A DNA stretch of 64,000 nucleotides from Polycyclovorans sp. (GTDB lineage Bacteria > Pseudomonadota > Gammaproteobacteria > Nevskiales > Nevskiaceae): assembly GCA_002706265.1 (NCBI GenBank), contig PAKU01000026.1, positions 62,001 to 126,000 on the forward strand, written 5' to 3'. Each line of letters opens with the position of its first letter. Position 1 is the first letter of the stretch. A program made the translations under genes and the position numbers. Under the pieces are notes generated by a model. It did not search any database. It was given only the letters and a program-made list of their open reading frames with translations, and was not told the origin of the DNA. Below, piece after piece: positions 1 to 64,000 of the stretch.

Positions 1-481
1 CGGTCAGGCTGCCGAATGGCATGGCCTGCCGAAAGCCCGTCGCGGTGTTCTCGAATTTCTTTTTCTCGTTCTGGTCGCCGGTCAGCTTGACCTCTGGCCA
101 AAGCGAGCGATACCAGTCCGACTCAATCAAGCGCCTGCAACGCAGGTTGTCGCGGATCGCCAGTCCTTCGGCGTGCGACGTGGCGATGATCCGCTTGTGC
201 GCCTGACCCTTCGGCCCCCACTGCCACGCTGGCCAGAACACCGACGCCATCAATGACTTCATGCTTCCGGGCGGCACCGCGATATACAGTCGCGTGATCT
301 GCCCGTCGGTCACCGCCTCAAGATGCTCTGCTACCGCGTCAATGTGCCAGCCATGAACGTACGGCTGACCGGGTTCGATCACGTGCCACGCTTGCTGAAC
401 GAAGGTCGCAAGCGAGCGCTTACACGCCTCACGCTCGATTGCCAGCCAATCAGCCGGGGTCAGTTTCAGCGCGGCGGGCAC
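1..481 (-). CDS. Phage terminase large subunit, N-terminal part (runs off left edge)
   Basis: This is the N-terminal 160 codons of the ATPase that pumps phage DNA into the prohead. Translating the minus strand from a GTG at 481 gives an uninterrupted frame to the window edge. It contains a Walker A-like PPGSMKSLM stretch about 75 residues in, followed by RIIATSHAEGLAIRDN, typical of large terminases with a Walker A serine variant. The GTG start lies inside the end of the small-subunit gene (32-base overlap), so the two are probably translationally coupled. The C-terminal nuclease domain is outside the window. The frame is clear; the start codon is less certain. Confidence 0.85.
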   Translation of the reverse strand, partial: MPAALKLTPADWLAIEREACKRSLATFVQQAWHVIEPGQPYVHGWHIDAVAEHLEAVTDGQITRLYIAVPPGSMKSLMASVFWPAWQWGPKGQAHKRIIATSHAEGLAIRDNLRCRRLIESDWYRSLWPEVKLTGDQNEKKKFENTATGFRQAMPFGSLT

Positions 482-896
482 GTAATAGCTCGGCAATCGT
501 GCCGTTGGAGAGTTTCGAGGTATCGATGGTGGCCACGGCAACCGCGCCACTGTGGTGATGATTCAGGCTCTCAACATGCACACCGGCAGCCTTGCCGCGT
601 GCCACCTCGGCAGCGATAGCGGCGCTGATCTGCTTTTCATCAATCGCCAGATCGCGCAGCATCTTGAGGTCTTCAAGGTGCCCGCGAAGCGTTACCTGGG
701 CGGCTTCCGCCATCGGCTTGCGTAGGTCGGCCACCCTTTGCGACACCTTAGCGTCGGCCATCAGCTTGCTTGCGTTCACATTCACGCTGGAAGGCTTCAT
801 GCTCTTCACGGTGTATGCGTGCCGGTATGCGTCGGACTGATTCATTCCGGACGCTACTGCTTGGGCGAACTTCTCTTGTTTCGGCGTGAGAGCCAT
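450..896 (-). CDS. Phage terminase small subunit
   Basis: This 148-residue protein resembles small terminase subunits, which recognise the packaging site on phage DNA. The N-terminus (LTPKQEKFAQAVASGMNQSD) is the characteristic helix-turn-helix opening of the family, followed by a predicted helical oligomerisation region. It sits directly upstream of and overlaps the large subunit, the usual order. An HNH-type protein gene lies 12 bases upstream, a neighbourhood common in cos-packaging phages. Confidence 0.88.
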   Translation of the reverse strand: MALTPKQEKFAQAVASGMNQSDAYRHAYTVKSMKPSSVNVNASKLMADAKVSQRVADLRKPMAEAAQVTLRGHLEDLKMLRDLAIDEKQISAAIAAEVARGKAAGVHVESLNHHHSGAVAVATIDTSKLSNGTIAELLRARRAETDPG

Positions 897-908
897 AACG
901 CGCCCTCA

Positions 909-1529
909 TTAAGCCGGACGTGAGATGGCCCGCTCTGGGCTCCATCCGCGCCGCAGGCGTCTGGTTATTAACCTTCGGCTGATCCCAACTTGGTCCGCCC
1001 AGTCAGCCGCGAACATCTTCTTGCCGCCAATTTCTAGCGGCACGGCCTTCCTGGTATTGCGAGACTGCTGTTTCGACGTCGCCCATCGGCAATTGCCGGG
1101 CGCATAACCCAGAGTTGGGTCTATTCTGTCAATCGAATGAGCGGGGCTTGGGCGCTCTCCCATGTCAGCGAGAAACGACTCGAAGGATTCCTCCCACCTC
1201 GGACAGACCTTGACCCCAATCGCTCCGTACCACCTGAAAGAAAGGTTTCTCTTGTTGTTGCACCTTTGCTTCATGTTGTGCCACGAGCTGTAGGTTATTG
1301 AGCCGCGCTTACCGTGCTTTGTTGATCTCTTGTTTTCCGCCTCCTTTATGAGGCAGCCGCAGGACCTTGAACCGGTGGGTGTTAGCTGTCCTTGAGAGAA
1401 CTCTCGCTCAACGCCGCATTCACATCTGCAGAGCCAGATTGTTCTTTGGTACGTCGGGTACTTACGCACTCCGATCCGCTCCAATACCTCTAGTCGTCCG
1501 AACTTCTGGCCAACAAGATTCTTGGTCAT
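909..1529 (-). CDS. HNH-type/homing-endonuclease-like phage protein
   Basis: This protein of about 206 residues starts at MTKNLVGQKFGRL. The N-terminal half has a cysteine-containing segment (CRCECG, then SCGC), probably a zinc knuckle. The centre has the conserved block TYSSWHNMKQRC, an IDRID motif and GNCRWAT, known from phage HNH-like or AP2-associated nucleases. The C-terminus (ADWADQVGISRRLITRRL) resembles a DNA-binding helix-turn-helix repeat. Position next to the terminase fits either a free-standing homing endonuclease or the HNH partner needed for packaging in HK97-type phages. I chose the ATG at 1529 over a longer frame to 1586 because the longer N-terminus looks non-conserved. Confidence 0.7.
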   Translation of the reverse strand: MTKNLVGQKFGRLEVLERIGVRKYPTYQRTIWLCRCECGVEREFSQGQLTPTGSRSCGCLIKEAENKRSTKHGKRGSITYSSWHNMKQRCNNKRNLSFRWYGAIGVKVCPRWEESFESFLADMGERPSPAHSIDRIDPTLGYAPGNCRWATSKQQSRNTRKAVPLEIGGKKMFAADWADQVGISRRLITRRLRRGWSPERAISRPA

Positions 1530-1835
1530 TGAGATTCCCGAGAGTTGTGCCGACCACCGCCGGCAGGGCCAATAGATGCCCCGCATACACGGGGCCTCCC
1601 TCGCTATCGACTGAGCGATGCTGGACGGGGAGAAGGGTGAAGTGGGTCGCCGGTTACAGCGTCCGGCGCGCTTGCTGCGTTGCAGCGGCTTACAGCGCTG
1701 GTGGTCATCTGCGGGTTACTGGTCCCGCGACCTGATGCCACTCAGGTCAGTTCATGCCCTTCGGTCGGCTGGCGAGCCGCTTTCGTTTGAGGGACCGGCC
1801 CCGTTAGCCTGGAACGGAGCAACCGCATGATGTTG
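1530..1835. other. Non-coding stretch, no gene recognised
   Basis: About 300 bases between the HNH-type gene and a tRNA 3' remnant. I see no convincing coding frame. There is a GC-rich hairpin near 1580-1600 (GCCCCG...CGGGGC) but no complete tRNA that I can fold. It may be the eroded rest of a tRNA cluster. Confidence 0.4.
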
Positions 1836-1861
1836 GCGCAGGACCGTGGAATCGAACCTGG
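1836..1861 (-). pseudogene. tRNA 3'-end remnant (T-loop to CCA)
   Basis: On the minus strand the bases directly after the stop codon of the endonuclease VII-like gene read GGTTCGATTCC, then a T-stem 3' half, an acceptor 3' strand and GCCA. The T-loop is perfect, but the T-stem 5' half beyond GG, the anticodon arm, the D-arm and the acceptor 5' strand are missing. The upstream sequence is instead the nuclease gene, so this looks like a tRNA cut off by insertion or recombination. No function is expected. Confidence 0.5.
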
Positions 1862-2275
1862 TCAGCGATCCAGATATTCGATTGCTCGTCTCAGGGCGTC
1901 GGTGCTATCAGAAAGAAAGCCGATTGCCGAATTGCATTTCGCACAAAGCAACCCGCGAACCCTCCCGCTCTTATGACAGTGATCTACGCATGTCCTGCGA
2001 CCCTCAAACGAGGCCAGGCAGATCGCGCAACTCCCGTTCTGAGCTTCGAGAAACTTCCGGTGCTGCTCCGCATTGATGCCGTATTGGCTTCTCAACCGGC
2101 CATCAAGGGAGCGATTTCTTGCGGCACTGGCCATATAGCGAGAGGTGTTTGCCCTGTAGTGCCGCCGGTTGTACTCGGCCTTACACGCCTTGCAAGACGA
2201 CTGGAGCCCTTTGCGCGCGTGAGCGTAGAACGCGCTTGCCGGCTTTTCATCGCCGCACGTCCCGCAAACCTTCAT
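1862..2275 (-). CDS. Recombination endonuclease VII-like nuclease
   Basis: A 137-residue nuclease. The N-terminus has a CGTC...CKAC zinc-binding pattern followed by basic residues. The C-terminus has a CAIC...HCHKSG...GLLCAKCN block, the HNH/beta-beta-alpha-metal signature of the T4 endonuclease VII family, which includes junction resolvases and homing nucleases. The ATG at 2275 follows an AAGGAGG ribosome binding site with a five-base gap, which settles the start. It lies between a tRNA-like gene and a tRNA 3' remnant, suggesting a mobile nuclease that entered a phage tRNA cluster. Confidence 0.8.
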   Translation of the reverse strand: MKVCGTCGDEKPASAFYAHARKGLQSSCKACKAEYNRRHYRANTSRYMASAARNRSLDGRLRSQYGINAEQHRKFLEAQNGSCAICLASFEGRRTCVDHCHKSGRVRGLLCAKCNSAIGFLSDSTDALRRAIEYLDR

Positions 2276-2321
2276 TCCTGCCTCCTTGGAGACCCGGCCG
2301 AGACCATCTCGCGTCCCACAT

Positions 2322-2431
2322 TGGAAGCAGGGGCCGGAGTTGAACCGGCGCGCTGGCCTGAGACGTTGCGGCCATTTCCTGCCGCCTCGGGAATCCTCAG
2401 GTTTCCGGCTCTGCCACTGAGCTACCCTGCT
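2322..2431 (-). tRNA. Unusual tRNA-like gene, possible tRNA-Ser(UGA)
   Basis: The minus strand folds as a tRNA: a 7-bp acceptor stem (AGCAGGG with CCCTGCT) ending in TCCA, a D-arm GCTC-loop-GAGC, an anticodon stem with four of five pairs, a 7-base loop carrying TGA at the anticodon position, and a perfect T-arm GCCGG-TTCAACT-CCGGC. At 110 bases it is longer than a normal class II tRNA because the variable region is about 40 bases and can form its own stem (GCGGC with GCCGC). Position 33 is C rather than U. It may be a phage-specific tRNA or a decayed one. Confidence 0.55.
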
Positions 2432-2659
2432 GTGAATGAAAGCGGGCCGGATCGCCAATCCGGCTGCGCGGTGCTGTGCTACGCCTTCGACACACGATCT
2501 AATCGGTCATGACTCCGCGTCGATCCGCGACTTCCGAGTGCCTGTGCTACAGGCTTCCGCTTTCAAGCGATGCCGTCCGGGGCCTCGCGCTACGCACTTG
2601 GCTGGTGCCGCATCCTTCAAAGCTCTCGGCTGTCCGAGAATCAAAAACCGTCGTACCCG

Positions 2660-2827
2660 TCAGTCGCCACGGGCGCCCTTGGTGGCTTCTTCGACGCTAT
2701 CCGCTGCGTCAACAGCAGCATCAGCCATGGGCTTGGTCACGGTGCGGGTCATGTCCGCCGCGATCTTCACTGGCGCAATGGCGATCTTCGCCACGTCTTC
2801 GACAATTCCGAGAATTGATCCGAGCAT
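2660..2827 (-). CDS. Small phage protein of unknown function
   Basis: A 55-residue protein starting MLGSILGIVEDVAKIAI. The ATG at 2827 is preceded by GGAGG seven bases upstream. The sequence is alpha-helical and amphipathic, rich in alanine and valine, with an acidic C-terminus. It is the first gene after the terminator that closes the early operon, so it is probably expressed late with the packaging genes. I do not recognise a family. Confidence 0.5.
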   Translation of the reverse strand: MLGSILGIVEDVAKIAIAPVKIAADMTRTVTKPMADAAVDAADSVEEATKGARGD

Positions 2828-2844
2828 TTCAGGTCCTCCAACGC

Positions 2845-2873
2845 AAAAAGCCCGCTGGTCGGCGGGCTCTTTA
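2845..2873 (-). terminator. Rho-independent terminator between early and late genes
   Basis: Read on the minus strand, AGCCCGC pairs with GCGGGCT around a six-base loop and is followed by a run of five T. It lies between the end of the putative late regulator and the next small gene, so it would stop leftward early transcription unless antiterminated. Confidence 0.75.
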
Positions 2874-2922
2874 GTCAACTTCTGCACTATGCGCTTTCTT
2901 ATACGCACTAATTCCGCGATTG

Positions 2923-3390
2923 TCAAATGTCCCTGATTCGACGCCCGTACGTCTCCATCATGGCGCGGTCATACGTCGTCATGGCGTAGTGGCGGACGGC
3001 TTCGCGGAGCGTGCCCAGCGCTCGGTCGTGGAGGATGCTCACCAAGTCTCGGTCGGCCCGCGCCTTGTCGGCGATCTCCTGCAACGACATCATGCGGATG
3101 AAGCGCGCACGGATGATGTCGCGGGCCTGTTGATGCAACTCCATCACGCGGGCATCGATGGTGCGATAGAGCCCCTGCCCGTCCTCATCGGCCTTGATCA
3201 GCTCGGCGAGCATCGGGTCAGAGTGCGTTCCCGGTGAGCGAACATAACGCTCCTGTTGTTCGACGCTGCCACCGCTGCCGAGGCCTGGACGCTTGACCCG
3301 TGCCCAGCCGCCCCAGTCGCGCATGATCTCGGTGAACACATCGTTGCGCTTGAACCGTGCGCGCACGTTCCGCATCTCGATTGGCATCAT
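2923..3390 (-). CDS. Putative phage late-gene regulator (Q-like/sigma-like helix-turn-helix)
   Basis: A protein of about 155 residues beginning MMPIEMRNVRARFKRNDVF. The C-terminal third (LQEIADKARADRDLVSILHD, then RALGTLREAV) resembles a sigma region 4-type helix-turn-helix, as in phage Q-type antiterminators and late activators. It is the last gene of the leftward early operon and sits directly before a strong terminator, followed by tRNA-like and terminase genes. That is the placement expected for a regulator that lets polymerase read into the late genes. The function is inferred from layout and the helix-turn-helix; no close family assignment. Confidence 0.5.
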   Translation of the reverse strand: MMPIEMRNVRARFKRNDVFTEIMRDWGGWARVKRPGLGSGGSVEQQERYVRSPGTHSDPMLAELIKADEDGQGLYRTIDARVMELHQQARDIIRARFIRMMSLQEIADKARADRDLVSILHDRALGTLREAVRHYAMTTYDRAMMETYGRRIRDI

Positions 3391-3430
3391 CGTCGCAGCG
3401 TTCAAATTTTCTCTCCCGGTCGTGCCGCCA

Positions 3431-3580
3431 TCACTGTCGCAACCCTCGCCTCTCCATCTCCGCGACGATCTCGGCTCTGATTCGATTGGCCGCATCGGCT
3501 TGCGGGCTGCCCGGCCTGGGTGGGCGCTGGTTGAACAGGCGCGCTTTCAGCTTCCGGTCTGATTCGACTTTGAGGTTCAT
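3431..3580 (-). CDS. Small phage protein, 49 residues
   Basis: Short basic protein starting MNLKVESDRKLKARLFNQR. Its ATG overlaps the TGA of the upstream VRR-NUC gene (ATGA), and it ends shortly before the putative late regulator. The overlap within a run of tightly coupled genes is the main evidence that it is real. Central RPPRPGSP suggests a flexible segment, followed by a helical C-terminus. Function unknown. Confidence 0.5.
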   Translation of the reverse strand: MNLKVESDRKLKARLFNQRPPRPGSPQADAANRIRAEIVAEMERRGLRQ

Positions 3581-3948
3581 GCAGCCTCCATGCTCAGATA
3601 CCGCGTGATCGATTCCGCCGCCTCATCCCAGCCTTTGGCCACGACCGTGGCGTAACCCTGCCCAGCGAGCCGTGAGAGCCATTCGCGCTGCTCGGGTGAC
3701 GTAGTGCTGCCCTTGCGCCGCTTAAGCTCCACAAAGAGCCCGTGGGAGCCGCCACGGGGCACGGGGAGGCAAAGATCAGGAACGCCGGGTTTCACACCTT
3801 CGGCTTTGAGCCGCCCGGCAGTGGCTTTGCTCCGATGGCCACCGTTTGGCACCGCGAACAACAGCGCCAGTTCGGGATACGCGGCCTTTGACGCAGCGGC
3901 CCAACGCATCAGGGCCACTTGCTCGACGTGTTCGGTTGGGCAGGTCAT
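3577..3948 (-). CDS. VRR-NUC domain nuclease
   Basis: A 123-residue stand-alone VRR-NUC protein, a family of PD-(D/E)XK nucleases found in phages and fused to eukaryotic FAN1. The core is visible: FAVPNGGHRS, then GVKPGVPDLCLP carrying the active-site Asp, then GLFVELKR carrying the Glu and Lys. It lies in a block of recombination genes (Ref-like nuclease, NinB) and overlaps its neighbours by ATGA, so it is part of the leftward early operon. A role in recombination or processing of branched DNA is likely but inferred. Confidence 0.88.
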   Translation of the reverse strand: MTCPTEHVEQVALMRWAAASKAAYPELALLFAVPNGGHRSKATAGRLKAEGVKPGVPDLCLPVPRGGSHGLFVELKRRKGSTTSPEQREWLSRLAGQGYATVVAKGWDEAAESITRYLSMEAA

Positions 3949-4172
3949 GCGTAGATGCTCCCGGCCTGCCCACGCTCATTGCTGTCTGTGCAATCAAGCC
4001 GGTGGTCGCTAGCCTTCGGGCAGCGCTTGCAACCGCAAGTGCCGCACAAGATCATCTTCGTCGCGGATAGCGGCGCAAAGAAGCCACCAAATGAGGCGCC
4101 CTTGCGTTGCTCATCAATGCACCGATGGCACTCGCATTGATCGCTTCCGTCTGTGATTCCTCGAAGGCTCAT
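3945..4172 (-). CDS. Small cysteine-rich phage protein
   Basis: A 75-residue protein with cysteines in CECHRC and CGTCGCKRC patterns, consistent with a small zinc ribbon. Both ends overlap neighbouring genes by ATGA, supporting it as a coupled gene of the early operon. I do not recognise a family; nucleic-acid binding is plausible but unproven. Confidence 0.55.
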   Translation of the reverse strand: MSLRGITDGSDQCECHRCIDEQRKGASFGGFFAPLSATKMILCGTCGCKRCPKASDHRLDCTDSNERGQAGSIYA

Positions 4173-4375
4173 CCCACCACCTCAATCTTGCCCCGGCACA
4201 CACCATCGTCATCGCGCATGTGCGTCGCAAACGACACGACCCGGTAGTCCGGCACCTGATCGATTTCAATCGTCCGATACCGGGCGCAGCTTTCGCGCTC
4301 ATCACAGATCGGGTCGGACGGCCCCAGTCCGATGCGACCGGCGCAGCGGCTCACGTCTAGGGATAGGGGGGTCAT
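4169..4375 (-). CDS. Small phage protein of unknown function
   Basis: A 68-residue protein (MTPLSLDVSRCAGRIGLG...) with four cysteines, two in CDERESC. It is joined by ATGA overlaps to the Ref-like gene upstream and to the cysteine-rich gene downstream. Nothing further can be assigned. Confidence 0.5.
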   Translation of the reverse strand: MTPLSLDVSRCAGRIGLGPSDPICDERESCARYRTIEIDQVPDYRVVSFATHMRDDDGVCRGKIEVVG

Positions 4376-4710
4376 GCCGCCACCCCGATCAACCGATTCT
4401 GTTCGGCCAGCAGCTCGTCATCGGTGCCCCAATGCGCCCGGAATGGCTTCGCGCCACGCGCGAGGCTCGGCCCCATTGCAAGCTCTGCCATCTGCACCGG
4501 CAGAATCGAAACGCCGCGGTGATGCCATGGGCAAAGGCCGATGGTGTAGTCATGCCCACGGCGGCGGCCACAGTCGGTGATGTGATGGATCTCTGGCGGC
4601 TCATATACGTACAGCGTTTTGAGGCAGCAGATGCAACCGATTTCCTTGATCCGCTCGAAGCGGGCCTGTTGGGCCTTCGTGGCCTTGCCGGTGCTGTTGT
4701 GTAGGGTCAT
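4372..4710 (-). CDS. Ref-like RecA-dependent nuclease
   Basis: A 112-residue protein matching the nuclease core of the P1 Ref family, an HNH-type endonuclease that cuts DNA at RecA-made D-loops. Visible features are ARFERIKEIGCICC, PPEIHHI, GRRRGHDYTIGLCPWHHRG and the C-terminal helix DDELLAEQNRLI. It lies next to NinB, a common pair in lambdoid phages, within overlapping early genes. Confidence 0.85.
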   Translation of the reverse strand: MTLHNSTGKATKAQQARFERIKEIGCICCLKTLYVYEPPEIHHITDCGRRRGHDYTIGLCPWHHRGVSILPVQMAELAMGPSLARGAKPFRAHWGTDDELLAEQNRLIGVAA

Positions 4711-5147
4711 GCCGCCCGCTCCTGTTCAGCCTGCATCAGCGACTGAAACTCAGGGTCGGACCACACAACGCCACGGTCATTGCCGAACGCATACATGAGG
4801 TCGATCAAGTCGCCCATCTCCGCAATCGTCATCTTGCTGGTGCGCTGCCCGAGAATGACGAAGCCGCCATCGATTCCCATGGCGACGCGCTGGTGACGTT
4901 TCAGGCCAGCCGACAGCACATGCTTCCAGTCATCCGGCGTGAGGCGCTGCATGCGGCCGTCAACCGGCCATTCCACCTGCCGGGCGATGTCGCCCAACAT
5001 GGCCCACATTCGTCGGTTTTGGACCGCGCTCCGCGTGTCCCGGTGCGCCTTGAGCGTGATGTCCTGCGGCCCCTGCGTCTCGACGGCCTCCATGATCTGG
5101 CGCCAGACGCGGGCGAGGCTTTCGCGGGTTGCTGTGAGGGTGGTCAT
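4707..5147 (-). CDS. ninB: NinB-family recombination protein
   Basis: A 146-residue protein resembling lambda NinB (Orf), which binds single-stranded DNA and SSB and replaces RecFOR functions during phage recombination. Recognisable parts are RSAVQNRRMWAMLGDIARQV, LTPDDWKHVL and GFVILGQRTSKMTIAEMGDL. It overlaps the methyltransferase stop and the Ref-like start, placing it in a recombination segment of the early operon. Confidence 0.85.
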   Translation of the reverse strand: MTTLTATRESLARVWRQIMEAVETQGPQDITLKAHRDTRSAVQNRRMWAMLGDIARQVEWPVDGRMQRLTPDDWKHVLSAGLKRHQRVAMGIDGGFVILGQRTSKMTIAEMGDLIDLMYAFGNDRGVVWSDPEFQSLMQAEQERAA

Positions 5148-6289
5148 GCGGCCACCTCGGCGAATAGGGGCATCGTCGCGGCCGCGATACGTGCCTTGGC
5201 GATCTCCGCGTATTCAGCGTCGCGCTCGATGCCGACGAACCCAAAGCCTTCAATCACCGCAGCTTTCCCAGTGCTGCCGCTGCCCATAAACGGATCGAGC
5301 ACCGCGCCGCCCGGTGGGGTCACCAGACGGCAGAGGTAGCGCATCAGGTCGGTAGGCTTCACGGTAGGGTGGGTGTTTCGCCGTGGACCGCTTTCTGCAC
5401 TCGGCGGCCTTTCGCCACGAGCCACACGGTAATCCTGATCCGTCCACTTGTTCCCGTTTGGGCGATGCACTGCGTCAAGATGCTCCAGCCCTTCTTCCCG
5501 ATCCTGCTTGCTGGCCTTGGCGCAGTAGAAGAAACGGGCGGCTGAGCCGCCGTTGTCTGCATGGCCAGCACCAACAAACGCACCACCCTTGCCGAACACG
5601 TTGGCGCCACTGGAGCCGAGCGAGGTGTTGTTATTGCGCGGCGCACCACTCGAAGCCCCCGTCACAGGAAACGCCGCCAGAACCTCGTCGCTGCCGTCAT
5701 GGATCAGGTTGGCGGGCCAGCGGCCAGCGTCGATATTTTCGATAGCGTGTCCGGTTCGCGCCCACGAGCCGCTTCGATCTTCTGTCCCGTCCGGGTTCTT
5801 TGGATATTCGGCTTGCCCTGACCGCTTCGTCGCCCCTTCCGTGCCTACCCGGCACCCATCAACATTGATCGCCCCGGTGCCATACTCCAGCACGTTCGCT
5901 GCTACCGTGCCGATGAGAGGCTTGCGGGCGACGGTGATCGGTTCTAGCGCGGGCTTCAGCGCGGTCCCGCCCCACTCGCCGTTGTGCGACTTTGGGAATC
6001 CGGAGCCATAGACCCACGCGATCATGTCCCGAATCTCGAAACCGGCGTCCTCGATGCGAACTGCCATGCGGTGTTGCGTGCGCGTGCCAGCGAACGCCAG
6101 CAGGTGGCCGCCCGGTTTCAGCACGCGCAAGCACTCGGCCCATATCTCAGTGCTCGGCACGTCGTAGTCCCACTTCTTGCCCATGAACGAAAGGCCGTAT
6201 GGAGGATCGGTCACCACTGCGTCGGCGCTGCAATCCGGCAGATCACGCATTGCTGTCAAGCAATCGCCAGTGATGATTCGCACGCTCAT
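5144..6289 (-). CDS. DNA (N4/N6) methyltransferase
   Basis: A 381-residue amino-methyltransferase. DPPYGLSFMGKKWD near residue 30 is the catalytic motif IV, and DPFMGSGSTGKA near residue 340 is the AdoMet-binding motif I, which gives class-beta order. TVKPTDLMRYL just before motif I is typical of DpnA/CcrM-type enzymes. No restriction endonuclease gene is adjacent, so it is probably an orphan phage methylase that protects phage DNA or affects expression. The target site cannot be read from sequence. Confidence 0.9.
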   Translation of the reverse strand: MSVRIITGDCLTAMRDLPDCSADAVVTDPPYGLSFMGKKWDYDVPSTEIWAECLRVLKPGGHLLAFAGTRTQHRMAVRIEDAGFEIRDMIAWVYGSGFPKSHNGEWGGTALKPALEPITVARKPLIGTVAANVLEYGTGAINVDGCRVGTEGATKRSGQAEYPKNPDGTEDRSGSWARTGHAIENIDAGRWPANLIHDGSDEVLAAFPVTGASSGAPRNNNTSLGSSGANVFGKGGAFVGAGHADNGGSAARFFYCAKASKQDREEGLEHLDAVHRPNGNKWTDQDYRVARGERPPSAESGPRRNTHPTVKPTDLMRYLCRLVTPPGGAVLDPFMGSGSTGKAAVIEGFGFVGIERDAEYAEIAKARIAAATMPLFAEVAA

Positions 6290-6456
6290 GCCGTCACCGC
6301 CATCACTTCCACCTCGCTCACAATCCGCTCAAGCTCTTTCACCAGCTTGGCGTGATCCATCGTTTCGTCGTGGCGCTGAATTGCCCGCATAAACAGCCGC
6401 ATGCCCTGTCGGCATTGAACGCTGGTGAGGCCGTCAACGAGGTCATCGGCGCTCAT
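6286..6456 (-). CDS. Small phage protein, 56 residues
   Basis: Short helical protein starting MSADDLVDGLTSVQCRQGM. Its start overlaps the primase-helicase stop and its stop overlaps the methyltransferase start, both as ATGA. This fills what would otherwise be the only gap in the operon. Function unknown. Confidence 0.55.
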   Translation of the reverse strand: MSADDLVDGLTSVQCRQGMRLFMRAIQRHDETMDHAKLVKELERIVSEVEVMAVTA

Positions 6457-8249
6457 GTGAAAGCCTCCTGGTCATGCCATGACGGGCTTCCATCCGCGTA
6501 TTCCGGCAAGGTCGGCGGCCTGTCGAAATAGCGGTACGTCTGCCACTCGAACCAAAGCGAGATGAAGGGCTCCTCGTCTCCGTTGCGCTGCTTCACACAG
6601 CCCAACATGCAGTCGGGCCTAACGATCAGGTCTTGCGTCAATCGTCCGGCCTTTCGCACGTCCGCTTCTTTTGGCTTGTTGCGCCAGACGATGACGGCGG
6701 TATCCACCATGTCCACAATACCGCCGGAACCTTTGATGTCGCCCTTCTCGGGCAGTTGGCTCTCGCCCTTCTCGGTCTTGCGGACGTGGTGCACCAGGGC
6801 AACGTGCGTGTTTTCGGTGCGCGAGAAGTCCGACAGACGATCCACGAACGATTGCTGTCCGGCGTAGTCGTCGTCCTTGATGCCCAGCTTGGAAAGGTTG
6901 TCGATCACGAACAATTCCACGCCGTAGCGCTTCACGGCGTAACGCATGGTTTCGATCAGCGTGTCGGCTTTGTCCTTCGTGCCGGGGTCGAACACCCAAA
7001 GCGAATCGCGCCAACTTTGCGAGAGCATCCGGGACTGACCCTCGGTCGGCTCGCGACGGCCAATGGCCTGAATGTGCAACCGACGCAACAGCTTGGGCGG
7101 CGTGAACTCCAAGCTGGCAATGCAAGCCCGGTGGCCCATCTTTACAGCGCTGACGGCAATCATCCCGACAACTTGCGACTTCCCGTGGCCGTTGATTCCA
7201 GCCCAAAGACTGGTTTCGCCGGGCCGCAACACAAGCGATTGAGCCTTGCCGCTCCACGGCAGCCGAATGCCCGCCTCTGGCCCCGTTTTGCTCAGTTCGG
7301 CCCACACCGCATCGGCGTAGTCCGCCGCGCTTTTCAGGTTCTCAGGGTCAAGGCTTCTCGCGCTGTCAACGGCCCGCCGCATCTCATCAGCGGGGATGCC
7401 ATCGATCAGGCACTGGTTCGCGTCCTTGCGCGGCAGTACGGCCACGCGGACACGTTCGCGGCCAAGACGCTTGGCGATTTCTTCGGTGGCCTGGGCGCCC
7501 GCTGCATCGCTGTCGAGCGCCAAAACGATCTCATCGAAACAGGCCAGCCGGTCGAACTCGTTATCGATCCACTGTTGCTTGCCCTTGTCGCCGCCACCGA
7601 ACGGAACCGATAGCGCGGGCATGCCGTAATCCCACATTGCCAACGCATCGAACTCGCCTTCCACCAGAATCACCCGGCGCTGTCCGGGGTCGATCACCTG
7701 CCAGCCGAACAGGCAAGGCTCGCAATCGGCATCGGTCCAGAATTTCTTTTCCGGAATGGCCCGGTACTTCGCCGCGATCAAGTCCCCGTCACGAAGATAC
7801 GGGAACATCAGCGCGCCCTTTTTGAATGCCAGCTTGTACGCCGCCATGGCCGCGTCGCTGATCTTTCGCACTGAGCGAACCCACTCGGCACCCTGCGGCG
7901 GCAGCGAGCTAACGCCCTCCTTGGCGGGCTTGCTGAATCGGCGCTTTGGGGCTTCGACCTTCGGCTGTTTGATGCCAAGCCAATCCATCGCTTCGCGGCA
8001 AGCGGTCGGCAAATCGACGTTCTGCGTCTGCATCCACAAGCCGATCATGTCGCCGCTTTCGCCGGTTGCGAAGTCGGACCACACGCCGGATTTCTCGCCG
8101 GTCAGGTGAACTTTCAGGCTTTCCCCGGCGCTGCCGTCGAGGTCGCCGCAGATCCATTCGTGGCCATTGCGCTTGCCGTCCCTCAGCAGGTGCAGGCAGG
8201 CCCGCTCCACGTCCCCGGCCAGGCGTTGTGCGATTTCAGTGGCTCGCAT
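6453..8249 (-). CDS. Phage bifunctional DNA primase-helicase (TOPRIM + RecA-like)
   Basis: A 598-residue replication protein similar in layout to T7 gp4. The N-terminus has a primase zinc-less CHC2-like fold (HEWICGDL...SGVWSDFATGESGDMIGL). The TOPRIM domain is visible at VILVEGEFDALAMWDYG and LALDSDAAGAQ. The C-terminal helicase has Walker A GINGHGKSQ, Walker B-like LFVIDNLSKLG, and HHVRKTEKG with KGSGGIVDMVDTAVIVWRN. The start MRATEIAQRL at 8249 lies just inside the end of the upstream replication gene. It unwinds DNA and primes synthesis at the phage fork. Confidence 0.92.
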   Translation of the reverse strand: MRATEIAQRLAGDVERACLHLLRDGKRNGHEWICGDLDGSAGESLKVHLTGEKSGVWSDFATGESGDMIGLWMQTQNVDLPTACREAMDWLGIKQPKVEAPKRRFSKPAKEGVSSLPPQGAEWVRSVRKISDAAMAAYKLAFKKGALMFPYLRDGDLIAAKYRAIPEKKFWTDADCEPCLFGWQVIDPGQRRVILVEGEFDALAMWDYGMPALSVPFGGGDKGKQQWIDNEFDRLACFDEIVLALDSDAAGAQATEEIAKRLGRERVRVAVLPRKDANQCLIDGIPADEMRRAVDSARSLDPENLKSAADYADAVWAELSKTGPEAGIRLPWSGKAQSLVLRPGETSLWAGINGHGKSQVVGMIAVSAVKMGHRACIASLEFTPPKLLRRLHIQAIGRREPTEGQSRMLSQSWRDSLWVFDPGTKDKADTLIETMRYAVKRYGVELFVIDNLSKLGIKDDDYAGQQSFVDRLSDFSRTENTHVALVHHVRKTEKGESQLPEKGDIKGSGGIVDMVDTAVIVWRNKPKEADVRKAGRLTQDLIVRPDCMLGCVKQRNGDEEPFISLWFEWQTYRYFDRPPTLPEYADGSPSWHDQEAFT

Positions 8250-9174
8250 TGGCGGCCCCTGGTCCGGGGAATGCCCGGTTGTTTTCGTCGATGATGCGCT
8301 GCTCCCACTCGGGGATAGCCTGCCCGGCTGCCTGCTGGTCCTTGCACCAATCGCCCTTGAACCCGCGCCAAGCATTCTCCGCAGCCATCTTCACGGCCTG
8401 AGCCGGTGAAAGCCCGGCGGAAGCCGCCTCTCGCTTCACCGCCTCCCATGCGCTCACGGTCAGCGGCGCCCGATGCTTCGCCCTCACTGCCAGCCAGTCC
8501 ACGGCGTGCTGGTCGTTCACCCCTTCCGCCGCCATCTGCTTGGCCGTCACGGTTTTGGATTTCTTGGGCGTTGGGGAATCATCGCCGCCATCAGGCGGCA
8601 AGCGCACTTCGGTGCGCGTGTCTTTTGCTTTTTCTTCTTTTGGAAACGGTAACGGAGACGGAGACGGAGACGGAGACGGTAACGGAGACGGGGCACTGCC
8701 AAAACCTGCCAATGGCATGCCACTGGCACTATCTTGGCACTGTGTTTCGGTGCTACCCGCATGCGTCGAGCTTGCTTCTAGCAACTTTTCTGCATAGTCG
8801 GGCATGAGCTTGGCAGCAGATTTCCGTCCGTGTTGCTTGCACAGCGCAGCCCACCGAGACTTCTCTGAGCGCGCTTCGGCACCCGCAGCCCAAGGGTTAT
8901 GTTCTGCCCAGTCGTGGACGCTTCGCGTGCCCTCTGCGCCATCCAGAAATCCGACATCAGCAAGCGCGGCGACAAAAGCCCCAGGCTCGCCAGTCCAGTC
9001 AACGGCGAGCTCGATGTCCTCGTCGGTCAAGCCTTCCAGATCGCCAGATGATCGGTTGCCAGCCACCCATAGGAATAGGCAGACCAACCTGAACGCGCCA
9101 CCCTCACCAATGCGGCGGATGAGCTTTTTGGTTTTCGGATGACGCGGCAGTTCGAGCGAAATGCGGGCGTCCAT
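8236..9174 (-). CDS. Phage replisome organizer / replication initiation protein
   Basis: A 312-residue protein. The N-terminal 100 residues (ISLELPRHPKTKKLIRRIG...FRLVCLFLWVA) match the winged-helix N-terminus of phage replisome organizers. A low-complexity linker rich in Pro-Ser (residues about 160-178) is encoded by a hexamer tandem repeat. The C-terminus (AWEAVKREAASAGLSPAQAV, AWRGFKGDW) is a DnaT/DnaC-loader-like helical segment. It overlaps the primase-helicase start by 14 bases, so the two are likely made together and act at the phage origin. Confidence 0.75.
   Translation of the reverse strand: MDARISLELPRHPKTKKLIRRIGEGGAFRLVCLFLWVAGNRSSGDLEGLTDEDIELAVDWTGEPGAFVAALADVGFLDGAEGTRSVHDWAEHNPWAAGAEARSEKSRWAALCKQHGRKSAAKLMPDYAEKLLEASSTHAGSTETQCQDSASGMPLAGFGSAPSPLPSPSPSPSPLPFPKEEKAKDTRTEVRLPPDGGDDSPTPKKSKTVTAKQMAAEGVNDQHAVDWLAVRAKHRAPLTVSAWEAVKREAASAGLSPAQAVKMAAENAWRGFKGDWCKDQQAAGQAIPEWEQRIIDENNRAFPGPGAANASH
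8644..8693. repeat. Hexamer tandem repeat (GGAGAC with GGTAAC variants)
   Basis: About eight consecutive 6-base units, GGTAAC or GGAGAC, lie inside the replisome organizer gene. On the coding strand they give alternating Pro-Ser and Pro-Leu pairs. Because the unit is six bases, changes in copy number keep the frame and alter only linker length. Confidence 0.9.
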
Positions 9175-9365
9175 CAGATCTCTACACCCAGCTCAACCAT
9201 GATCGATGCGGCGCGAAACGCTGCTTCAAATCCGGCCTTCCTCTCTGCTGAAAACTCCATGTCCATGTCGCCCCAGCCAGTCAGATCAGACAAAAGCTGC
9301 ATCACTGCCGGATGCGCCATCGCTGCTTTGGCAAGCTGCGCCGCCTCACTTAATTCATCTGCCAT
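9174..9365 (-). CDS. Small phage protein, 63 residues
   Basis: Helical protein (MADELSEAAQLAKAAMAHPAV...). Of two close ATGs I chose 9365 because GAGGAA lies about eight bases upstream. Its TGA overlaps the replisome organizer ATG (TGATG). Function unknown. The 160 bases between this gene and the next upstream one (9366-9530) hold no frame I would call. Confidence 0.5.
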   Translation of the reverse strand: MADELSEAAQLAKAAMAHPAVMQLLSDLTGWGDMDMEFSAERKAGFEAAFRAASIMVELGVEI

Positions 9366-9530
9366 GCTCATTTCCTCGCCATCCAGAGAAAAGGCCCCGG
9401 CGTGAGGGCGCGGGATGGCAGCGCGCCCTCCGGTGTTGCAACACCGTGCCGAGATAGTCGTTGCGGGCGCTCACACGCCCTCCCTGTCCGCAATGCTGCG
9501 GATGGCCCGCTCGTAATCGGCAGGGCTTGC

Positions 9531-9797
9531 CTATGGGTTCGCGTGGACCCAATCGGCCTTGCTCATTTCGTACCGCTGATGCGCCGTGTGCTCGCGGCAG
9601 AATCGCTCCGCATGCGGCCAACAGACGTCGGCATACCAAGATTGATCGGCGCGCTTGCGCGATGCGATGCTCTTGCCGCTGACGCCGATTGAGCAGGTGC
9701 CAGCGCCCGCTTCGGGATTGATCGCGTCGGGCACGAAGTGCGAGCAATCGACGCACCTTGTCCAAGCGCTATCCACGTTCGCGCGCCTCAAGTGCAT
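9531..9797 (-). CDS. Cysteine-containing phage protein, putative zinc finger
   Basis: About 88 residues with a CVDCSHF motif near the N-terminus, a later CSIGV, and WYADVCWPHAERFC, together a likely zinc-binding arrangement seen in small phage proteins. The ATG at 9797 has GGAG four bases upstream and overlaps the preceding gene by 29 bases; a GTG at 9776 would give a shorter overlap and may be the real start. Role unknown. Confidence 0.55.
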   Translation of the reverse strand: MHLRRANVDSAWTRCVDCSHFVPDAINPEAGAGTCSIGVSGKSIASRKRADQSWYADVCWPHAERFCREHTAHQRYEMSKADWVHANP

Positions 9798-9987
9798 CAA
9801 GCTCCATTTGCAACCGATTCCGCTCACGCGCCGTCAGCCGCGCGCCACGAAGCTGCAGTTCCAGCTCCCGGCGCTCCTGTGATCTGGGCACCGAACGCAG
9901 CGCCACGGGCTTCGAAGGATGGCCCTGGCGCGGCTTGCGCGGGCGAGCGCTGAACTCCAAGCGCGGAAAGCGGGCGGGCGTGGTCAT
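9769..9987 (-). CDS. Small basic phage protein, 72 residues
   Basis: Arginine-rich protein (MTTPARFPRLEFSARPRKPR...) with a C-terminal coiled-coil-like helix (RERNRLQMELDALEARERG). It overlaps the CII-like gene upstream by ATGA. Function unknown; its charge suggests nucleic-acid contact. Confidence 0.5.
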   Translation of the reverse strand: MTTPARFPRLEFSARPRKPRQGHPSKPVALRSVPRSQERRELELQLRGARLTARERNRLQMELDALEARERG

Positions 9988-10394
9988 GCGGCGCGGGTGT
10001 CGCGCAGAAAGCTTTTGATCGTCGCCAACTCGGCTTCGGCGGCTTCGCGCTTCTCGCGCTCCTGCCGCAAACGGCCCTCTAATTCGCTCTCACGCTTGCG
10101 CAGCGATGTCGGGTCATAGCCCCGGCTGTAGGCCAGCCAGAGAAGCGGCAGGTCGGTCCCTGTGGCATCCATCAGGCGATCCAGAAAATCGCCCTTTATC
10201 CCGGCGTCGCCCTGCTTGATGCGTGCCCATGTCGGAGCATCAACGCCGGTATCGATTGCAACCACCTTGTCATAGCTGCCGGACATCTCAGCGGCCCGCG
10301 CACAAGCGTGATGCAGGCTGCGGATATTCGGCAAAATCGACAGGTCGATTTGCAGTGCCGGGCGCTTAACGCGCAGGTCCAATTGCATGTCCAT
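9984..10394 (-). CDS. Putative phage regulator (CII-like position)
   Basis: About 136 residues starting MDMQLDLRVKRPALQIDL. The middle (SLHHACARAAEMSGSYDKVV, DAPTWARIKQGDAGI) looks like a helix-turn-helix core, and the C-terminus (LRKRESELEGRLRQEREKRE) is a coiled coil. It is the second gene of the leftward operon after the Cro-like gene, where lambdoid phages carry CII-type activators. Function is inferred from position and the possible DNA-binding fold. Confidence 0.5.
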   Translation of the reverse strand: MDMQLDLRVKRPALQIDLSILPNIRSLHHACARAAEMSGSYDKVVAIDTGVDAPTWARIKQGDAGIKGDFLDRLMDATGTDLPLLWLAYSRGYDPTSLRKRESELEGRLRQEREKREAAEAELATIKSFLRDTRAA

Positions 10395-10571
10395 GGGCGA
10401 CCTACAAGGAAATTGCGTTGCGTTGTAAGTCGGAATCAGGGCAAAAAAAGGCCCATGAATACGAGCGAACACGACGCGAGGAATAAAAGGCCCGACGCGC
10501 GATCTGGAGAACACGCGCCGGGGAATCGCCCTGCCCCGCGAGGGGTGACGGGACAGGGAGAGGAGAAAGGT
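10395..10571. other. Gap between Cro-like and CII-like genes
   Basis: No coding frame is convincing here. On the minus strand there is a CCCCTCGCGGGGC hairpin near 10540 and a run of seven T near 10440, which could act as an early terminator before the CII-like gene. Not strong enough to call separately. Confidence 0.35.
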
Positions 10572-10778
10572 TCACGCCGCCTCGCTGGTGGAGGGGGTGC
10601 TACGGATGAGGGATTGATGCAGCGCCAACAAACTGATGGCGGCATCTGCGCGCGGGGCGGCGGTTCGCCCTTTGATAATTTCACGCACTGCATTGGCAGT
10701 TACGCCCATGTGCCGAGCGATGGAATCGACCGATTCGCCGCTCAACATCAGTTCATCAATTCGCTGTTTCCATGTCAT
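10572..10778 (-). CDS. Cro-like repressor
   Basis: A 68-residue helix-turn-helix protein: WKQRIDELMLSGESVDSIAR, then HMGVTANAVREIIKGRTA. It is the first gene of the leftward operon and faces the CI-like repressor across a 73-base region with three inverted-repeat operators, the classic lytic/lysogenic switch arrangement. It would compete with the repressor for those sites after induction. Confidence 0.8.
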   Translation of the reverse strand: MTWKQRIDELMLSGESVDSIARHMGVTANAVREIIKGRTAAPRADAAISLLALHQSLIRSTPSTSEAA

Positions 10779-10788
10779 GCAACCTAAT

Positions 10789-10841
10789 TTACAGGATACT
10801 GTAAGCGCACGTCAACAGCATTCTGTTACAGCGTTCTGTGA
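10789..10841. promoter_or_regulatory. Three-site operator array between cro-like and cI-like genes
   Basis: Three copies of ACAG-N4-CTGT: 10789-10804 (TTACAG GATA CTGTAA, a perfect arm match), 10813-10828 (CAACAG CATT CTGTTA) and 10826-10841 (TTACAG CGTT CTGTGA). Sites two and three are 13 bases apart centre to centre and overlap at their edges; site one is 24 bases from site two. They occupy the divergent promoter region, so they are almost certainly the CI/Cro operators. Confidence 0.85.
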
Positions 10842-10851
10842 CTATCGGCGC

Positions 10852-11298
10852 ATGGAATCGGTAGGTGACAGAATCAAGAAAGCACGCGCGCGCGCAGGCA
10901 TGTCGCGCACCGAGCTTTCTAAGCGCTCGAAGGTCGGCTATAGCACCATCGCTGAAATCGAGAACGGCGGCATGCGCTCATCGACAAAGTTGCACCAGTT
11001 GGCGGCCCCGCTAGGAGTCTCGGTTGAATACCTAGCAACAGGAAAGGAGGCGCCGACATTGGCGCTCCCCGCTCCACCCCTTGCCATTGCGGGGCCAGCT
11101 TCTACAAGCGAAACCCGTCGCATTCAGCAGCGTGAAGGCGGATGGATCGGGGCCAAGATGACGCCCGCCCAGCAATCCCTATTGCGCGCCGTCGAACTGA
11201 TGGGGCGAACAATCCCCGACGAACGTGCCAAGGCGCTCGCCGAGCTGGTGCTGTTGTCTGGAGGGCCTGTCGACGCGCCGCCAAAAATCACGGCATGA
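10852..11298 (+). CDS. CI-like prophage repressor without a cleavage domain
   Basis: A 148-residue XRE-family repressor. The helix-turn-helix is at residues 7-45 (RIKKARARAGMSRTELSKRS, VGYSTIAEIENGG). The rest is a proline/alanine linker and a helical tail (LLRAVELMGRTIPDERAKALAEL). I see no S24/LexA-type Ala-Gly or Ser-Lys autocleavage domain, so RecA-driven self-cleavage is unlikely and induction probably works another way. Its TGA overlaps the ATG of the next gene, so repressor and downstream cassette share a transcript. Confidence 0.82.
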   Translation: MESVGDRIKKARARAGMSRTELSKRSKVGYSTIAEIENGGMRSSTKLHQLAAPLGVSVEYLATGKEAPTLALPAPPLAIAGPASTSETRRIQQREGGWIGAKMTPAQQSLLRAVELMGRTIPDERAKALAELVLLSGGPVDAPPKITA

Positions 11299-11969
11299 CC
11301 TATCCCGCCGCCCTCGCCCTCGCCGCCCGCTACGGCCTGCAACGCGAGTTTGCGATGTCGTACCGGCAGGTCCGCCCCTGGTGGGCGTTTTGGATCAGCG
11401 AGGAGCGTGCGGTATGGTCTGCGCTGGTGGATTGTGATTTGCAGGGGCATCGAGTGACAAGCAAAAATGATGATTCGCTGACCGAGCAGATCAGGGCAAA
11501 AGTGCGCCAACGCAAAACCGACGATTTTCTTCGGGAGAACGCTGCCGCCGTAGCCGAAGCGGAGCGCATAGCCAAGATTCAGCGCTCTCGCGACAGAGAA
11601 GACCTATCGATCAAAGTAGGTGTATCGCTTGCCACCGTGGTCATTGCGCTATCTGCTGTCTGGCTTTTCTTTGGGCCGGACGCCCCAGCGCCTCCGAAAA
11701 CCGATGCCGAGATTCGGCACGACGAACTGTCGATTGGGTTCAGCGTCTGGAATGGCTCACACATCGAGCTGACGCAACGAATCAAGGCGGCCATGAACGA
11801 CCCTGATTCGTACGAGCATGTGGACACGCGATACCGTGACAACGGCGATCATCTAATCGTCACCACGTCCTTTCGCGGCGCCAACGCTTTCGGCGGCAAG
11901 GTGGTCAACACCTGGACGGCCAGAACAGCGATTGACGGGCGAGTGTTGCAGATCATCTCCACGCAGTAG
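11295..11969 (+). CDS. Membrane-anchored protein in the lysogeny operon, unknown function
   Basis: 224 residues. The N-terminal part contains a tryptophan-rich patch (RPWWAFWISEE). One transmembrane helix is visible near residues 112-132 (VGVSLATVVIALSAVWLFF). The C-terminal domain (MNDPDSYEHVDTRY, FRGANAFGGKVVNTWTA) matches a small uncharacterised domain that recurs at the end of many bacterial membrane and zinc-ribbon proteins. It overlaps the repressor stop by ATGA, so it should be made in the lysogen. A superinfection-exclusion or defence role is possible but is inference from position. Confidence 0.65.
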   Translation: MTYPAALALAARYGLQREFAMSYRQVRPWWAFWISEERAVWSALVDCDLQGHRVTSKNDDSLTEQIRAKVRQRKTDDFLRENAAAVAEAERIAKIQRSRDREDLSIKVGVSLATVVIALSAVWLFFGPDAPAPPKTDAEIRHDELSIGFSVWNGSHIELTQRIKAAMNDPDSYEHVDTRYRDNGDHLIVTTSFRGANAFGGKVVNTWTARTAIDGRVLQIISTQ

Positions 11970-11988
11970 CGCGACCACGGAGCGACAA

Positions 11989-12591
11989 ATGAAAACCGCA
12001 ATGCAAGCAATTCTGTTGTCCTGCATCTTCATCTGTGCAGCCGCCACGGCTAATCCCAAAATTACGCCCGGCGCTGACTTGCCGGTCACCCGCAGCGGAT
12101 ACCCCAAGACGTTCGAGCGCTGGGGCGAAGCTGGCGTGGCTCGCATCAACAAAGCCATCAAAAACGGTGCTCAAACTGTGGCGGCCAATAGCAAATGCGA
12201 CAAGGTGGAAATTGTCGCCCTGTCTGATGGTCGATCATCCCCTCCGAACAACATCGTCCTGTTTGCAGACTGCCGCAATGGCGAGCGCTTCTATCTCACA
12301 GAGGCACAAGCGAACCAGCGGGCGGCTACGGCCTCTCAGTCTCAGAAGCTCGCAGGGATCAGCAAGGGTGATGCGATTGTCAAATGCCGCGATGCTATCC
12401 GGGCAAACCTCGCAGTTCCCAGCAGCTTCAACCCCGCCACGCTTTCGACCCAAGCGATAAGCAACAAAACAACCGGCACGTGGCTTGTCACGATGAAGTT
12501 CAAAAGCAAAAACCGCATGGGTCAGGAGCTGCCAGGCAATGCGGAGTGTTCTGTCTCAGGCGATGGCCCGCCGCAGGTCACCATAAACTGA
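11989..12591 (+). CDS. Secreted protein in the lysogeny operon, unknown function
   Basis: A 200-residue protein with a clear signal peptide (AMQAILLSCIFICAAATANP, cleavage likely after ATA). Mature cysteines occur as KCDK, DCRN, KCRD and NAECS, probably forming disulfides in the periplasm. The C-terminal half (VKCRDAIRANLAVPSSFNP, WLVTMKFKSKN) resembles the small domain of the preceding membrane protein, with a similar xxxPxSF/DPxSY motif. The gene follows that protein by 19 bases and is followed by a terminator. Confidence 0.65.
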   Translation: MKTAMQAILLSCIFICAAATANPKITPGADLPVTRSGYPKTFERWGEAGVARINKAIKNGAQTVAANSKCDKVEIVALSDGRSSPPNNIVLFADCRNGERFYLTEAQANQRAATASQSQKLAGISKGDAIVKCRDAIRANLAVPSSFNPATLSTQAISNKTTGTWLVTMKFKSKNRMGQELPGNAECSVSGDGPPQVTIN

Positions 12592-12608
12592 CGGCCTTTC
12601 GGCTCACC

Positions 12609-12635
12609 TAACCCCGCCAAGTGCGGGGTTTTTTG
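12609..12635 (+). terminator. Terminator of the lysogeny operon
   Basis: AACCCCGC pairs with GCGGGGTT around a five-base loop, followed by a T run. It ends the repressor-cassette transcript before the second operator pair. Confidence 0.85.
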
Positions 12636-12674
12636 TGGGCGCTAGCTAAGTGGTTGATTTGCCTTGAATCATAA

Positions 12675-12713
12675 TTACAGAATCCTGTTGCATGCGCCTA
12701 CAGCTTTCTGTAA
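12675..12713. promoter_or_regulatory. Second repressor operator pair, upstream of the rightward early genes
   Basis: Two more copies of the immunity operator: 12675-12690 (TTACAG AATC CTGTTG) and 12698-12713 (CTACAG CTTT CTGTAA), 23 bases apart centre to centre. They lie 43 bases before the first rightward gene and match the sites between cro and cI, so the same repressor should silence this promoter. Confidence 0.85.
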
Positions 12714-12755
12714 TATGTACTCCATCGCCCCACCACGGGCCGAATGGAGAACGAG

Positions 12756-13103
12756 ATGGCACGCAAGACTTACACCACCCCCGAGCAGGAAGCCCGCGAA
12801 GAACTCGCAATCGAGGCCACCTACGGAGAGGACTCAGGCGACTGGCTGGCCCGCTATTTCAAGGCCGAGGCGAACGACAACAGCCTCGCCGCCGATGTGT
12901 TCATGGACGAGCTGAACGACGCCCTGATCAACAACAGCAACGACATCATCGGCATCGTTTTCAAAGAGCGTTATCGCGCCTTCATCGCCGCCAACCTGGA
13001 CGACGAACAGGTGTGGGACCGCATGCGCAAAAACCGTCTGGCCGATGAGGAATATGCGGCTGATGAGCGTTATGCGGCTCTACGCGATGAGGTGGAAGCA
13101 TGA
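12756..13103 (+). CDS. First gene of the rightward early operon, unknown function
   Basis: 115 acidic residues starting MARKTYTTPEQEAREEL. The ATG at 12756 has GGAG six bases upstream and is preferred over the in-frame ATG at 12744. The protein is rich in Asp, Glu and Ala, and predicted helical. It follows the second operator pair and so is likely an immediate-early product. No family recognised. Confidence 0.6.
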   Translation: MARKTYTTPEQEAREELAIEATYGEDSGDWLARYFKAEANDNSLAADVFMDELNDALINNSNDIIGIVFKERYRAFIAANLDDEQVWDRMRKNRLADEEYAADERYAALRDEVEA

Positions 13104-13270
13104 TCCGCGCCCTCATCAATCTGCTGATCAACAACCCCCTGCCGGAGTGGGCAGACCTGCCCGATGGCTGGGAGCCCAACCCGGCAACCGTCGGGCGGAT
13201 CGCTCGCGAAGCCGACGCACTGCGGGCCAATGGCGAGCGGAATGCGGCGGTTCTGGGGGGTGGCAAATGA
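13100..13270 (+). CDS. Small phage protein, 56 residues
   Basis: Starts MIRALINLLINNPLPEWADL and overlaps the previous gene by ATGA and the next one by ATGA. Hydrophobic N-terminus, then a helical basic tail. Position within an unbroken chain of overlaps is the main support. Function unknown. Confidence 0.5.
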   Translation: MIRALINLLINNPLPEWADLPDGWEPNPATVGRIAREADALRANGERNAAVLGGGK

Positions 13271-13596
13271 GTGCCCTGCGCATCAGGGGCTTTGACAGCG
13301 CCTATCCCGGCAGCATGTCTGAGCGCGAAGACGGCGGTTATGTCCAGCGCGACGACCCAGGAAGCCTCGCCGGCGCGTTGCTCGAACTTGTCCGGTCTGG
13401 CGATCGCGCGGCCCGAAACCTCCTCGACGATCTGGATCAAGCGGCGGCTGAGTTGGCGAAGGCAAACGCCCAGCGCGACAGTCTGCTGATAGCACTGATC
13501 GGCTGCGTCGAGCACATGGAGTGCAGCACTCCACAGGGCTTGAAAGCGTGTGACGACGCCGCCGCGCTGATTACTGCGATGGGCGGTGACGCATGA
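13267..13596 (+). CDS. Small phage protein, 109 residues
   Basis: Starts MSALRIRGFDSAYPGSMSER. A helical segment (ARNLLDDLDQAAAELAKANAQ) looks like a short coiled coil. Overlaps both neighbours by ATGA. Function unknown. Confidence 0.5.
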   Translation: MSALRIRGFDSAYPGSMSEREDGGYVQRDDPGSLAGALLELVRSGDRAARNLLDDLDQAAAELAKANAQRDSLLIALIGCVEHMECSTPQGLKACDDAAALITAMGGDA

Positions 13597-13808
13597 GCAC
13601 CCAAACCATCCGCGTCCGCCTCCCCGCCGACGCCAGCGCCATGAGCGTGACGATGGCCCTTGCCTCAGTCGCGCAACGCATGGGCTTTCGGCTCACGGCC
13701 ACGCACTCAGAGCCGGGCATCACCGACATCGACATGGTGCCCGGCTACGTGCCGAGCAACGTCATCCCCATGCGCCGGAGTGGCGCGATCAAAGGAGTTA
13801 AGTCGTGA
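13593..13808 (+). CDS. Small phage protein, 71 residues
   Basis: Starts MSTQTIRVRLPADASAMSV and looks like a compact alpha-beta protein. Its stop overlaps the GTG start of the next gene. Function unknown. Confidence 0.5.
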   Translation: MSTQTIRVRLPADASAMSVTMALASVAQRMGFRLTATHSEPGITDIDMVPGYVPSNVIPMRRSGAIKGVKS

Positions 13809-14608
13809 CAGCGATTGCAACCATTGAGCAGGCGCGTCCGCTTGTTCGGCAGGAAGGCCGGGCACTGACCGCACTCGACATCCGCGAACGGGTCAACACC
13901 ATTCAGCAGGTGATGAGCGCGGTCATGAAGCGCGACGTGCATTACGGCGTCATCCCCGGCTGCAAGAAGCCGAGCCTGTACAAGCCGGGCTCCGAAGTGC
14001 TTTTGGCCACCTTCCAGATCGCCACCAGCATTCAGGTGACAGACCTGTCTACGGACGACTGCATCCGTTACCAAGTTCGCGTCATCGGCACCCACTCACA
14101 GAGCGGCACGCTTCTCGGTGAGGGCATCGGCGAATGCTCATCCAACGAAGAGAAATACAAGTGGAAGAAGGCGTACGACGAAGAGTGGAACGCCACGCCT
14201 GAGAACCGCCGCCGCATCAAATTCGGCAATTACAAAGACAAGCAGGTCCGCACGGATCCGGCTGACGTGGCCAACACCATCCTCAAGATGGCGAAAAAGC
14301 GCGCACAGATCGACATGACGCTGACCGTGACCGGCGCGTCGGACTGCTTTGACCAGGACATCGAAGACCTGCCCGAACACCTGCGGCCGGCCGATGACGT
14401 GGGCCGCAACGCTGGGCTCATGCCATACGCCGACGACCAGTTCAAAAAGAACTTGCCTGCATGGCAGGCGGGCATCGCATCCGGCCAGTTCACAGCCGCC
14501 GACGTGATCAAGAAGGTCGAGACACGCGGCCTGCTGACCGACGAGCAGAAAAAGCAACTGACCGACACGAAGGTCAACCCACCGCAAGAACAGGAGATTC
14601 CTGAGTGA
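13805..14608 (+). CDS. Putative phage single-strand annealing/recombination protein
   Basis: 267 residues from a GTG start that overlaps the preceding stop. The conserved core reads MKRDVHYGVIPGCKKPSLYK, GSEVLLATFQIA and later ADVANTILKMAKKRAQIDMT, then TGASDCFDQDIEDL. This family is common in proteobacterial phages directly upstream of a YqaJ-type exonuclease, the layout of annealing protein plus exonuclease. That pairing is the basis for the functional guess; I cannot place it in the RecT, Erf or Rad52-like families by eye. Confidence 0.6.
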   Translation: MTAIATIEQARPLVRQEGRALTALDIRERVNTIQQVMSAVMKRDVHYGVIPGCKKPSLYKPGSEVLLATFQIATSIQVTDLSTDDCIRYQVRVIGTHSQSGTLLGEGIGECSSNEEKYKWKKAYDEEWNATPENRRRIKFGNYKDKQVRTDPADVANTILKMAKKRAQIDMTLTVTGASDCFDQDIEDLPEHLRPADDVGRNAGLMPYADDQFKKNLPAWQAGIASGQFTAADVIKKVETRGLLTDEQKKQLTDTKVNPPQEQEIPE

Positions 14609-16368
14609 AGACCATTGAAGGATTGATCCAGGGCGATGCCGCGTGGCATGCCCACCGAGCCACAACCCGTAACGCCAGTGACGCGCCGGCCGTTATGGGC
14701 GTGTCGCCCTACACCACCCGCAGCGAACTGGTGAAGCGCTACGCCACCGGCATCGCGCCGACGGTCGACGAAGCGACACAGCGCCGCTTTGATAGCGGCC
14801 ACGAAGTGGAGCCCGCCCTTCGCGCCATTGCCGAAGGCATCGCCGGAGAAGAGTTCTATCCCGCCGTGGCCGTCAGCGATGACGGTTACTTGGGCGCCAG
14901 TTTCGACGGCGTGACGATGCTGGATGACGCCATCTGCGAAGTGAAGCTCGCCAACCGCGCGAAGATGGAAACGATCCGCGACGGCTTCATTCCCGAGGGA
15001 GATCGTTGGCAGATCGTTCAGCAGTTCGCCGTGTGCGAGTCCGCGACCCGCTGCATCTACGTCTGCGGCGACGGCACCGAGGAAGGTAGCGAATCGCTGA
15101 TCATCGAACGCGCCGACATCGAGGGCGACATTCCGAAGCTAATCGCCGCGTGGAAGCAGTTCGACGCCGACGTTGCCGCGTACGTGCCCGAGGAAGCCGC
15201 CCCGGTCGTCGTGGCCACCCCCACCGAATCCCTGCCCGCCGTCTCGGTGCGCATGGACGGCGCAATCGCCGTCATCAGCAACCTCGACCTGTTCGGCGAC
15301 CGACTCAAGGCATTCGTCGCCGGCCTGGACATGAAGCCCGACACCGACCAGGCGTTCGCCGATGCCGAGGCCGCAGTCAAGACGCTGAAAAAGGCCGAAG
15401 AGGCACTGACCACCGCCGAAGAATCCGCGCTGGCGCAGATCGACCCGGTCGAGGCCATGCGACGCCAAGTTGCCGACCTGCACGAAACCGCGCGCAGCAC
15501 GCGCCTGCTTCTCGAAAAGGTCACCAAGGCGCGTAAGGAACAGATTCGCACCGAGGAAGTGGCCAAGGCCCGCGCGCAGTTCAGCGAGCACGTCGAGGCC
15601 ATCAACAAGACCTTCGGCGGCAAGGTTCGCCTGCCCGACGTGCCGGCCGATTTCGGAGGCGCGATCAAAGGGCTCAAGACCCTGACCAGCCTGCGCGACG
15701 CCATCAGCACCGAATTGGCACGCGCCAAGATCGAGGCCGACCGTATCGCCAACGGCATCCGCACCAATCTGGAATTGCTGCGCACCGAAGCCGCCGGGCA
15801 TGAGTCGCTTTTCTCCGACGCTCAGCAGCTCGTCACCAGCAAGTCCGAAGACGACCTGCGCAACCTCATCAAGACGCGCATCGCCGAATTCCAGCAGCGC
15901 GAGCAGGCCCGGCTCGATGCCGAGCGCGCAAAGATCCGCGCCGAGGAAGAGGCCCGTGCCCAGCGTGAGGCCGATGCAAAAGCCGAGCAGGAACGCCAGC
16001 GCATCCGGCAGGAAGAGCAGGCCAAGGCGCGGCAGGAAGCCGACGACCGGCGTCGACTGGAGGCGCACGCATCGGCAGAGCGCAGCGCCGCCGCAGTCGA
16101 GTCAATGGCACGCAGCGAAGAACCGCCCAAGTACGACGCGACGCCGATCAAGTCCGCCAACGACGACGGCGCCCGCATCCGCCTGGGTGAACTGAACGCC
16201 CTGATCGCCCCGCTATCCATCAGCGCGGATGGCCTGGCGCAGCTCGGCTTCGAACACGTCGCCACCGACAAGGCCGCGAAGCTCTACCGGGCGTCCGACC
16301 TGCCGCGAATCCTTGGCGCCATGTCTCGGCACCTGATGAGCGCCGACAAACTGGGGCGCGCCGCATGA
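14605..16368 (+). CDS. YqaJ-type exonuclease with long coiled-coil extension
   Basis: 587 residues. The N-terminal 190 are a YqaJ/lambda-exonuclease-like PD-(D/E)XK nuclease: SDAPAVMGVSPYTT, GASFDG (Asp101), ICEVKLA (Glu112, Lys114), WQIVQQFAVC. Residues about 250-490 are a long alpha-helical coiled coil very rich in Ala, Glu, Arg and Gln. A small C-terminal domain (GELNALIAPLSISADGLAQL) resembles one found in phage DUF1351-type proteins. A typical YqaJ exonuclease has about 200-330 residues, so this is a fusion. It overlaps the putative annealing protein by ATGA. Confidence 0.82.
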   Translation: MKTIEGLIQGDAAWHAHRATTRNASDAPAVMGVSPYTTRSELVKRYATGIAPTVDEATQRRFDSGHEVEPALRAIAEGIAGEEFYPAVAVSDDGYLGASFDGVTMLDDAICEVKLANRAKMETIRDGFIPEGDRWQIVQQFAVCESATRCIYVCGDGTEEGSESLIIERADIEGDIPKLIAAWKQFDADVAAYVPEEAAPVVVATPTESLPAVSVRMDGAIAVISNLDLFGDRLKAFVAGLDMKPDTDQAFADAEAAVKTLKKAEEALTTAEESALAQIDPVEAMRRQVADLHETARSTRLLLEKVTKARKEQIRTEEVAKARAQFSEHVEAINKTFGGKVRLPDVPADFGGAIKGLKTLTSLRDAISTELARAKIEADRIANGIRTNLELLRTEAAGHESLFSDAQQLVTSKSEDDLRNLIKTRIAEFQQREQARLDAERAKIRAEEEARAQREADAKAEQERQRIRQEEQAKARQEADDRRRLEAHASAERSAAAVESMARSEEPPKYDATPIKSANDDGARIRLGELNALIAPLSISADGLAQLGFEHVATDKAAKLYRASDLPRILGAMSRHLMSADKLGRAA

Positions 16369-16592
16369 GTTCCCGCTACCGCCCCGGCGCCGATAACCCG
16401 ATGGCGCGCCACAGCGACCAAATCGTGCGCCGCGCCCGCCTCATTTACGCCCGCGGCTACACCCAGCAAGAGACGCGGCAGCACCTGGCCGACGAAGGCA
16501 TCGAGGTCGATCGCTACACCCTGTCCGGCTGGCTGCACTGGCATAGCCGCGTTGATGCCGGCGGGGCCTTGCGCGAGGGGGTGGCCGCATGA
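16365..16592 (+). CDS. Small helix-turn-helix-like phage protein (paralogue A)
   Basis: 75 residues with VRRARLIYARGYTQQETRQH, LADEGIEVDRYTLSGWL, a compact helix-turn-helix resembling transposase or resolvase N-termini. A clear paralogue lies at 18346-18549 in the same operon (VRRARFLHARN, HLADEGVTVGMSCLKAWL). Possibly regulatory; no DNA target visible. Confidence 0.6.
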   Translation: MSSRYRPGADNPMARHSDQIVRRARLIYARGYTQQETRQHLADEGIEVDRYTLSGWLHWHSRVDAGGALREGVAA

Positions 16593-17128
16593 CGTTCATC
16601 TTCCGCCACCACGAAGCCGATGGCATTCGGTCTGAGGCCGTATTCAGCGACTGCGAACGCTACCGGTACCTGCTGTCTCGCCGGTGGTCGGACGAGCCCA
16701 AGGCTGTGTTGCTCGCGATGAACCCCAGCACAGCCACCGAGGTGCAGAACGACCCAACAATCGAGCGCTTCATGCGTCGTGTGGGCCTCTGGAACTCGGC
16801 GGGCGCAGATTACGGCGCCGTCTCTGTCGTCAACGTCTTCGCGTGGCGCGAGACCGACAGCAAGCAACTGCCGAAGCGCATCGCCGAGGGTCGGGACATC
16901 GTCGGTCGGCACAACGACACGGCAATCACCGAGGCCTGCACTGATGCCGGGATCGTCATCTGCGGATGGGGCCAGCCCGGAAACCTGATGGGCCGAGGCC
17001 CGGCGGTCATGCAGATGCTGCGGCGTCAGGGCATCCGACTTCATGCGCTGGCCATCAACGCTGACGGAACGCCCAAGCACCCTCTTTACATCGGCTACGC
17101 AGCCACTCCGGTGGAGATCGAGGCATGA
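16589..17128 (+). CDS. DUF1643 family protein
   Basis: 179 residues matching DUF1643, found in phages and mobile elements, function unknown. The signature is LLAMNPSTATEVQNDPTIER, then AVSVVNVFAWRETDS and ICGWGQPG. ATGA overlaps on both sides keep it in the rightward early operon. Confidence 0.85.
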   Translation: MTFIFRHHEADGIRSEAVFSDCERYRYLLSRRWSDEPKAVLLAMNPSTATEVQNDPTIERFMRRVGLWNSAGADYGAVSVVNVFAWRETDSKQLPKRIAEGRDIVGRHNDTAITEACTDAGIVICGWGQPGNLMGRGPAVMQMLRRQGIRLHALAINADGTPKHPLYIGYAATPVEIEA

Positions 17129-17892
17129 GCCTATCCACCACCCTACGCCTTCCGCCCACCATCGCCGAAATGGTCCGCCACCGTGACCAGGCTGTCGCTC
17201 ATCTGCGCGAGGCCGGTCGCTGCATCGAACAGGCTGCAGAAGCTGCGACGATGATCCGCGAACACGCCATGCCCTTCGGTGCGCGCTTTCAGCAACCGCT
17301 CGAAACGCTGATTGCCGAGTTGGATCGCAAGGCATGGCGTGAAGCATTCCGCATCGGCGGCTTCGAGGCGGTTTGGGATGCGAAGGCGCGGAAAGAGTTT
17401 GACGACTCGCTCGAAAAGAACCCGCCCGAGTTCAATGCAGCGAACCTGCGCGCCAACCTGATGGAGTACCTGCCGCAGAAAGACCACCTGTTCGCGCGTG
17501 GCTTGGTGGCCATCTTCCGCAAGCTCAGCGGCGACTACAAACGCCACGCCGATGCCGGGTTCAGCGTGCCGCAGAAGATGATCGTGCGGAGCTGGTCAAG
17601 CGCCAGTTATTTCCGTGGCCGGCAGATCGCCTGCTACTACGACGGCGAAGTCCGCGACTTCATGCGCGTGCTCTACAAGCTCACCGAGCGCGAGTTCGAC
17701 TACGGCCCGGTGCAGTCGCTCATCAACGCCGCATGGGCCCAGGGCGAGCCATTCCACGACGAATACGTCGTGCTGAAGGCGCACAAAAACGGGAACGTCC
17801 ACATTCACATCAAGGACCGCGCGTTGCTGGCGCGAATCAACACCGTTGTCGCCGATTACTACGGCGGCAACGCATTGGGAGAGGCCGCATGA
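17125..17892 (+). CDS. DUF4942 domain protein
   Basis: 255 residues similar to DUF4942 proteins, which occur in phages and as C-terminal domains of some methyltransferase-like proteins. Features are a helical N-terminus with a DxKARKEFDDSL segment and a C-terminal part with FRKLSGDYKRHADAGFSV and FHDEYVVLKAHKNGNVHIHI. The biochemical role is not known. It overlaps DUF1643 by ATGA. Confidence 0.75.
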   Translation: MSLSTTLRLPPTIAEMVRHRDQAVAHLREAGRCIEQAAEAATMIREHAMPFGARFQQPLETLIAELDRKAWREAFRIGGFEAVWDAKARKEFDDSLEKNPPEFNAANLRANLMEYLPQKDHLFARGLVAIFRKLSGDYKRHADAGFSVPQKMIVRSWSSASYFRGRQIACYYDGEVRDFMRVLYKLTEREFDYGPVQSLINAAWAQGEPFHDEYVVLKAHKNGNVHIHIKDRALLARINTVVADYYGGNALGEAA

Positions 17893-17963
17893 AAACCAAG
17901 AAGCGAGACGTGCGTAAAGCCCGTCGTCAAAAGGAACAGCGGAAGTGGGGGCAGGCGAGGTGA
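17889..17963 (+). CDS. Very short basic peptide, 24 residues
   Basis: The frame MKTKKRDVRKARRQKEQRKW plus four residues begins with an ATG overlapping the DUF4942 stop and ends overlapping the next GTG start. Half of the residues are Lys or Arg. It may be a real leader-like peptide or only a coupling device. Low confidence as a protein. Confidence 0.35.
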   Translation: MKTKKRDVRKARRQKEQRKWGQAR

Positions 17964-18349
17964 ACTACCCAACCAAAGACCACCACCGCGTCAGCCCCAC
18001 CGGCCAGCACATGGGCCGCAACGCCGCGCGCCTGGCAGCACTCGGGCAATCCCGGCTCAAGGCTGCGGGCCTCGAAAACCACAACGTCCCGGCAGTGCGC
18101 GGCGAGATGTGCGCCACCTGCGCATGTCGGGAAGGCACGGTGCCGAATGGCTGCCTTCAGACGCAGCTGGACTTTCTCAAGTCGGTGACCGAGGGCAAGG
18201 GCTTCTACTGCCACTCGCCGAAAGACGGCCGCCTGTGTGCAGGCTGGATCGCAGCCCGCGCCGAAGTCGTTGCGCGGCCGCTGCCCGAAGCCGCGCTCAA
18301 GCTGATCGAAAAGTGGGAATACAGCCCGGCTGATGAGGCCGCCGCATGA
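17960..18349 (+). CDS. Cysteine-containing phage protein
   Basis: 129 residues from a GTG that overlaps the preceding TGA. The cysteine pattern MCATCACREGT, NGCLQT, FYCH, RLCAGW suggests a metal site, possibly zinc or an iron-sulfur cluster. Function unknown. ATGA overlap with the next gene. Confidence 0.55.
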   Translation: MNYPTKDHHRVSPTGQHMGRNAARLAALGQSRLKAAGLENHNVPAVRGEMCATCACREGTVPNGCLQTQLDFLKSVTEGKGFYCHSPKDGRLCAGWIAARAEVVARPLPEAALKLIEKWEYSPADEAAA

Positions 18350-18549
18350 CCACCGATCGCACAACCGACAACCGGATCAAATACAGCGACGCCACCGTCC
18401 GCCGCGCCCGATTCCTGCACGCCAGAAACATCTGGTCGATCTCTGAAATACAGGGTCACTTAGCCGATGAGGGTGTGACCGTCGGCATGTCATGCCTCAA
18501 GGCGTGGCTGCGCGGTGATACCCGGCGAAATGTTGGGGGGATGGGATGA
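18346..18549 (+). CDS. Small helix-turn-helix-like phage protein (paralogue B)
   Basis: 67 residues, paralogous to 16365-16592: RRARFLHARNIWSISEIQGH, LADEGVTVGMSCLKAWLRGD. The two copies share the LADEG core and the C-terminal tryptophan-leucine but differ at their ends, so they are old duplicates or came from different phages. Confidence 0.6.
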   Translation: MTTDRTTDNRIKYSDATVRRARFLHARNIWSISEIQGHLADEGVTVGMSCLKAWLRGDTRRNVGGMG

Positions 18550-18740
18550 CCCTCGCCCTCGCCATCGCCTGCGCCGCCTTGGGCGGCTACTGCATCGGCC
18601 ACGCGATCGGGCGCTTAAACGATGCCGCTGCGGCGGAAATCGAGCGCCTCAATTCCGAGCGCATGAACGACCGACAGATGATCGAAGCCCTTGAGCGCCG
18701 GGTGTCTGTGCGCGCCAATTACGAACAGGAGTGTGGCTGA
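18546..18740 (+). CDS. Small membrane protein
   Basis: 64 residues: an N-terminal transmembrane helix (LALAIACAALGGYCIGHAIG) followed by a charged helix (IERLNSERMNDRQMIEALER). It resembles a short Rz-like or spanin-like arrangement, but the early-operon position does not fit lysis. Function unknown. Confidence 0.5.
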   Translation: MTLALAIACAALGGYCIGHAIGRLNDAAAAEIERLNSERMNDRQMIEALERRVSVRANYEQECG

Positions 18741-19234
18741 TGCCAACGCTATCAGAAGTGCAGGAACACGCAGCCGATGCCGAACACCAGGCATTCCAGC
18801 GGGCATACGACGCCCTGCTCAACGTTGCCAAGGACCCGATCACCTGTCGGCATTTTTGGGATGCGGGCTTTACCGCTGGACAGGCTGACGCGAACGACAT
18901 GCTGACCGTGGCGCACATGGACGGCTATGCCAAGGGCCGGGATGCGATGCGGGCTGAACTGGCGCGGCAGGAGCCCGTTGCATACGGCTACCCGAACACG
19001 GCGATCACCGGCAAGCGCCACGCCATGATGATGGTCCGGCTCGACATCCTATCAGACGATCAGTACGGCGGCGCTCAGTGGGTGCCGTTGTATGCCGCCC
19101 CGCCTGATATGTGGGAGTTGGTGGAGGCGTTGCAATATTGCCGAAACCTGATCGGAGCATCGCGCATCAAGGGATCAGACCAAACATTACGGATGGCAGA
19201 CGCCGCCCTCACAAAGCATCGGGGGCAATCATGA
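18740..19234 (+). CDS. Phage protein of unknown function
   Basis: 164 residues starting MPTLSEVQEHAADAEHQAF. The middle (VAYGYPNTAITGKRHAMMM, GGAQWVPLYAAPP) is the type of segment found in DUF551-like or other accessory phage proteins, where a PLYxxP motif is common. The ATG overlaps the previous TGA. Confidence 0.5.
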   Translation: MPTLSEVQEHAADAEHQAFQRAYDALLNVAKDPITCRHFWDAGFTAGQADANDMLTVAHMDGYAKGRDAMRAELARQEPVAYGYPNTAITGKRHAMMMVRLDILSDDQYGGAQWVPLYAAPPDMWELVEALQYCRNLIGASRIKGSDQTLRMADAALTKHRGQS

Positions 19235-19680
19235 CCCGCGACGAAGCACGCGCAATCCTTGAGGCCCACAACAAATGGCGGCGCGGGACGGAAGGTCCGC
19301 CGAAAGCCGATCCGAAGGCGATAGGTTTGGCCATCGACGTGGCCGTGGCCGAACTCGCCAAGCCTGCGGCAGTGCCGTACTTGGAATCGGCCATGGCTGT
19401 TATCCGCATCCGAAAAGCCATAAAGGACTGGGAGTCTGGCCTCGATGACGGCATGTCTGCGCTTGCCAAGATCAAGACCGCGCTCGCCGCATCGCCACAA
19501 CCCCCAGAACCAGCCGCTGATGTTGAGGCGGCGCGGGTGGATGCTAACCGGTACAGGTTCATCAGGAGCCTCAACGCAGAGCAGTTTGATTCTGTGTTTG
19601 GCAATTGTCCACGGGCCGCAAAAAACGAGGCGCTCGATCGGTATATCGACGCCGCCATGAACCAGGAGGCCGGCCCATGA
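19231..19680 (+). CDS. Phage protein of unknown function
   Basis: 149 residues: a helical N-terminus (RDEARAILEAHNKWRRG) with a short motif common in phage ead/Ea22-like accessory proteins, and a C-terminal ANRYRFIRSLNAEQFDSVFG, then ALDRYIDAAM. The DANRYRFLR-like phrase recurs in many accessory phage proteins. Overlaps both neighbours by ATGA. Confidence 0.55.
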   Translation: MTRDEARAILEAHNKWRRGTEGPPKADPKAIGLAIDVAVAELAKPAAVPYLESAMAVIRIRKAIKDWESGLDDGMSALAKIKTALAASPQPPEPAADVEAARVDANRYRFIRSLNAEQFDSVFGNCPRAAKNEALDRYIDAAMNQEAGP

Positions 19681-19823
19681 CCCCCGCACATCACGCCATC
19701 ATCGCCGCCCTGGCACAGCGCGCCGTGGCCGATCATCTCACCCCCAAACCAGCATCAGAACAGGCTGAGTCCGCACAGCGACCGAATCACCCCGCATTGC
19801 CAGACCGGCAGCGGGCGGCATAA
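19677..19823 (+). CDS. Small phage protein, 48 residues
   Basis: Starts MTPAHHAIIAALAQRAVADH. Last small gene before the integrase, which begins nine bases after its stop. Function unknown. Confidence 0.4.
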   Translation: MTPAHHAIIAALAQRAVADHLTPKPASEQAESAQRPNHPALPDRQRAA

Positions 19824-19831
19824 CTTCGGCT

Positions 19832-21400
<1,569 letters not shown>

Positions 21401-21598
21401 CCAGATCTTCAAAAAATCTCCGAGGCCATCCTCGAAGGCCGCGCATTGTATGGAGTCGGAGGCGCTTGCGCAAGGGGCTGCTCGTAACTTTCTGAGCGGC
21501 CGGCTGTTTTCGAGGCCAGCACCAGCCAGCCGCCCCCAGCGTCAGAATAGTTGTTTCCTTGTTTGGAAAACCACGGAGGGAGGCGAGAGGACGACGAT

Positions 21599-21741
21599 GT
21601 GGCTCGATACGGACAAGGATTCAAGGACAGAGCGGTTGCGCGGTTGCTGCCGCCGGAGAGTGCAGACGTGAAGGTGGTGGCCGCCGCGGTCGGCGTGTCG
21701 GCGGACACCTTGGAACGATGGAGGTCGGAAGGGGCGCGGCG
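21599..21741 (+). pseudogene. Transposase N-terminal fragment (IS3-type OrfA-like)
   Basis: A short frame from GTG at 21599 reads ARYGQGFKDRAVARLLPPES and VVAAAVGVSADTLERWRSE, a helix-turn-helix N-terminus typical of IS3-type OrfA proteins. It is then fused without a gap to an unrelated IS630-like fragment. Only about 45 codons remain. Confidence 0.6.
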
Positions 21742-22388
21742 TGATGCGTATCGTGGAGCTGACTGGTTGGAGCTATCCGACGGCGCGCAAAGCGATCGAT
21801 CTGTACGACGAAGGCGGTGCGGCGGCGTTGACACCGAAACGTCGAGGTCGACATGGCGGCGTTGGCCGGAGCCTCACGCACGATCAAGAGCATCAGATTC
21901 AGCGCACGATCTGCGACAAGCGCCCGGAGCAGCTGAAGATGGATTTCGCCCTGTGGAACAGTGCGGCAGTGGCCGAGTTGATCCAGCGCGAATTTGGCAT
22001 CAGGCTTTCTGTTCGCGGTGTCGGGAATTACCTGAAACGCTGGGGCTTCACACCGCAAAAGCCGATCCGGCGCGCCTATGAACAGCGCCCTGAAGCCGTC
22101 CGAGCCTGGCTTTACGAGCAGTATCCGAAGATTGCCGCCAGCGCCAGGACCGAGGGGGTAAGATTCACTGGGGCGATGAAACGGCATTGGTCAATACCGA
22201 TGCATGCGGCAGAAGCTACGCACCCGCCGGTCAAACGCCCGTGACACGGTTGGACGGTGGCACCCGCGAGAAGCTGTCGATGATCGCTACGGTCACCAAC
22301 AAGGGCCAAGCGCGATGGATGATCATTGATTCGGCGTTCAACGCCGACAAGTTGATCAAATTTCTGGAGGCACTGATCCGGGATGGAA
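21741..22388 (+). pseudogene. IS630-family transposase remnant
   Basis: Reading from 21741: VELTGWSYPTARKAIDLYDE, then the winged-helix region and KRWGFTPQKPIRRAYEQRP, all typical of IS630 transposases. Near 22157 a shortened G run shifts the frame; the correct frame then gives IHWGDETALVNTDACGRSYA (the first catalytic Asp) and KLSMIATVTNKGQ. The sequence stops at about 22388, before the second and third DDE residues. The N-terminal domain is also missing, so the element is dead. Confidence 0.8.
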
Positions 22389-22564
22389 GACCTACTTCCA
22401 AGACCCGCATGTCAAATATGCTGCATGACCGGGTTCAATCTTTTTCTGGCCGACTCAATAGGTTCGCGCCACTGCCGGGTGCGGCGGGGGTCGAACCGGC
22501 GATCCCTCGTGTCGATCAGGGCTCGCGTATCCTCGCGCCCTTCCCGCTCCAATCGACGCTCAAC

Positions 22565-23461
22565 ATGTCCTTTCTGCAATTTCGGATTCACAACAGCCGG
22601 CATCCTGAGTTCGTCGACGAGGCGCTGATGGTCGCGGGGGCGCTGTCGGTCAGCTTCATCGACGCTGCCGATGATCCGGTGCTGGAGCCCGGTCCAGGCG
22701 AAACCCCGCTATGGACAGACACTGTGGTGCTTGGCCTGTTCGACCCCACCGTCGCGGTCGATGAAGTGGAGAACACCTTGCGCACGCTGGTGCCGGATGG
22801 TGCTGATCTGCGGCTCGAAACCGAGCTGCTTGAAGATCAGGACTGGGTTCGTGCCTGGCTGGTGCACTGGGAGCCGCTGCGCTTCGGGCGCCGGCTGTGG
22901 GTCACGCCCGAGGAAAAGCGCGCCCAGATTCCCGCGCAGCGCGATGCGGTGATCATGACGCTCGACCCAGGCCTGGCCTTTGGCACCGGCACACACCCCA
23001 CCACGGCCCTGTGTCTGGCTTGGCTGGATGCACAAGATTTGGCCGGTAAGACGGTGATTGACTATGGCTGTGGCAGCGGCATTCTTGCCATCGCCGCGCT
23101 GCTGCTGGGCGCCGAACGCGTGGTGTGTGTCGACATTGATCCCCAGGCGCTGACCGCAACCCGGCAAAACGCCGAAACCAACGGCGTGGCTGACAGAATC
23201 GCGACCTGTCTGCCGGAGGCCTTCGCTGCCGCGCCGGCGGATTTCGTTTTAGCCAACATTCTGGCCGGCCCGCTCAAGACCCTGGCGCCGACTCTGGCCG
23301 GCCAGCTCAAGCCCGGGGGTCGCCTGGTGCTGGCAGGGCTCCTCGACCGTCAGGCCGAGGAGCTTCATACCTGCTACGCGCCTTATCTGCGCTTCGAGCC
23401 CGACCTGAGCCAGGAAGGCTGGACGCGCATCGCGGGCCAGCGATTACAGGATGAGGCCTGA
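22565..23461 (+). CDS. prmA: Ribosomal protein L11 methyltransferase
   Basis: 298 residues, the normal length for PrmA, which trimethylates L11. The N-terminal substrate domain (MSFLQFRIHNSRHPEFVDEA, LEDQDWVRAWLVHWEP) and the AdoMet domain (DPGLAFGTGTHPTTALCLAW, IDYGCGSGILAIAALLLGA, LANILAGPL) are present. The longer upstream frame comes from IS630 debris and is not part of the gene. The ribosome binding site is weak (no clear SD before 22565). It ends 18 bases inside the 3' end of htpG, tail to tail. Confidence 0.94.
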   Translation: MSFLQFRIHNSRHPEFVDEALMVAGALSVSFIDAADDPVLEPGPGETPLWTDTVVLGLFDPTVAVDEVENTLRTLVPDGADLRLETELLEDQDWVRAWLVHWEPLRFGRRLWVTPEEKRAQIPAQRDAVIMTLDPGLAFGTGTHPTTALCLAWLDAQDLAGKTVIDYGCGSGILAIAALLLGAERVVCVDIDPQALTATRQNAETNGVADRIATCLPEAFAAAPADFVLANILAGPLKTLAPTLAGQLKPGGRLVLAGLLDRQAEELHTCYAPYLRFEPDLSQEGWTRIAGQRLQDEA

Positions 23462-25324
23462 CCCGCCGCCCTGCGCAGCACGCCCCAGCAGCAGGCTGTT
23501 GAGGCTTTTCACGAACCGGGCCGGGTCGTTGAGCTGACCGCCTTCGGCCAACACGGCTTGCCCCAGCAGCAACTCGGCGAGATCGGCGAAGTCCTCGGTG
23601 TCCGCACAGCCCTTGAGTCGTTCGACCAACGGGTGTGCGGCATTGACTTCAAGGATGGGCAGCGAGGTGGGCACTGACTCACCCGCCTGCCGCAGCATCG
23701 CCTCAAGGCGACGCGACACGCCGTGGTCGGCGGCGACCAGGCACGACGGCGACTCGGTCAGCCGGCTGGAGAGACGTGCCGACGCGATGCGCCTTTCCAG
23801 CGCCTGCTGGAGCTTCGACAAGGTGTCGGCGAAGTCTTCGTCCTGCTTGGCTTTGTCGGCGGTCTCGATCACGCCTTCGACATCTGCCGCGGCGGCCGCA
23901 ACCGACACCAGTTTGCGGCCCTCGAATTCGGTCATGTGCGCCGTGACCCATTCGTCGATGCGGTCGGTGAGCAGCAGCACCTCGTAGCCCTTTTTGCGGA
24001 ACCCTTCGAGATGCGGACTGTTGCGCGCCGCCGCCAAGGAATCTGCCGAGTGAAAGTAGATGGAGGTCTGGCCTGAAGGCATGCGGGCCACGTAGTCGGC
24101 AAGCGTGACCGAACACGCATCACCCGAGGTCGTGCTGGTGAAGCGCAGCAGACCGGCCAGTCGGGCCTGGTTGGCCTGATCTTCAACGATGCCTTCTTTA
24201 AGCACCGCGCCAAACGATTTCCAGAATTCGGCGTAATCCTCCGGCCGATTTTTGGCCAGGTCGTCCAGCAGGTCGAGCACGCGCTTGGTGAGCGCGCTCT
24301 TCAGTTTCTCGGCGGTGCGGTTGCCCTGAAGCATCTCGCGCGAGACGTTGAGGGGCAGATCGGCAGAATCGACCAGGCCCCGCACGAAGCGCAGGTAAGA
24401 CGGCAGCAACTCGGCCGCCCGGTCGAGAATGAAAACCCGCTTGACATAAAGCTGCAGGCCGCGCGCGTGATCGCGATCCCAAAGGTCCATAGGCGCGCGC
24501 TTGGGAATGAACAGCAGCGAGGTGTATTCAAGCGTGCCTTCAACCTTGTGATGCGCCCAGGCCGTGGGGGCTTCCCAGTCGTGCGCAATGTGCTGGTAGA
24601 ACTGCTGATAGTCCTCGTCCTTGAGCTCGGACTTGGGCCGCGTCCACAGCGCGCGCGCCTGGTTGATGGTTTCGCCATCAAGGCGGATCGGCAGTCCAAT
24701 ATGATCGGAATAGCGCCGCACGATGTGTTCGATGCGGCTGGGCTCCAGAAACTCGGCCTCGTCCTCGCGCAGATGCAGGGTGATTTCGGTGCCGCGTTCA
24801 GCCTTCTCGGCAGCGGCCACGGTGAATTCACCTTCGCCGTCCGACACCCAGCGAACGGCCGCATCCTCACCGGCCTTGCGCGTCAGCACCTCGACCTTGT
24901 CGGCCACGATGAACGCCGAGTAAAAGCCGACCCCGAACTGGCCGATGAGCTGGCTGTCTTTTTTCTGGTCGCCGCTGAGTTGGGTCAGAAACTGGCGGGT
25001 TCCCGAACGCGCGATGGTGCCGAGGTTGTCGCGCACGTCCTGCTCGTTCATGCCCACGCCGTTGTCGGCAATGGTGAGCGTGCGGGCGTCCTTGTCGATT
25101 GCCAAGGTCACTTTGAGGTCGGAAACGTCGCCCAGCTGCTCGGGCGACTGTACCGCCAGAAACCGGAGCTTCTCGCAGGCATCCGAAGCATTGGAGATCA
25201 GCTCGCGAAGAAAGATCTCCTTGTTGGAATACATGGAGTGAATCATCAGCTTCAGCAGCTGGCGGGTTTCCGCCTGAAAGCTGTGGGGCTGCGGGGCGGT
25301 GGTCACATCGGCGTCAGCGCTCAT
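23444..25324 (-). CDS. htpG: Hsp90-family chaperone HtpG
   Basis: 626 residues, the usual length. The GHKL ATPase domain is clear: MIHSMYSNKEIFLRELISNA, SDACEKLRF, IADNGVGM, LIGQFGVGFYSAFIVADKV. The middle domain shows LPLNVSREMLQ and the C-terminal dimerisation part ends LEVNAAHPLVERL. The ATG at 25324 is chosen because the N-terminal extension above it is not conserved. It folds client proteins in the cytoplasm under stress. No heat-shock promoter was clear to me. Confidence 0.96.
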   Translation of the reverse strand: MSADADVTTAPQPHSFQAETRQLLKLMIHSMYSNKEIFLRELISNASDACEKLRFLAVQSPEQLGDVSDLKVTLAIDKDARTLTIADNGVGMNEQDVRDNLGTIARSGTRQFLTQLSGDQKKDSQLIGQFGVGFYSAFIVADKVEVLTRKAGEDAAVRWVSDGEGEFTVAAAEKAERGTEITLHLREDEAEFLEPSRIEHIVRRYSDHIGLPIRLDGETINQARALWTRPKSELKDEDYQQFYQHIAHDWEAPTAWAHHKVEGTLEYTSLLFIPKRAPMDLWDRDHARGLQLYVKRVFILDRAAELLPSYLRFVRGLVDSADLPLNVSREMLQGNRTAEKLKSALTKRVLDLLDDLAKNRPEDYAEFWKSFGAVLKEGIVEDQANQARLAGLLRFTSTTSGDACSVTLADYVARMPSGQTSIYFHSADSLAAARNSPHLEGFRKKGYEVLLLTDRIDEWVTAHMTEFEGRKLVSVAAAAADVEGVIETADKAKQDEDFADTLSKLQQALERRIASARLSSRLTESPSCLVAADHGVSRRLEAMLRQAGESVPTSLPILEVNAAHPLVERLKGCADTEDFADLAELLLGQAVLAEGGQLNDPARFVKSLNSLLLGRAAQGGGSGLIL

Positions 25325-25430
25325 GATCGCGATCTCTGGTGTCTGGTAACAGGATGCCCCCTGTGATGGGGGCATCTGCGCAACCGTTCAAGAGTGGGTT
25401 ACGTCGCGTGCTGGCGAAGCCGCCCTGCAA

Positions 25431-25895
25431 TCATTCCTTTTTATGCTCGGCCAGCATCTGCTGCACCATCGGCATCATCTTGGTCAGCCCGCCCGCTTCA
25501 CCCAGCGCCAGCGCGGCCTTGTCAGATGCGCCCTGGCACCAGGCGGCACGCAAGGCAAGCAGCGCACCAACGCGGTTCGACGACGCGCAGTGGATCAACA
25601 CGCCCGCATCGCCCGCTTCGTAAAGCGCTTTGTCGAGCGCCTTGGCGGTGTTCATCGACAGATCGCCCGGGCCGGCCACGGGAATCACCTGATACTCCAT
25701 GCCCAGCCCTTGCACCACGGCGGCCTCGTCGAAGCCGGCATCTTCAGTCGCTGGGCGCAAGTTGATGACCTTTGAAACGCCCGCGGCCTTGATCGCCGAA
25801 AACTGCGAGGCGCTGGGCTGCCCGGCGGTGACCACGCCGGCAAGCGGATGACCCTGCTGAGGGAGGTTCAATGTGTCGATGTCGATGGGGGGCAT
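25431..25895 (-). CDS. DUF442-type protein tyrosine phosphatase-like protein
   Basis: 154 residues. ATG at 25895 follows AGGA with a seven-base gap. The fold of the DUF442 family (beta-lactamase-hydrolase-like, TIGR01244-type) is visible: VVTAGQPSASQFSAIKAAGV, INLRPATEDAGF and the active-site loop HCASSNRVG with Cys and Arg four residues apart. In many bacteria this domain is fused to or sits beside ETHE1-type persulfide dioxygenase. Here it follows two YeeE/YedE transporter genes, so a role in sulfide or persulfide handling is a reasonable inference. Confidence 0.8.
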   Translation of the reverse strand: MPPIDIDTLNLPQQGHPLAGVVTAGQPSASQFSAIKAAGVSKVINLRPATEDAGFDEAAVVQGLGMEYQVIPVAGPGDLSMNTAKALDKALYEAGDAGVLIHCASSNRVGALLALRAAWCQGASDKAALALGEAGGLTKMMPMVQQMLAEHKKE

Positions 25896-25929
25896 AAACG
25901 GATCCTGCTCCAAAAAAGTTCGGGGGGTC

Positions 25930-26343
25930 TCACATCTTCAATAGACGATCATGCGCCATCATGCCCGTCAACATGGCGATCACAAAGGCAACAACGGCGG
26001 CTGATCCCGTCACCAGTCCGGCAAGGGCTGGGCCGGGGCAAAATCCCGCCAGCCCCCAGCCAAGACCGAAAAGCGCACTGCCGACGACCAGTCGTGCATC
26101 GACATCACGCCGCGTCGGCCATTCGAAACGCAGTGCATGCCAGGGGCGCGATTGACGCATCAACACGGCGAATCCCGGCAAGGTGACGGCCACGCCACCG
26201 CCCATGACGAAGGCAAGCGTCGGGTCCCAGGTGCCGAAGATGTCGAGAAACCCCAGCACGCGCGTCGGCTCTGTCATCCCGGCAATTGCGAGCCCCGCGC
26301 CGAACAGCATCCCCGCCAGCAACAGCATTGCAGATGATTTCAT
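25930..26343 (-). CDS. YeeE/YedE-type half transporter (second half)
   Basis: 137 residues with four or so membrane helices (LLLAGMLFGAGLAIAGMT, LAFVMGGGVAVTLPGFAVL, VVGSALFGLGWGLAGFCPG, VVAFVIAMLTGMMAH). The GFCPGPAL motif with its cysteine is the conserved pore motif of YeeE/YedE proteins that carry thiosulfate or other sulfur compounds. The ATG at 26343 lies one base after the end of the first half-transporter gene. Together the two genes form a split transporter. Confidence 0.85.
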   Translation of the reverse strand: MKSSAMLLLAGMLFGAGLAIAGMTEPTRVLGFLDIFGTWDPTLAFVMGGGVAVTLPGFAVLMRQSRPWHALRFEWPTRRDVDARLVVGSALFGLGWGLAGFCPGPALAGLVTGSAAVVAFVIAMLTGMMAHDRLLKM

Positions 26344-26344
26344 C

Positions 26345-26785
26345 TCAGCCCCCCAGAACGTGCCGCGAAACGAACACCGTCGCCACGGCAACGCTCATGA
26401 ACACCATCACCGCCACCAGCGACCGCGGCGAGCGACGACCCAAGCCGCAGACGCCGTGCCCCGAGGTGCAGCCATTGCCCATTCGCGTGCCCACCCCCAC
26501 GACAAAGCCGGCCACCACCATCAGGCCCAAGGACGCGGGAATGGCGGTGGTCACCCAGCGCCCCGTGACCCACTGCACCAGCAGCGCGCCCACCAGCAAG
26601 CCTGCAACAAACAGCAGCCGCCAAGCCCGCTGACCGGTTGCCGCCGGGGCCAACAATCCCCCCACCACGCCGCTGATGCCCGCGATCTTGCCTTGGGATG
26701 CCATCAGCAACAGCGCTGAACTGCCGATCAGCAATCCACCGACCCACCCGCGAATCCACGCAGGCACATCAACCAACATCTCCAT
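26345..26785 (-). CDS. YeeE/YedE-type half transporter (first half)
   Basis: 146 residues with four membrane segments. GTRMGNGCTSGHGVCGLGR holds the two conserved cysteines of the family. The ATG at 26785 has GAGGAG eight bases upstream, which excludes the longer frame that would start inside the operator. It is the first gene of a three-gene leftward operon (half-transporters, DUF442 protein) controlled from the palindrome at 26803-26822. Confidence 0.87.
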   Translation of the reverse strand: MEMLVDVPAWIRGWVGGLLIGSSALLLMASQGKIAGISGVVGGLLAPAATGQRAWRLLFVAGLLVGALLVQWVTGRWVTTAIPASLGLMVVAGFVVGVGTRMGNGCTSGHGVCGLGRRSPRSLVAVMVFMSVAVATVFVSRHVLGG

Positions 26786-26802
26786 GCGAACGTCTCCTCG
26801 AG

Positions 26803-26822
26803 ATATACCCCGTGGGGTATAT
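26803..26822. promoter_or_regulatory. CsoR-family operator (perfect 20-bp palindrome)
   Basis: ATATACCCC-GT-GGGGTATAT, an exact inverted repeat with nine-base arms. Its ATACCCC/GGGGTAT core matches operators of CsoR/CstR-type repressors. It lies between the divergent transporter operon and the CsoR-family gene, so it likely controls both. Confidence 0.9.
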
Positions 26823-26842
26823 TGACGCTCAACCCTCCCAGC

Positions 26843-27142
26843 ATGCAAACGCCCATGATCGCAACCGGCTCAACCACCCTGGAACACACGCACCGTCGTC
26901 AAATGATCAACCGCCTGAAGCGGGTTGAAGGACAGCTCCGCGGCATACAGCAAATGGTCGAAACCGGCGCCGATTGCGCCAAGATCGCGCAGCAATTGGC
27001 CGCCGCACGGAAGGCGCTGGACCGCAGCTTTTACCAAATGATCAGCTGCAGCCTGGTGGCAACGCTCGCCAACGCGCCAGACCTTGAACGCGCGCGCACC
27101 GAAGGCGCCGACTGGGCGCAGATGCTGGCCAAGTTTGGCTGA
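26843..27142 (+). CDS. CsoR-family (DUF156) transcriptional repressor
   Basis: 99 residues (or 95 from ATG 26855). The DUF156 core is intact: HRRQMINRLKRVEGQLRGIQ, GADCAKIAQQLAAARKAL, FYQMISCSLVATL. Relative to copper-sensing CsoR, the first Cys is kept (Cys45), but the metal-binding His and second Cys positions are Ser and Thr, and a Cys lies one residue before the His position (Cys69). A copper role is therefore unlikely. The adjacent sulfur transport genes suggest sensing of sulfide or persulfide through the two cysteines; that is inference. Confidence 0.85.
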   Translation: MQTPMIATGSTTLEHTHRRQMINRLKRVEGQLRGIQQMVETGADCAKIAQQLAAARKALDRSFYQMISCSLVATLANAPDLERARTEGADWAQMLAKFG

Positions 27143-27300
27143 GCTCAAGCTTGAGCGGCATTGATTTCGCGGACCGGCGGTGCGCCTGCAGCCGCCGGAT
27201 GTCCTTCTATCGGTCGAGGCTGACCGTCGGGTTGCTGTCAGTTATTTCTTACATTGGCACGCATTAGCGTTGGCTTCCTTTCACGCGCATGGAGCCGCCG

Positions 27301-28569
27301 ATGACCTTCAACCTTTTCACCGCACCGCGCCACACACTGATCGTGGCAACCGCAGTCGCATCACTCTCGCTGGCGGCCTGTGGCGGCGGCGGCAGTGGCG
27401 GAGCAGGGTCTACCCCCGACCCCGTCACCAGCCCGTCTGTCGATCCCGTTGCGCGCGCCGCCGGGCCGCTAGACCCGGTACAAGCCGAGCTTGACAACAC
27501 CGTGCTCAACCCGTTGGCTTCGGCACTGTCAGGCACGCCGCTGGCCGGCGTGGTCGACTGCGCCAATGAGCTCGTCAATTACAAGATTCTCGACACCGTC
27601 GACGTACTGGCAGGGGCACTGTCGCTCAATGGCAACCCATCAGACCTCACCTCACTGTCGCAGACCCTCAACCCCGAGCGACTCACTGAGCGCGTCCGCG
27701 CCATCGCCTTCGACACTGCGCAACTGTTGCTGTCGCTGAACGATGCGGGCTCCAGTTGCGCCACGCTCGGCAACAGCGTGAGCGGCTCACCAGATGCCCA
27801 ACAACTGCTCAACGGCAGTAACCCGCTGGCCGGAACCCCGTTTGAGTCCATCGGCGCAACCCTCGGGCCCGCAATTGCGCAGCTGCTCAACGCAACCGGT
27901 GGTGCCACGCCCAACCGCAATCTGCCCACCGCCAGCCTCGTCAGCGCTTATCAGCAGTTCAACGACACCGTTCAGGCCAGCCTGGCAATGCTGCCGACCG
28001 ACGTGCAGAACGCCCCCGTGGTGAGCGGCGCGCTGCTCACCGTGGGTGCTGCGCTCAACGATCTCGAACCCGTCCTCGCAAGCTTGGTCACCTTTGACGC
28101 GGCCACGCTGCAAAACGCCCTGACGACCCTGCTGAGCGGCATTGTCAGCAACGTGACCACTCACTTGCTGCCGCTGGGCGGACTGGAAGGCGAAGTGGGC
28201 GAGCCTGGCGCTCTGAGCGGATTGAACGCCCTGGCCGTTGGCGACTTTGGCAGCACGCTGGCCGAATTGATTGCTGGGGGCAACGCCGTCCCCGGCACGA
28301 CCGCACTGAGCCTGCTGAGCGCAGTACTGGCGCCGCTGCAGAACACGGTCCTCGGCCCCATCATCGACCTGCTGTCAGGGGAGCTGGGCAGCAATCCGCT
28401 GACCCCCGGCGACACCTCGGGGGACCAGTTGAGTGGCACCCCGCTGGCCCCGGTGCTCGACGTCATCACCGGCGTACTGGGCACGCTTCTGGGCAGCACT
28501 GACAGCGACACGCCCTGCCTCAACCTGCCCCTGCCGTTGCTGGGCAACCTGCTTTGCCCCAGCGCCTAA
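27301..28569 (+). CDS. Secreted lipoprotein with repeated NPL...GTPL segments
   Basis: 422 residues from ATG 27301 (GGAG six bases upstream). A lipoprotein signal peptide ends at SLAAC, followed by a glycine-rich linker. The mature protein is low in charge, rich in Leu, Ala, Gly and Thr, and has at least three weak repeats built around LNPLASALSGTPLAG, SNPLAGTPFESIG and QLSGTPLAPVLDV. There are few cysteines (two near the N-terminus, two near the C-terminus). Similar proteins are sometimes labelled collagen-like, but no Gly-X-Y repeat is present here. Function unknown. Confidence 0.65.
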   Translation: MTFNLFTAPRHTLIVATAVASLSLAACGGGGSGGAGSTPDPVTSPSVDPVARAAGPLDPVQAELDNTVLNPLASALSGTPLAGVVDCANELVNYKILDTVDVLAGALSLNGNPSDLTSLSQTLNPERLTERVRAIAFDTAQLLLSLNDAGSSCATLGNSVSGSPDAQQLLNGSNPLAGTPFESIGATLGPAIAQLLNATGGATPNRNLPTASLVSAYQQFNDTVQASLAMLPTDVQNAPVVSGALLTVGAALNDLEPVLASLVTFDAATLQNALTTLLSGIVSNVTTHLLPLGGLEGEVGEPGALSGLNALAVGDFGSTLAELIAGGNAVPGTTALSLLSAVLAPLQNTVLGPIIDLLSGELGSNPLTPGDTSGDQLSGTPLAPVLDVITGVLGTLLGSTDSDTPCLNLPLPLLGNLLCPSA

Positions 28570-28589
28570 CGTTTTAAGGCAACCCCAAC

Positions 28590-28616
28590 AAGGCCACCTT
28601 CGCGGTGGCCTTTTTC
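28590..28616 (+). terminator. Terminator after the lipoprotein gene
   Basis: AGGCCACC pairs with GGTGGCCT around TTCGC and is followed by five T. It fits the end of the rightward lipoprotein transcript. Confidence 0.88.
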
Positions 28617-28717
28617 ATGTGACAAGCCCCAACCGACCCCCCGCAACAAAACGGGCGGCTCACGCAACGAGCACACCAAGGCAGCGCCGATCGCGCTTCA
28701 AATGCAGGACGTCTGAA

Positions 28718-28764
28718 TGGCGCCCCGAGCAGGAATCGAACCTGCGACCTACCGCTTGGGAGGC
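28718..28764 (-). pseudogene. tRNA 3'-half relic, inverted match to tRNA-Arg(CCT)
   Basis: Forty-seven bases on the minus strand match the anticodon-to-CCA part of the tRNA-Arg(CCT) gene at 30057-30103 with five differences. The anticodon reads CCC instead of CCT. The 5' half of the tRNA is absent. The block has the size and extent of a tyrosine-integrase attachment core, and a decayed integrase gene lies between the two copies, but the copies are in opposite orientation. Confidence 0.7.
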
Positions 28765-28846
28765 GAAGGTACGATAGCCTATAGACCCTTGTACTCACTG
28801 CATTTTCTGGATCAGAGGTTTAGCCCATCTGCTCCATATCTGCCCG

Positions 28847-30024
28847 GTGCCGCCATGTCCTATTACAAGGAACGACGATGGGCGCAAGAAGATCGTGAAG
28901 CAGGTCCGTCACGACTTCCGCATCACTCTTCCGGACGGGCGTCGCGTCACCCGTTCCTTCAAGTCGAAGGAGGCCGGACAGCGTTGGGTTTCTGAGCAGG
29001 AACGCCTCGCCGAGCTGGGGGCCGACTTCGCTGGTGTTGAGCGCGCCAAGAAGGCCACCCTGGGCCAGATCATCGACCGTTAGATGGAGGAGATCGCCCC
29101 TACGCTTCGCTCTCCCAGCGCCGCGAAGTCCTGCGCCGATTCCTTGCGACGAGAACTGGGTGACACCCCTTTGCTGCGCTGACACCCGAACGTGTTGGAC
29201 AGTATCGCGACATCCGCCTGAAGCAACGCAGCAAACGCGGCGGCGGCAAATTGGGCGCCCCACTGGTCGAGCTGGACCGCAATGTGAAGCCGGCGACGGT
29301 CAAGAAGGAGATGGCCTTCCTTGCCAGGGTCAGCGATGTGGCCATTAAGTCATGGGGCTATCGCCTTCCTTTTGGAATCCCGGCCCGGGGCGTGGGCCGT
29401 CCGTCGGAGGGCGACGGCCGGGATCGCCGTCTGCTGCCGGGCGAAGAGGAGAGGCTGATGGCCGCCTGCACCCACAATCAGGCGCTTCGGTGGGCCATCA
29501 TCCTTGCCATCGAAACAGCGGCCAGACGTGGCGAGCTCTGTGCATTGGTGTGGGGCGATGTCGATTTCGAGCGGCGGACCCTTCAGATCCGAGCTGAAGA
29601 CGCTGGCGCCGCCAAGACAGGCGCCAAACGGACTGCACCGCTCAGCCAGAAGGCCATTTCCATTTTGACGGAGGCCAAACCCAAGCGCGCCAAACCTAAC
29701 GAATCGGTGCTGGGCTTCGGGCCGGGGGGCCTCAGCCAGGCCTTCGAGCGCGCATGTCGCCGCGCTGGAATCGTGGGCCTGCGGCCACACGACCTGCGGC
29801 ACGAGGCCACCTCGCGACTGTTCGAGCTAGGGCTCGACATGATGGAAGTCAGCGCCATCACGGGCCACAAGACATTGGACATGCTCAAGCGATACACTCA
29901 GCTCCGCGCTGAACAGATCGCCCTCAAGATGGAGCCTCTAGCCCTTCAGTCGGCCGACAATGCGCCACTCGAAGTCCAGCTCGCCGCAGCCCTCAAGGAA
30001 CTGCGACTGCTCCGGCAGATGTAA
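28847..30024 (+). pseudogene. Tyrosine recombinase (integrase), disrupted N-terminal half
   Basis: The N-terminal arm-binding part (FRITLPDGRRVTRSFKSKEA) ends at an in-frame TAG at 29081, where the family would be expected to continue (IIDR-x-MEEIAP). Beyond it the frame changes at least twice before 29251. From 29251 the catalytic domain is intact: AARRGELCALVWGDV (Arg), HDLRHEATSRL (His, Arg), ITGHKTLDMLKRYT (His, Tyr nucleophile). The last codon ends three bases before tRNA-Arg. A shortened product from 29251 could still be made but would lack arm and core binding. Confidence 0.8.
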
Positions 30025-30027
30025 TAC

Positions 30028-30103
30028 GCCCCGGTAGCTCAGTGGATAGAGCGAATGCCTCCTAAGCATTAGGCCGCAGGTTCGATTCCTGCTCGGGGCA
30101 CCA
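30028..30103 (+). tRNA. tRNA-Arg (CCT)
   Basis: 76 bases with encoded CCA. Acceptor GCCCCGG with TCGGGGC, D-arm GCTC...GAGC, anticodon stem AATGC/GCATT around CTCCTAA (anticodon CCT), T-loop TTCGATT. It is complete and probably functional. It directly follows the decayed integrase. Confidence 0.93.
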
Positions 30104-30213
30104 GCATTATCAAAATGGATCTGAGGGTTATCATCAGATAGGCGCAATGATCGCGCTGTGCGCGCGCACCAACAACGCTGACTACCTCGAAAGAAGTTGG
30201 CAGGCAGAAAATG

Positions 30214-30540
30214 TTACTTCTTGCCGTAGGTCGCGTCGTGATCGGGCGGGATGGCCAGCAGGCGAATGAAGTCGCCATCTCGGTACGCCACGGCGCGACG
30301 CGCCTGGGTAATGCGGAGGCTGTAGAGCGCCGGGACCCCGGCAGGGGGCTCGATACTCACGATCTTCTCCCAACGCAGACCCTTATCCCGATAGACCTGC
30401 TGCCAAGTGAGTTGCCGCAGTTTGCCCAGCATGTCCAAAGCGGCGTGGCGTTCCGCTTTCTGAAGTTCGAGCAGGTCGCGCTGAAAGACCGGGTTGTTCA
30501 GATCCAGCCGAACCGTGCCGTCGCGATCAGCGGCCTTCAT
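30214..30540 (-). CDS. Probable type II toxin (RelE/ParE-like)
   Basis: 108 residues. The C-terminal segment (YSLRITQARRAVAYRDGDFI, LLAIPPDHDATYGKK) has the beta-strand pattern of RelE/ParE toxins, which cut mRNA or inhibit gyrase. The start lies 14 bases inside the end of the upstream AbrB-like gene, the usual antitoxin-toxin coupling. The exact family is uncertain. Confidence 0.65.
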   Translation of the reverse strand: MKAADRDGTVRLDLNNPVFQRDLLELQKAERHAALDMLGKLRQLTWQQVYRDKGLRWEKIVSIEPPAGVPALYSLRITQARRAVAYRDGDFIRLLAIPPDHDATYGKK

Positions 30541-30808
30541 CGCGCAAACGGGTCAACAGGGCTTCGCTGTCGTCGTCACGCGCTGGGTTGGACTGCGCCC
30601 AGGCCAAGGCGTCGCGCAGACTTTCCGCAGCTTGTGGTTGATGCAGCCAGCGCTCGTTGTCGGGGATCACCGTAGCGGTACGCACCAGCCAAACCCCAGG
30701 CTCGCGCTCTTCCAGTAGCACTTGGCGACCGGCGTATTGCTTGCCCAGCGAGATGGTCCCATTGGCGCCCACAACCTTCACGGCGGGCTGGCTTGAGAAT
30801 GTTGGCAT
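30527..30808 (-). CDS. Probable antitoxin with AbrB/MazE-like fold
   Basis: 93 residues. The N-terminus (VKVVGANGTISLGKQYAGRQ, VLLEEREPGVWLVRTATVIP) reads as an AbrB/SpoVT swapped-hairpin DNA-binding domain. The C-terminus is a helix (ESLRDALAWAQSN, SEALLTRLRDEGR), likely wrapping the toxin. AT-rich sequence just upstream of the ATG at 30808 probably holds the shared promoter. Confidence 0.7.
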   Translation of the reverse strand: MPTFSSQPAVKVVGANGTISLGKQYAGRQVLLEEREPGVWLVRTATVIPDNERWLHQPQAAESLRDALAWAQSNPARDDDSEALLTRLRDEGR

Positions 30809-30933
30809 GGCGGCCTCAATAAAATAACAAAATACTAATGCACTATAGCACCAATTCGCCTCGACAGTCCCAACCTCAGCGCGTTGCCGTACAGATCGAC
30901 TTTCGCATGCGCAGTCTCAGGGGTTGAGGAGGA

Positions 30934-31485
30934 CTACGACTGCTTGTGGTGCTCAACAAGCGCCCGGACCGCTTCGTCCGGAGATATGGAGCCCTCGGCC
31001 ACTTTTTGACCCAACTTCCGAGCATGCTCGCCCGCGGCGGGCAACCCTTCCATGTCGCAGTGACGATCGGCTTGGGCCAGAGCGCTCTCGAACGATGACG
31101 CTGACGAGTCTCCCCTCTTTGTGAAGACCAGTTCCGCATGGAGGCCGACACGGGCAGCGAGCTGGACCAGGTTGTCGAGTGAGATGGCGGCGGCATCACC
31201 ACGCAGGATCTTGTTCAGCCTGGGCTGCTTGATGCCAAGCTTGTCCGCGATCTGCTGCTGCGTGCCGGCCAGAGCCCGAAGCTCGGCCCGCAAGTCACGC
31301 ATGGCCAGCGCACGGGTTCGCCGGAGCTGAGCAACATCCGGGGGATAGAGCGCCGCGAAGGCGTCCTCGAAGTCAGGGCTGACTTCGGCCTCTTCAGTCA
31401 CGGCCAATCGTCCGTTCGGGAATGGCCAAATTATAACTTCATAGTTATCACTGTGACGCCGCAGTGTAGTGATCTGTAGCGCCAC
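30934..31485 (-). CDS. XRE-family regulator, antitoxin-like
   Basis: Up to 183 residues. The XRE helix-turn-helix is clear (TQQQIADKLGIKQPRLNKIL, LDNLVQLAARVGLHAEL). The C-terminus (GQKVAEGSISPDEAVRALVE) resembles the short VbhA-type antitoxin motif, which in other proteins blocks Fic toxins; no Fic gene is near. The 16-base palindrome at 31433-31448 lies inside the first codons if the ATG at 31485 is used; a GTG at 31401 may be the true start. Confidence 0.6.
   Translation of the reverse strand: MALQITTLRRHSDNYEVIIWPFPNGRLAVTEEAEVSPDFEDAFAALYPPDVAQLRRTRALAMRDLRAELRALAGTQQQIADKLGIKQPRLNKILRGDAAAISLDNLVQLAARVGLHAELVFTKRGDSSASSFESALAQADRHCDMEGLPAAGEHARKLGQKVAEGSISPDEAVRALVEHHKQS
31433..31448. 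promoter_or_regulatory. AT-rich inverted repeat at the XRE gene start
   Basis: ATAACT-TCAT-AGTTAT is a perfect dyad in AT-rich sequence, unlike the surrounding GC-rich DNA. It is a good candidate for the autoregulatory operator of the XRE gene. Confidence 0.55.
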
Positions 31486-31509
31486 ACAACACTACACCCG
31501 GAAGCAATC

Positions 31510-31981
31510 ACCAGCCTCAGCCGCCACGTGGGCGACGTGGCGCCTTCGAGCACCCAGCTATTGAGCCACCGACTGGGCGCTGGCTTGTCGTGTACACAAC
31601 GCGATGACTGCGGACTGCTTCACCGCAGGCGACAGGTTCTGGGATCGTCCAACCAGAGGTCGGCGCGTCTCCGGGCGCAGCTCTTGGACCCAAGCTGACA
31701 GTAGTGACCTGGATGGATAGCCAAGGGCCTTTATGGCTGCCGCGAGACAACGCCCACTTTCGAGATAATGCGTGACCGCAGCTTCTCTTTGGACCGCCGT
31801 GTACTTCTACTGAAGCAAGTAACCAGCGGACAGATCACTACGCTGCTCATGCTCCCGATACCAGCCCGTGAGCGCACTCTTGGTCGGATAGCCGAGCTGG
31901 CGAATCGTCAAGCGGACTCGTTTTCCCAACTTGACAGATATAGAGCTGCACAGCTCGCAGCCGATCCTCGTATGAGTACAT
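31510..31981 (-). pseudogene. IS3-family transposase OrfA remnant
   Basis: Read on the minus strand from ATG 31981: MYSYEDRLRAVQLYI, then after a one-base shift GKRVRLTIRQLGYPTKSALT and WYREHEQRSDLSAGYLLQ, a stop, and AVTHYLESGRCLAAAIKALG, YPSRSLLSAWVQELRPETR, LSPAVKQSAVIALCTRQ. This is the duplicated helix-turn-helix of an IS3-type OrfA with at least one frameshift and two stops. No OrfB follows. This explains the otherwise empty 500 bases here. Confidence 0.8.
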
Positions 31982-32114
31982 GAACTACCCCTCTAGATAG
32001 TCCAAGATTTTGTCCGCACCCAGGTGGTCAGTTTTGGGTCGGCAGCAACACAGGTTGACGTCTGCGGTGGCTGGGCGCACAGTCAATTTTCTCAAGACTG
32101 AGGAGGTCACCATC

Positions 32115-32372
32115 ATGTTCAAGTCATTTTTGGCTGCACTCGTTGGACTGGGTTTTACGTTTGCCGTTTGGGCCGCGCCTGTAAACGTCAACAGCGCATC
32201 GGCAGAAGAGCTTTCTGAGAATCTGTCGGGCGTCGGCGCCACGATTGCGGAACGCATCGTCGAGGCGCGCGAGAGCGGAGGGCCCTTCAAGGATGCCAAC
32301 GATCTACAGACCCGCGTCAACGGAATAGGGCCCGCGACGATCGAGCGCAACAAGGACGACCTGCAGTTCTGA
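32115..32372 (+). CDS. ComEA-like secreted helix-hairpin-helix protein
   Basis: 85 residues starting MFKSFLAALVGLGFTFAVWA, a signal peptide, with AGGAGG eight bases before the ATG. The rest is a pair of helix-hairpin-helix motifs (VNVNSASAEELSENLSGVGA, DLQTRVNGIGPATIERNK) that bind DNA without sequence preference. Such small ComEA-type proteins may act in DNA uptake, but no other competence genes are close. Confidence 0.85.
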   Translation: MFKSFLAALVGLGFTFAVWAAPVNVNSASAEELSENLSGVGATIAERIVEARESGGPFKDANDLQTRVNGIGPATIERNKDDLQF

Positions 32373-32400
32373 CCCGCTTCGAGCAACGCGACAATCAGTG

Positions 32401-32430
32401 GGCCGGTCGGCGAAAGTGACCGGCCTTTTT
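32401..32430 (+). terminator. Terminator after the ComEA-like gene
   Basis: GGCCGGTC pairs with GACCGGCC around a nine-base loop containing GAAA, followed by five T. Confidence 0.85.
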
Positions 32431-32585
32431 CGTGCATGGGCAAGCGGCGCATCGACAGGCACCGAGTCCGCCATCGGCTGCCCGCGCTTCATCGTGCAAG
32501 CGGGTCTGTCGAGCACGCTTGTTCAGATGGGAAGGGCTGGGGATGCGTTTGCATGTGACATTCAACCGTGTCACGATTTTTTCAG

Positions 32586-33257
32586 ATGAGTGATGATCGC
32601 ATTACTGCCCCACCCCCGAATCGTCGCCGCACCTACCGCGGCGAATGTTTGGTCGCGCGTCGCGCGGAGCGCCGCAGCAAGTTGCTCGATGCGGCGCTGG
32701 AATGCTTTGGCACGGCGGGCTACCACGCCACCTCGGTCCGCGGCATCTGCCAGGCCGCTGGCCTCACCGAGCGTTATTTCTACGAATCATTCGAGCACAG
32801 TGAAGCGTTGCTTGAGGCGCTGTATTTAAAGCTTTCAGATGATCTGGAGACCCGCATCCTGAGCGCCGTGGAGGGTGCGTCGCCCGACCCGGTCGCCATG
32901 TCGCACGCGGCGCTCGATGTGTATTACCGGCACTGCGAAGACGAGCGCGTGGCCCGCGTCACACACTTCGAAATCCTGGGCGTCAGCCCTGCAATTGACC
33001 ATTGCTACCGCACCTGCACAGGCCGATTCGCCCAACTTATCGCGCGCGTCATGCACGCGATTGCACCTGCGGCGCAGCGCCCACCGCAGCAGATGGAATT
33101 GGTGTCGGCCGGCATGGTCGGCGCCGTAGTGCAAATCACGATGCACTGGGTGCTCAGCGGCTACCGTGCGTCGCGCTCCGAGGTGGTCGAAAGTGCGCAA
33201 TTGCTGTTCAGCGCCGTGGTCGGCCACTGGCAACGTTCGCCAAACACCGGCACGTGA
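32586..33257 (+). CDS. TetR-family transcriptional regulator
   Basis: 223 residues from ATG 32586. The N-terminal DNA-binding domain is standard: RSKLLDAALECFGTAGYHAT, SVRGICQAAGLTERYFYESF. The ligand domain (LDVYYRHCEDERVARVTHFE, VVQITMHWVLSGYRASRSE) is unassigned. A basic N-terminal extension (NRRRTYRGECLVARRAERR) precedes the helix-turn-helix. It is not divergent from a clear target; the downstream neighbour is fis. Target unknown. Confidence 0.85.
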   Translation: MSDDRITAPPPNRRRTYRGECLVARRAERRSKLLDAALECFGTAGYHATSVRGICQAAGLTERYFYESFEHSEALLEALYLKLSDDLETRILSAVEGASPDPVAMSHAALDVYYRHCEDERVARVTHFEILGVSPAIDHCYRTCTGRFAQLIARVMHAIAPAAQRPPQQMELVSAGMVGAVVQITMHWVLSGYRASRSEVVESAQLLFSAVVGHWQRSPNTGT

Positions 33258-33388
33258 CACGCTGACCGCGGAACCGCGTTTCCCTTGCGCGCCCATCGCG
33301 GCTTTTCACGCCCGGAAGCGAGGCGTATAGTCCACCTCCCCCGCCGTTTCCCTGCCGGGCCCACGCCCAGGCGCCCAGGATCTGTTCG

Positions 33389-33649
33389 ATGCGCCCAATT
33401 TCCGGTCATGACATCAAGCCGCTTGCGCAGGCACTGACCGAATCGCTGGAAGACTACTTCAGCACGCTCAATGGCACGCCGCCTTGCGAGCTGTACGACA
33501 CCATCCTGCGAGAAATCGAAGTGCCCCTGCTGAGCATTACGCTCAAGCACACCGGCGGGAACCAGTCCAGGGCGGCGGAGTGGCTGGGACTCAATCGCGC
33601 AACCCTGCGCAAGAAACTCCAACAACACAACCTCGACCCCAACGCCTGA
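33389..33649 (+). CDS. fis: DNA-binding protein Fis
   Basis: 86 residues. The C-terminal helix-turn-helix ([37 protein letters not shown]) is nearly identical to Fis of other gammaproteobacteria. Fis is a nucleoid protein that shapes rRNA transcription and DNA inversion. Its TGA overlaps the purH ATG (TGATG), so the two are co-translated; this fis-purH linkage occurs in other gammaproteobacteria. Confidence 0.93.
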
Positions 33650-35241
33650 TGACGTCTTCTCCTGCACGGACACCTGTCCGCCGCGCACTGCTTTCCGTTT
33701 CCGACAAGACCGGCATTGTTGCGCTCGCCGAGGCGCTCAGCGCACTCAATGTGGCGCTGCTTTCCACCGGCGGCACCTTCAAGACGCTGCAGCAGGCCGG
33801 CCTGGCGGTCACCGAGGTGTCGGCCCATACCGGGTTCCCAGAGATCATGGACGGCCGGGTGAAAACCCTGCACCCGAAAATTCACGGCGGCCTGCTGGGC
33901 CGTCGCGGCACCGATGACGCCGTGATGGCAGAGCACGGCATTGCCCCCATCGATCTGCTGGTGCTCAATCTCTATCCATTCGAAGCCACCATTGCCAAGC
34001 CCGACTGCACGCTCGAAGACGCCATCGAGAACATCGACATCGGCGGCCCGGCGATGCTGCGCGCGGCCGCAAAAAACTGGGCGGATGTGGCGGTGCTTAC
34101 GGCGCCCGATCAATACGCGTCGCTGGTCGAATCGCTGCGCAGCCACGGCGGCCTGACCCGCAACCAGCGATTCATGCTGTCGGTCGCCGCGTTCAACCGC
34201 GTGGCCCAATACGACGCGTCCATCAGCGACTATCTGTCGTCGCTGACCCTGAACGACGACGCCACCGCCGTGGCCACGCGCAGCGACTATCCGTCACAGC
34301 TCAACCTCAGCTTTGCCAAGGTGCAAGACCTGCGTTACGGCGAGAACCCGCACCAGACGGCGGCCTTTTATCGCGAACCGGCACCGGCGCCAGGCACCCT
34401 GGCGACCTATCGCCAACATCAGGGCAAGGCGCTGTCGTACAACAATCTGGCCGATGCCGACACGGCCTGGGCCTGCGTGCGGCAGTTCGACGCGCCAGCG
34501 TGCGTGATCGTCAAGCACGCCAACCCCTGCGGCGTTGCCCGTGCCGAATCGCCGCTGGCCGCGTACGAGGCCGCGTATCAAACCGACCCAACCTCCGCCT
34601 TCGGCGGCATCATTGCCTTCAACCGGCCGCTGGACGCGGCGATGGCCGAGGCCATTGTCAGCCGCCAGTTCGTCGAGGTGATTCTGGCGCCGTCGATCAG
34701 CGCCGACGCGCTGGCCATCACCGCAGCAAAAGCCAACGTGCGGGTGCTGGACATTCCGGACGGTGAGGGCGACAGCCGCTTCCACCTGCAACGCATCGGC
34801 GGCGGTCTGCTGGTGCAAAGCGTGGACAACCGCATCGTGCAACTGCCCGACCTGAAGGTCGTCAGTCAACGTGCGCCCACCGAGGGCGAGCTGCGTGACC
34901 TGCTGTTCTGCTGGCGGGTGGCGAAGTTCGTCAAATCGAACGCCATTGTCTACAGCCGCGACGAACGCACCATCGGCGTGGGCGCAGGGCAGATGAGTCG
35001 CGTTTACTCGGCCAGGATCGCTGGCATCAAGGCTGCCGATGAAAAGCTGACCGTTGCCGGCAGCGTGATGGCTTCGGACGCGTTTTTCCCCTTTCGAGAT
35101 GGTATCGACGCGGCGGCGGCGGCGGGCATCACGGCGGTGATTCAACCGGGCGGATCGATGCGCGACAGCGAAGTCATCGCGGCCGCCGATGAAGCCGGCA
35201 TGGCCATGGTGTTCACCGGCGTGCGCCATTTTCGCCACTGA
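33649..35241 (+). CDS. purH: Bifunctional AICAR transformylase/IMP cyclohydrolase
   Basis: 530 residues, the usual length. It catalyses the last two steps of IMP synthesis. The cyclohydrolase domain starts [20 protein letters not shown] with [20 protein letters not shown] and [17 protein letters not shown]; the transformylase domain contains [37 protein letters not shown] and [13 protein letters not shown]. The start overlaps the fis stop. The longer frame upstream is read within fis and is not used. Confidence 0.96.
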
Positions 35242-35312
35242 TGCATCGGCCGCTGCAAGCGCGGTGGTGCAGCGCCTGCGGGCTTGATTTACCACGCGAT
35301 CTGCCTTGCAAT

Positions 35313-35330
35313 TGAACAGTCGTTTGTTCA
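35313..35330. promoter_or_regulatory. Inverted repeat upstream of the DUF1302 gene
   Basis: TGAACA-GTCGTT-TGTTCA, a perfect dyad with six-base arms, in the 300-base gap between purH and the DUF1302 gene. It has the size of a TetR- or GntR-type operator. No regulator gene is adjacent. The rest of the gap shows no gene. Confidence 0.45.
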
Positions 35331-35543
35331 GTATGCCACTGCTGAATAACGACTGAATGCAGCGCCGCTGCGAGATTGATTCGGCTCAGGGCACGTCCGC
35401 CCGAGCCGGGTGCGCATAGACCCACCGCAGAGTGGATCATGCGCCGGGAACTGGAGACTCCCTGTCCGTCGATTCGGCAACGAAGCGAGGGGTTGATGTT
35501 GCATCACCCACCTGAGCCAGTATCAAAAAAGGGAGTTTCCACC

Positions 35544-38054
35544 ATGATTCAAACCAGCCTGCGAGCCCGCGGGTTCGCGACGCGTTGTGTTGCAGCGGCC
35601 GTCCTGGCCGGTGCGTCCGTCAGCGCCCATGCCATCAGTTTCAGCTTTGATGCGTTTGGCAATAACGTCGATGCCGTACTCAACAACACCGGCACCTTCG
35701 GCTACGCCTTTCGCCTGGAGGATCGGGCAGACAATCTGGTGGGCAAGTCGAATCTCGACCCGGATGTCTGCAGTGGCCAGTTCCAAAGCTGCCAGGGTCT
35801 GTTCCGCGACCAGTCGCACCCCGCCGCCAAGCTGCGGGATGCACCGGGCATGGCGTCGATCAACTTTGACGATGGCAACCTCAACTACAGCCGTGGCGAC
35901 GTGGTGCAGGCCCCCTTCAAGATCAGCCAGGACTTCCGCTTCCTGTTCGGCCGCTACGGCATCTTCCTGCGCGGCATCGGCATCTACGACTATGTGAATT
36001 ACAACGACTTCGAAGAGAACCGGCCCAACGTCATCACCCCGGAGAACGCGGACCGAGTCGGCATCACCGGCGACGGAATGGTCTCCAACCGATTCCTCAA
36101 TCGGGTGTATGGCCCCGGTGCACCCGTCAACAGCGAACGCGCCGGCAGCGAAGCGCGTGAAATTGGCCTGCGCTACGACCTGCTCGACGCCAACTTTTTC
36201 GGCTCCATCCCGTATGCCGAAGGCACCAAGAACCTGACCTTCCGGCTTGGCCGCCAGACCGTGAACTGGGGGCAGAGCACGGTGGCCGTGATCAACAGCC
36301 TCAACCAGGCGCAGCCAGTGAACGCCAACGCCTTCAACCGCCTCGGCTTTGGCCTGCTGGAAGAGCTGTTCGTGCCGGTCGGCATGATCCGCGCCAGCAC
36401 CGAAATCGCGACCGGCCTGACCATGGAAGCCTTCTATCAGTACGAGTGGGCGCCGGTGGAGATTCCGACCGCCGGCGGTTTCATGTCATTCGTGGACATC
36501 GGCACCGACAACCAGCGCAACAGCGTCAACGCTGCCTTTGGCGGCGCCGCAGACGACCCCGAAATGGTGGGCGCGCCGCTGAACAACCCGCTGACGCTGA
36601 TCACCCCCACGTCGCTCACCATCAACCGTAATCCTGATCGCGACGCGCGTGACCAAGGGCAGTTCGGGGTGTCGTTCAAGTACTATTCCGACAGCATCAA
36701 CAACGGCACGGAGTTCGGCTTTTACGGCATGAACTACCACTCCAAGCTGCCCTATGTGAGCTTTTTTTCCACCGATGCCAGCTGCGCACGCCGCGAAGGC
36801 AATGCGGCCGGCATCGATGCACGCAACACCCTGCAGTTTCTCGACCTCTGCCCCAACCTGCCGGTGACGGCGCCCTCGGCCTCGTCACAGTTGCTGACCG
36901 ACACCCTCTCGCTGCTGGCGCAGCGCCCTGGCGTGGTCGGTGACCTGGGGCTGCTGGACGGGGGCGATCCGCTGGGTCTGATCAATCTGCTGTTGCCGCG
37001 CCCGAACCTGCCTGCCAGCGATGCAGTGCCCCTCGACACCGCCCAGCTGCAGATCGAGTACCCGGAAGACCTGCAGATGTACGGACTGGATTTCACCACC
37101 ACCTTCGGCAACTACTCGTTTCAGGGCGAAGTGTCGTACCGCCCCAACCTGCCGCTGCAGGTGGCGCTGATTGACCTGGCATTTGCCTCGTTCGGGCCAA
37201 CCCTGACCCGCTGCCACGACCCGGCCCTGGACTGCGCAGGCACCAGTGCCGGTCTGGGCTTCGACGCCGAAGGTAATTTCGTGGTCTACGACGACAATGA
37301 CTTTGTCGACGCCGATGGCAACAACCCCTACAACGATTCGCTCAATCTGCTTGTGGGCACCGCCCCCGGCTCAGCGCGATCGTTCCCCAACTTCATCATG
37401 CCGTACCGCGGTGTGGCCGTTGGCGAGACGCCGCCCAACAGCTACATTCGCGGCTACATTCCCGGCAAGGTGGCGCAGTACAACCTGGGCGCGACGCGCG
37501 TGTTGAGCGGCACTGAAAACTGGATCGCGGCCGACCAGATCATCCTGATCTACGAGGTGGCCGCCACCCACGTGCTCAACATGCCCGACTTCGACGAGCT
37601 GCAGATCGAAGGCCCTCTCACCGCCGCCACCCATGCCAGCGCCGGGGCCGAAGGCAGCGGTGCCGACGGCTCGCGACTCGCCTGTTCGACCAACCCCAGC
37701 TGCTCGATTGGCCCGGATGGCTTGCGCTTCAACCCCTTTCAGGCGCCGCGCAGCGCCTTTGCCGATGCCTTCTCTTGGGGATATCGCATCGTGGGCCGCA
37801 TCAACTATGAGTCCGTGCTGCCGGGGATCAGCGTGCAGCCGCTGTTCATCTTTGCGCACGACCTTCAGGGCAATGCGCCCGGCCCTGCGGGCAACTTTGT
37901 CGAGGGGCGGAGAACCGTGAATTTCCTGCTCGAAACGCGTTACGAAAAGTCGTTCTCGTTCACCATTGCCTACAACAGCTTCGCCGGCGGTGGCGCCAAC
38001 AACACGTATCGTGACCGCGACAACCTGGGCTTCTTCTTCAAGTACCAGTTCTGA
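35544..38054 (+). CDS. DUF1302 family outer-envelope protein
   Basis: 836 residues with a signal peptide (CVAAAVLAGASVSAHA). The protein matches DUF1302, predicted to be large beta-barrel proteins, frequently found with DUF1329 lipoproteins and linked to hydrocarbon or lipid use. Visible blocks are FRLGRQTVNWGQSTV, GFGLLEELFVPVGM and the C-terminal NLGFFFKYQF ending in Phe, as expected of an outer-membrane barrel. No DUF1329 partner is next to it. GGGAG lies a few bases before the ATG. Confidence 0.85.
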   Translation: MIQTSLRARGFATRCVAAAVLAGASVSAHAISFSFDAFGNNVDAVLNNTGTFGYAFRLEDRADNLVGKSNLDPDVCSGQFQSCQGLFRDQSHPAAKLRDAPGMASINFDDGNLNYSRGDVVQAPFKISQDFRFLFGRYGIFLRGIGIYDYVNYNDFEENRPNVITPENADRVGITGDGMVSNRFLNRVYGPGAPVNSERAGSEAREIGLRYDLLDANFFGSIPYAEGTKNLTFRLGRQTVNWGQSTVAVINSLNQAQPVNANAFNRLGFGLLEELFVPVGMIRASTEIATGLTMEAFYQYEWAPVEIPTAGGFMSFVDIGTDNQRNSVNAAFGGAADDPEMVGAPLNNPLTLITPTSLTINRNPDRDARDQGQFGVSFKYYSDSINNGTEFGFYGMNYHSKLPYVSFFSTDASCARREGNAAGIDARNTLQFLDLCPNLPVTAPSASSQLLTDTLSLLAQRPGVVGDLGLLDGGDPLGLINLLLPRPNLPASDAVPLDTAQLQIEYPEDLQMYGLDFTTTFGNYSFQGEVSYRPNLPLQVALIDLAFASFGPTLTRCHDPALDCAGTSAGLGFDAEGNFVVYDDNDFVDADGNNPYNDSLNLLVGTAPGSARSFPNFIMPYRGVAVGETPPNSYIRGYIPGKVAQYNLGATRVLSGTENWIAADQIILIYEVAATHVLNMPDFDELQIEGPLTAATHASAGAEGSGADGSRLACSTNPSCSIGPDGLRFNPFQAPRSAFADAFSWGYRIVGRINYESVLPGISVQPLFIFAHDLQGNAPGPAGNFVEGRRTVNFLLETRYEKSFSFTIAYNSFAGGGANNTYRDRDNLGFFFKYQF

Positions 38055-38132
38055 CGAGCGCTTTTCTGCGCCGTTCAGTGCGCAGGCGTTAAGGTCGGCA
38101 ACTCCACCCGTCTTTTTCAGGAGTTGCCGACC

Positions 38133-38648
38133 ATGCGTACCGATCCGTCTCCGCACCCCACCGAGGGGTTCATTCTCAGCCAGACCATGCTGCGGGTGCG
38201 CGACCCGGACAAGTCACTGGCGTTCTATGTCGACGTGCTGGGCATGACCTTGCTCAGCACCTTCGACTTCCCGGAGATGAAGTTTTCGCTGTACTTCGTC
38301 GGCTACCTGCGTGACGAAGACGGGCCCCTGCCAACCGAGACCAAAGCGCGTACGGCGTTCACCTTCATGCAGAAGGGCGCCATCGAGCTGACGCACAACT
38401 GGGGCACCGAAGACGATCCCGAGTTCGGCGGTTATCACAATGGCAACACCGACCCACGGGGGTTCGGTCATATCGGCATCACGGTTCCCGACGTCGCCGC
38501 CGCTTGTGCGTACTTCGAACGCATGGGCGTTGCTTTCGTCAAACGGCCCAACGAAGGCGCGATGAAGAACATCGCCTTCATCAAGGACCCCGACGGCTAC
38601 TGGATCGAAGTGCTGTCGGCCAAAGGCATGGTCGGCAACATCACCTGA
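38133..38648 (+). CDS. gloA: Lactoylglutathione lyase (glyoxalase I)
   Basis: 171 residues. Converts the methylglyoxal-glutathione adduct to lactoylglutathione in the cytoplasm. Metal ligands are visible in [20 protein letters not shown], the Glu in [10 protein letters not shown], the His in [13 protein letters not shown] and the Glu in [10 protein letters not shown]. The eukaryote-like longer form (about 170-180 residues) suggests a zinc-type enzyme. ATG 38133 has CAGGAG nine bases upstream; a TTG at 38124 is less likely. Confidence 0.93.
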
Positions 38649-38882
38649 GCCCGAACGGCCGCAGGCATGTGCGTCGGCAGCCTCTGCGGTCCCTGCCTTA
38701 AACCCTGCCGTAGCCCCGCCACGCCCCGCTGCGTCCAGGCCGTGTGCAGCTGGCTTTGGGCACCCTGCGGCGCAGACCGGCCGCGCCGACAACAGACCCA
38801 CGCCCTCGCGGCACAGCCGTGCATGTGATCGCCCTGCGGCCGTTATGCTGGGGTCACGATTTTCAGTCTTGGGGGTTCCGCG

Positions 38883-39797
38883 ATGAGCGTCACGGTCGAA
38901 GAAGTCGAGCTGCTCAGTCACGGCATCACCTTGCGGGCCGGCGTTTACGTTTCGGCCAACCCGGCGCTGCAGGGCGCGCGGGGCCTGCCCTGCATTGTCA
39001 TGGGTCACGGGCTCGGCGGCACGCGGGCTGCGGGCCTCGAGCCCTTTGCGCGCCACTTCGCCGCTGCCGGGTTTTGCGTGGTCTGCTTTGACTATCGAGG
39101 CTTTGGACTGAGTGACGGCGAGCCACGCCAGCTGGTCGACATCCGCATGCAGCTTGACGACTGGCACGCCACCCTGCACTACGTGCGCAGCCGGTCAGAC
39201 ATCGATCCGACCCGCATCGGCCTCTGGGGCAGTTCGTTCTCTGGAGGACACGTGGTGGCAGTGGCCGTGGAAGACGGCGACGTGGCCGCCGTGTCGGCGC
39301 AGGGCGCCATGCTCGACGGCCTGGCGACCTTCAGGCACCTGCTGCGTCAGAACGGATGGGCTGCAGTGCTCAATCTCAGTCGCCAGGCCAGCCTCGACGC
39401 GCTGCGCGGCACGCTGGGGGCCAAGCGCATGACATGGCCGGTGGTCGGCGCGCCGGGCAGCCAGGCGATATTGACCACGCCCGATTCGCTGTCGGGCTAC
39501 CTTGCAATTGCACCGCCGGATTGGGTCAACGCCATCACCTTGAGCTGGACGCTGACCCTGCCGTTTTATCGCCCCAATCGCATGGCGGCGAGGCTGAACT
39601 GCCCGGTGCTGATCTGCATTACTGAACTGGACGCGGTGGTCCCGCCCGCGGCGATGGAAGACGCCGCCTGCCAGGCCGGCGACAAGGCGGAGGTCAAACG
39701 CTACCCGTGCCGCCACTTCGAGATTTACGTTGGCGACGGCTTCCGGCAGGTGGTGGCCGATCAGACCGGTTTTTTCACCCGCCACCTGGCCTCATAG
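38883..39797 (+). CDS. Alpha/beta hydrolase
   Basis: 304 residues. The fold is clear: VMGHGLGGTRAAGLEPFARH (oxyanion region), VVCFDYRGFGLSDGEP, nucleophile elbow GLWGSSFSGGH (Ser), acid in ITELDAVVPP and His in PCRHFEIYVG. It resembles the dienelactone hydrolase/X-Pro peptidase-like group that contains many esterases of unknown substrate. It stands alone, with a weakly structured 230-base gap before it. Confidence 0.82.
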   Translation: MSVTVEEVELLSHGITLRAGVYVSANPALQGARGLPCIVMGHGLGGTRAAGLEPFARHFAAAGFCVVCFDYRGFGLSDGEPRQLVDIRMQLDDWHATLHYVRSRSDIDPTRIGLWGSSFSGGHVVAVAVEDGDVAAVSAQGAMLDGLATFRHLLRQNGWAAVLNLSRQASLDALRGTLGAKRMTWPVVGAPGSQAILTTPDSLSGYLAIAPPDWVNAITLSWTLTLPFYRPNRMAARLNCPVLICITELDAVVPPAAMEDAACQAGDKAEVKRYPCRHFEIYVGDGFRQVVADQTGFFTRHLAS

Positions 39798-39832
39798 GCT
39801 TGGCGTGGGTCGCCGGCGACACGCCTCAAAGC

Positions 39833-40507
39833 TCACACGGCCACCGATGAAGGCTTGGCGATCGCCCGCCAGAGCATCTCGAACAACGGCCCGGCCTGGT
39901 CGGTCAGAGGCTCCTTCATGCCGCGATGGATGTGCATCTGCACCAGCCGCCCAAGCACGCCCATGATCACGTCGAGCAGGTATTTTTCTTCGACCTCGTC
40001 GTTCAGAATTCCGCGACTGCGCCCTTCGCCCAGCACCTTGAGGAAGGTCCCGAACAGCTCAGGGTTGGCGTAATGCGCCTGCTTGCGCCAGGTGTTCACG
40101 TACACGCTGGACATGATGATCTGGCCCACCTTGGGATGCTTTTCGAAGAAATCGAGGGTGACCCAGAACACCTTGCGGAATCGTTCCTTGTAATCCTCGA
40201 TGCCCTGCAGATGATCCAGCATGCGCACGGCCAGCTTGCTCAACCAGGTGTCGAGCGTCGCGAACAAAAGCGCTTCCTTGCTGCCGTAGTACTTGTAAAT
40301 GGTCTGCAGTGACACATTCGCGGCGCGGGCCACTTCGATCAGGCCGACACGATGAAACTCGCGGTCGGCGAAAATGTCGAGCACCGCCTGCTCGATCCGC
40401 AGCCGGGTCTTCTGGTCCAGTTTGGCGCGCTCGGCACTGAGATCGGCGGCTGAGACCACCGTCCTGATCGAGGCGCGATGGTCGGCGGTATCGGGAGATG
40501 TCCTCAT
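39833..40507 (-). CDS. TetR-family regulator divergent from fadAB
   Basis: 224 residues from ATG 40507. The DNA-binding domain is RIEQAVLDIFADREFHRVGL, EVARAANVSLQTIYKYYGSK. The C-terminal domain (YKERFRKVFWVTLDFFEKHP, VYVNTWRKQAHYANPELFG) resembles TetR proteins tied to lipid metabolism. It is divergent from the beta-oxidation operon and shares the intergenic region with a perfect 19-bp palindrome, so it is the likely repressor of fadAB. Confidence 0.85.
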   Translation of the reverse strand: MRTSPDTADHRASIRTVVSAADLSAERAKLDQKTRLRIEQAVLDIFADREFHRVGLIEVARAANVSLQTIYKYYGSKEALLFATLDTWLSKLAVRMLDHLQGIEDYKERFRKVFWVTLDFFEKHPKVGQIIMSSVYVNTWRKQAHYANPELFGTFLKVLGEGRSRGILNDEVEEKYLLDVIMGVLGRLVQMHIHRGMKEPLTDQAGPLFEMLWRAIAKPSSVAV

Positions 40508-40648
40508 GGAAATAATGATTACCGATGAACTCCGTGCTTGCAAGTCGGCCGGTTGACCCCAACTTGTCGTGATGCGTAAGCTAGCGCCCCCCACCCAATC
40601 AGGGCAAGGCCCGCACCTTCGCGTTCGGCGCCCAACCCATCCCATTGC

Positions 40649-40667
40649 GTAAGGTTATCAACCTTAC
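40649..40667. promoter_or_regulatory. Perfect 19-bp palindrome upstream of fadAB
   Basis: GTAAGGTT-ATC-AACCTTAC, arms of eight bases, ending 27 bases before the fadA start and lying between the TetR gene and fadA. Its position near the expected promoter fits a repressor operator. Confidence 0.75.
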
Positions 40668-40694
40668 CCACCCACTCTTTCTAGGCACAAGCCC

Positions 40695-41900
40695 ATGACT
40701 GAAGCCTTCATCTACGACGCCGTCCGCACACCTCGCGGCAAGGGCAAAAAAGACGGCAGCCTGCATCAGGTCACCCCCATTCACCTGGTGGCCAACCTCC
40801 TTTGGGCGCTGGAAGCGCGCAACAATCTCGACACCTCGCTGGTTGACGACATCGTGCTCGGCTGTGTCACGCCGGTGGGCGAACAGGGCGCCGACATCGC
40901 CCGCGTGGCCGCCCTCTACGCCAAGTGGTCTGAAACCGTGGCCGGCGTCACCCAGTCGCGGTTCTGTGCGTCGGGGCTGGAGTCGGTCAACATTGCCGCG
41001 ATGAAGGTGATGTCGGGTTTCGAAGACCTGGTGGTGGCGGGCGGCGTCGAAAGCATGTCGCGCTGGGCCATGGGCAGTGACGGCGGCGCCTGGGCCATGG
41101 ACCCGCGTGTCAACCAGCAGACGGGTTTTTCCCCGCAGGGCATCGGTGCAGACACCATCGCCACGGTGGAAGGCTGGTCACGTGAAGACGTCGACAATTT
41201 TGCGCTGAACTCGCAGCGGAAGGCGGCGCACGCGCGCGACAAGGGCTACTTCAAAAAATCACTGGTGCCGGTCAAGGACGTCAATGGCCTCACCGTGCTG
41301 GACCACGACGAATTCATCCGTGCCGATGCCACGCTGGAAGGCTTGGGCGCGCTCAAGCCCAGCTTCGAGGCCATGGGCCAGATGGGCTTTGACGCCACGG
41401 TGCTGCGCAAGTACACGACGCTGGAAAAGATCAACCACGTGCATCACGCCGGCAACAGTTCCGGCATCGTCGATGGCGCCGGATTGATGCTGATCGGCAA
41501 CAAGAAGATGGGCAAGAAGCTGGGGCTGAAGCCCCGTGCCCGCATCGTGCAGACGGCGGTCATCGGTTCTGAACCCACCATCATGCTCACTGGCATCGGC
41601 CCAGCTGCCAAGAAGGCCCTGACCAAGGCCAAGATGAGCGCCAAGGACATCGACCTGTTCGAGATCAACGAAGCCTTCGCCGCAGTGGTGATGCGCGCCC
41701 AGCGTGATCTCGACATCGACCCGGCCAGGGTGAACGTGAACGGCGGCTCCATCGCCATGGGCCACCCGTTGGGCGCCACCGGCTGCATGGTGCTTGGCAC
41801 CCTGCTCGACGAACTGGAACGCCAGAACAAGCAAACCGGCCTCGCCTCGCTCTGCGTGGGCGCCGGCATGGGCATCGCCACCATCATCGAACGCGTTTGA
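40695..41900 (+). CDS. fadA: Acetyl-CoA C-acyltransferase (3-ketoacyl-CoA thiolase)
   Basis: 401 residues. Performs the last step of beta-oxidation, splitting 3-ketoacyl-CoA. Catalytic residues are visible: Cys in [20 protein letters not shown], His in [17 protein letters not shown] and the second Cys in [13 protein letters not shown] 40695 opens an operon with the hydratase/dehydrogenase gene 20 bases downstream. Sequence details fit the FadI/FadA2 group at least as well as classical FadA. Confidence 0.93.
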
Positions 41901-41920
41901 GCCGTCGGGGACTACAGAAC

Positions 41921-44053
41921 ATGACCGCAGTGAAATACGACAAAGACGCCAACGGCGTCGTGACCCTCACCCTCGACATGCCGGGCCGTTCGATGAACGT
42001 GCTCAACGAAGAACTGCTCACGCCGTTCCAGGACGCGCTGGGCAAGATCGAAGGCGACGCCAGCGTCACCGGCGTGATCGTCACCTCCGGCAAGAAGGAG
42101 TTCCTCGCCGGGGCCGATATCGACAAGGTCTACAAAATGACCGACCCGGCCGAAGCGTTCGAGATGGCCGAGCAATTCAAGGCACTGATGCGCCGCCTCG
42201 AAAAGTGCGGTCGGCCGGTGGTCGCCGCCCTCAACGGCACCGCGCTTGGCGGTGGCCTGGAGCTGGCGCTGGCCTGCCATTACCGCATCGCGCTGAACAA
42301 TCCCAAGGCAAAATTCGGCCTGCCGGAAGTCAAGCTGGGCCTGCTGCCCGGCGGCGGCGGCACCCAGCGTCTGCCACGACTGATCGGCATCCAGCCCAGC
42401 CTGCCGCTGATCCTCGAAGGCAAGGAACTGACCGCCGAAAAAGCCAAGCAGCAGGGCATCATCCACGAGGTGGTCGAGACCGCTGACGAGATGTTTGCCC
42501 AGGCGCGCGCCTGGATCTCAGCCAACCCCAAGGCTGCACAGCCCTGGGACGACAAGAAGTTCAAATGGCCGGGCGGCGACTCAAAGTCACCCGCGAACGG
42601 CCAGATGTGGTCCATCGCGCCGTCGATGGCCAGCGCCAAGAGTTTCGGCAACTACCCCGCCATCACCAACATCATGAGCTGCGTGTTCGAAGGCGGCATC
42701 ACCGACTTCGACACGGGCTGCCGCGTCGAGTCCCGCTACTTCGCCGAACTGGTCGTCAGCCAGGTCAGCAAGAACATGATCGGCACACTGTGGTTCCAGC
42801 TCAACGCCATCAACAAGGGCGGCTCGCGCCCCGAGGGCGTGGAGCGCGCCAAGGTGACCAAGCTCGGCATACTCGGTGCCGGGATGATGGGCGCTGGCAT
42901 CGCCTATGCGGCCGCCAAGGTCGGCATCAGCGTCGTGCTGCTTGATGCCAAGCAAGATGCCGCCGACAAGGGCAAGGGCTACTCCGAGGGCCTGCTCGAC
43001 AAGGCCCTGAAGAAAGGCCGCGGCACCCACGAGGCCAAGGCCGAAATGCTGGCCCGCATCACGCCCACCACCGACTACGCGCTGCTCAAGGGTTGCGACC
43101 TGGTCATCGAAGCGGTGTTTGAAGACCGCAGCATCAAGGCCGACGTGACAAGGAAGGCCGAGGCGGTGCTCGACAAGCGCGCGGTGTTCGCCTCCAACAC
43201 CTCCACCCTGCCCATCACCGGGCTGGCCGAAGCCAGCGAGCGGCCGAAAAACTTCATCGGCCTGCACTTCTTCTCGCCGGTCGACAAGATGCCGCTGGTG
43301 GAAATCATCAAGGGCAAGAAAACCAGCGCGGAAACGCTGGCCAAGGCCTTCGACTTCGTGCAGCAGATCAAGAAGACGCCGATCGTCGTCAACGACTCAC
43401 GCGGCTTCTACACCAGCCGCTGCTTCGCCACCTATCCCATGGAAGGCATGACGCTGCTCGCCGAAGGCCAGCACCCGCGGTCCATCGAAATGGCCGGTCT
43501 GCAGGCCGGCATGGCGGTCGGCCCGCTGACCGTGCAAGACGAAGTCTCGCTGTCACTGTCCATGCACGTGCTCGAACAAACCCGCAAGGACCTCGTCGCC
43601 GAAGGCAAGCCCGCGACCGAGCACCCCGGCACTGCCGTGGTCGAGAAAATGTGCAAGGACCTTGACCGTCCTGGCAAGAAAGCCGGCAAGGGCTTCTACG
43701 ACTATCCCGCCAGCGGCCAGAAAGCCCTGTGGCCGGGCCTGGCCAAGGCCTTCCCGCTGGCCGAGCAGCTGCCCCAGCAAGACCTGATGGACCGCCTGAT
43801 GTTCGCCCAGGCCAACGAGGCCGCCAAGTGCTACGCTGAAAAGGTCGTGGAGTCGGTCGCCGACACCAACATCGGCTCGATCTTCGGCTGGGGCTTCGCC
43901 CCCTTCCAGGGCGGCGCCCTGCAGTACATCAACGCCTATGGCGTCGAAAACTTCGTCAAGCGCTCGAAGGAGCTCGCCAAGAAATATGGCGAGCGCTTCA
44001 AGCCCGCGCCGATCCTGGTGAAAATGGCCAAGGAAGGCACTCGCTTCGAGTAA
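41921..44053 (+). CDS. fadB: Fatty acid oxidation complex alpha subunit
   Basis: 710 residues combining enoyl-CoA hydratase and 3-hydroxyacyl-CoA dehydrogenase. The N-terminal hydratase has SGKKEFLAGADIDKVYKM, GTALGGGLELALACHYRIA and PEVKLGLLPGGGGTQRLPRL. The dehydrogenase has the NAD motif KLGILGAGMMGAGIAYAAAK, SNTSTLPITGLAEA and GLHFFSPVDKMPLVEII. It would form the complex with the thiolase just upstream. A GCCGTCGGGG region precedes the ATG at 41921 but no strong ribosome binding site. Confidence 0.93.
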   Translation: MTAVKYDKDANGVVTLTLDMPGRSMNVLNEELLTPFQDALGKIEGDASVTGVIVTSGKKEFLAGADIDKVYKMTDPAEAFEMAEQFKALMRRLEKCGRPVVAALNGTALGGGLELALACHYRIALNNPKAKFGLPEVKLGLLPGGGGTQRLPRLIGIQPSLPLILEGKELTAEKAKQQGIIHEVVETADEMFAQARAWISANPKAAQPWDDKKFKWPGGDSKSPANGQMWSIAPSMASAKSFGNYPAITNIMSCVFEGGITDFDTGCRVESRYFAELVVSQVSKNMIGTLWFQLNAINKGGSRPEGVERAKVTKLGILGAGMMGAGIAYAAAKVGISVVLLDAKQDAADKGKGYSEGLLDKALKKGRGTHEAKAEMLARITPTTDYALLKGCDLVIEAVFEDRSIKADVTRKAEAVLDKRAVFASNTSTLPITGLAEASERPKNFIGLHFFSPVDKMPLVEIIKGKKTSAETLAKAFDFVQQIKKTPIVVNDSRGFYTSRCFATYPMEGMTLLAEGQHPRSIEMAGLQAGMAVGPLTVQDEVSLSLSMHVLEQTRKDLVAEGKPATEHPGTAVVEKMCKDLDRPGKKAGKGFYDYPASGQKALWPGLAKAFPLAEQLPQQDLMDRLMFAQANEAAKCYAEKVVESVADTNIGSIFGWGFAPFQGGALQYINAYGVENFVKRSKELAKKYGERFKPAPILVKMAKEGTRFE

Positions 44054-44078
44054 GCCCCCCGGTACAGCCTCGCGCCGC

Positions 44079-44108
44079 AAAAATGCCCGCCTTCGTGCGG
44101 GCATTTTT
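44079..44108 (+). terminator. Terminator of the fadAB operon
   Basis: AAAAATGCCCGC pairs with GCGGGCATTTTT around CTTCGT. The symmetry gives T runs on both strands, so it may end transcription from either side. Confidence 0.9.
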
Positions 44109-44262
44109 GTGCGTGCCCAGCCGACGCGCGGGGATCTCGAGAGCGGGGTTCCAGAACGGAATGACTTGAAGCGTCCTGCGATAAGCGTCCGCCGCCCACC
44201 GTCTTGACGCCGGGGCGATGATCAAGTGTTGAGATGGCAGATGCGGTCGTCGAGGCGCGCCG

Positions 44263-44829
44263 TCAAAGGCCCACCTCACTGATGGCCTGGAGCGTTTCGC
44301 GATCGTAGACCTTGCTGTCTGCGTCGCAGGTGGGGTCTTTGGTAAACGTACGGGTCACGTCGATCACGCCGAAGTGCTCAATCGTGCGGCGGCCGATCAG
44401 CACCGGGTAGTTCAGGTCGTCGCGATCATCGAGTGAGAATTCTTCTTCGAAGATCGCGTCGCCAAAACAGACGTTCATCAGCACGGTGACGCGGTGATCA
44501 CTGCCACCGGCACCACTGAGCTTGACCTTGCGGATGACACGGCGCTCGAACCGTTGTTCGAGCTGCTTACCGGTTTCAGCATCTTCGAGTTCAATATCGA
44601 AACGCACCCAGTCTTCGCCCTCTTTCTCGAATGCTTCGATGTGCTCGGCGTGCATGGACGAGGTGAGGGCGCCGGTGTCCATCTTGAATTTGGCGGTGGC
44701 GCCCCAGGGCATGATCTTGCCCTTTTCGACCCAACCGATAACGTTGGGGCGTGCCGCCTCGGCCGGCGCGATCGCAGAAAAAACCAGTGATGCCACGGCG
44801 GTACTCAGGCCGATCAGTGCTGGACGCAT
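44263..44829 (-). CDS. RimK-associated zinc-protease-like (retropepsin-fold) protein, secreted
   Basis: 188 residues with a signal peptide (ALIGLSTAVASLVFSAIAPAEA). The mature part matches the family once called ATP-dependent zinc protease: VIGWVEKGKIMPWGATAKFK, MDTGALTSSMHA with the Asp-Thr-Gly of pepsin-like enzymes, YPVLIGRRTIEHFGVIDV. The DTG motif suggests an aspartic peptidase fold. Substrate unknown. Confidence 0.82.
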   Translation of the reverse strand: MRPALIGLSTAVASLVFSAIAPAEAARPNVIGWVEKGKIMPWGATAKFKMDTGALTSSMHAEHIEAFEKEGEDWVRFDIELEDAETGKQLEQRFERRVIRKVKLSGAGGSDHRVTVLMNVCFGDAIFEEEFSLDDRDDLNYPVLIGRRTIEHFGVIDVTRTFTKDPTCDADSKVYDRETLQAISEVGL

Positions 44830-44906
44830 GTGGATGCCTATTGGGTGAACGATGGGTCAAGGGGGTGGGGCCGGGGATGCAACGGCCACGACATTCTGTG
44901 CGCGCC

Positions 44907-45467
44907 TCAATCCTTCAGCGGCGGTCGCGGCGATGCCTCCGGCCACTGTTGCGGGTGGCGCTTGAAGTCGGCGAGGTCGTAGCCCATGTCGCCAATCATC
45001 CGCCGGTACCGCGTGAAGTCGGCATCGCTCATTTCCGGTTCGCGGGCCATGAGCCACACGTAGTCGCGCTTGTTGCGGGCGATGATGGTCACCGAGTAGT
45101 CCGGCTCCAAGTGCACGATGCGGTACTCACCCTTGAACGGCCACACGAACTGCATGCCCCACAAGGCGTTGCCGGTGCCAGGCTCCACGAAGCCTTTGGG
45201 GGTGTTGGTTTTCAGCTTGCCGTCGAACGCGCCATCGCGGTACTGGTAGGTGGTGGCAATGGTGCCGTCGTCGTTCAGCTGGTAATGCTCGACGCCGTTG
45301 TGGGCATCACGCACCAGAAAGATGGGCGTAAAGCCGATCTCGTACCAGGTGCCCATGAAGCGGGGCAGGTCCACCTCAGGCACCAACGGAATGGGGTCGC
45401 GTTTGGGTCCGAACATAGAGCAGCCACTCAGTAGAACAGCAACAACGAGTATGGAAACGATTTTCAT
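44907..45467 (-). CDS. blc: Outer-membrane lipocalin (Blc-like lipoprotein)
   Basis: 186 residues. The lipobox LLSGC follows a short signal peptide, so the mature protein is lipidated. The lipocalin motif is LPRFMGTWYEIGF (GxW), with later YSVTIIARNKRDYVWLMARE. Lipocalins of this type bind fatty acids or lysophospholipids at the outer membrane. A 78-base gap separates it from the upstream protease-like gene on the same strand. Confidence 0.9.
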   Translation of the reverse strand: MKIVSILVVAVLLSGCSMFGPKRDPIPLVPEVDLPRFMGTWYEIGFTPIFLVRDAHNGVEHYQLNDDGTIATTYQYRDGAFDGKLKTNTPKGFVEPGTGNALWGMQFVWPFKGEYRIVHLEPDYSVTIIARNKRDYVWLMAREPEMSDADFTRYRRMIGDMGYDLADFKRHPQQWPEASPRPPLKD

Positions 45468-45571
45468 GTCGTGTGTGCCGAAAGTCGATCAATCAGGTCG
45501 GATCATGCCGCATCGCCGCTTGCCGCAAGCTGTCCAGGTACGGCGGGCGTCACAGCGGCCCCCGCGGGCGG

Positions 45572-46285
45572 TCAATGCAGCAGTTGCAGACGCCAGCCCT
45601 GACGCTGCCAGACGCGGCCCATCAGCGCGTAGGTGCCCACCATCAACAGCGCATACCACCATTCAAGAGCGTTGAGCACGGCGCGGCGATCCTCAACGAT
45701 GAATTGCAAAGGCAGGCTGGCCAAGCCCAGCATGATGAGCGCAGCGAAGAGGCCGAGAAAGCCGCGCCGCTGCCATGACGAAAGCACGCCGGAGCCAACG
45801 GCGACGCTGATCAACCACATTTGCGCCAGCACGGTGAGGGCGAAATACAGGTTGATACCGTAGCGCCGCAGCATGCGTGGCACCTCGCCCTCTTCGCCCA
45901 GAAAGGTGGCGTAGAGCAGGTAGAACAGCGTGCCGCCCCAGCCGCAGGTCAGCACCCAGGCGCGCCGCAGCCGCGCCTGCGGTACCCGCTGCCGGCACCA
46001 TTGGCTGGCCAGCCACCAGTACACGGCGAGCAGACCCGCCCAGGGCATCATCGTGGCGCGGAACAGATAGATCGAGTTGCCCGAGCGGGCTGCGGCGCTG
46101 ATCGACGTACACCCGTCCCAATAAGGCCAGCACCACGGCAGGTGACCGCCGCCGGCCGAGTTGACGTAGGCCAGGTGAATGATCACCACCGGCCACAGCG
46201 CCGTGGCCCACGCCACCGGGGCAAGCGACCAAACCTGTGCGCGCGTGACCATCAGGGCTGAGGTTAATGCCGTCGCCCTGCCCAT
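45572..46285 (-). CDS. Multi-pass membrane protein of unknown function
   Basis: Up to 237 residues with six or more hydrophobic segments. An extracytoplasmic loop with YWDGCTSISAAARSGNSIYL resembles the first loop of Frag1/DRAM/Sfk1-type proteins, but the match is weak. The ATG at 46285 or at 46252 (MVTRAQVW) could be the start. No operon partner. Confidence 0.55.
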   Translation of the reverse strand: MGRATALTSALMVTRAQVWSLAPVAWATALWPVVIIHLAYVNSAGGGHLPWCWPYWDGCTSISAAARSGNSIYLFRATMMPWAGLLAVYWWLASQWCRQRVPQARLRRAWVLTCGWGGTLFYLLYATFLGEEGEVPRMLRRYGINLYFALTVLAQMWLISVAVGSGVLSSWQRRGFLGLFAALIMLGLASLPLQFIVEDRRAVLNALEWWYALLMVGTYALMGRVWQRQGWRLQLLH

Positions 46286-46382
46286 GCCAGTTCAGTGTCG
46301 GGTCATTGACGAAACGTAGCCTGCAGCGGTCGTTCGACACTTAAATCCCATGAGCTACTTGATTTCGAAAGGACTTTTAACC

Positions 46383-46985
46383 ATGAAAAAAATCGCACTC
46401 ATCGCTCCCGGCGTCATGCTTGCCAGCAGCCTCGCCATGGTGCCCGGCATTGCCGCCGCCCAGGGCGGCTATTCCTCCCAGCAAAGCGGACCGGCCATCT
46501 ACGGCGGCGGCGGCATCACCTACTTTCGTCTGAATGACGATGATTTTCTTGCCGAAGACGAGGACGGCGACAAGGAATTCAAGGACAACCGCACCGGCTG
46601 GCGCGCCCAGATCGGCACGCAGATCAACCCAATCTTCAGCATTGAAGGCGGCTACCTTGATCTGGGCGACCTGAACGACGGCGACTTCCGCCTCAGTTCA
46701 GACGGCGGCTTTGCGGCGGCACTGGTGCACGTGCCCCTCGGCACCATTTCGCCCTTCGCCAAGATCGGCAACTTTTGGTGGGATGTGGACCGCGACGCCC
46801 CCGGCGCGGGCGGCCCGCTTGATGACGCGCTCTCGACCAGCCGCAGCGGCAACGACATGTTCTATGGCTTCGGTGTGCGCATCGGTGAAGGTCCCGGCCT
46901 GCAGCTGCGCGTCGAGTACGACCGCATGGAAGTCGACAACGCCGACGTCGACATGGGTTCGGTCAACCTCCAGTACCTGTTCTGA
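46383..46985 (+). CDS. Small outer-membrane beta-barrel protein
   Basis: 200 residues with a signal peptide (GVMLASSLAMVPGIAAA). Alternating hydrophobic strands (WRAQIGTQINPIFSIEGGYL, FAKIGNFWWDV, MFYGFGVRIGEGPGLQLRVE) and a C-terminal phenylalanine (VNLQYLF) indicate an eight-stranded OmpA-like or OmpW-like barrel. Calcium-rich-looking acidic loop DDDFLAEDEDGDKE near residue 50. AAAGGA precedes the ATG. The specific role is unknown. Confidence 0.8.
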   Translation: MKKIALIAPGVMLASSLAMVPGIAAAQGGYSSQQSGPAIYGGGGITYFRLNDDDFLAEDEDGDKEFKDNRTGWRAQIGTQINPIFSIEGGYLDLGDLNDGDFRLSSDGGFAAALVHVPLGTISPFAKIGNFWWDVDRDAPGAGGPLDDALSTSRSGNDMFYGFGVRIGEGPGLQLRVEYDRMEVDNADVDMGSVNLQYLF

Positions 46986-47001
46986 ACGCGGGTGCGTGAC
47001 C

Positions 47002-47034
47002 CCAAAAACACCGGCCTTGCGCCGGTGTTTTTGG
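47002..47034 (+). terminator. Terminator after the beta-barrel gene
   Basis: CCAAAAACACCGGC pairs with GCCGGTGTTTTTGG around CTTGC, a 14-base symmetric stem with T run. Confidence 0.9.
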
Positions 47035-47153
47035 TGGCGCGGCAGATACAAGAGCCGCGTTGATACCGTTCGGCGGACCCTTGGCCCACGCGCGCGCGCC
47101 ACACCCTGCCCCGTTGCTATGCTGCCTGCGTCCCGGCTTCTGAGACGTTCCCC

Positions 47154-47486
47154 ATGCTGCGCGCGAGCCTCTTTTTCGTTATTGCCTCCGGTTACGGCCT
47201 TGCCACACACGCCGAGACCCTGACCCTGCCACAAGACACCTACCCCACCACGCATATTGCGCTGCCCGACCGAGGCGCGCGCATGCCCGCTGTGGAAGCC
47301 CGTTTTGGCGCCCCGGCAAAGCGCTTTGCGCCGGTGGGCGGCGGCAAGCCCGAACACCCGCCCATCACCCGTTGGGATTACGCGGATTTTTCGGTCTTCT
47401 TCGAGCGCGATCGGGTCATCGATGCTGTGGTAAAAGAGGCGCCGAAACCGCTGCGCAACACCGAGGCACTTCGCCCGGCGTCCTGA
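47154..47486 (+). CDS. Secreted small protein upstream of agmatine genes
   Basis: 110 residues with a signal peptide ending near THA-ETL. The body (MPAVEARFGAPAKRFAPVGG, ITRWDYADFSVFFERDRVI, DAVVKEAP) has the pattern of SmpA/OmlA-like periplasmic domains, where a short helix is followed by strands ending in a VxFExDRVxxxV phrase. It lies about 100 bases before aguA. Function unknown. Confidence 0.7.
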   Translation: MLRASLFFVIASGYGLATHAETLTLPQDTYPTTHIALPDRGARMPAVEARFGAPAKRFAPVGGGKPEHPPITRWDYADFSVFFERDRVIDAVVKEAPKPLRNTEALRPAS

Positions 47487-47583
47487 GCGGTGCGCGCTGA
47501 ACCGGCGTCCGCGCCCTCGGGCGAGCCGCCACGACGCCGCAAAGCCCCGTTCCTGAGTTCGTTCCTGAGTTGATGAGACCGAC

Positions 47584-48600
47584 ATGAAGCCATGCCTGCC
47601 CGCCGAATGGGCGCCGCAAGCGTTTGTGCAACTGACCTGGCCGGGCCGCGACGGCGATTTTTCGCGCTGGTTTGGGGAGGTCGAGGCCAACTTCATTCGC
47701 ATCGCCGTGGCCATCGGCCAGTACCAGCCGGTGCTGATTGCCTGCCCGGACGATGCCGAGTCTCTGCATCGCCGTCTGCTGGCCGAGGGCATTGCCCCCG
47801 AACATCTTGCGGTGCTGCCGGTGCGCGCCAACGACGTGTGGGCGCGTGACCACGGCCCCATCACCGTGATCCGCGGCAACGAGCCGACGCATCTCGATTT
47901 TCAGTTCAACGGCTGGGGCGGCAAATTCGACGCGGCGCTGGACAACACCGTGACCCGGCAGCTCGCCGAGCTGGGGGCGCTGTCCGGCCGGGTCGACACG
48001 CTGGATTTCGTGCTGGAAGGCGGCGCCATCGAATCGGATGGCCAGGGCACGCTGCTCACCACTGAACGTTGCCTGCTGGCGACCACCCGCAACCCGAAAC
48101 TGGGCCGCGGCACCATCGAGCAGAAATTGGCGCACTGGCTGGGCCTGTCGCGCATTCTGTGGCTGAAGCACGGTGACCTGCTGGGCGACGACACCGACGG
48201 CCACATCGACACCATCGCCCGTTTCTGCACGCCCGACACCATTGCCTATCAGGGGTGCGATGACGAAGCCGATCCGCACTTTGCACTCCTGCAGCCCATG
48301 GCCGATGAGCTGCGGGCGCTGAAGAAAGCCGACGGCCAGCCCTACAACCTGATCGCGCTGCCCCTGCCGCGTGCCCATGTTGATGAACAGGGCCAGCGCC
48401 TGCCCGCGGGCTATGCCAATTTTCTGATCATCAACGGCGCGGTGCTGGTGCCCACCTACGATGATCCGGTCAACGACCCCATCGCCCTCGAACGCCTGCG
48501 CCCTGCCTTCCCCGACCGCGACGTGATCGGCGTGGACTGCTGCGCATTGATCCGCCAGTTCGGCAGCCTGCATTGCGTCACCATGCAAGTGCCCGCCTGA
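47584..48600 (+). CDS. aguA: Agmatine deiminase
   Basis: 338 residues. Converts agmatine to N-carbamoylputrescine. The guanidino-group-modifying fold is visible: VRANDVWARDHGPITV, DFVLEGGAIESDG, GDDTDGHIDTIARF with the catalytic His, and the nucleophile in FGSLHCVTMQ (Cys331). It is followed 11 bases later by the next pathway enzyme, so the two form an operon for putrescine synthesis from arginine-derived agmatine. Confidence 0.94.
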   Translation: MKPCLPAEWAPQAFVQLTWPGRDGDFSRWFGEVEANFIRIAVAIGQYQPVLIACPDDAESLHRRLLAEGIAPEHLAVLPVRANDVWARDHGPITVIRGNEPTHLDFQFNGWGGKFDAALDNTVTRQLAELGALSGRVDTLDFVLEGGAIESDGQGTLLTTERCLLATTRNPKLGRGTIEQKLAHWLGLSRILWLKHGDLLGDDTDGHIDTIARFCTPDTIAYQGCDDEADPHFALLQPMADELRALKKADGQPYNLIALPLPRAHVDEQGQRLPAGYANFLIINGAVLVPTYDDPVNDPIALERLRPAFPDRDVIGVDCCALIRQFGSLHCVTMQVPA

Positions 48601-48611
48601 AACAAAGGCCC

Positions 48612-49511
48612 ATGACCATGCCCACACCCCCGAAAACCCTGCGCGCCGGACTGGTGCAGCATGCCTGCACCGGCAACCGCGACGAGACCGTCGCCCGCAC
48701 CGACGCCGGCATCCGCCAGGCGGCGGCCCAGGGCGCACAACTGATCGTGCTGCAAGAACTGCACACCTCGCTGTACTTCTGCCAGCACGAGTCCACCGAG
48801 CTGTTCGACCTTGCCGAAACCATCCCCGGCCCCTCAACGGAATGGCTGGGCGGGCTCGCGGCCGAGCTGGGCGCGGTCATCGTGGGGTCATTGTTCGAGC
48901 GCCGCGCACCGGGGCTCTATCACAACACCGCCGTGGTTCTGGAGCGCGACGGCCGTCTGGTGGGCACCTATCGGAAGATGCACATTCCCGATGATCCCGG
49001 CTACTACGAGAAGTTCTACTTCACGCCGGGCGATCTGGGTTTTGAACCCATCGACACCTCGGCCGGCCGGCTCGGCGTGCTGGTGTGCTGGGACCAGTGG
49101 TACCCCGAGGCCGCGCGGCTGATGGCCATGGCCGGTGCCGAGCTGCTGATCTACCCCACCGCCATTGGCTGGAACCCGGACGATACGGCCGACGAGCAGG
49201 CCCGCCAGCGCGATGCCTGGATCACCATTCAGCGGTCGCACGCCGTGGCCAACGGCCTGCCGGTGCTGGCCTGCAACCGGGTCGGCCATGAGCCTGACCC
49301 CACCGGGCAGCTCAGTGGCAGCCAGTTCTGGGGCAGCAGTTTCGTTGCCGGGCCGCAGGGCGAACTGCTCGGCCAACTCGGCGACGACCCCGACGTGCTC
49401 TGCGTCGACATCGACCTGGCGCGCAGCGAAAACGTCCGCCGCTGGTGGCCGTTCCTGCGGGATCGACGGATCGACGCCTATGGCGATCTGACCCAGCGCT
49501 TCAGGCGATAA
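48612..49511 (+). CDS. aguB: N-carbamoylputrescine amidase
   Basis: 299 residues of the nitrilase superfamily. The Glu-Lys-Cys triad is in LIVLQELHTSLYF, GTYRKMHIPDDPGYYEKFYF and LGVLVCWDQWYPEAARLMAM. It hydrolyses N-carbamoylputrescine to putrescine, completing the pathway begun by the upstream gene. ATG 48612 is chosen; an earlier in-frame start would fall inside aguA. Confidence 0.95.
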   Translation: MTMPTPPKTLRAGLVQHACTGNRDETVARTDAGIRQAAAQGAQLIVLQELHTSLYFCQHESTELFDLAETIPGPSTEWLGGLAAELGAVIVGSLFERRAPGLYHNTAVVLERDGRLVGTYRKMHIPDDPGYYEKFYFTPGDLGFEPIDTSAGRLGVLVCWDQWYPEAARLMAMAGAELLIYPTAIGWNPDDTADEQARQRDAWITIQRSHAVANGLPVLACNRVGHEPDPTGQLSGSQFWGSSFVAGPQGELLGQLGDDPDVLCVDIDLARSENVRRWWPFLRDRRIDAYGDLTQRFRR

Positions 49512-49565
49512 CGCGGCGCTGGTCCGTCGCACGCCCGGGCCCGGGCCTGGCAGACGGGGCGCCGG

Positions 49566-50612
49566 TCACGCACCACCCGGGTGCCGGTACTGCTCGGGTG
49601 ATTGACCAAACCAGCGCTTGAAGGCGCGTCTGAAGTTGGCACTGTCGTGGTAATTCATCAGCGCGGCGATCGCCTCAACGGACAGAAGGCCGTCGCGCAC
49701 GTGGCTCGCCGCCTGCGCCGACAGAATCTCTTCGCGGATTTTCCGAAAGCCGCTGCCTTCCTGTTCAAGCTTGCGTGCCAAGGTGCGCTTGCTCATGAAC
49801 AGCGATGCCGCCGCTTCGTCTTCGCTCAGCGTGCCCGGCGGTTGGGCCAGCATCATCTTCTTGAGCCGGGTCTGGTAACTCGGCTTGTGGGACTGAAGCT
49901 GCGCCAGCATGGCCTCACATTGCTGCAAGGCCAGTCGGTAGTTTTCATGACTGGCCGAGGCGTTCGGCTCCCGGCACAAGGCCATGGGCAGCTTCAGCAT
50001 CAACCGGTCGCAGTCAAAGTGAATCTGCCCGCTCAGGTACTCCGGGTAGCGGGCCTGATAGTCCGGCGCCGCATGGGCAAAACAGATCTCGGCTTCATGC
50101 AAAGGACCGCCGGTGATGAATTCACCGAACTCCAGCAGCACCTTGGCCATGGTGTCCGCCAGACAACGATGAATGTCCGCGTCCAACGGCACCTGAAACT
50201 TCAGCTCGCATTCCAGATGCACCTCGGCCTGGCGCAGGTGCAGCTCGATGAAGCTCGCGCGCGTGGGCAGAAAGGTGTGAATCGCGTGCAGCGCGGTGAG
50301 CAGATCAGGGGCGCTGTAGGCAGCAAAGCCCATGGCGCCATGGGTGGCCGGCGTCAGCCGTTTGCCGAGCCTCAGGCCGAATTCCGGGCGGCCCGAAAGC
50401 ATCAGTCCGTTGCGCAGTATCCGCACCTGCTGCGCAGCGGTGAGCATGCTGTCCTCGCCCAGAAACTGCGCAACGCCGAGCTCGGTGCCTTGCAGCAGCG
50501 TGGGCAGTTGGCGCGACGTGAGGCCCAGCTCCCGCGCAATCAGCCACGAGTAACTCGACGGAATATCGGCCCCTTGGATCAGTGCGCCGTCTTCACGATG
50601 CGTTGCTTTCAT
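49566..50612 (-). CDS. AraC-family regulator divergent from the CYP153 cluster
   Basis: 348 residues. N-terminal arabinose-binding-like domain of the OruR/ArgR-type AraC group (SWLIARELGLTSRQLPTLLQ, THGAMGFAAYSAPDLLTALH) and a C-terminal double helix-turn-helix (EDEAAASLFMSKRTLARKLE, ALMNYHDSANFRRAFKRWFG, QSPEQYR). AraC proteins of this form are found next to CYP153 genes and respond to alkanes or their products. Divergent transcription and phased direct repeats in the gap support control of the ferredoxin-P450 genes. Confidence 0.9.
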   Translation of the reverse strand: MKATHREDGALIQGADIPSSYSWLIARELGLTSRQLPTLLQGTELGVAQFLGEDSMLTAAQQVRILRNGLMLSGRPEFGLRLGKRLTPATHGAMGFAAYSAPDLLTALHAIHTFLPTRASFIELHLRQAEVHLECELKFQVPLDADIHRCLADTMAKVLLEFGEFITGGPLHEAEICFAHAAPDYQARYPEYLSGQIHFDCDRLMLKLPMALCREPNASASHENYRLALQQCEAMLAQLQSHKPSYQTRLKKMMLAQPPGTLSEDEAAASLFMSKRTLARKLEQEGSGFRKIREEILSAQAASHVRDGLLSVEAIAALMNYHDSANFRRAFKRWFGQSPEQYRHPGGA

Positions 50613-50646
50613 GCGTGCGAAGCCTCGGCCCGTGACGAACGCCGAT

Positions 50647-50682
50647 TGTCATTAAATGACCCTTCACTGTCAATAAATGACC
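50647..50682. promoter_or_regulatory. 21-bp phased direct repeats, AraC-type operator
   Basis: TGTCATTAAATGACC at 50647-50661 and TGTCAATAAATGACC at 50668-50682 differ at one base and are spaced exactly 21 bases, two helical turns. Each is also close to a dyad (GTCATT/AATGAC). Such repeats are the usual binding pattern of AraC-family activators. Confidence 0.8.
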
Positions 50683-50743
50683 TCGCCGGCGCATTGGCTT
50701 CTCCCTAAGCTGCACTACCACAACCACAGGAAGGAGAAAACCC

Positions 50744-51064
50744 TTGGGCAAAATCACGTTTGTCGCACACGACAACACTGAGCACGTCGCCGAATTCGAG
50801 GCGGGCGTTTCGCTGATGCAGATCGCGGTCGATAACGCGATTCCGGGCATCGATGGCGACTGCGGCGGCGAATGCGCCTGCGGCACCTGCCACGTCATTG
50901 TTGCCGCCGACTGGTTCAAGAAGACCGGCACGCCCAGTGACGACGAAGAGCAGATGCTTTCCATGACCCCGGAACGCGCCAAAACCTCGCGGCTCGGCTG
51001 TCAGGTGCACACCACCGAGGCAATGGACGGCATGACCGTTCACCTGCCCGAATTCCAGATGTAA
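50744..51064 (+). CDS. [2Fe-2S] ferredoxin, P450 electron donor
   Basis: 106 residues from a TTG start with AAGGAG seven bases upstream. The adrenodoxin-type cluster motif is complete: Cys40, Cys46, Cys49 and Cys86 (DCGGECACGTCH then RLGCQVH). It is 14 bases before the P450 gene, so it is almost certainly the electron donor for that enzyme. A ferredoxin reductase is not found in this window. Confidence 0.92.
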   Translation: MGKITFVAHDNTEHVAEFEAGVSLMQIAVDNAIPGIDGDCGGECACGTCHVIVAADWFKKTGTPSDDEEQMLSMTPERAKTSRLGCQVHTTEAMDGMTVHLPEFQM

Positions 51065-51078
51065 TCGAGGAGTACCGT

Positions 51079-52491
51079 ATGTCATCGCAATCCCATGCAA
51101 TTGATGTTTTCCAGACCAAGGTCATCAACGCCACGTCCAGAGTGGTGCCGATGCACCTGCAGATCCGCGCGCTGAAGCTGTTGGTGAGGGCGAAGAAGCG
51201 GGTCATCGGCCCGCGGAGGCCCCCGCTCCACTTCGTTGAAGCGCCCGTTCCCGATATCGGTACGCTGGCGCTCGAGGGCATCGACCTCAGCAACCCGTTC
51301 TTGTATCGGCAAGACCAGTGGCGCGCCTATTTCAAGCGACTGCGCGACGAGGCGCCCGTGCACTATCAGAAGAACAGTCCCTTCGGGCCGTTCTGGTCGG
51401 TGACGCGCTATGAGGACATCCTCTTCGTGGACAAGCATCACGAGCTGTTTTCCTCCGAACCGATGATCGTGCTGGGGGACTTTCCGGAAGGGATGCCCGT
51501 GGAGATGTTCATCGCGATGGACCCCCCCAAGCATGATGTACAGCGCCGGTCGGTTCAGGGCGTGGTGGCGCCGCAAAACCTCAAGGAAATGGAAAGCCTG
51601 ATCCGCCAGCGTACCGGGGATGTGCTCGACAGCCTGCCGCTGAACAAACCCTTCGACTGGGTGCCGGCGGTATCGAAGGAGTTGACGGGCCGCATGCTGG
51701 CCACGCTGCTGGATTTCCCGTACGAGGAACGGCACAAGCTGACTGACTGGTCCGATCGACTGGCTGGGACGACAGCGGCATCCGGCGGCGAATTCGATGA
51801 TGAAGAGAACATGTTTGACGCCTCTGCCGAAATGGCCTGGGCGTTCTCGCAACTGTGGCGCGACAAGGAAGCCCGCCGCGCGGCGGGGGAGCCGCCCAGC
51901 TTCGATTTGATCAGCCTGCTGCAGAGCAGCGACGACACCAAGGACATGATCAATCGTCCGATGGAATTCATCGGCAATTTGGCCCTGCTCATCGTCGGTG
52001 GCAATGACACCACGCGCAATTCCATGAGTGGCGGCGTGCTGGCCCTGAACGAGTTCCCGGAGGAATTCGCCAAGCTGAAGGCCAACCCGGCGCTGATTCC
52101 GAACATGGTCTCGGAAATCATCCGCTGGCAGACCCCGCTGTCGCACATGCGCCGGGTCGCCACGCAGGATGTGGAGCTGCGCGGCCAGACCATCAAGAAG
52201 GGCGACAAGGTCGTGATGTGGTTTGCCTCCGGCAATCGCGACGAACGCAAGTTCGAGGATCCCGATCGATTGATCATTGATCGCAAGGACGCGCGAAACC
52301 ATCTCTCCTTCGGCTACGGCATCCACCGTTGCATGGGCAACCGGCTGGCCGAACTGCAGTTGCGCATCCTGTGGGAGGAGCTGCTGCCGCGTTTCGACAA
52401 GATCGAAGTGGTCGGCGAGCCCGAACGTGTGCAATCCAACTTTGTTCGCGGTTATGAGCATCTGCCGGTCAAATTGACCGCAAAGTCGTAA
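51079..52491 (+). CDS. Cytochrome P450 of the CYP153 alkane hydroxylase type
   Basis: 470 residues. CYP153 enzymes hydroxylate the terminal carbon of n-alkanes and fatty acids. Diagnostic segments are FIAMDPPKHDVQRRSVQGVV, the I-helix LIVGGNDTTRNSMSGGVLAL, the ExxR helix in SEIIRWQTPLSHMRR and the heme-binding loop HLSFGYGIHRCMGNRLAE. The long N-terminus (about 60 residues before the P450 core) is typical of the group. It forms an operon with the ferredoxin and faces an AraC activator. Confidence 0.93.
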   Translation: MSSQSHAIDVFQTKVINATSRVVPMHLQIRALKLLVRAKKRVIGPRRPPLHFVEAPVPDIGTLALEGIDLSNPFLYRQDQWRAYFKRLRDEAPVHYQKNSPFGPFWSVTRYEDILFVDKHHELFSSEPMIVLGDFPEGMPVEMFIAMDPPKHDVQRRSVQGVVAPQNLKEMESLIRQRTGDVLDSLPLNKPFDWVPAVSKELTGRMLATLLDFPYEERHKLTDWSDRLAGTTAASGGEFDDEENMFDASAEMAWAFSQLWRDKEARRAAGEPPSFDLISLLQSSDDTKDMINRPMEFIGNLALLIVGGNDTTRNSMSGGVLALNEFPEEFAKLKANPALIPNMVSEIIRWQTPLSHMRRVATQDVELRGQTIKKGDKVVMWFASGNRDERKFEDPDRLIIDRKDARNHLSFGYGIHRCMGNRLAELQLRILWEELLPRFDKIEVVGEPERVQSNFVRGYEHLPVKLTAKS

Positions 52492-52500
52492 AGGCACACT

Positions 52501-52583
52501 GCGGCTGGCCCCCTCAACGTGGCCAGCCGCGGCTTCAGCAGAGACGCACGAAAAGAAAAAGGCGACCCAAGGGTCGCCTTTTT
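52501..52583 (+). terminator. Two tandem hairpins after the P450 gene
   Basis: A 10-base stem (GCGGCTGGCC with GGCCAGCCGC) at 52501-52530, then AAAAAGGCGACCC with GGGTCGCCTTTTT at 52556-52583. The second has T runs on both strands and can also end htpX transcription from the right. Confidence 0.88.
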
Positions 52584-52606
52584 CGTGCCGCCGCCTCCCG
52601 CTCAGC

Positions 52607-53485
52607 TCACGCGGTGTTGGCCTGCTGCAGCGCGGCAATGCGCGCTTCCAGCGGCGGGTGGGTTGCAAACATCTTGCTGATCTTGCCGCCGGAGATGCCG
52701 AAGGCGGTGATCTGCTCGGGCAGGGTGGACTGGCCGTGCGCCACCTTCAGCCGTTCCAACGCACTGATCATCTTGCGGCGCCCCGCCAGGTGGGCGCCGG
52801 CCCGGTCGGCGCGGAACTCACGATGCCGCGAAAACCAGGCCACGATGGCCGAGGCCAGAAAGCCGAACACGATCTGCAGCACGATCACGCTGATGAAGTA
52901 CCCAATGCCGTAGCCGCCTTCGTTCTTGAGCACGGCGCGGTCGATGAAGTGGCCGATGATGCGGGCAAAGAACATGACAAAGGTGTTCACCACGCCCTGG
53001 ATCAGCGTCAGCGTCACCATGTCACCGTTGGCGACGTGGCCAATCTCGTGGCCGAGCACGGCCTCCACTTCGTCCTGCGACATGTGCGTCAGCAGCCCGG
53101 TGGACACGGCCACCAGTGCCTTGTTCTTGTTCGACCCGGTGGCAAACGCGTTGGGCTCGGGCGCGTTGTAGACCGCCACGTCCGGCGTGCCGATCCCGGC
53201 CGCCTGGGCCTGGCGCTTGACGGTATTCACCAGCCACATTTCCTGGCTGCTGCGGGGATTCTCGATGATCTGGGCGCCGGTCATCTTCAGCGCCACCCAT
53301 TTCGACATGAGCAAAGAGATGAACGAGCCGCCCATGCCGAAAATCGCGCAGAACAGCAGCAAGGTGGTCAGGTTGAGCGTGCCGTCGGCTTCAAGGTACT
53401 GGTTGAGCCCGAACAGATGGGCCACCACCGACAGCACCAGAATCACAGCAATGTTGGTCAGAAGGAACAATCCGATTCGTTTCAT
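52607..53485 (-). CDS. htpX: Membrane zinc metalloprotease HtpX
   Basis: 292 residues from ATG 53485. Heat-shock protease that degrades misfolded membrane proteins. Two N-terminal helices ([40 protein letters not shown]) precede the active site [20 protein letters not shown] with HExxH; the third ligand Glu is in [15 protein letters not shown]. Hydrophobic segments [20 protein letters not shown] and [20 protein letters not shown] follow. Confidence 0.95.
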
Positions 53486-53569
53486 GGGTAGGCGCAACTC
53501 TCTGAAAGGGTTCGAGGGGAACGATGGAGACAATATGCGGCAGACAGACCCCAACTCAAGGGTCACAGT

Positions 53570-55798
53570 TCAAGGCTTGGCGGCCAGCTCCGCCGCCATC
53601 GCCTCGACCCGCTGAAACCCTCGCGGCAGGTGCCCGCCGCGGCTGCCACGGGCACCGCGATACAGCGCAAGATCGGACGGTTTCAGCGTCAGCGTGCGCT
53701 TGCCGCAGGTCAGCACCAGACTGGCGCCCGGCGGCAGAACGCCCAGGGCCAGAATCACGTCATGGCCCTTCAGGCCAATCAGCTTGTTGCCCTTGCCCTT
53801 GGCCAGCTCGGGCAGGTCGGCGACCGGGAACACCAGCAGCCGCCCTTCGGCAGTGCACACGGCAAGGTCCGAGGCGCTGTCACGGCACAGCGTGGGCGGC
53901 ATGAGCAGGGCATCGCCGAGGCTGACGACGGCCTTGCCGGCACGGTTGCGCGCCTGCAGCGCGTCCAGCTGGGTGATAAAGCCATAACCCTCGCTGGAGG
54001 CCAGCACGTAACGCTGGTCGCCCTCGCCCATCAGCAGCGACACCAGCTTGCCGCCATCCTGCAGATCAAGGCGGGTGGTGACCGGCTCGCCCTGGCTGCG
54101 CGCCGAGGGCAGCTCCCTGGGGTTGAGCGTGTAGGCACGGCCTTTGGTGTCGAGGCCGATCAACAGCTGGTTGGTCTTGCCCTGGGCATGGATGAAGTAG
54201 GCATCACCGGCCTTGTAGGTCAGGGTGGTCGGGTCGAGGTCATGGCCCTTGCCGGCGCGGATCCAGCCGGCCTGGCTGAGCACCACCGTCACCGCTTCGG
54301 CGGGCAATATCGACTCGGCCGACAGCGCCTGTGCCGGCGGCGCGGCGCCAATAGGGCAACGCCGATCGTCGCCGTACTTCTGGGCATCGTCGGCAATTTC
54401 CCGCGAAATGAGTGTTTTCAGCGCGTCGTCATCGGCCAGCAGGGCTTCAAGTTCGGCGCGCTCGGCGGCCAGGGCGTCCTGCTCGCCCTTGATCTTCATC
54501 TCTTCCAGCCGCGCGAGCTGGCGCAGCTTGGTGTCGAGGATGTATTCGGTCTGGCGTTCGCTGAGGGCGAAGGTCGCCATCAGCACCGCCTTGGGCTCGT
54601 CCTCGAAGCGGATGATGCGGATCACTTCGTCGAGGTTGAGAAACGCAATCAGCAAACCGTCCAACAGGTGCAGACGGTCGTTGACCTTGGCCAGCCGGTA
54701 ATTGAGGCGCCGAGTGACGGTGGCGAAGCGGAACTCCAGCCACTCCACCAGAATCTCGCGCAGGTTCTTGACCTTGGGCCGGCCGTCGAGGCCAATCATG
54801 TTGAGGTTGACGCGATAGCTTTTTTCGAGATCGGTGGTGGCGAACAGGTGCGCCATCAACTGCGCCGCATCCACCCGGCTGGAGCGCGGCACGATGACGA
54901 TACGCACCGGGTTTTCGTGGTCGGACTCGTCGCGCAGGTCCTCCACCAGCGGCAGCTTCTTGGCGCGCATCTGGTCGGCAATCTGCTCCTGCACCCGCGA
55001 GCCGGACACCTGATGCGGCAGCGCCGTGACGACCAGGTAGCCGGTGTCGGCCTCGCGTTCCCAGCGGGCGCGGGCGCGCACGTTGCCCAGGCCGGTGCGG
55101 TAGAGCTTGAGCAGGTCGGCCGAGTCGGAAACGATCTCGCAACCGGTGGGATAGTCGGGCGCGGGCACGAAGCGCATCAGGGTTTCAATCTCGGCCCCCG
55201 GATGCTTGAGCAGGTGGATGCAGGCCTTGGCCAGTTCACGCAGGTTGTGCGGCGGAATGTCGGTGGCCATGCCCACGGCAATGCCGGTGGTGCCGTTGAC
55301 CAGAATGTTGGGCAGCCGTGCCGGCAGCAGACGCGGCTCTTCCAGGGTGCCGTCAAAGTTGGGCAGCCAGTCCACCGTGCCGTTGGCCAGTTCCACCAGC
55401 AGGGTGGAGGCATAAGCCGTGAGCCGCGATTCGGTGTAGCGCATGGCCGCAAAGCTCTTGGGGTCGTCATGCGAGCCCCAGTTGCCCTGCCCGTCCACCA
55501 GCGGATAGCGATAGGCAAAGGGCTGCGCCATGGTCACCATGGCCTCGTAGCAGGCGGTGTCGCCATGCGGGTGAAACTTGCCGAGTACGTCCCCCACCGT
55601 GCGCGCCGATTTCTTGTGCTTGGCGCCGGCGCTCAGACCCAGCTCACTCATGGCGTAGACGATGCGCCGCTGCACCGGCTTCAGCCCGTCGACAATGTTC
55701 GGCAGCGCGCGGTCCAGCACCACGTACATCGAATAATCGAGATAGGCGCGCTCGGCAAAAACCGAGAGGGGCAGACGTTCGGTTTCAATCACGGACAT
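53570..55798 (-). CDS. parC: DNA topoisomerase IV subunit A
   Basis: 742 residues. Cleavage subunit of topoisomerase IV, which unlinks daughter chromosomes. The active tyrosine lies in [20 protein letters not shown], and [33 protein letters not shown] marks the quinolone-binding helix, where the usual Ser is Thr. The C-terminal domain has weak beta-pinwheel repeats. parE lies 91 bases upstream on the same strand. Confidence 0.95.
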
Positions 55799-55889
55799 CG
55801 TGTTCTAGTGACCCGGAAATGGCAGGGGGCAGAGTGTACGCAGCCGCCAGCCCGTGCGCCGTCAGGCCCCGGGTGCGCGGCGGCGGCGG

Positions 55890-57779
55890 TCAGACGTTGG
55901 CGCGGTTGCCTTCACGCTCCAGCCAGTCCTTGCGGTCGCTGGCGCGCTTTTTATTGAGCAGCATGTCGACGATCTGGTCCGATTGCCCCTCGTCCAGGGT
56001 CAACTGCACCAGCCGGCGGGTGTCGCGGGCCATGGTGGTTTCGCGCAGCTGCAGCGGGTTCATTTCTCCCAGGCCCTTGAAGCGGGTGACGCTGAGCTTG
56101 GCCTTGGGGTTTTCGGCCTGCAGACGGTCGAGAATGCCATCGCGCTCGGCGCCGTCCAGGGCGTAGAACACCTGCTTGGCCAGGTCGATGCGGTACAGCG
56201 GCGGCATCGCGATGTAGACGTGCCCAGCCTGCACCAACGGCCGGTAATGGCGCAGAAACAGGGCGCACAGCAGGGTGGCAATGTGCAATCCGTCGGAGTC
56301 GGCATCGGCCAGCACACAGACCTTGCCGTAGCGCAGCTGGCCAAGATCGGCACTGCCGGGGTCCACGCCAATGGCCACCGAAATGTCGTGAATTTCCTGG
56401 CTGGCCAGCGCCTCGTTGGCATCACACTCCCAGGTGTTGAGAATCTTGCCGCGCAAGGGCATCACCGCCTGGGTGTCGCGGTCCCGTGCCTGCTTGGCCG
56501 AACCGCCGGCCGAATCGCCTTCAACCAGAAACAGCTCGGTCTGCGACAGATCGGTGGACACACAATCGGCCAGCTTGCCCGGCAGCGCCGGGCCCGAGGT
56601 GATCTTCTTGCGCACCACCTGGCGGCTCTGCTTGAGGCGCGCCGCAGCATTGCTGATGACCAGCTGGGCAATCTGCTCGCCTTCGTTGGGATGCTGGTTG
56701 AGCCACAGGCCAAAGGCATCGTGCACGGTGCCCGAGACAAACGCCGCCGTCTCGCGCGACGACAGACGCTCCTTGGTCTGGCCGGCAAACTGCGGGTCGT
56801 GCATCTTGGTGGACAGCACGTACTGGCAGCCGCTCCACACGTCATCGGGCGTGAGTTTCACGCCGCGTGGCAGCAGGTTGCGAAATTCGCAGAACTCGCG
56901 GATCGCCTCGGTCAGTCCGGTGCGCAAGCCATTGACGTGGGTGCCGCCCTGCGCCGTGGGAATGAGGTTGACATAGCTTTCGGCCACCGCCTCCCCGCCG
57001 CCGACGGTCCACACCAGCGCCCACTCGGCCTCTTCGCGCGCCGCCTTCAACGACCCGGTGAACGGCTCGGCCGGCAGCGTCTCCAGGTCACCCAAGGCAT
57101 CCTTGAGGTAATCGAGCAGGCCGTTCTCGTAAAGCCAGGTGATCTGCTCGCCGTGCACGCGGTCATCGAGGCTGATCTTGAGATTCGGGCACAGCACCGC
57201 CTTGGCGCGCAGGTTCTGCTTGAGCCGCGGCAGGCTGAATCTGGGGCTGTCGAAATACTGCGGGTCGGGCCAGAAGCGCACGGTGGTGCCGGTGCGGCGC
57301 TGCCCCACGGTGCCCACCTCGCGCAACTCTTCAGCCTTGTGGCCGCTGGCAAATGCGATTTCGTGCTGCTTGCCGCCGCGGTAGACCGTCACCACCAGAC
57401 GCGTCGACAGCGCATTGACCACCGACACCCCCACCCCGTGCAGGCCGCCGGAATAGCCGTACATCTTGTTCGAGAACTTGGCCCCGGAGTGCAGCTTGGT
57501 GAGGATCAGCTCCACCCCCGACACGCCATGTTCGGGGTGAATGTCGACCGGCATGCCACGGCCGTCGTCAGAGACTTCCAGCGAACCGTCCTCGAACACC
57601 GTGACCTGAATGCTTTTGCAGTGACCCGCCAGCGCTTCATCGACGGCGTTGTCCACCACCTCCTGCGCCAGATGGTTCGGCCGCTGGGTGTCGGTGTACA
57701 TGCCGGGCCGCTTGCGCACCGGGTCCAAGCCTTGAAGAACCTCAATGGCATTGGCGCCGTATTCGTGTGCATCGGTCAT
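55890..57779 (-). CDS. parE: DNA topoisomerase IV subunit B
   Basis: 629 residues. ATPase subunit paired with ParC. The GHKL domain shows VDNAVDEALAGHCK, VSDDGRGMPVDIHPEHGVSG and GGLHGVGVSVVNALS; the TOPRIM domain shows LVEGDSAGGSAKQARDRDTQ and CVLADADSDGLHIATLL. The arrangement parE-parC with both genes leftward suggests one transcript. Confidence 0.95.
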   Translation of the reverse strand: MTDAHEYGANAIEVLQGLDPVRKRPGMYTDTQRPNHLAQEVVDNAVDEALAGHCKSIQVTVFEDGSLEVSDDGRGMPVDIHPEHGVSGVELILTKLHSGAKFSNKMYGYSGGLHGVGVSVVNALSTRLVVTVYRGGKQHEIAFASGHKAEELREVGTVGQRRTGTTVRFWPDPQYFDSPRFSLPRLKQNLRAKAVLCPNLKISLDDRVHGEQITWLYENGLLDYLKDALGDLETLPAEPFTGSLKAAREEAEWALVWTVGGGEAVAESYVNLIPTAQGGTHVNGLRTGLTEAIREFCEFRNLLPRGVKLTPDDVWSGCQYVLSTKMHDPQFAGQTKERLSSRETAAFVSGTVHDAFGLWLNQHPNEGEQIAQLVISNAAARLKQSRQVVRKKITSGPALPGKLADCVSTDLSQTELFLVEGDSAGGSAKQARDRDTQAVMPLRGKILNTWECDANEALASQEIHDISVAIGVDPGSADLGQLRYGKVCVLADADSDGLHIATLLCALFLRHYRPLVQAGHVYIAMPPLYRIDLAKQVFYALDGAERDGILDRLQAENPKAKLSVTRFKGLGEMNPLQLRETTMARDTRRLVQLTLDEGQSDQIVDMLLNKKRASDRKDWLEREGNRANV

Positions 57780-58050
57780 GAGCGAAACCAGGGAAGCGGG
57801 CGGGAGCGCGGCGCGCGGAGGCTACGGGAAAAATCATCGAAGGGGCAAGAAGCCCTCCGTCGGTATGCCCGGCCGACCCGCCACCGCACCGAAGACAAAG
57901 CAGGCCAAGCGTCGAGGCGCTTGCGGGCCCGGCACCCGACCACTACCTTAGGTGCAGACACCGCGCGGCTGGGAACGCCGCCCACCGGTCGCGACGGTTG
58001 CCTGCAAGGCCACAGCGAGTCGCATTGGGTCGGTCAGATGGAGAGCGAGC

Positions 58051-59250
58051 ATGTCGAACGCCCCACACCCCTCGTCGCCCGCAGAACGGTCGACCAAACC
58101 CGAGTTTCGCCGCCACAGGCACGGCAGGCGCGCCACGGACCATCTTGCCGCGCTGTTGGCGCGTGCCGGCATAGAGCTCAATGGCCGACGGCCTTTTGAC
58201 CTGCAGCTCAACCACCCTCGCGCCGCCAGACGCATTCTGGCTCAGGGCAACCTCGGCCTGGGTGAAAGCTATATGGACGGAGACTGGGACGCCGAACAGG
58301 TCGACACCCTGATCTACCGTCTGCTGCGGGCCCGCCTGCACGACGCCATACACCCGCCGGGGCTGCTGCTGGCCATACTCAAGGCGCGGGTGCTCAACCT
58401 GCAGAATGAAGCGCGGGCCTGGATCGTTGGACGCCATCACTACGATCTGGGCAACGACTTCTTTACCGCAATGCTCGATGAATCGATGGCGTACTCCTGC
58501 GGTTACTGGGCCGATGCAGCCACCCTGAACGATGCGCAGACGGCCAAACTCGATCTGGTGTGTCGCAAGCTGGGCCTGGAACCGGGCATGCGGCTGCTGG
58601 ATGTCGGCTGTGGCTGGGGCAGCCTGCTGGCCCATGCGGCGCAACGCTACGGAGCGCGGTGTGTCGGCCTGACCATCTCGCAGGCACAGGCCGAACTGGC
58701 GCGCACACGCTGCGCGGGCTTGCCGGTCGAGGTCGCGCTGGTTGACTACCGCCGTTATGCGGCGCGTGCGACCCAGCGCTTCGACCGCATCGCCTCGGTT
58801 GGCATGTTTGAACATGTCGGCTGCAAGAACTATCCCGACTTTTTCAAGATCGCCCATCAGCTTTTGGCAGCGGATGGCCTGATGCTGTTGCACACCATCG
58901 GCAAGACCCATCACCGTGGGACCACCGACCCTTGGACCAACCGCTACATCTTCCCAAACGGGCAGCTGCCGGTGCTCGGTCAGATCGCCGACGCGGCCGA
59001 CCCGAACTTCGTGATCGAGGACATGCATAACTTTGGCGCCGACTACGACCGCACGCTGATGGCCTGGCACGAGCGCTTCACGCGCAGCTGGCCCACCTTT
59101 GAAGCGCGCTTCGGAGCCCGCTTTCAGCGCATGTGGCGCTACTACCTGCTGTCCTGCGCCGGCGCGTTTCGCGCACGCAACCTGCAGCTCTGGCAGTTGG
59201 TACTGGCGCCCGGGGGCGTGGCGGGCGGCTATCGTCGACCAAGGCTCTGA
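58051..59250 (+). CDS. cfa: Cyclopropane-fatty-acyl-phospholipid synthase-like methyltransferase
   Basis: 399 residues. Transfers a methylene group from AdoMet to unsaturated acyl chains in membrane lipids. Visible features: GESYMDGDWDAEQVDTLIYR, HHYDLGNDFFTAMLDESMAY, SCGYWADAATLNDAQ, AdoMet motif LLDVGCGWGSLLAHAAQRYG, ASVGMFEHVGCKNYPDFF and the C-terminal NLQLWQLVL. The start at 58051 has GGAG eight bases before it; a longer in-frame upstream part is not conserved. It diverges from parE. Confidence 0.92.
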   Translation: MSNAPHPSSPAERSTKPEFRRHRHGRRATDHLAALLARAGIELNGRRPFDLQLNHPRAARRILAQGNLGLGESYMDGDWDAEQVDTLIYRLLRARLHDAIHPPGLLLAILKARVLNLQNEARAWIVGRHHYDLGNDFFTAMLDESMAYSCGYWADAATLNDAQTAKLDLVCRKLGLEPGMRLLDVGCGWGSLLAHAAQRYGARCVGLTISQAQAELARTRCAGLPVEVALVDYRRYAARATQRFDRIASVGMFEHVGCKNYPDFFKIAHQLLAADGLMLLHTIGKTHHRGTTDPWTNRYIFPNGQLPVLGQIADAADPNFVIEDMHNFGADYDRTLMAWHERFTRSWPTFEARFGARFQRMWRYYLLSCAGAFRARNLQLWQLVLAPGGVAGGYRRPRL

Positions 59251-59345
59251 GCCCGGGGTCCCACCGCGGCGCCCAGCGACCGCGCGACCCCTGATCCCCG
59301 CACGAGTAAGCGATACTGCCCTTACATTTCCCTGATGAGTCCTGC

Positions 59346-60896
59346 ATGGCGCGCTCCCGCTCGCTGACGATACGTCCCGCGCAACACCAAGACATCGCGG
59401 CCATCCGCCAGTTGGTGAAGAAGGCCTACGCGCCGCAAACCGGCTACACGCTGGACCAGCTGCGCGGACAGCTCAACCACTTTCCCGAAGGCCATCTGGT
59501 TGCCGAACTCGACGGCGCGGTGGTCGGCTACTGCGCCACCATCATCGTCACCGAAGACGAGGCGATGCGGCCCCATACCTGGACCGAGATCACCGGCAAC
59601 GGCTTCGGCTCGACGCACGACGAAGATGGCGATGTGCTGTACGGCTATGAAGTGGCGATTGATCCGGCGTTTCGTGGCCGGCGCCTGGCCGAGCGCCTCT
59701 ACTCGGCGCGGCGCAAGCTGTGCGTCGACCTGGGCCTCGACAGCATCGTTTTCGGCGGTCGCCTGCCGGGCTACGCGCGCCGCGCCAAAAAGGTCGGCGG
59801 CCACGGCGAATACTGTCGCGCGGTGATTGCCGGTCAGATTCGCGACCAGGTGATGAATTTTCAGCTGCGGCAGGGCTTCGAGTTTCTGGGCGTGCTGCCG
59901 AAATACCTGAAGTCCGACACCGAATCGGGCGGCGCGGCCTCGCACATGATCTGGCGCAACCCGCACTCCCGGCAGGACGTGACCCGCGCCCACTCGGCGG
60001 CAGACCGCGGCCCTTCCACCGTCCGCGTGGCCACCGTGCAGTACCTGCAGCGGGCCATCAGCTCGTTCGATGAATTCGCCGACATCGTGCGCTACTTCGT
60101 CGACACGGTGTCCGACTACAAATCCGACTTCGTGGTGTTTCCCGAATACTTCGCGATGCAGCTCCTGTCGGTTGAAAACGAACCGCTCAAGCCGCGCGAG
60201 GCGGTGCTCAAGCTCGCCGAATACAACGATCGTCTGGAAGCGCTGTTCCACGAAATGGCGCTGCGCTACAACGTCAACATCATTGCCGGCAGCCACCCGG
60301 CGGTGCAGGAAGACGGGCGCCTGCTCAACCTCGCCCACGTGTTTCTGCGTGACGGCTCGGTCTACGAACAACCCAAGATTCACCCCACGCCTTCCGAGCG
60401 TTACTGGTGGCAGGTACAGGGCGGCGATTACGTGCGCGCCATCCAGACCGACTGCGGCACCATCGGCGTGCTGGTCTGCTACGACAGCGAGTTCCCCGAA
60501 CTGACCCGCCATCTGGTCGACCAGGGCGCCGACATCCTGTTCGTGCCCTACTCCACCGAAGAGCGCAACGGCCATCTGCGCGTTCGCTACTGCGCCCATG
60601 CGCGCGCCGTCGAGAACCAGATTTACGTCATCACCTCGGGCAATACCGGCAACCTGCCGCGCGTGCACAACATGGACATCCACTACGCCCAGAGCGCCAT
60701 CATCACGCCCTGCGACTTCCCCTTTGGTCGCGACGGCATTGCCGCCGACACCACGCCCAACGTCGAGATGATCGCCTTCGCCGACCTCGACCTGGCCGCC
60801 CTCAAAACCGCCCGCGCGCATGGCTCGGTGCAGAACCGCAAAGACCGTCGGCATGATCTGTATGCCGTGCAGTGGCGCGGCCGCGCGGCGCCCTGA
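59346..60896 (+). CDS. GNAT acetyltransferase-nitrilase fusion protein
   Basis: 516 residues. Residues 1-210 are a GNAT acetyltransferase (LTIRPAQHQDIAAIRQLVKK, YEVAIDPAFRGRRLAERLYS). Residues about 225-510 are a carbon-nitrogen hydrolase with the triad in DFVVFPEYFAMQLL (Glu), EQPKIHPTPSERYWW (Lys) and IGVLVCYDSEFPELTRHL (Cys). Such two-domain proteins (B. subtilis YhcX type) are widespread; the substrate is unknown. ATG 59346 follows a gap of about 95 bases from cfa. Confidence 0.9.
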   Translation: MARSRSLTIRPAQHQDIAAIRQLVKKAYAPQTGYTLDQLRGQLNHFPEGHLVAELDGAVVGYCATIIVTEDEAMRPHTWTEITGNGFGSTHDEDGDVLYGYEVAIDPAFRGRRLAERLYSARRKLCVDLGLDSIVFGGRLPGYARRAKKVGGHGEYCRAVIAGQIRDQVMNFQLRQGFEFLGVLPKYLKSDTESGGAASHMIWRNPHSRQDVTRAHSAADRGPSTVRVATVQYLQRAISSFDEFADIVRYFVDTVSDYKSDFVVFPEYFAMQLLSVENEPLKPREAVLKLAEYNDRLEALFHEMALRYNVNIIAGSHPAVQEDGRLLNLAHVFLRDGSVYEQPKIHPTPSERYWWQVQGGDYVRAIQTDCGTIGVLVCYDSEFPELTRHLVDQGADILFVPYSTEERNGHLRVRYCAHARAVENQIYVITSGNTGNLPRVHNMDIHYAQSAIITPCDFPFGRDGIAADTTPNVEMIAFADLDLAALKTARAHGSVQNRKDRRHDLYAVQWRGRAAP

Positions 60897-60913
60897 GCGT
60901 CAAGGAAAGCCCC

Positions 60914-61156
60914 ATGAGCAAAGCCCCGGACAAGAAAGCGCCACACACCCCGGCTGACGACCCGGTCAGCCAGTTCGAAGCCGACATGAAGGCCCTCGAA
61001 GCGCTGGTGCAACAACTGGAAGCCGCCGACCTGCCGCTGGATCAGTCCATCGCGCTGTTCGAGCAGGGCACGCAGTTGAGCCAGCGCTGCCGCACGGCGC
61101 TGGACACCGCCACCCAGCGGGTGGACACCCTGACCCGGCCCAGCGACGCCGAATGA
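60914..61156 (+). CDS. xseB: Exodeoxyribonuclease VII small subunit
   Basis: 80 residues, typical length. The conserved helix pair is FEADMKALEALVQQLEAADL, PLDQSIALFEQGTQLSQRCR. It binds the XseA large subunit, not in this window. GAAAG lies upstream of ATG 60914. Its TGA overlaps the ispA ATG, giving the common xseB-ispA-dxs order. Confidence 0.92.
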   Translation: MSKAPDKKAPHTPADDPVSQFEADMKALEALVQQLEAADLPLDQSIALFEQGTQLSQRCRTALDTATQRVDTLTRPSDAE

Positions 61157-62037
61157 CCGCCGGGGTGCACGCCTGGACGAGCCGCGTCGAGCAGGCCCTG
61201 GCCGTCAGTCTGGCGCGCGGCACGCCCGCCGACGCCGACAGCGAAACCTTTGTCGAGGCCCTGCGCTACGCCACGGCCGGCGGCAAGCGGCTGCGCGCGC
61301 TGATGGTCTATGCCAGCGGCACGGCCCTGGGCGCCGCGCCCCAGCGCCTCGATGCGGTGGCGGCCGCCATCGAACTGATCCACGCCTACTCGCTGGTTCA
61401 CGATGACCTGCCGGCCATGGACAACGACGACCTGCGGCGCGGCCAACCCACGGTGCACAAGGCCTTCGGCGAGGCCACCGCCATTCTGGTGGGTGACACG
61501 CTCAACACGCTGGCCTTCGGGGTGCTCGCCACCGCCGACACGCTGGACGCCACCGCCCGTGTGCAACTGGTGGCGACTCTGGCCGCCGCCGCCGGGGCGC
61601 GCGGCATGGTGGGCGGCCAGGTGCTGGACCTTGCGGCGCAACACGGCGACGCGGCGTTGCCGCTGGATGCCCTGACCACCCTGCACCAGCGCAAGACCGG
61701 GGCGCTCATCCAGGCTTGCTTCGACATGGCCGGCATTGCCGCGGCCGCGACACCGGCCCAGCGCGATGCCCTCAGCACCTGCGGCGCCGCCCTGGGGCTG
61801 GCCTACCAGATTCAGGACGATGTACTCGACGTGGACGCCGCAACCGCCCAACTCGGCAAGACCGCCGGCAAGGATGCGCGCGACGGCAAGCAGACCTTTG
61901 TCAGCCTGCTGGGCCTCGATGCCGCCCGCGACCGCGCCGCGGCCGCCTTTGGCCAGGCCCGCACGGCGGCGTACGGCCTGCCCGACCCGGCTGCGCTGCT
62001 GGCCCTGATCGACACCGTTGCGCAGCGCCGCCATTGA
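61153..62037 (+). CDS. ispA: Farnesyl diphosphate synthase
   Basis: 294 residues of the prenyltransferase family, making farnesyl diphosphate from C5 units. The first Asp-rich motif is in [20 protein letters not shown] and the second in [28 protein letters not shown] and GQVLDLAAQ are also diagnostic. It overlaps xseB by four bases and precedes dxs, which supplies the same pathway. Confidence 0.95.
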
Positions 62038-62134
62038 CCACCCGCCCTTCAGCGCCCCCGGCCGCCCTCGCCCGCGTTTGGCCCACGGCCCGCCGGCGCA
62101 CGATAATGGCGCTCCAACCTGTCATGATTCCGCC

Positions 62135-64000
62135 ATGAGCGAAACGCCGGGCTACACCCTGTTGGGCCGCGTCGAGACCCCGCAAGACCTCCGTAAGCTG
62201 CCCGCCAACGTACTGCCGCAGCTGGCCGTCGAGCTGCGTCGCCATCTCATCGAAACGCTGGGGCGCGTGGGCGGCCACTTTGCCGCCAACCTGGGCACGG
62301 TGGAGCTCACCATTGCCCTGCATCGCAGCTTCGAGACGCCCTACGACCGATTGGTGTGGGATGTGGGCCACCAGGCCTATCCGCACAAGATGCTCACCGG
62401 CCGTCGCGCCCGGCTGGACACCATTCGCCGGCTGCACGGCCTGGCGCCGTTCTGCCACCGTGACGAGAGCGAGTACGACGCCTTTGGCGTGGGGCATTCG
62501 TCCACCAGCATCTCGGCCGCCCTGGGCATGGCCGCCGCCGCGCGCATCAAGCACGAAGACCGGCGGGCGGTGGCGGTGATCGGCGACGGCGGCATGACCG
62601 CCGGCATGGCCTATGAAGCACTCAACCACGCCGGGCACACCGGCACCGACCTGATCGTGGTCTACAACGACAACGACATGTCGATCTCCGAAAACGTGGG
62701 TGGCATGCGCAATCACACGGCGCGACTGGTGCAGCGGCTGGGGCTGGTCAGCCCGCACCTGCAGCGGCTGCCGCAAGACGCCGAGGTCAACGAGGTGCAC
62801 CTCGACCAGCCCGGGGCGCTGTTCCGCACGCTGGGTGTGGCCTACCACGGGCCGATTGACGGCCACGACGTGGCGGCGCTCACCGCCGCCTTCGAGCAGC
62901 TCAAGCAGCTCAAGGGGCCGCAGTTGCTGCATGTGCTGACGGTCAAGGGCAAGGGGTTCGACCCGGCCGAGGTCGATCCCATCAAGTATCACGGGGTGTC
63001 GCAGTTCGACCCGGTCACCGGCCAGTTTCCGGCCAAGAAAGCCGCCACCCGCCCGACGTACACCGAGGTGTTCGGCAGCTGGCTGTGCGAGGAGGCGGCG
63101 CGCAATCCGCAACTGGCCGCCATCACCCCGGCGATGCGCGAGGGCTCGGGCCTGGTCAAGTTTGCCCGGCAGTTCCCCGACCGCTATTTCGACGTCGGCA
63201 TTGCCGAACAGCACGCCGTGACCCTGGCGGCCGGCATGGCCTGCGAGGGCCTCAACCCGGTGTGCGCCATCTACTCGACGTTTCTGCAGCGGGGCTATGA
63301 CCAGCTGATTCACGATGTCGCCATCCAGAACCTGCCGGTGGTGTTTGCCATTGACCGCGGCGGCCTGGTGGGCGCCGACGGGGCCACGCACCACGGCGCC
63401 TTCGATCTGTCTTATCTGCGCTGCATTCCCAACATGGTGGTGATGACGCCCAGTGACGAGAACGAGTGCGCACGCATGCTCAGCACCGGGGTGGCGCACA
63501 GCGGCCCCAGCGCGGTCCGCTACCCGCGGGGCAGCGGCAGCGGGGTGGCGGTGGAGTCACCGCCGCGACCCCTGCCGCTGGGCAAGGGCCGCATCGTGCG
63601 CGAGGCCCTGGGCCGCCGCCAACCCCGGGTGGCGCTGCTGGCCTTCGGCTGCATGGTGGCGCCGGCCGTCGAGGCGGCCGAGCTGCTCGACGCGGTGGTC
63701 GCCGACATGCGCTTCGTGAAGCCGCTCGACATCGAGCTGATCCTCGATCTGGCACAGGAAAACGACCTGCTCGTCACGCTGGAAGACAACGCCCGCTGTG
63801 GCGGCGCCGGCTCGGCCATCATCGAGGTGCTTGCGGCGCACCATCAGCAGGTGGCCGTTCTCACCCTGGGATTGCCGGACGAGTTTGTCGAGCACGGCAG
63901 CCGCGAAGAGCTGCTGGCCACCTGCGGGCTGGATGCCAGTGGCGTGTTGCGCAGCGTGCAGAAGCGGCTGCGCGCCAAGGACATGGACCAGAGCGCGCTC
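62135..64000 (+). CDS. dxs: 1-deoxy-D-xylulose-5-phosphate synthase (runs to right edge)
   Basis: First 622 codons; the stop is outside the window but the protein is nearly complete. It makes DXP from pyruvate and glyceraldehyde 3-phosphate with thiamine diphosphate. Visible signatures are [40 protein letters not shown] (thiamine-binding GDG...N), [34 protein letters not shown] and [22 protein letters not shown] 62135 starts 97 bases after ispA. Confidence 0.95.

Follow-up and report, generated by a model that had tools for sequence, protein, structure and literature searches.

Gp15 of phage HK97 is a superinfection-exclusion moron whose effect depends on the tail tube and tape-measure genes (PMC10883804). 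Its gene, which has a terminator, lies directly upstream of the tape-measure gene, with a location of the product in the membrane or envelope, and the same position, with a terminator between the two genes in several cases, is shared by relatives of P0002, one of two proteins encoded behind the cI gene of a prophage in the window, i.e., the whole 64-kb stretch of DNA analyzed here. However, gp15 has 62 aa, one membrane span and no counterpart of the domain described below, whereas P0002 of the window is encoded behind cI. Direct similarity of either window family to gp15 was considered and rejected, as no sequence match was detectable.

In Streptococcus phage TP-J34, the exclusion lipoprotein Ltp belongs to the lysogeny module and blocks DNA injection (PMC3952083). 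Its gene lies close to cI, like the cassette formed by P0001 and P0002, and, as proposed for that cassette below, Ltp is made in the prophage and acts on DNA injection from outside the cytoplasmic membrane; Sie2009 of phage Tuc2009 is likewise a membrane protein that blocks injection. Both systems, however, belong to Gram-positive hosts, and sequence profiles of the two window families matched no solved chain in the PDB at E < 0.5. SieA of phage P22, a prophage-expressed inner-membrane exclusion protein acting against a periplasmic DNA conduit, also resembles the proposed cassette, but, compared by description, it crosses the membrane three times, and a periplasmic domain of the helix-plus-four-strand type is not known in it. 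The accessory gene bstA of phage BTP1 is located downstream of cI and transcribed from the repressor promoter (PMC7067206). Its likeness to the cassette is one of operon layout, and neither P0001 nor P0002 matched a PADLOC model.

Orf97 of phage 186 (Peduoviridae; PHROG 3403) shares with P0001 a homologous C-terminal part of ~85 residues and a membrane anchor N-terminal to this domain. The two proteins differ in their N-terminal regions, with two spans in Orf97 and one in P0001. They also differ in location: according to the GenBank record, 186 orf97 sits after tum in the SOS operon, between A and Q, whereas P0001 lies behind cI. The same record (NC_001317) states for orf97 that 'expression from plasmid blocks 186 infection'. 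The openly searchable literature yielded no paper that describes what Orf97 does. One report (PMC5322425) credits an antirepressor function to tum and orf97 jointly; it was set aside, as the work it cites is titled for Tum.

The window is part of a 3.2-Mb genome in 43 contigs. Its first 21.4 kb, together with 20 kb to the left, constitute an apparently complete prophage with genes for terminase, portal, major head protein, tape measure, primase/helicase, a Cro-like protein, cI, a RecE-like exonuclease and a large serine integrase. The tape-measure protein (L085) comprises 1611 aa. From the gene order and this long tape measure, that is, from genes alone, we read the phage as siphovirus-like (long-tailed). 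The features of the region, in window coordinates, are as follows:

10572-10778, minus strand: gene for a Cro-like HTH protein, divergent from cI (match to PHROG 6831, a transcriptional regulator, E 2.4e-5)
10791-10839: left operator cluster, three ACAGNNTNCTGT sites at 10791, 10815 and 10828
10852-11298, plus strand: cI-type repressor, P0003, 148 aa (HTH_3, E 2e-10)
11295-11969, plus strand: P0001, 224 aa, membrane-anchored, ATGA overlap with cI
11703-11966, plus strand: Orf97-like C-terminal domain of P0001, aa 137-224 (FSxWDGSH...NDPDSYEH...FRGxNAFGG)
11989-12591, plus strand: P0002, 200 aa, exported, signal peptide, four invariant cysteines (PHROG 29597)
12349-12588, plus strand: P0002 C-terminal domain, aa 121-200, a homologue of the P0001 C-terminal domain (hhalign, structure models)
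12610-12630, plus strand: intrinsic terminator of the cI-P0001-P0002 operon (AACCCCGCCAAGTGCGGGGTT-TTTT; 8-bp stem and T run)
12677-12711: right operator cluster, two ACAGNNTNCTGT sites at 12677 and 12700
19832-21367, plus strand: large serine integrase of the prophage (PHROG 95, E 1.7e-80)

The 3' end of the integrase ORF runs into an antisense tRNA-Met gene (21324-21400), and this tRNA gene is likely the right attachment site of the prophage. An Rfam search gave no match within positions 9000-14000 of the window.

The layout proposed in an initial sequence-only reading, with a membrane-anchored protein overlapping cI, a secreted cysteine-containing protein, a closing terminator and flanking operator clusters, was borne out. 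At 11295-11298, the TGA of the ATGA stops cI and its ATG opens P0001; 19 bases separate the P0001 stop from the P0002 start at 11989, which is preceded by a GGAG motif. The pair is encoded with the repressor in the manner of Ltp-type lysogeny-module genes, by the overlap, the same operon and the terminator. The five ACAGNNTNCTGT palindromes in the two clusters flanking the cassette are the only ones in the window. Counted on both strands, the motif occurred 8 times versus 0.24 expected, and 8 was reached in 0 of 100 shuffles; with a trailing NA, these five sites are the only ones in the whole genome. Regulation is most simply pictured as one cI transcript that spans the three genes; the lytic operons, leftward and rightward, would be governed by the two operator clusters. 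A consensus search for the cI promoter yielded no strong candidate. We infer that P0001 and P0002 are made in lysogens because they would share a transcript with cI.

P0001 consists of a soluble N-terminal domain (residues 1-50), a long helix with one membrane span, and the C-terminal Orf97-like domain (~137-224). The span corresponds to a single hydrophobic segment at ~107-127 (best 19-residue hydropathy 2.33), with a net charge of +2 on its N side and -1 on its C side; the C-terminal domain is therefore predicted to face the periplasm. Residues 1-49 recur with 51% identity as a stand-alone short ORF in another genus (L004, 1501-1662), and P0001 therefore looks like a fusion of phage modules. 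The short ORF adjoins an AlpA-like gene and an integrase.

P0002 carries a predicted signal peptide, which in our reading is of the Sec type with cleavage at ATA|N; a weak lipobox-like LLSC is present at Cys12. Cysteines 70, 95, 133 and 187 are unchanged in 13 relatives, a pattern consistent with two disulphides, and the first domain contains the conserved CD...DCxNGERF. The match to PHROG 29597 (E 1.3e-30) covers residues 25-191, most of the protein.

The two proteins had been noted to end in a similar small domain (the DPDSY/VPSSF phrase). This similarity is true homology: in profile-profile comparison by hhalign, the C-terminal domains of P0001 and P0002 aligned with a probability of 92% and E 6.6e-7, against a best E of 0.0046 among 200 column-shuffled control profiles. 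Structure prediction, proposed in the sequence-only reading as a check, gave one fold for both, a helix and four strands, at high confidence (in P0001, helices 137-146 and 157-166, four strands, pLDDT mostly >93). In Foldseek searches against BFVD viral structures, both domain models retrieved the same phage proteins with a probability of ~1.0, e.g., A0A8S5TIZ9, A0A515MI67 (Gordonia phage Sidious) and A0A0K1LL51 (RcSpartan). A Foldseek search of P0002 against the PDB gave no match at E < 0.1, and the best VIA-align Z scores against solved structures were 6.8 for P0001 and 7.3 for P0002. A cystatin/NTF2-like arrangement was dropped as a relative, Z being <8 for both proteins, which indicates a general arrangement only. 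Neither protein was assigned to an accepted family by Pfam, NCBIfam or PADLOC (0 families in PADLOC); matches of P0002 to DUF5734, a CSL zinc finger and YPYG were rejected as lying under the family cut-offs.

The P0001 C-terminal domain corresponds to the C-terminus of Orf97 (hhalign E 4.2e-22; tblastn E 2e-11; PHROG 3403 E 4.8e-19). In P2-like prophages of E. coli and Enterobacter, orf97-type genes are found between replication gene A and portal gene Q, with or without tum, and the A-Q interval of the P2 family is a hotspot of anti-phage systems (PMC9122126). P0001 shares the domain but not this location, as it overlaps cI instead, and it is not a positional orthologue. Elsewhere, the domain is joined to other N-terminal parts, namely a zinc ribbon (L012-L014), a SHOCT-like part (L018, L020) or plain spans (L010, L011). 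Genes with the domain directly follow S24-type repressors in L013, L014, L018 and L030, and in Aeromonas phage LPM4 such a gene lies farther downstream of an S24-type repressor. The domain is not phage-specific, occurring also on conjugative plasmids and Bacteroidota chromosomes.

In seven Bacteroidota loci (L010 at 4531-5354, L011, L056, L057, L059, L060 and L068), the Orf97-type gene directly follows a conserved gene for a ~146-aa membrane protein that looks VanZ-like, with an ATGA overlap in most and a 2-base gap in L068. The domain is thus part of a second kind of two-gene cassette, which recurs in these loci.

A profile search of viral contigs with P0002 gave 25 loci. Most P0002 relatives adjoin a tape-measure gene on its upstream side: the tape-measure gene is directly downstream in L033, L036, L037, L044, L049 and L055 (PHROG E 1e-96 to 1e-202), and in phages Pm86 and VW-6S the relative directly precedes a gene annotated as tape measure. 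A terminator separates the two genes in L033, L037 and Pm86. P0002 of the window itself does not have this position. Two relatives (L035, L039) lie right behind a repressor-like HTH gene; in L039, the genes overlap by ATGA as in the window, and the HTH match is under the Pfam cut-off. Among 47 ORFs immediately upstream of relatives, HTH_3 was found in 5 and Peptidase_S24 in 4. Neither was among the 25 listed of 63 families in 98 control ORFs, so that up to one of each is possible there. We regard repressor adjacency as real, not dominant, and as supportive only. The relatives are anchored or exported in various ways (by one span or two spans, a lipobox or a signal peptide), yet in all relatives examined the domain is predicted to lie outside the inner membrane.

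Apart from this prophage, the P0001-P0002 pair turned up only in viral contigs, as copies with 100% identity. An occurrence mainly outside prophages, which would have told against the sequence-only reading, was thus not observed; the Orf97 domain alone does occur outside them. In the sets examined, no other phage or element combined a P0001 relative with a P0002 relative, and none of 58 genomes of the same family contained a second copy of the cassette.

Taken together, these results suggest that the cassette probably restricts phages in some way. With slightly better than even confidence, we propose that P0001 and P0002 form a lysogeny-expressed superinfection-exclusion cassette that acts in the periplasm and blocks DNA injection, with the tape measure as the likeliest target. 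Transcribed with cI, both proteins would be present in lysogens. P0001 would be tethered to the inner membrane and expose its Orf97-type domain to the periplasm, P0002 would be exported and probably disulphide-bonded, and both would thereby display the small helix-plus-four-strand domain in the periplasm. There, the domain may encounter the injection machinery of an infecting phage and keep its DNA out; the tape-measure protein would be the most plausible point of contact, and the two proteins may cooperate. We favour exclusion at DNA entry, the mode of HK97 gp15, Ltp and P22 SieA, because it accounts best for the predicted lysogeny expression, the predicted periplasmic display, the Orf97 record and the tape-measure-adjacent relatives in combination. 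The sequence-only reading had named superinfection exclusion, beside defence and host fitness, on general grounds, and superinfection exclusion gains support from the 186 record and from the P0002 family, found both at the position of HK97 gp15 and behind repressor-like genes.

Several points weigh against this proposal. The Orf97 phenotype is a single line in GenBank, and a block on overexpression may be unspecific. Phage 186 has a contractile tail, whereas the window phage is read as siphovirus-like, which makes a common target uncertain. Since the Orf97 domain also occurs on plasmids and Bacteroidota chromosomes, it may have a more general role. The slot beside the tape-measure gene can be open to any moron, and neither domain model has a clear solved relative at the Z scores given above.

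A broader proposal is possible, and we put it forward only tentatively. A single undescribed family of periplasmic helix-plus-four-strand domains, carried on interchangeable anchors by temperate phages and P2-like prophages as well as by plasmids and mobile elements of Bacteroidota, might serve generally in exclusion by binding the tape measure or another ejection protein of incoming phages. The window would then hold a cooperating two-protein version, one protein membrane-bound and one released.

An unlikely alternative, though one to be taken seriously, is defence in which the membrane protein interferes after DNA entry, at assembly, lysis or abortive infection, or action of P0001 alone, like Orf97, with P0002 as an independent moron. 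The Orf97 record reads 'blocks infection' and leaves the step unspecified, and the separate occurrence of the two families outside this phage in the sets examined would fit independent action; however, the consistent placement of the domains outside the inner membrane and the location of the P0002 family beside the tape measure point to entry.

Genes linked to cI include factors for lysogenic conversion and host fitness. The cassette could accordingly serve envelope stress, surface change or plasmid entry exclusion, unrelated to phage resistance, and the presence of Orf97 domains on plasmids and, beside VanZ-like membrane genes, on Bacteroidota chromosomes would agree with such a role. We consider it distinctly improbable, given the Orf97 record, the hotspot between A and Q, and the P0002 relatives that repeatedly adjoin tape-measure genes. 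That the two genes are chance neighbours, co-transcribed by accident and of no effect in the lysogen, would be in line with their being unpaired elsewhere in the sets examined, but is very improbable in view of the homologous C-terminal domains, the conserved cysteines, the one operon and the one terminator. Least probable is a role in periplasmic immunity to bacteriocins or other proteins imported into the cell, as the superposition of the P0002 C-terminal domain on 2xgl, the immunity protein for colicin M (73 residues, Z 6.8, rmsd 2.7), is matched by ties with latexin, chemerin and designed proteins, may at Z <8 reflect a mere common arrangement, and has no counterpart in sequence similarity to solved chains at E < 0.5.

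The cassette had also been put forward as a candidate for an undescribed system. This holds for the domain family and does not hold for the kind of function: the function class is already known, and the families are already numbered as PHROG 3403 and 29597, without function. In the openly searchable literature, no description was found of the homology of the two domains, of the Orf97 link or of the dual location in repressor operons and next to tape-measure genes. Both the domain family and the connection of Orf97 with the genes beside the tape measure appear to be undescribed. The little-used note on 186 Orf97 is now tied to these genes and to a domain family that is broad and has no name. 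If DNA entry is indeed stopped, many members of this family now listed as 'hypothetical' genes of phages, plasmids and prophages could be assigned to exclusion, and the domain would offer a new way to study the passage of tape-measure proteins through the periplasm.

Some database records of the relatives deserve comment. NZ_CP119142.1 (L092; Neisseria gonorrhoeae, 2.17 Mb) is filed as a plasmid and looks like a chromosome; here, the P0002 relative is followed by a KilA-N-like gene and by genes resembling terminase, an arrangement also seen in the L034 prophage, labelled Helicobacter. The latter belongs to BK070131 (L006, L034; labelled Helicobacter pametensis), which shares with the gonococcal locus the layout of a 135-aa gene, a P0002 relative and a KilA-N gene. 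This suggests that BK070131 is a Neisseria-type phage or that its host is mislabelled. On plasmid pPMA4326A (L094, 7740-7922), PLSDB lists the gene of a 60-aa HicA toxin as the resistance gene APH(3')-IIc with 100% identity, a label that looks like an annotation artefact.
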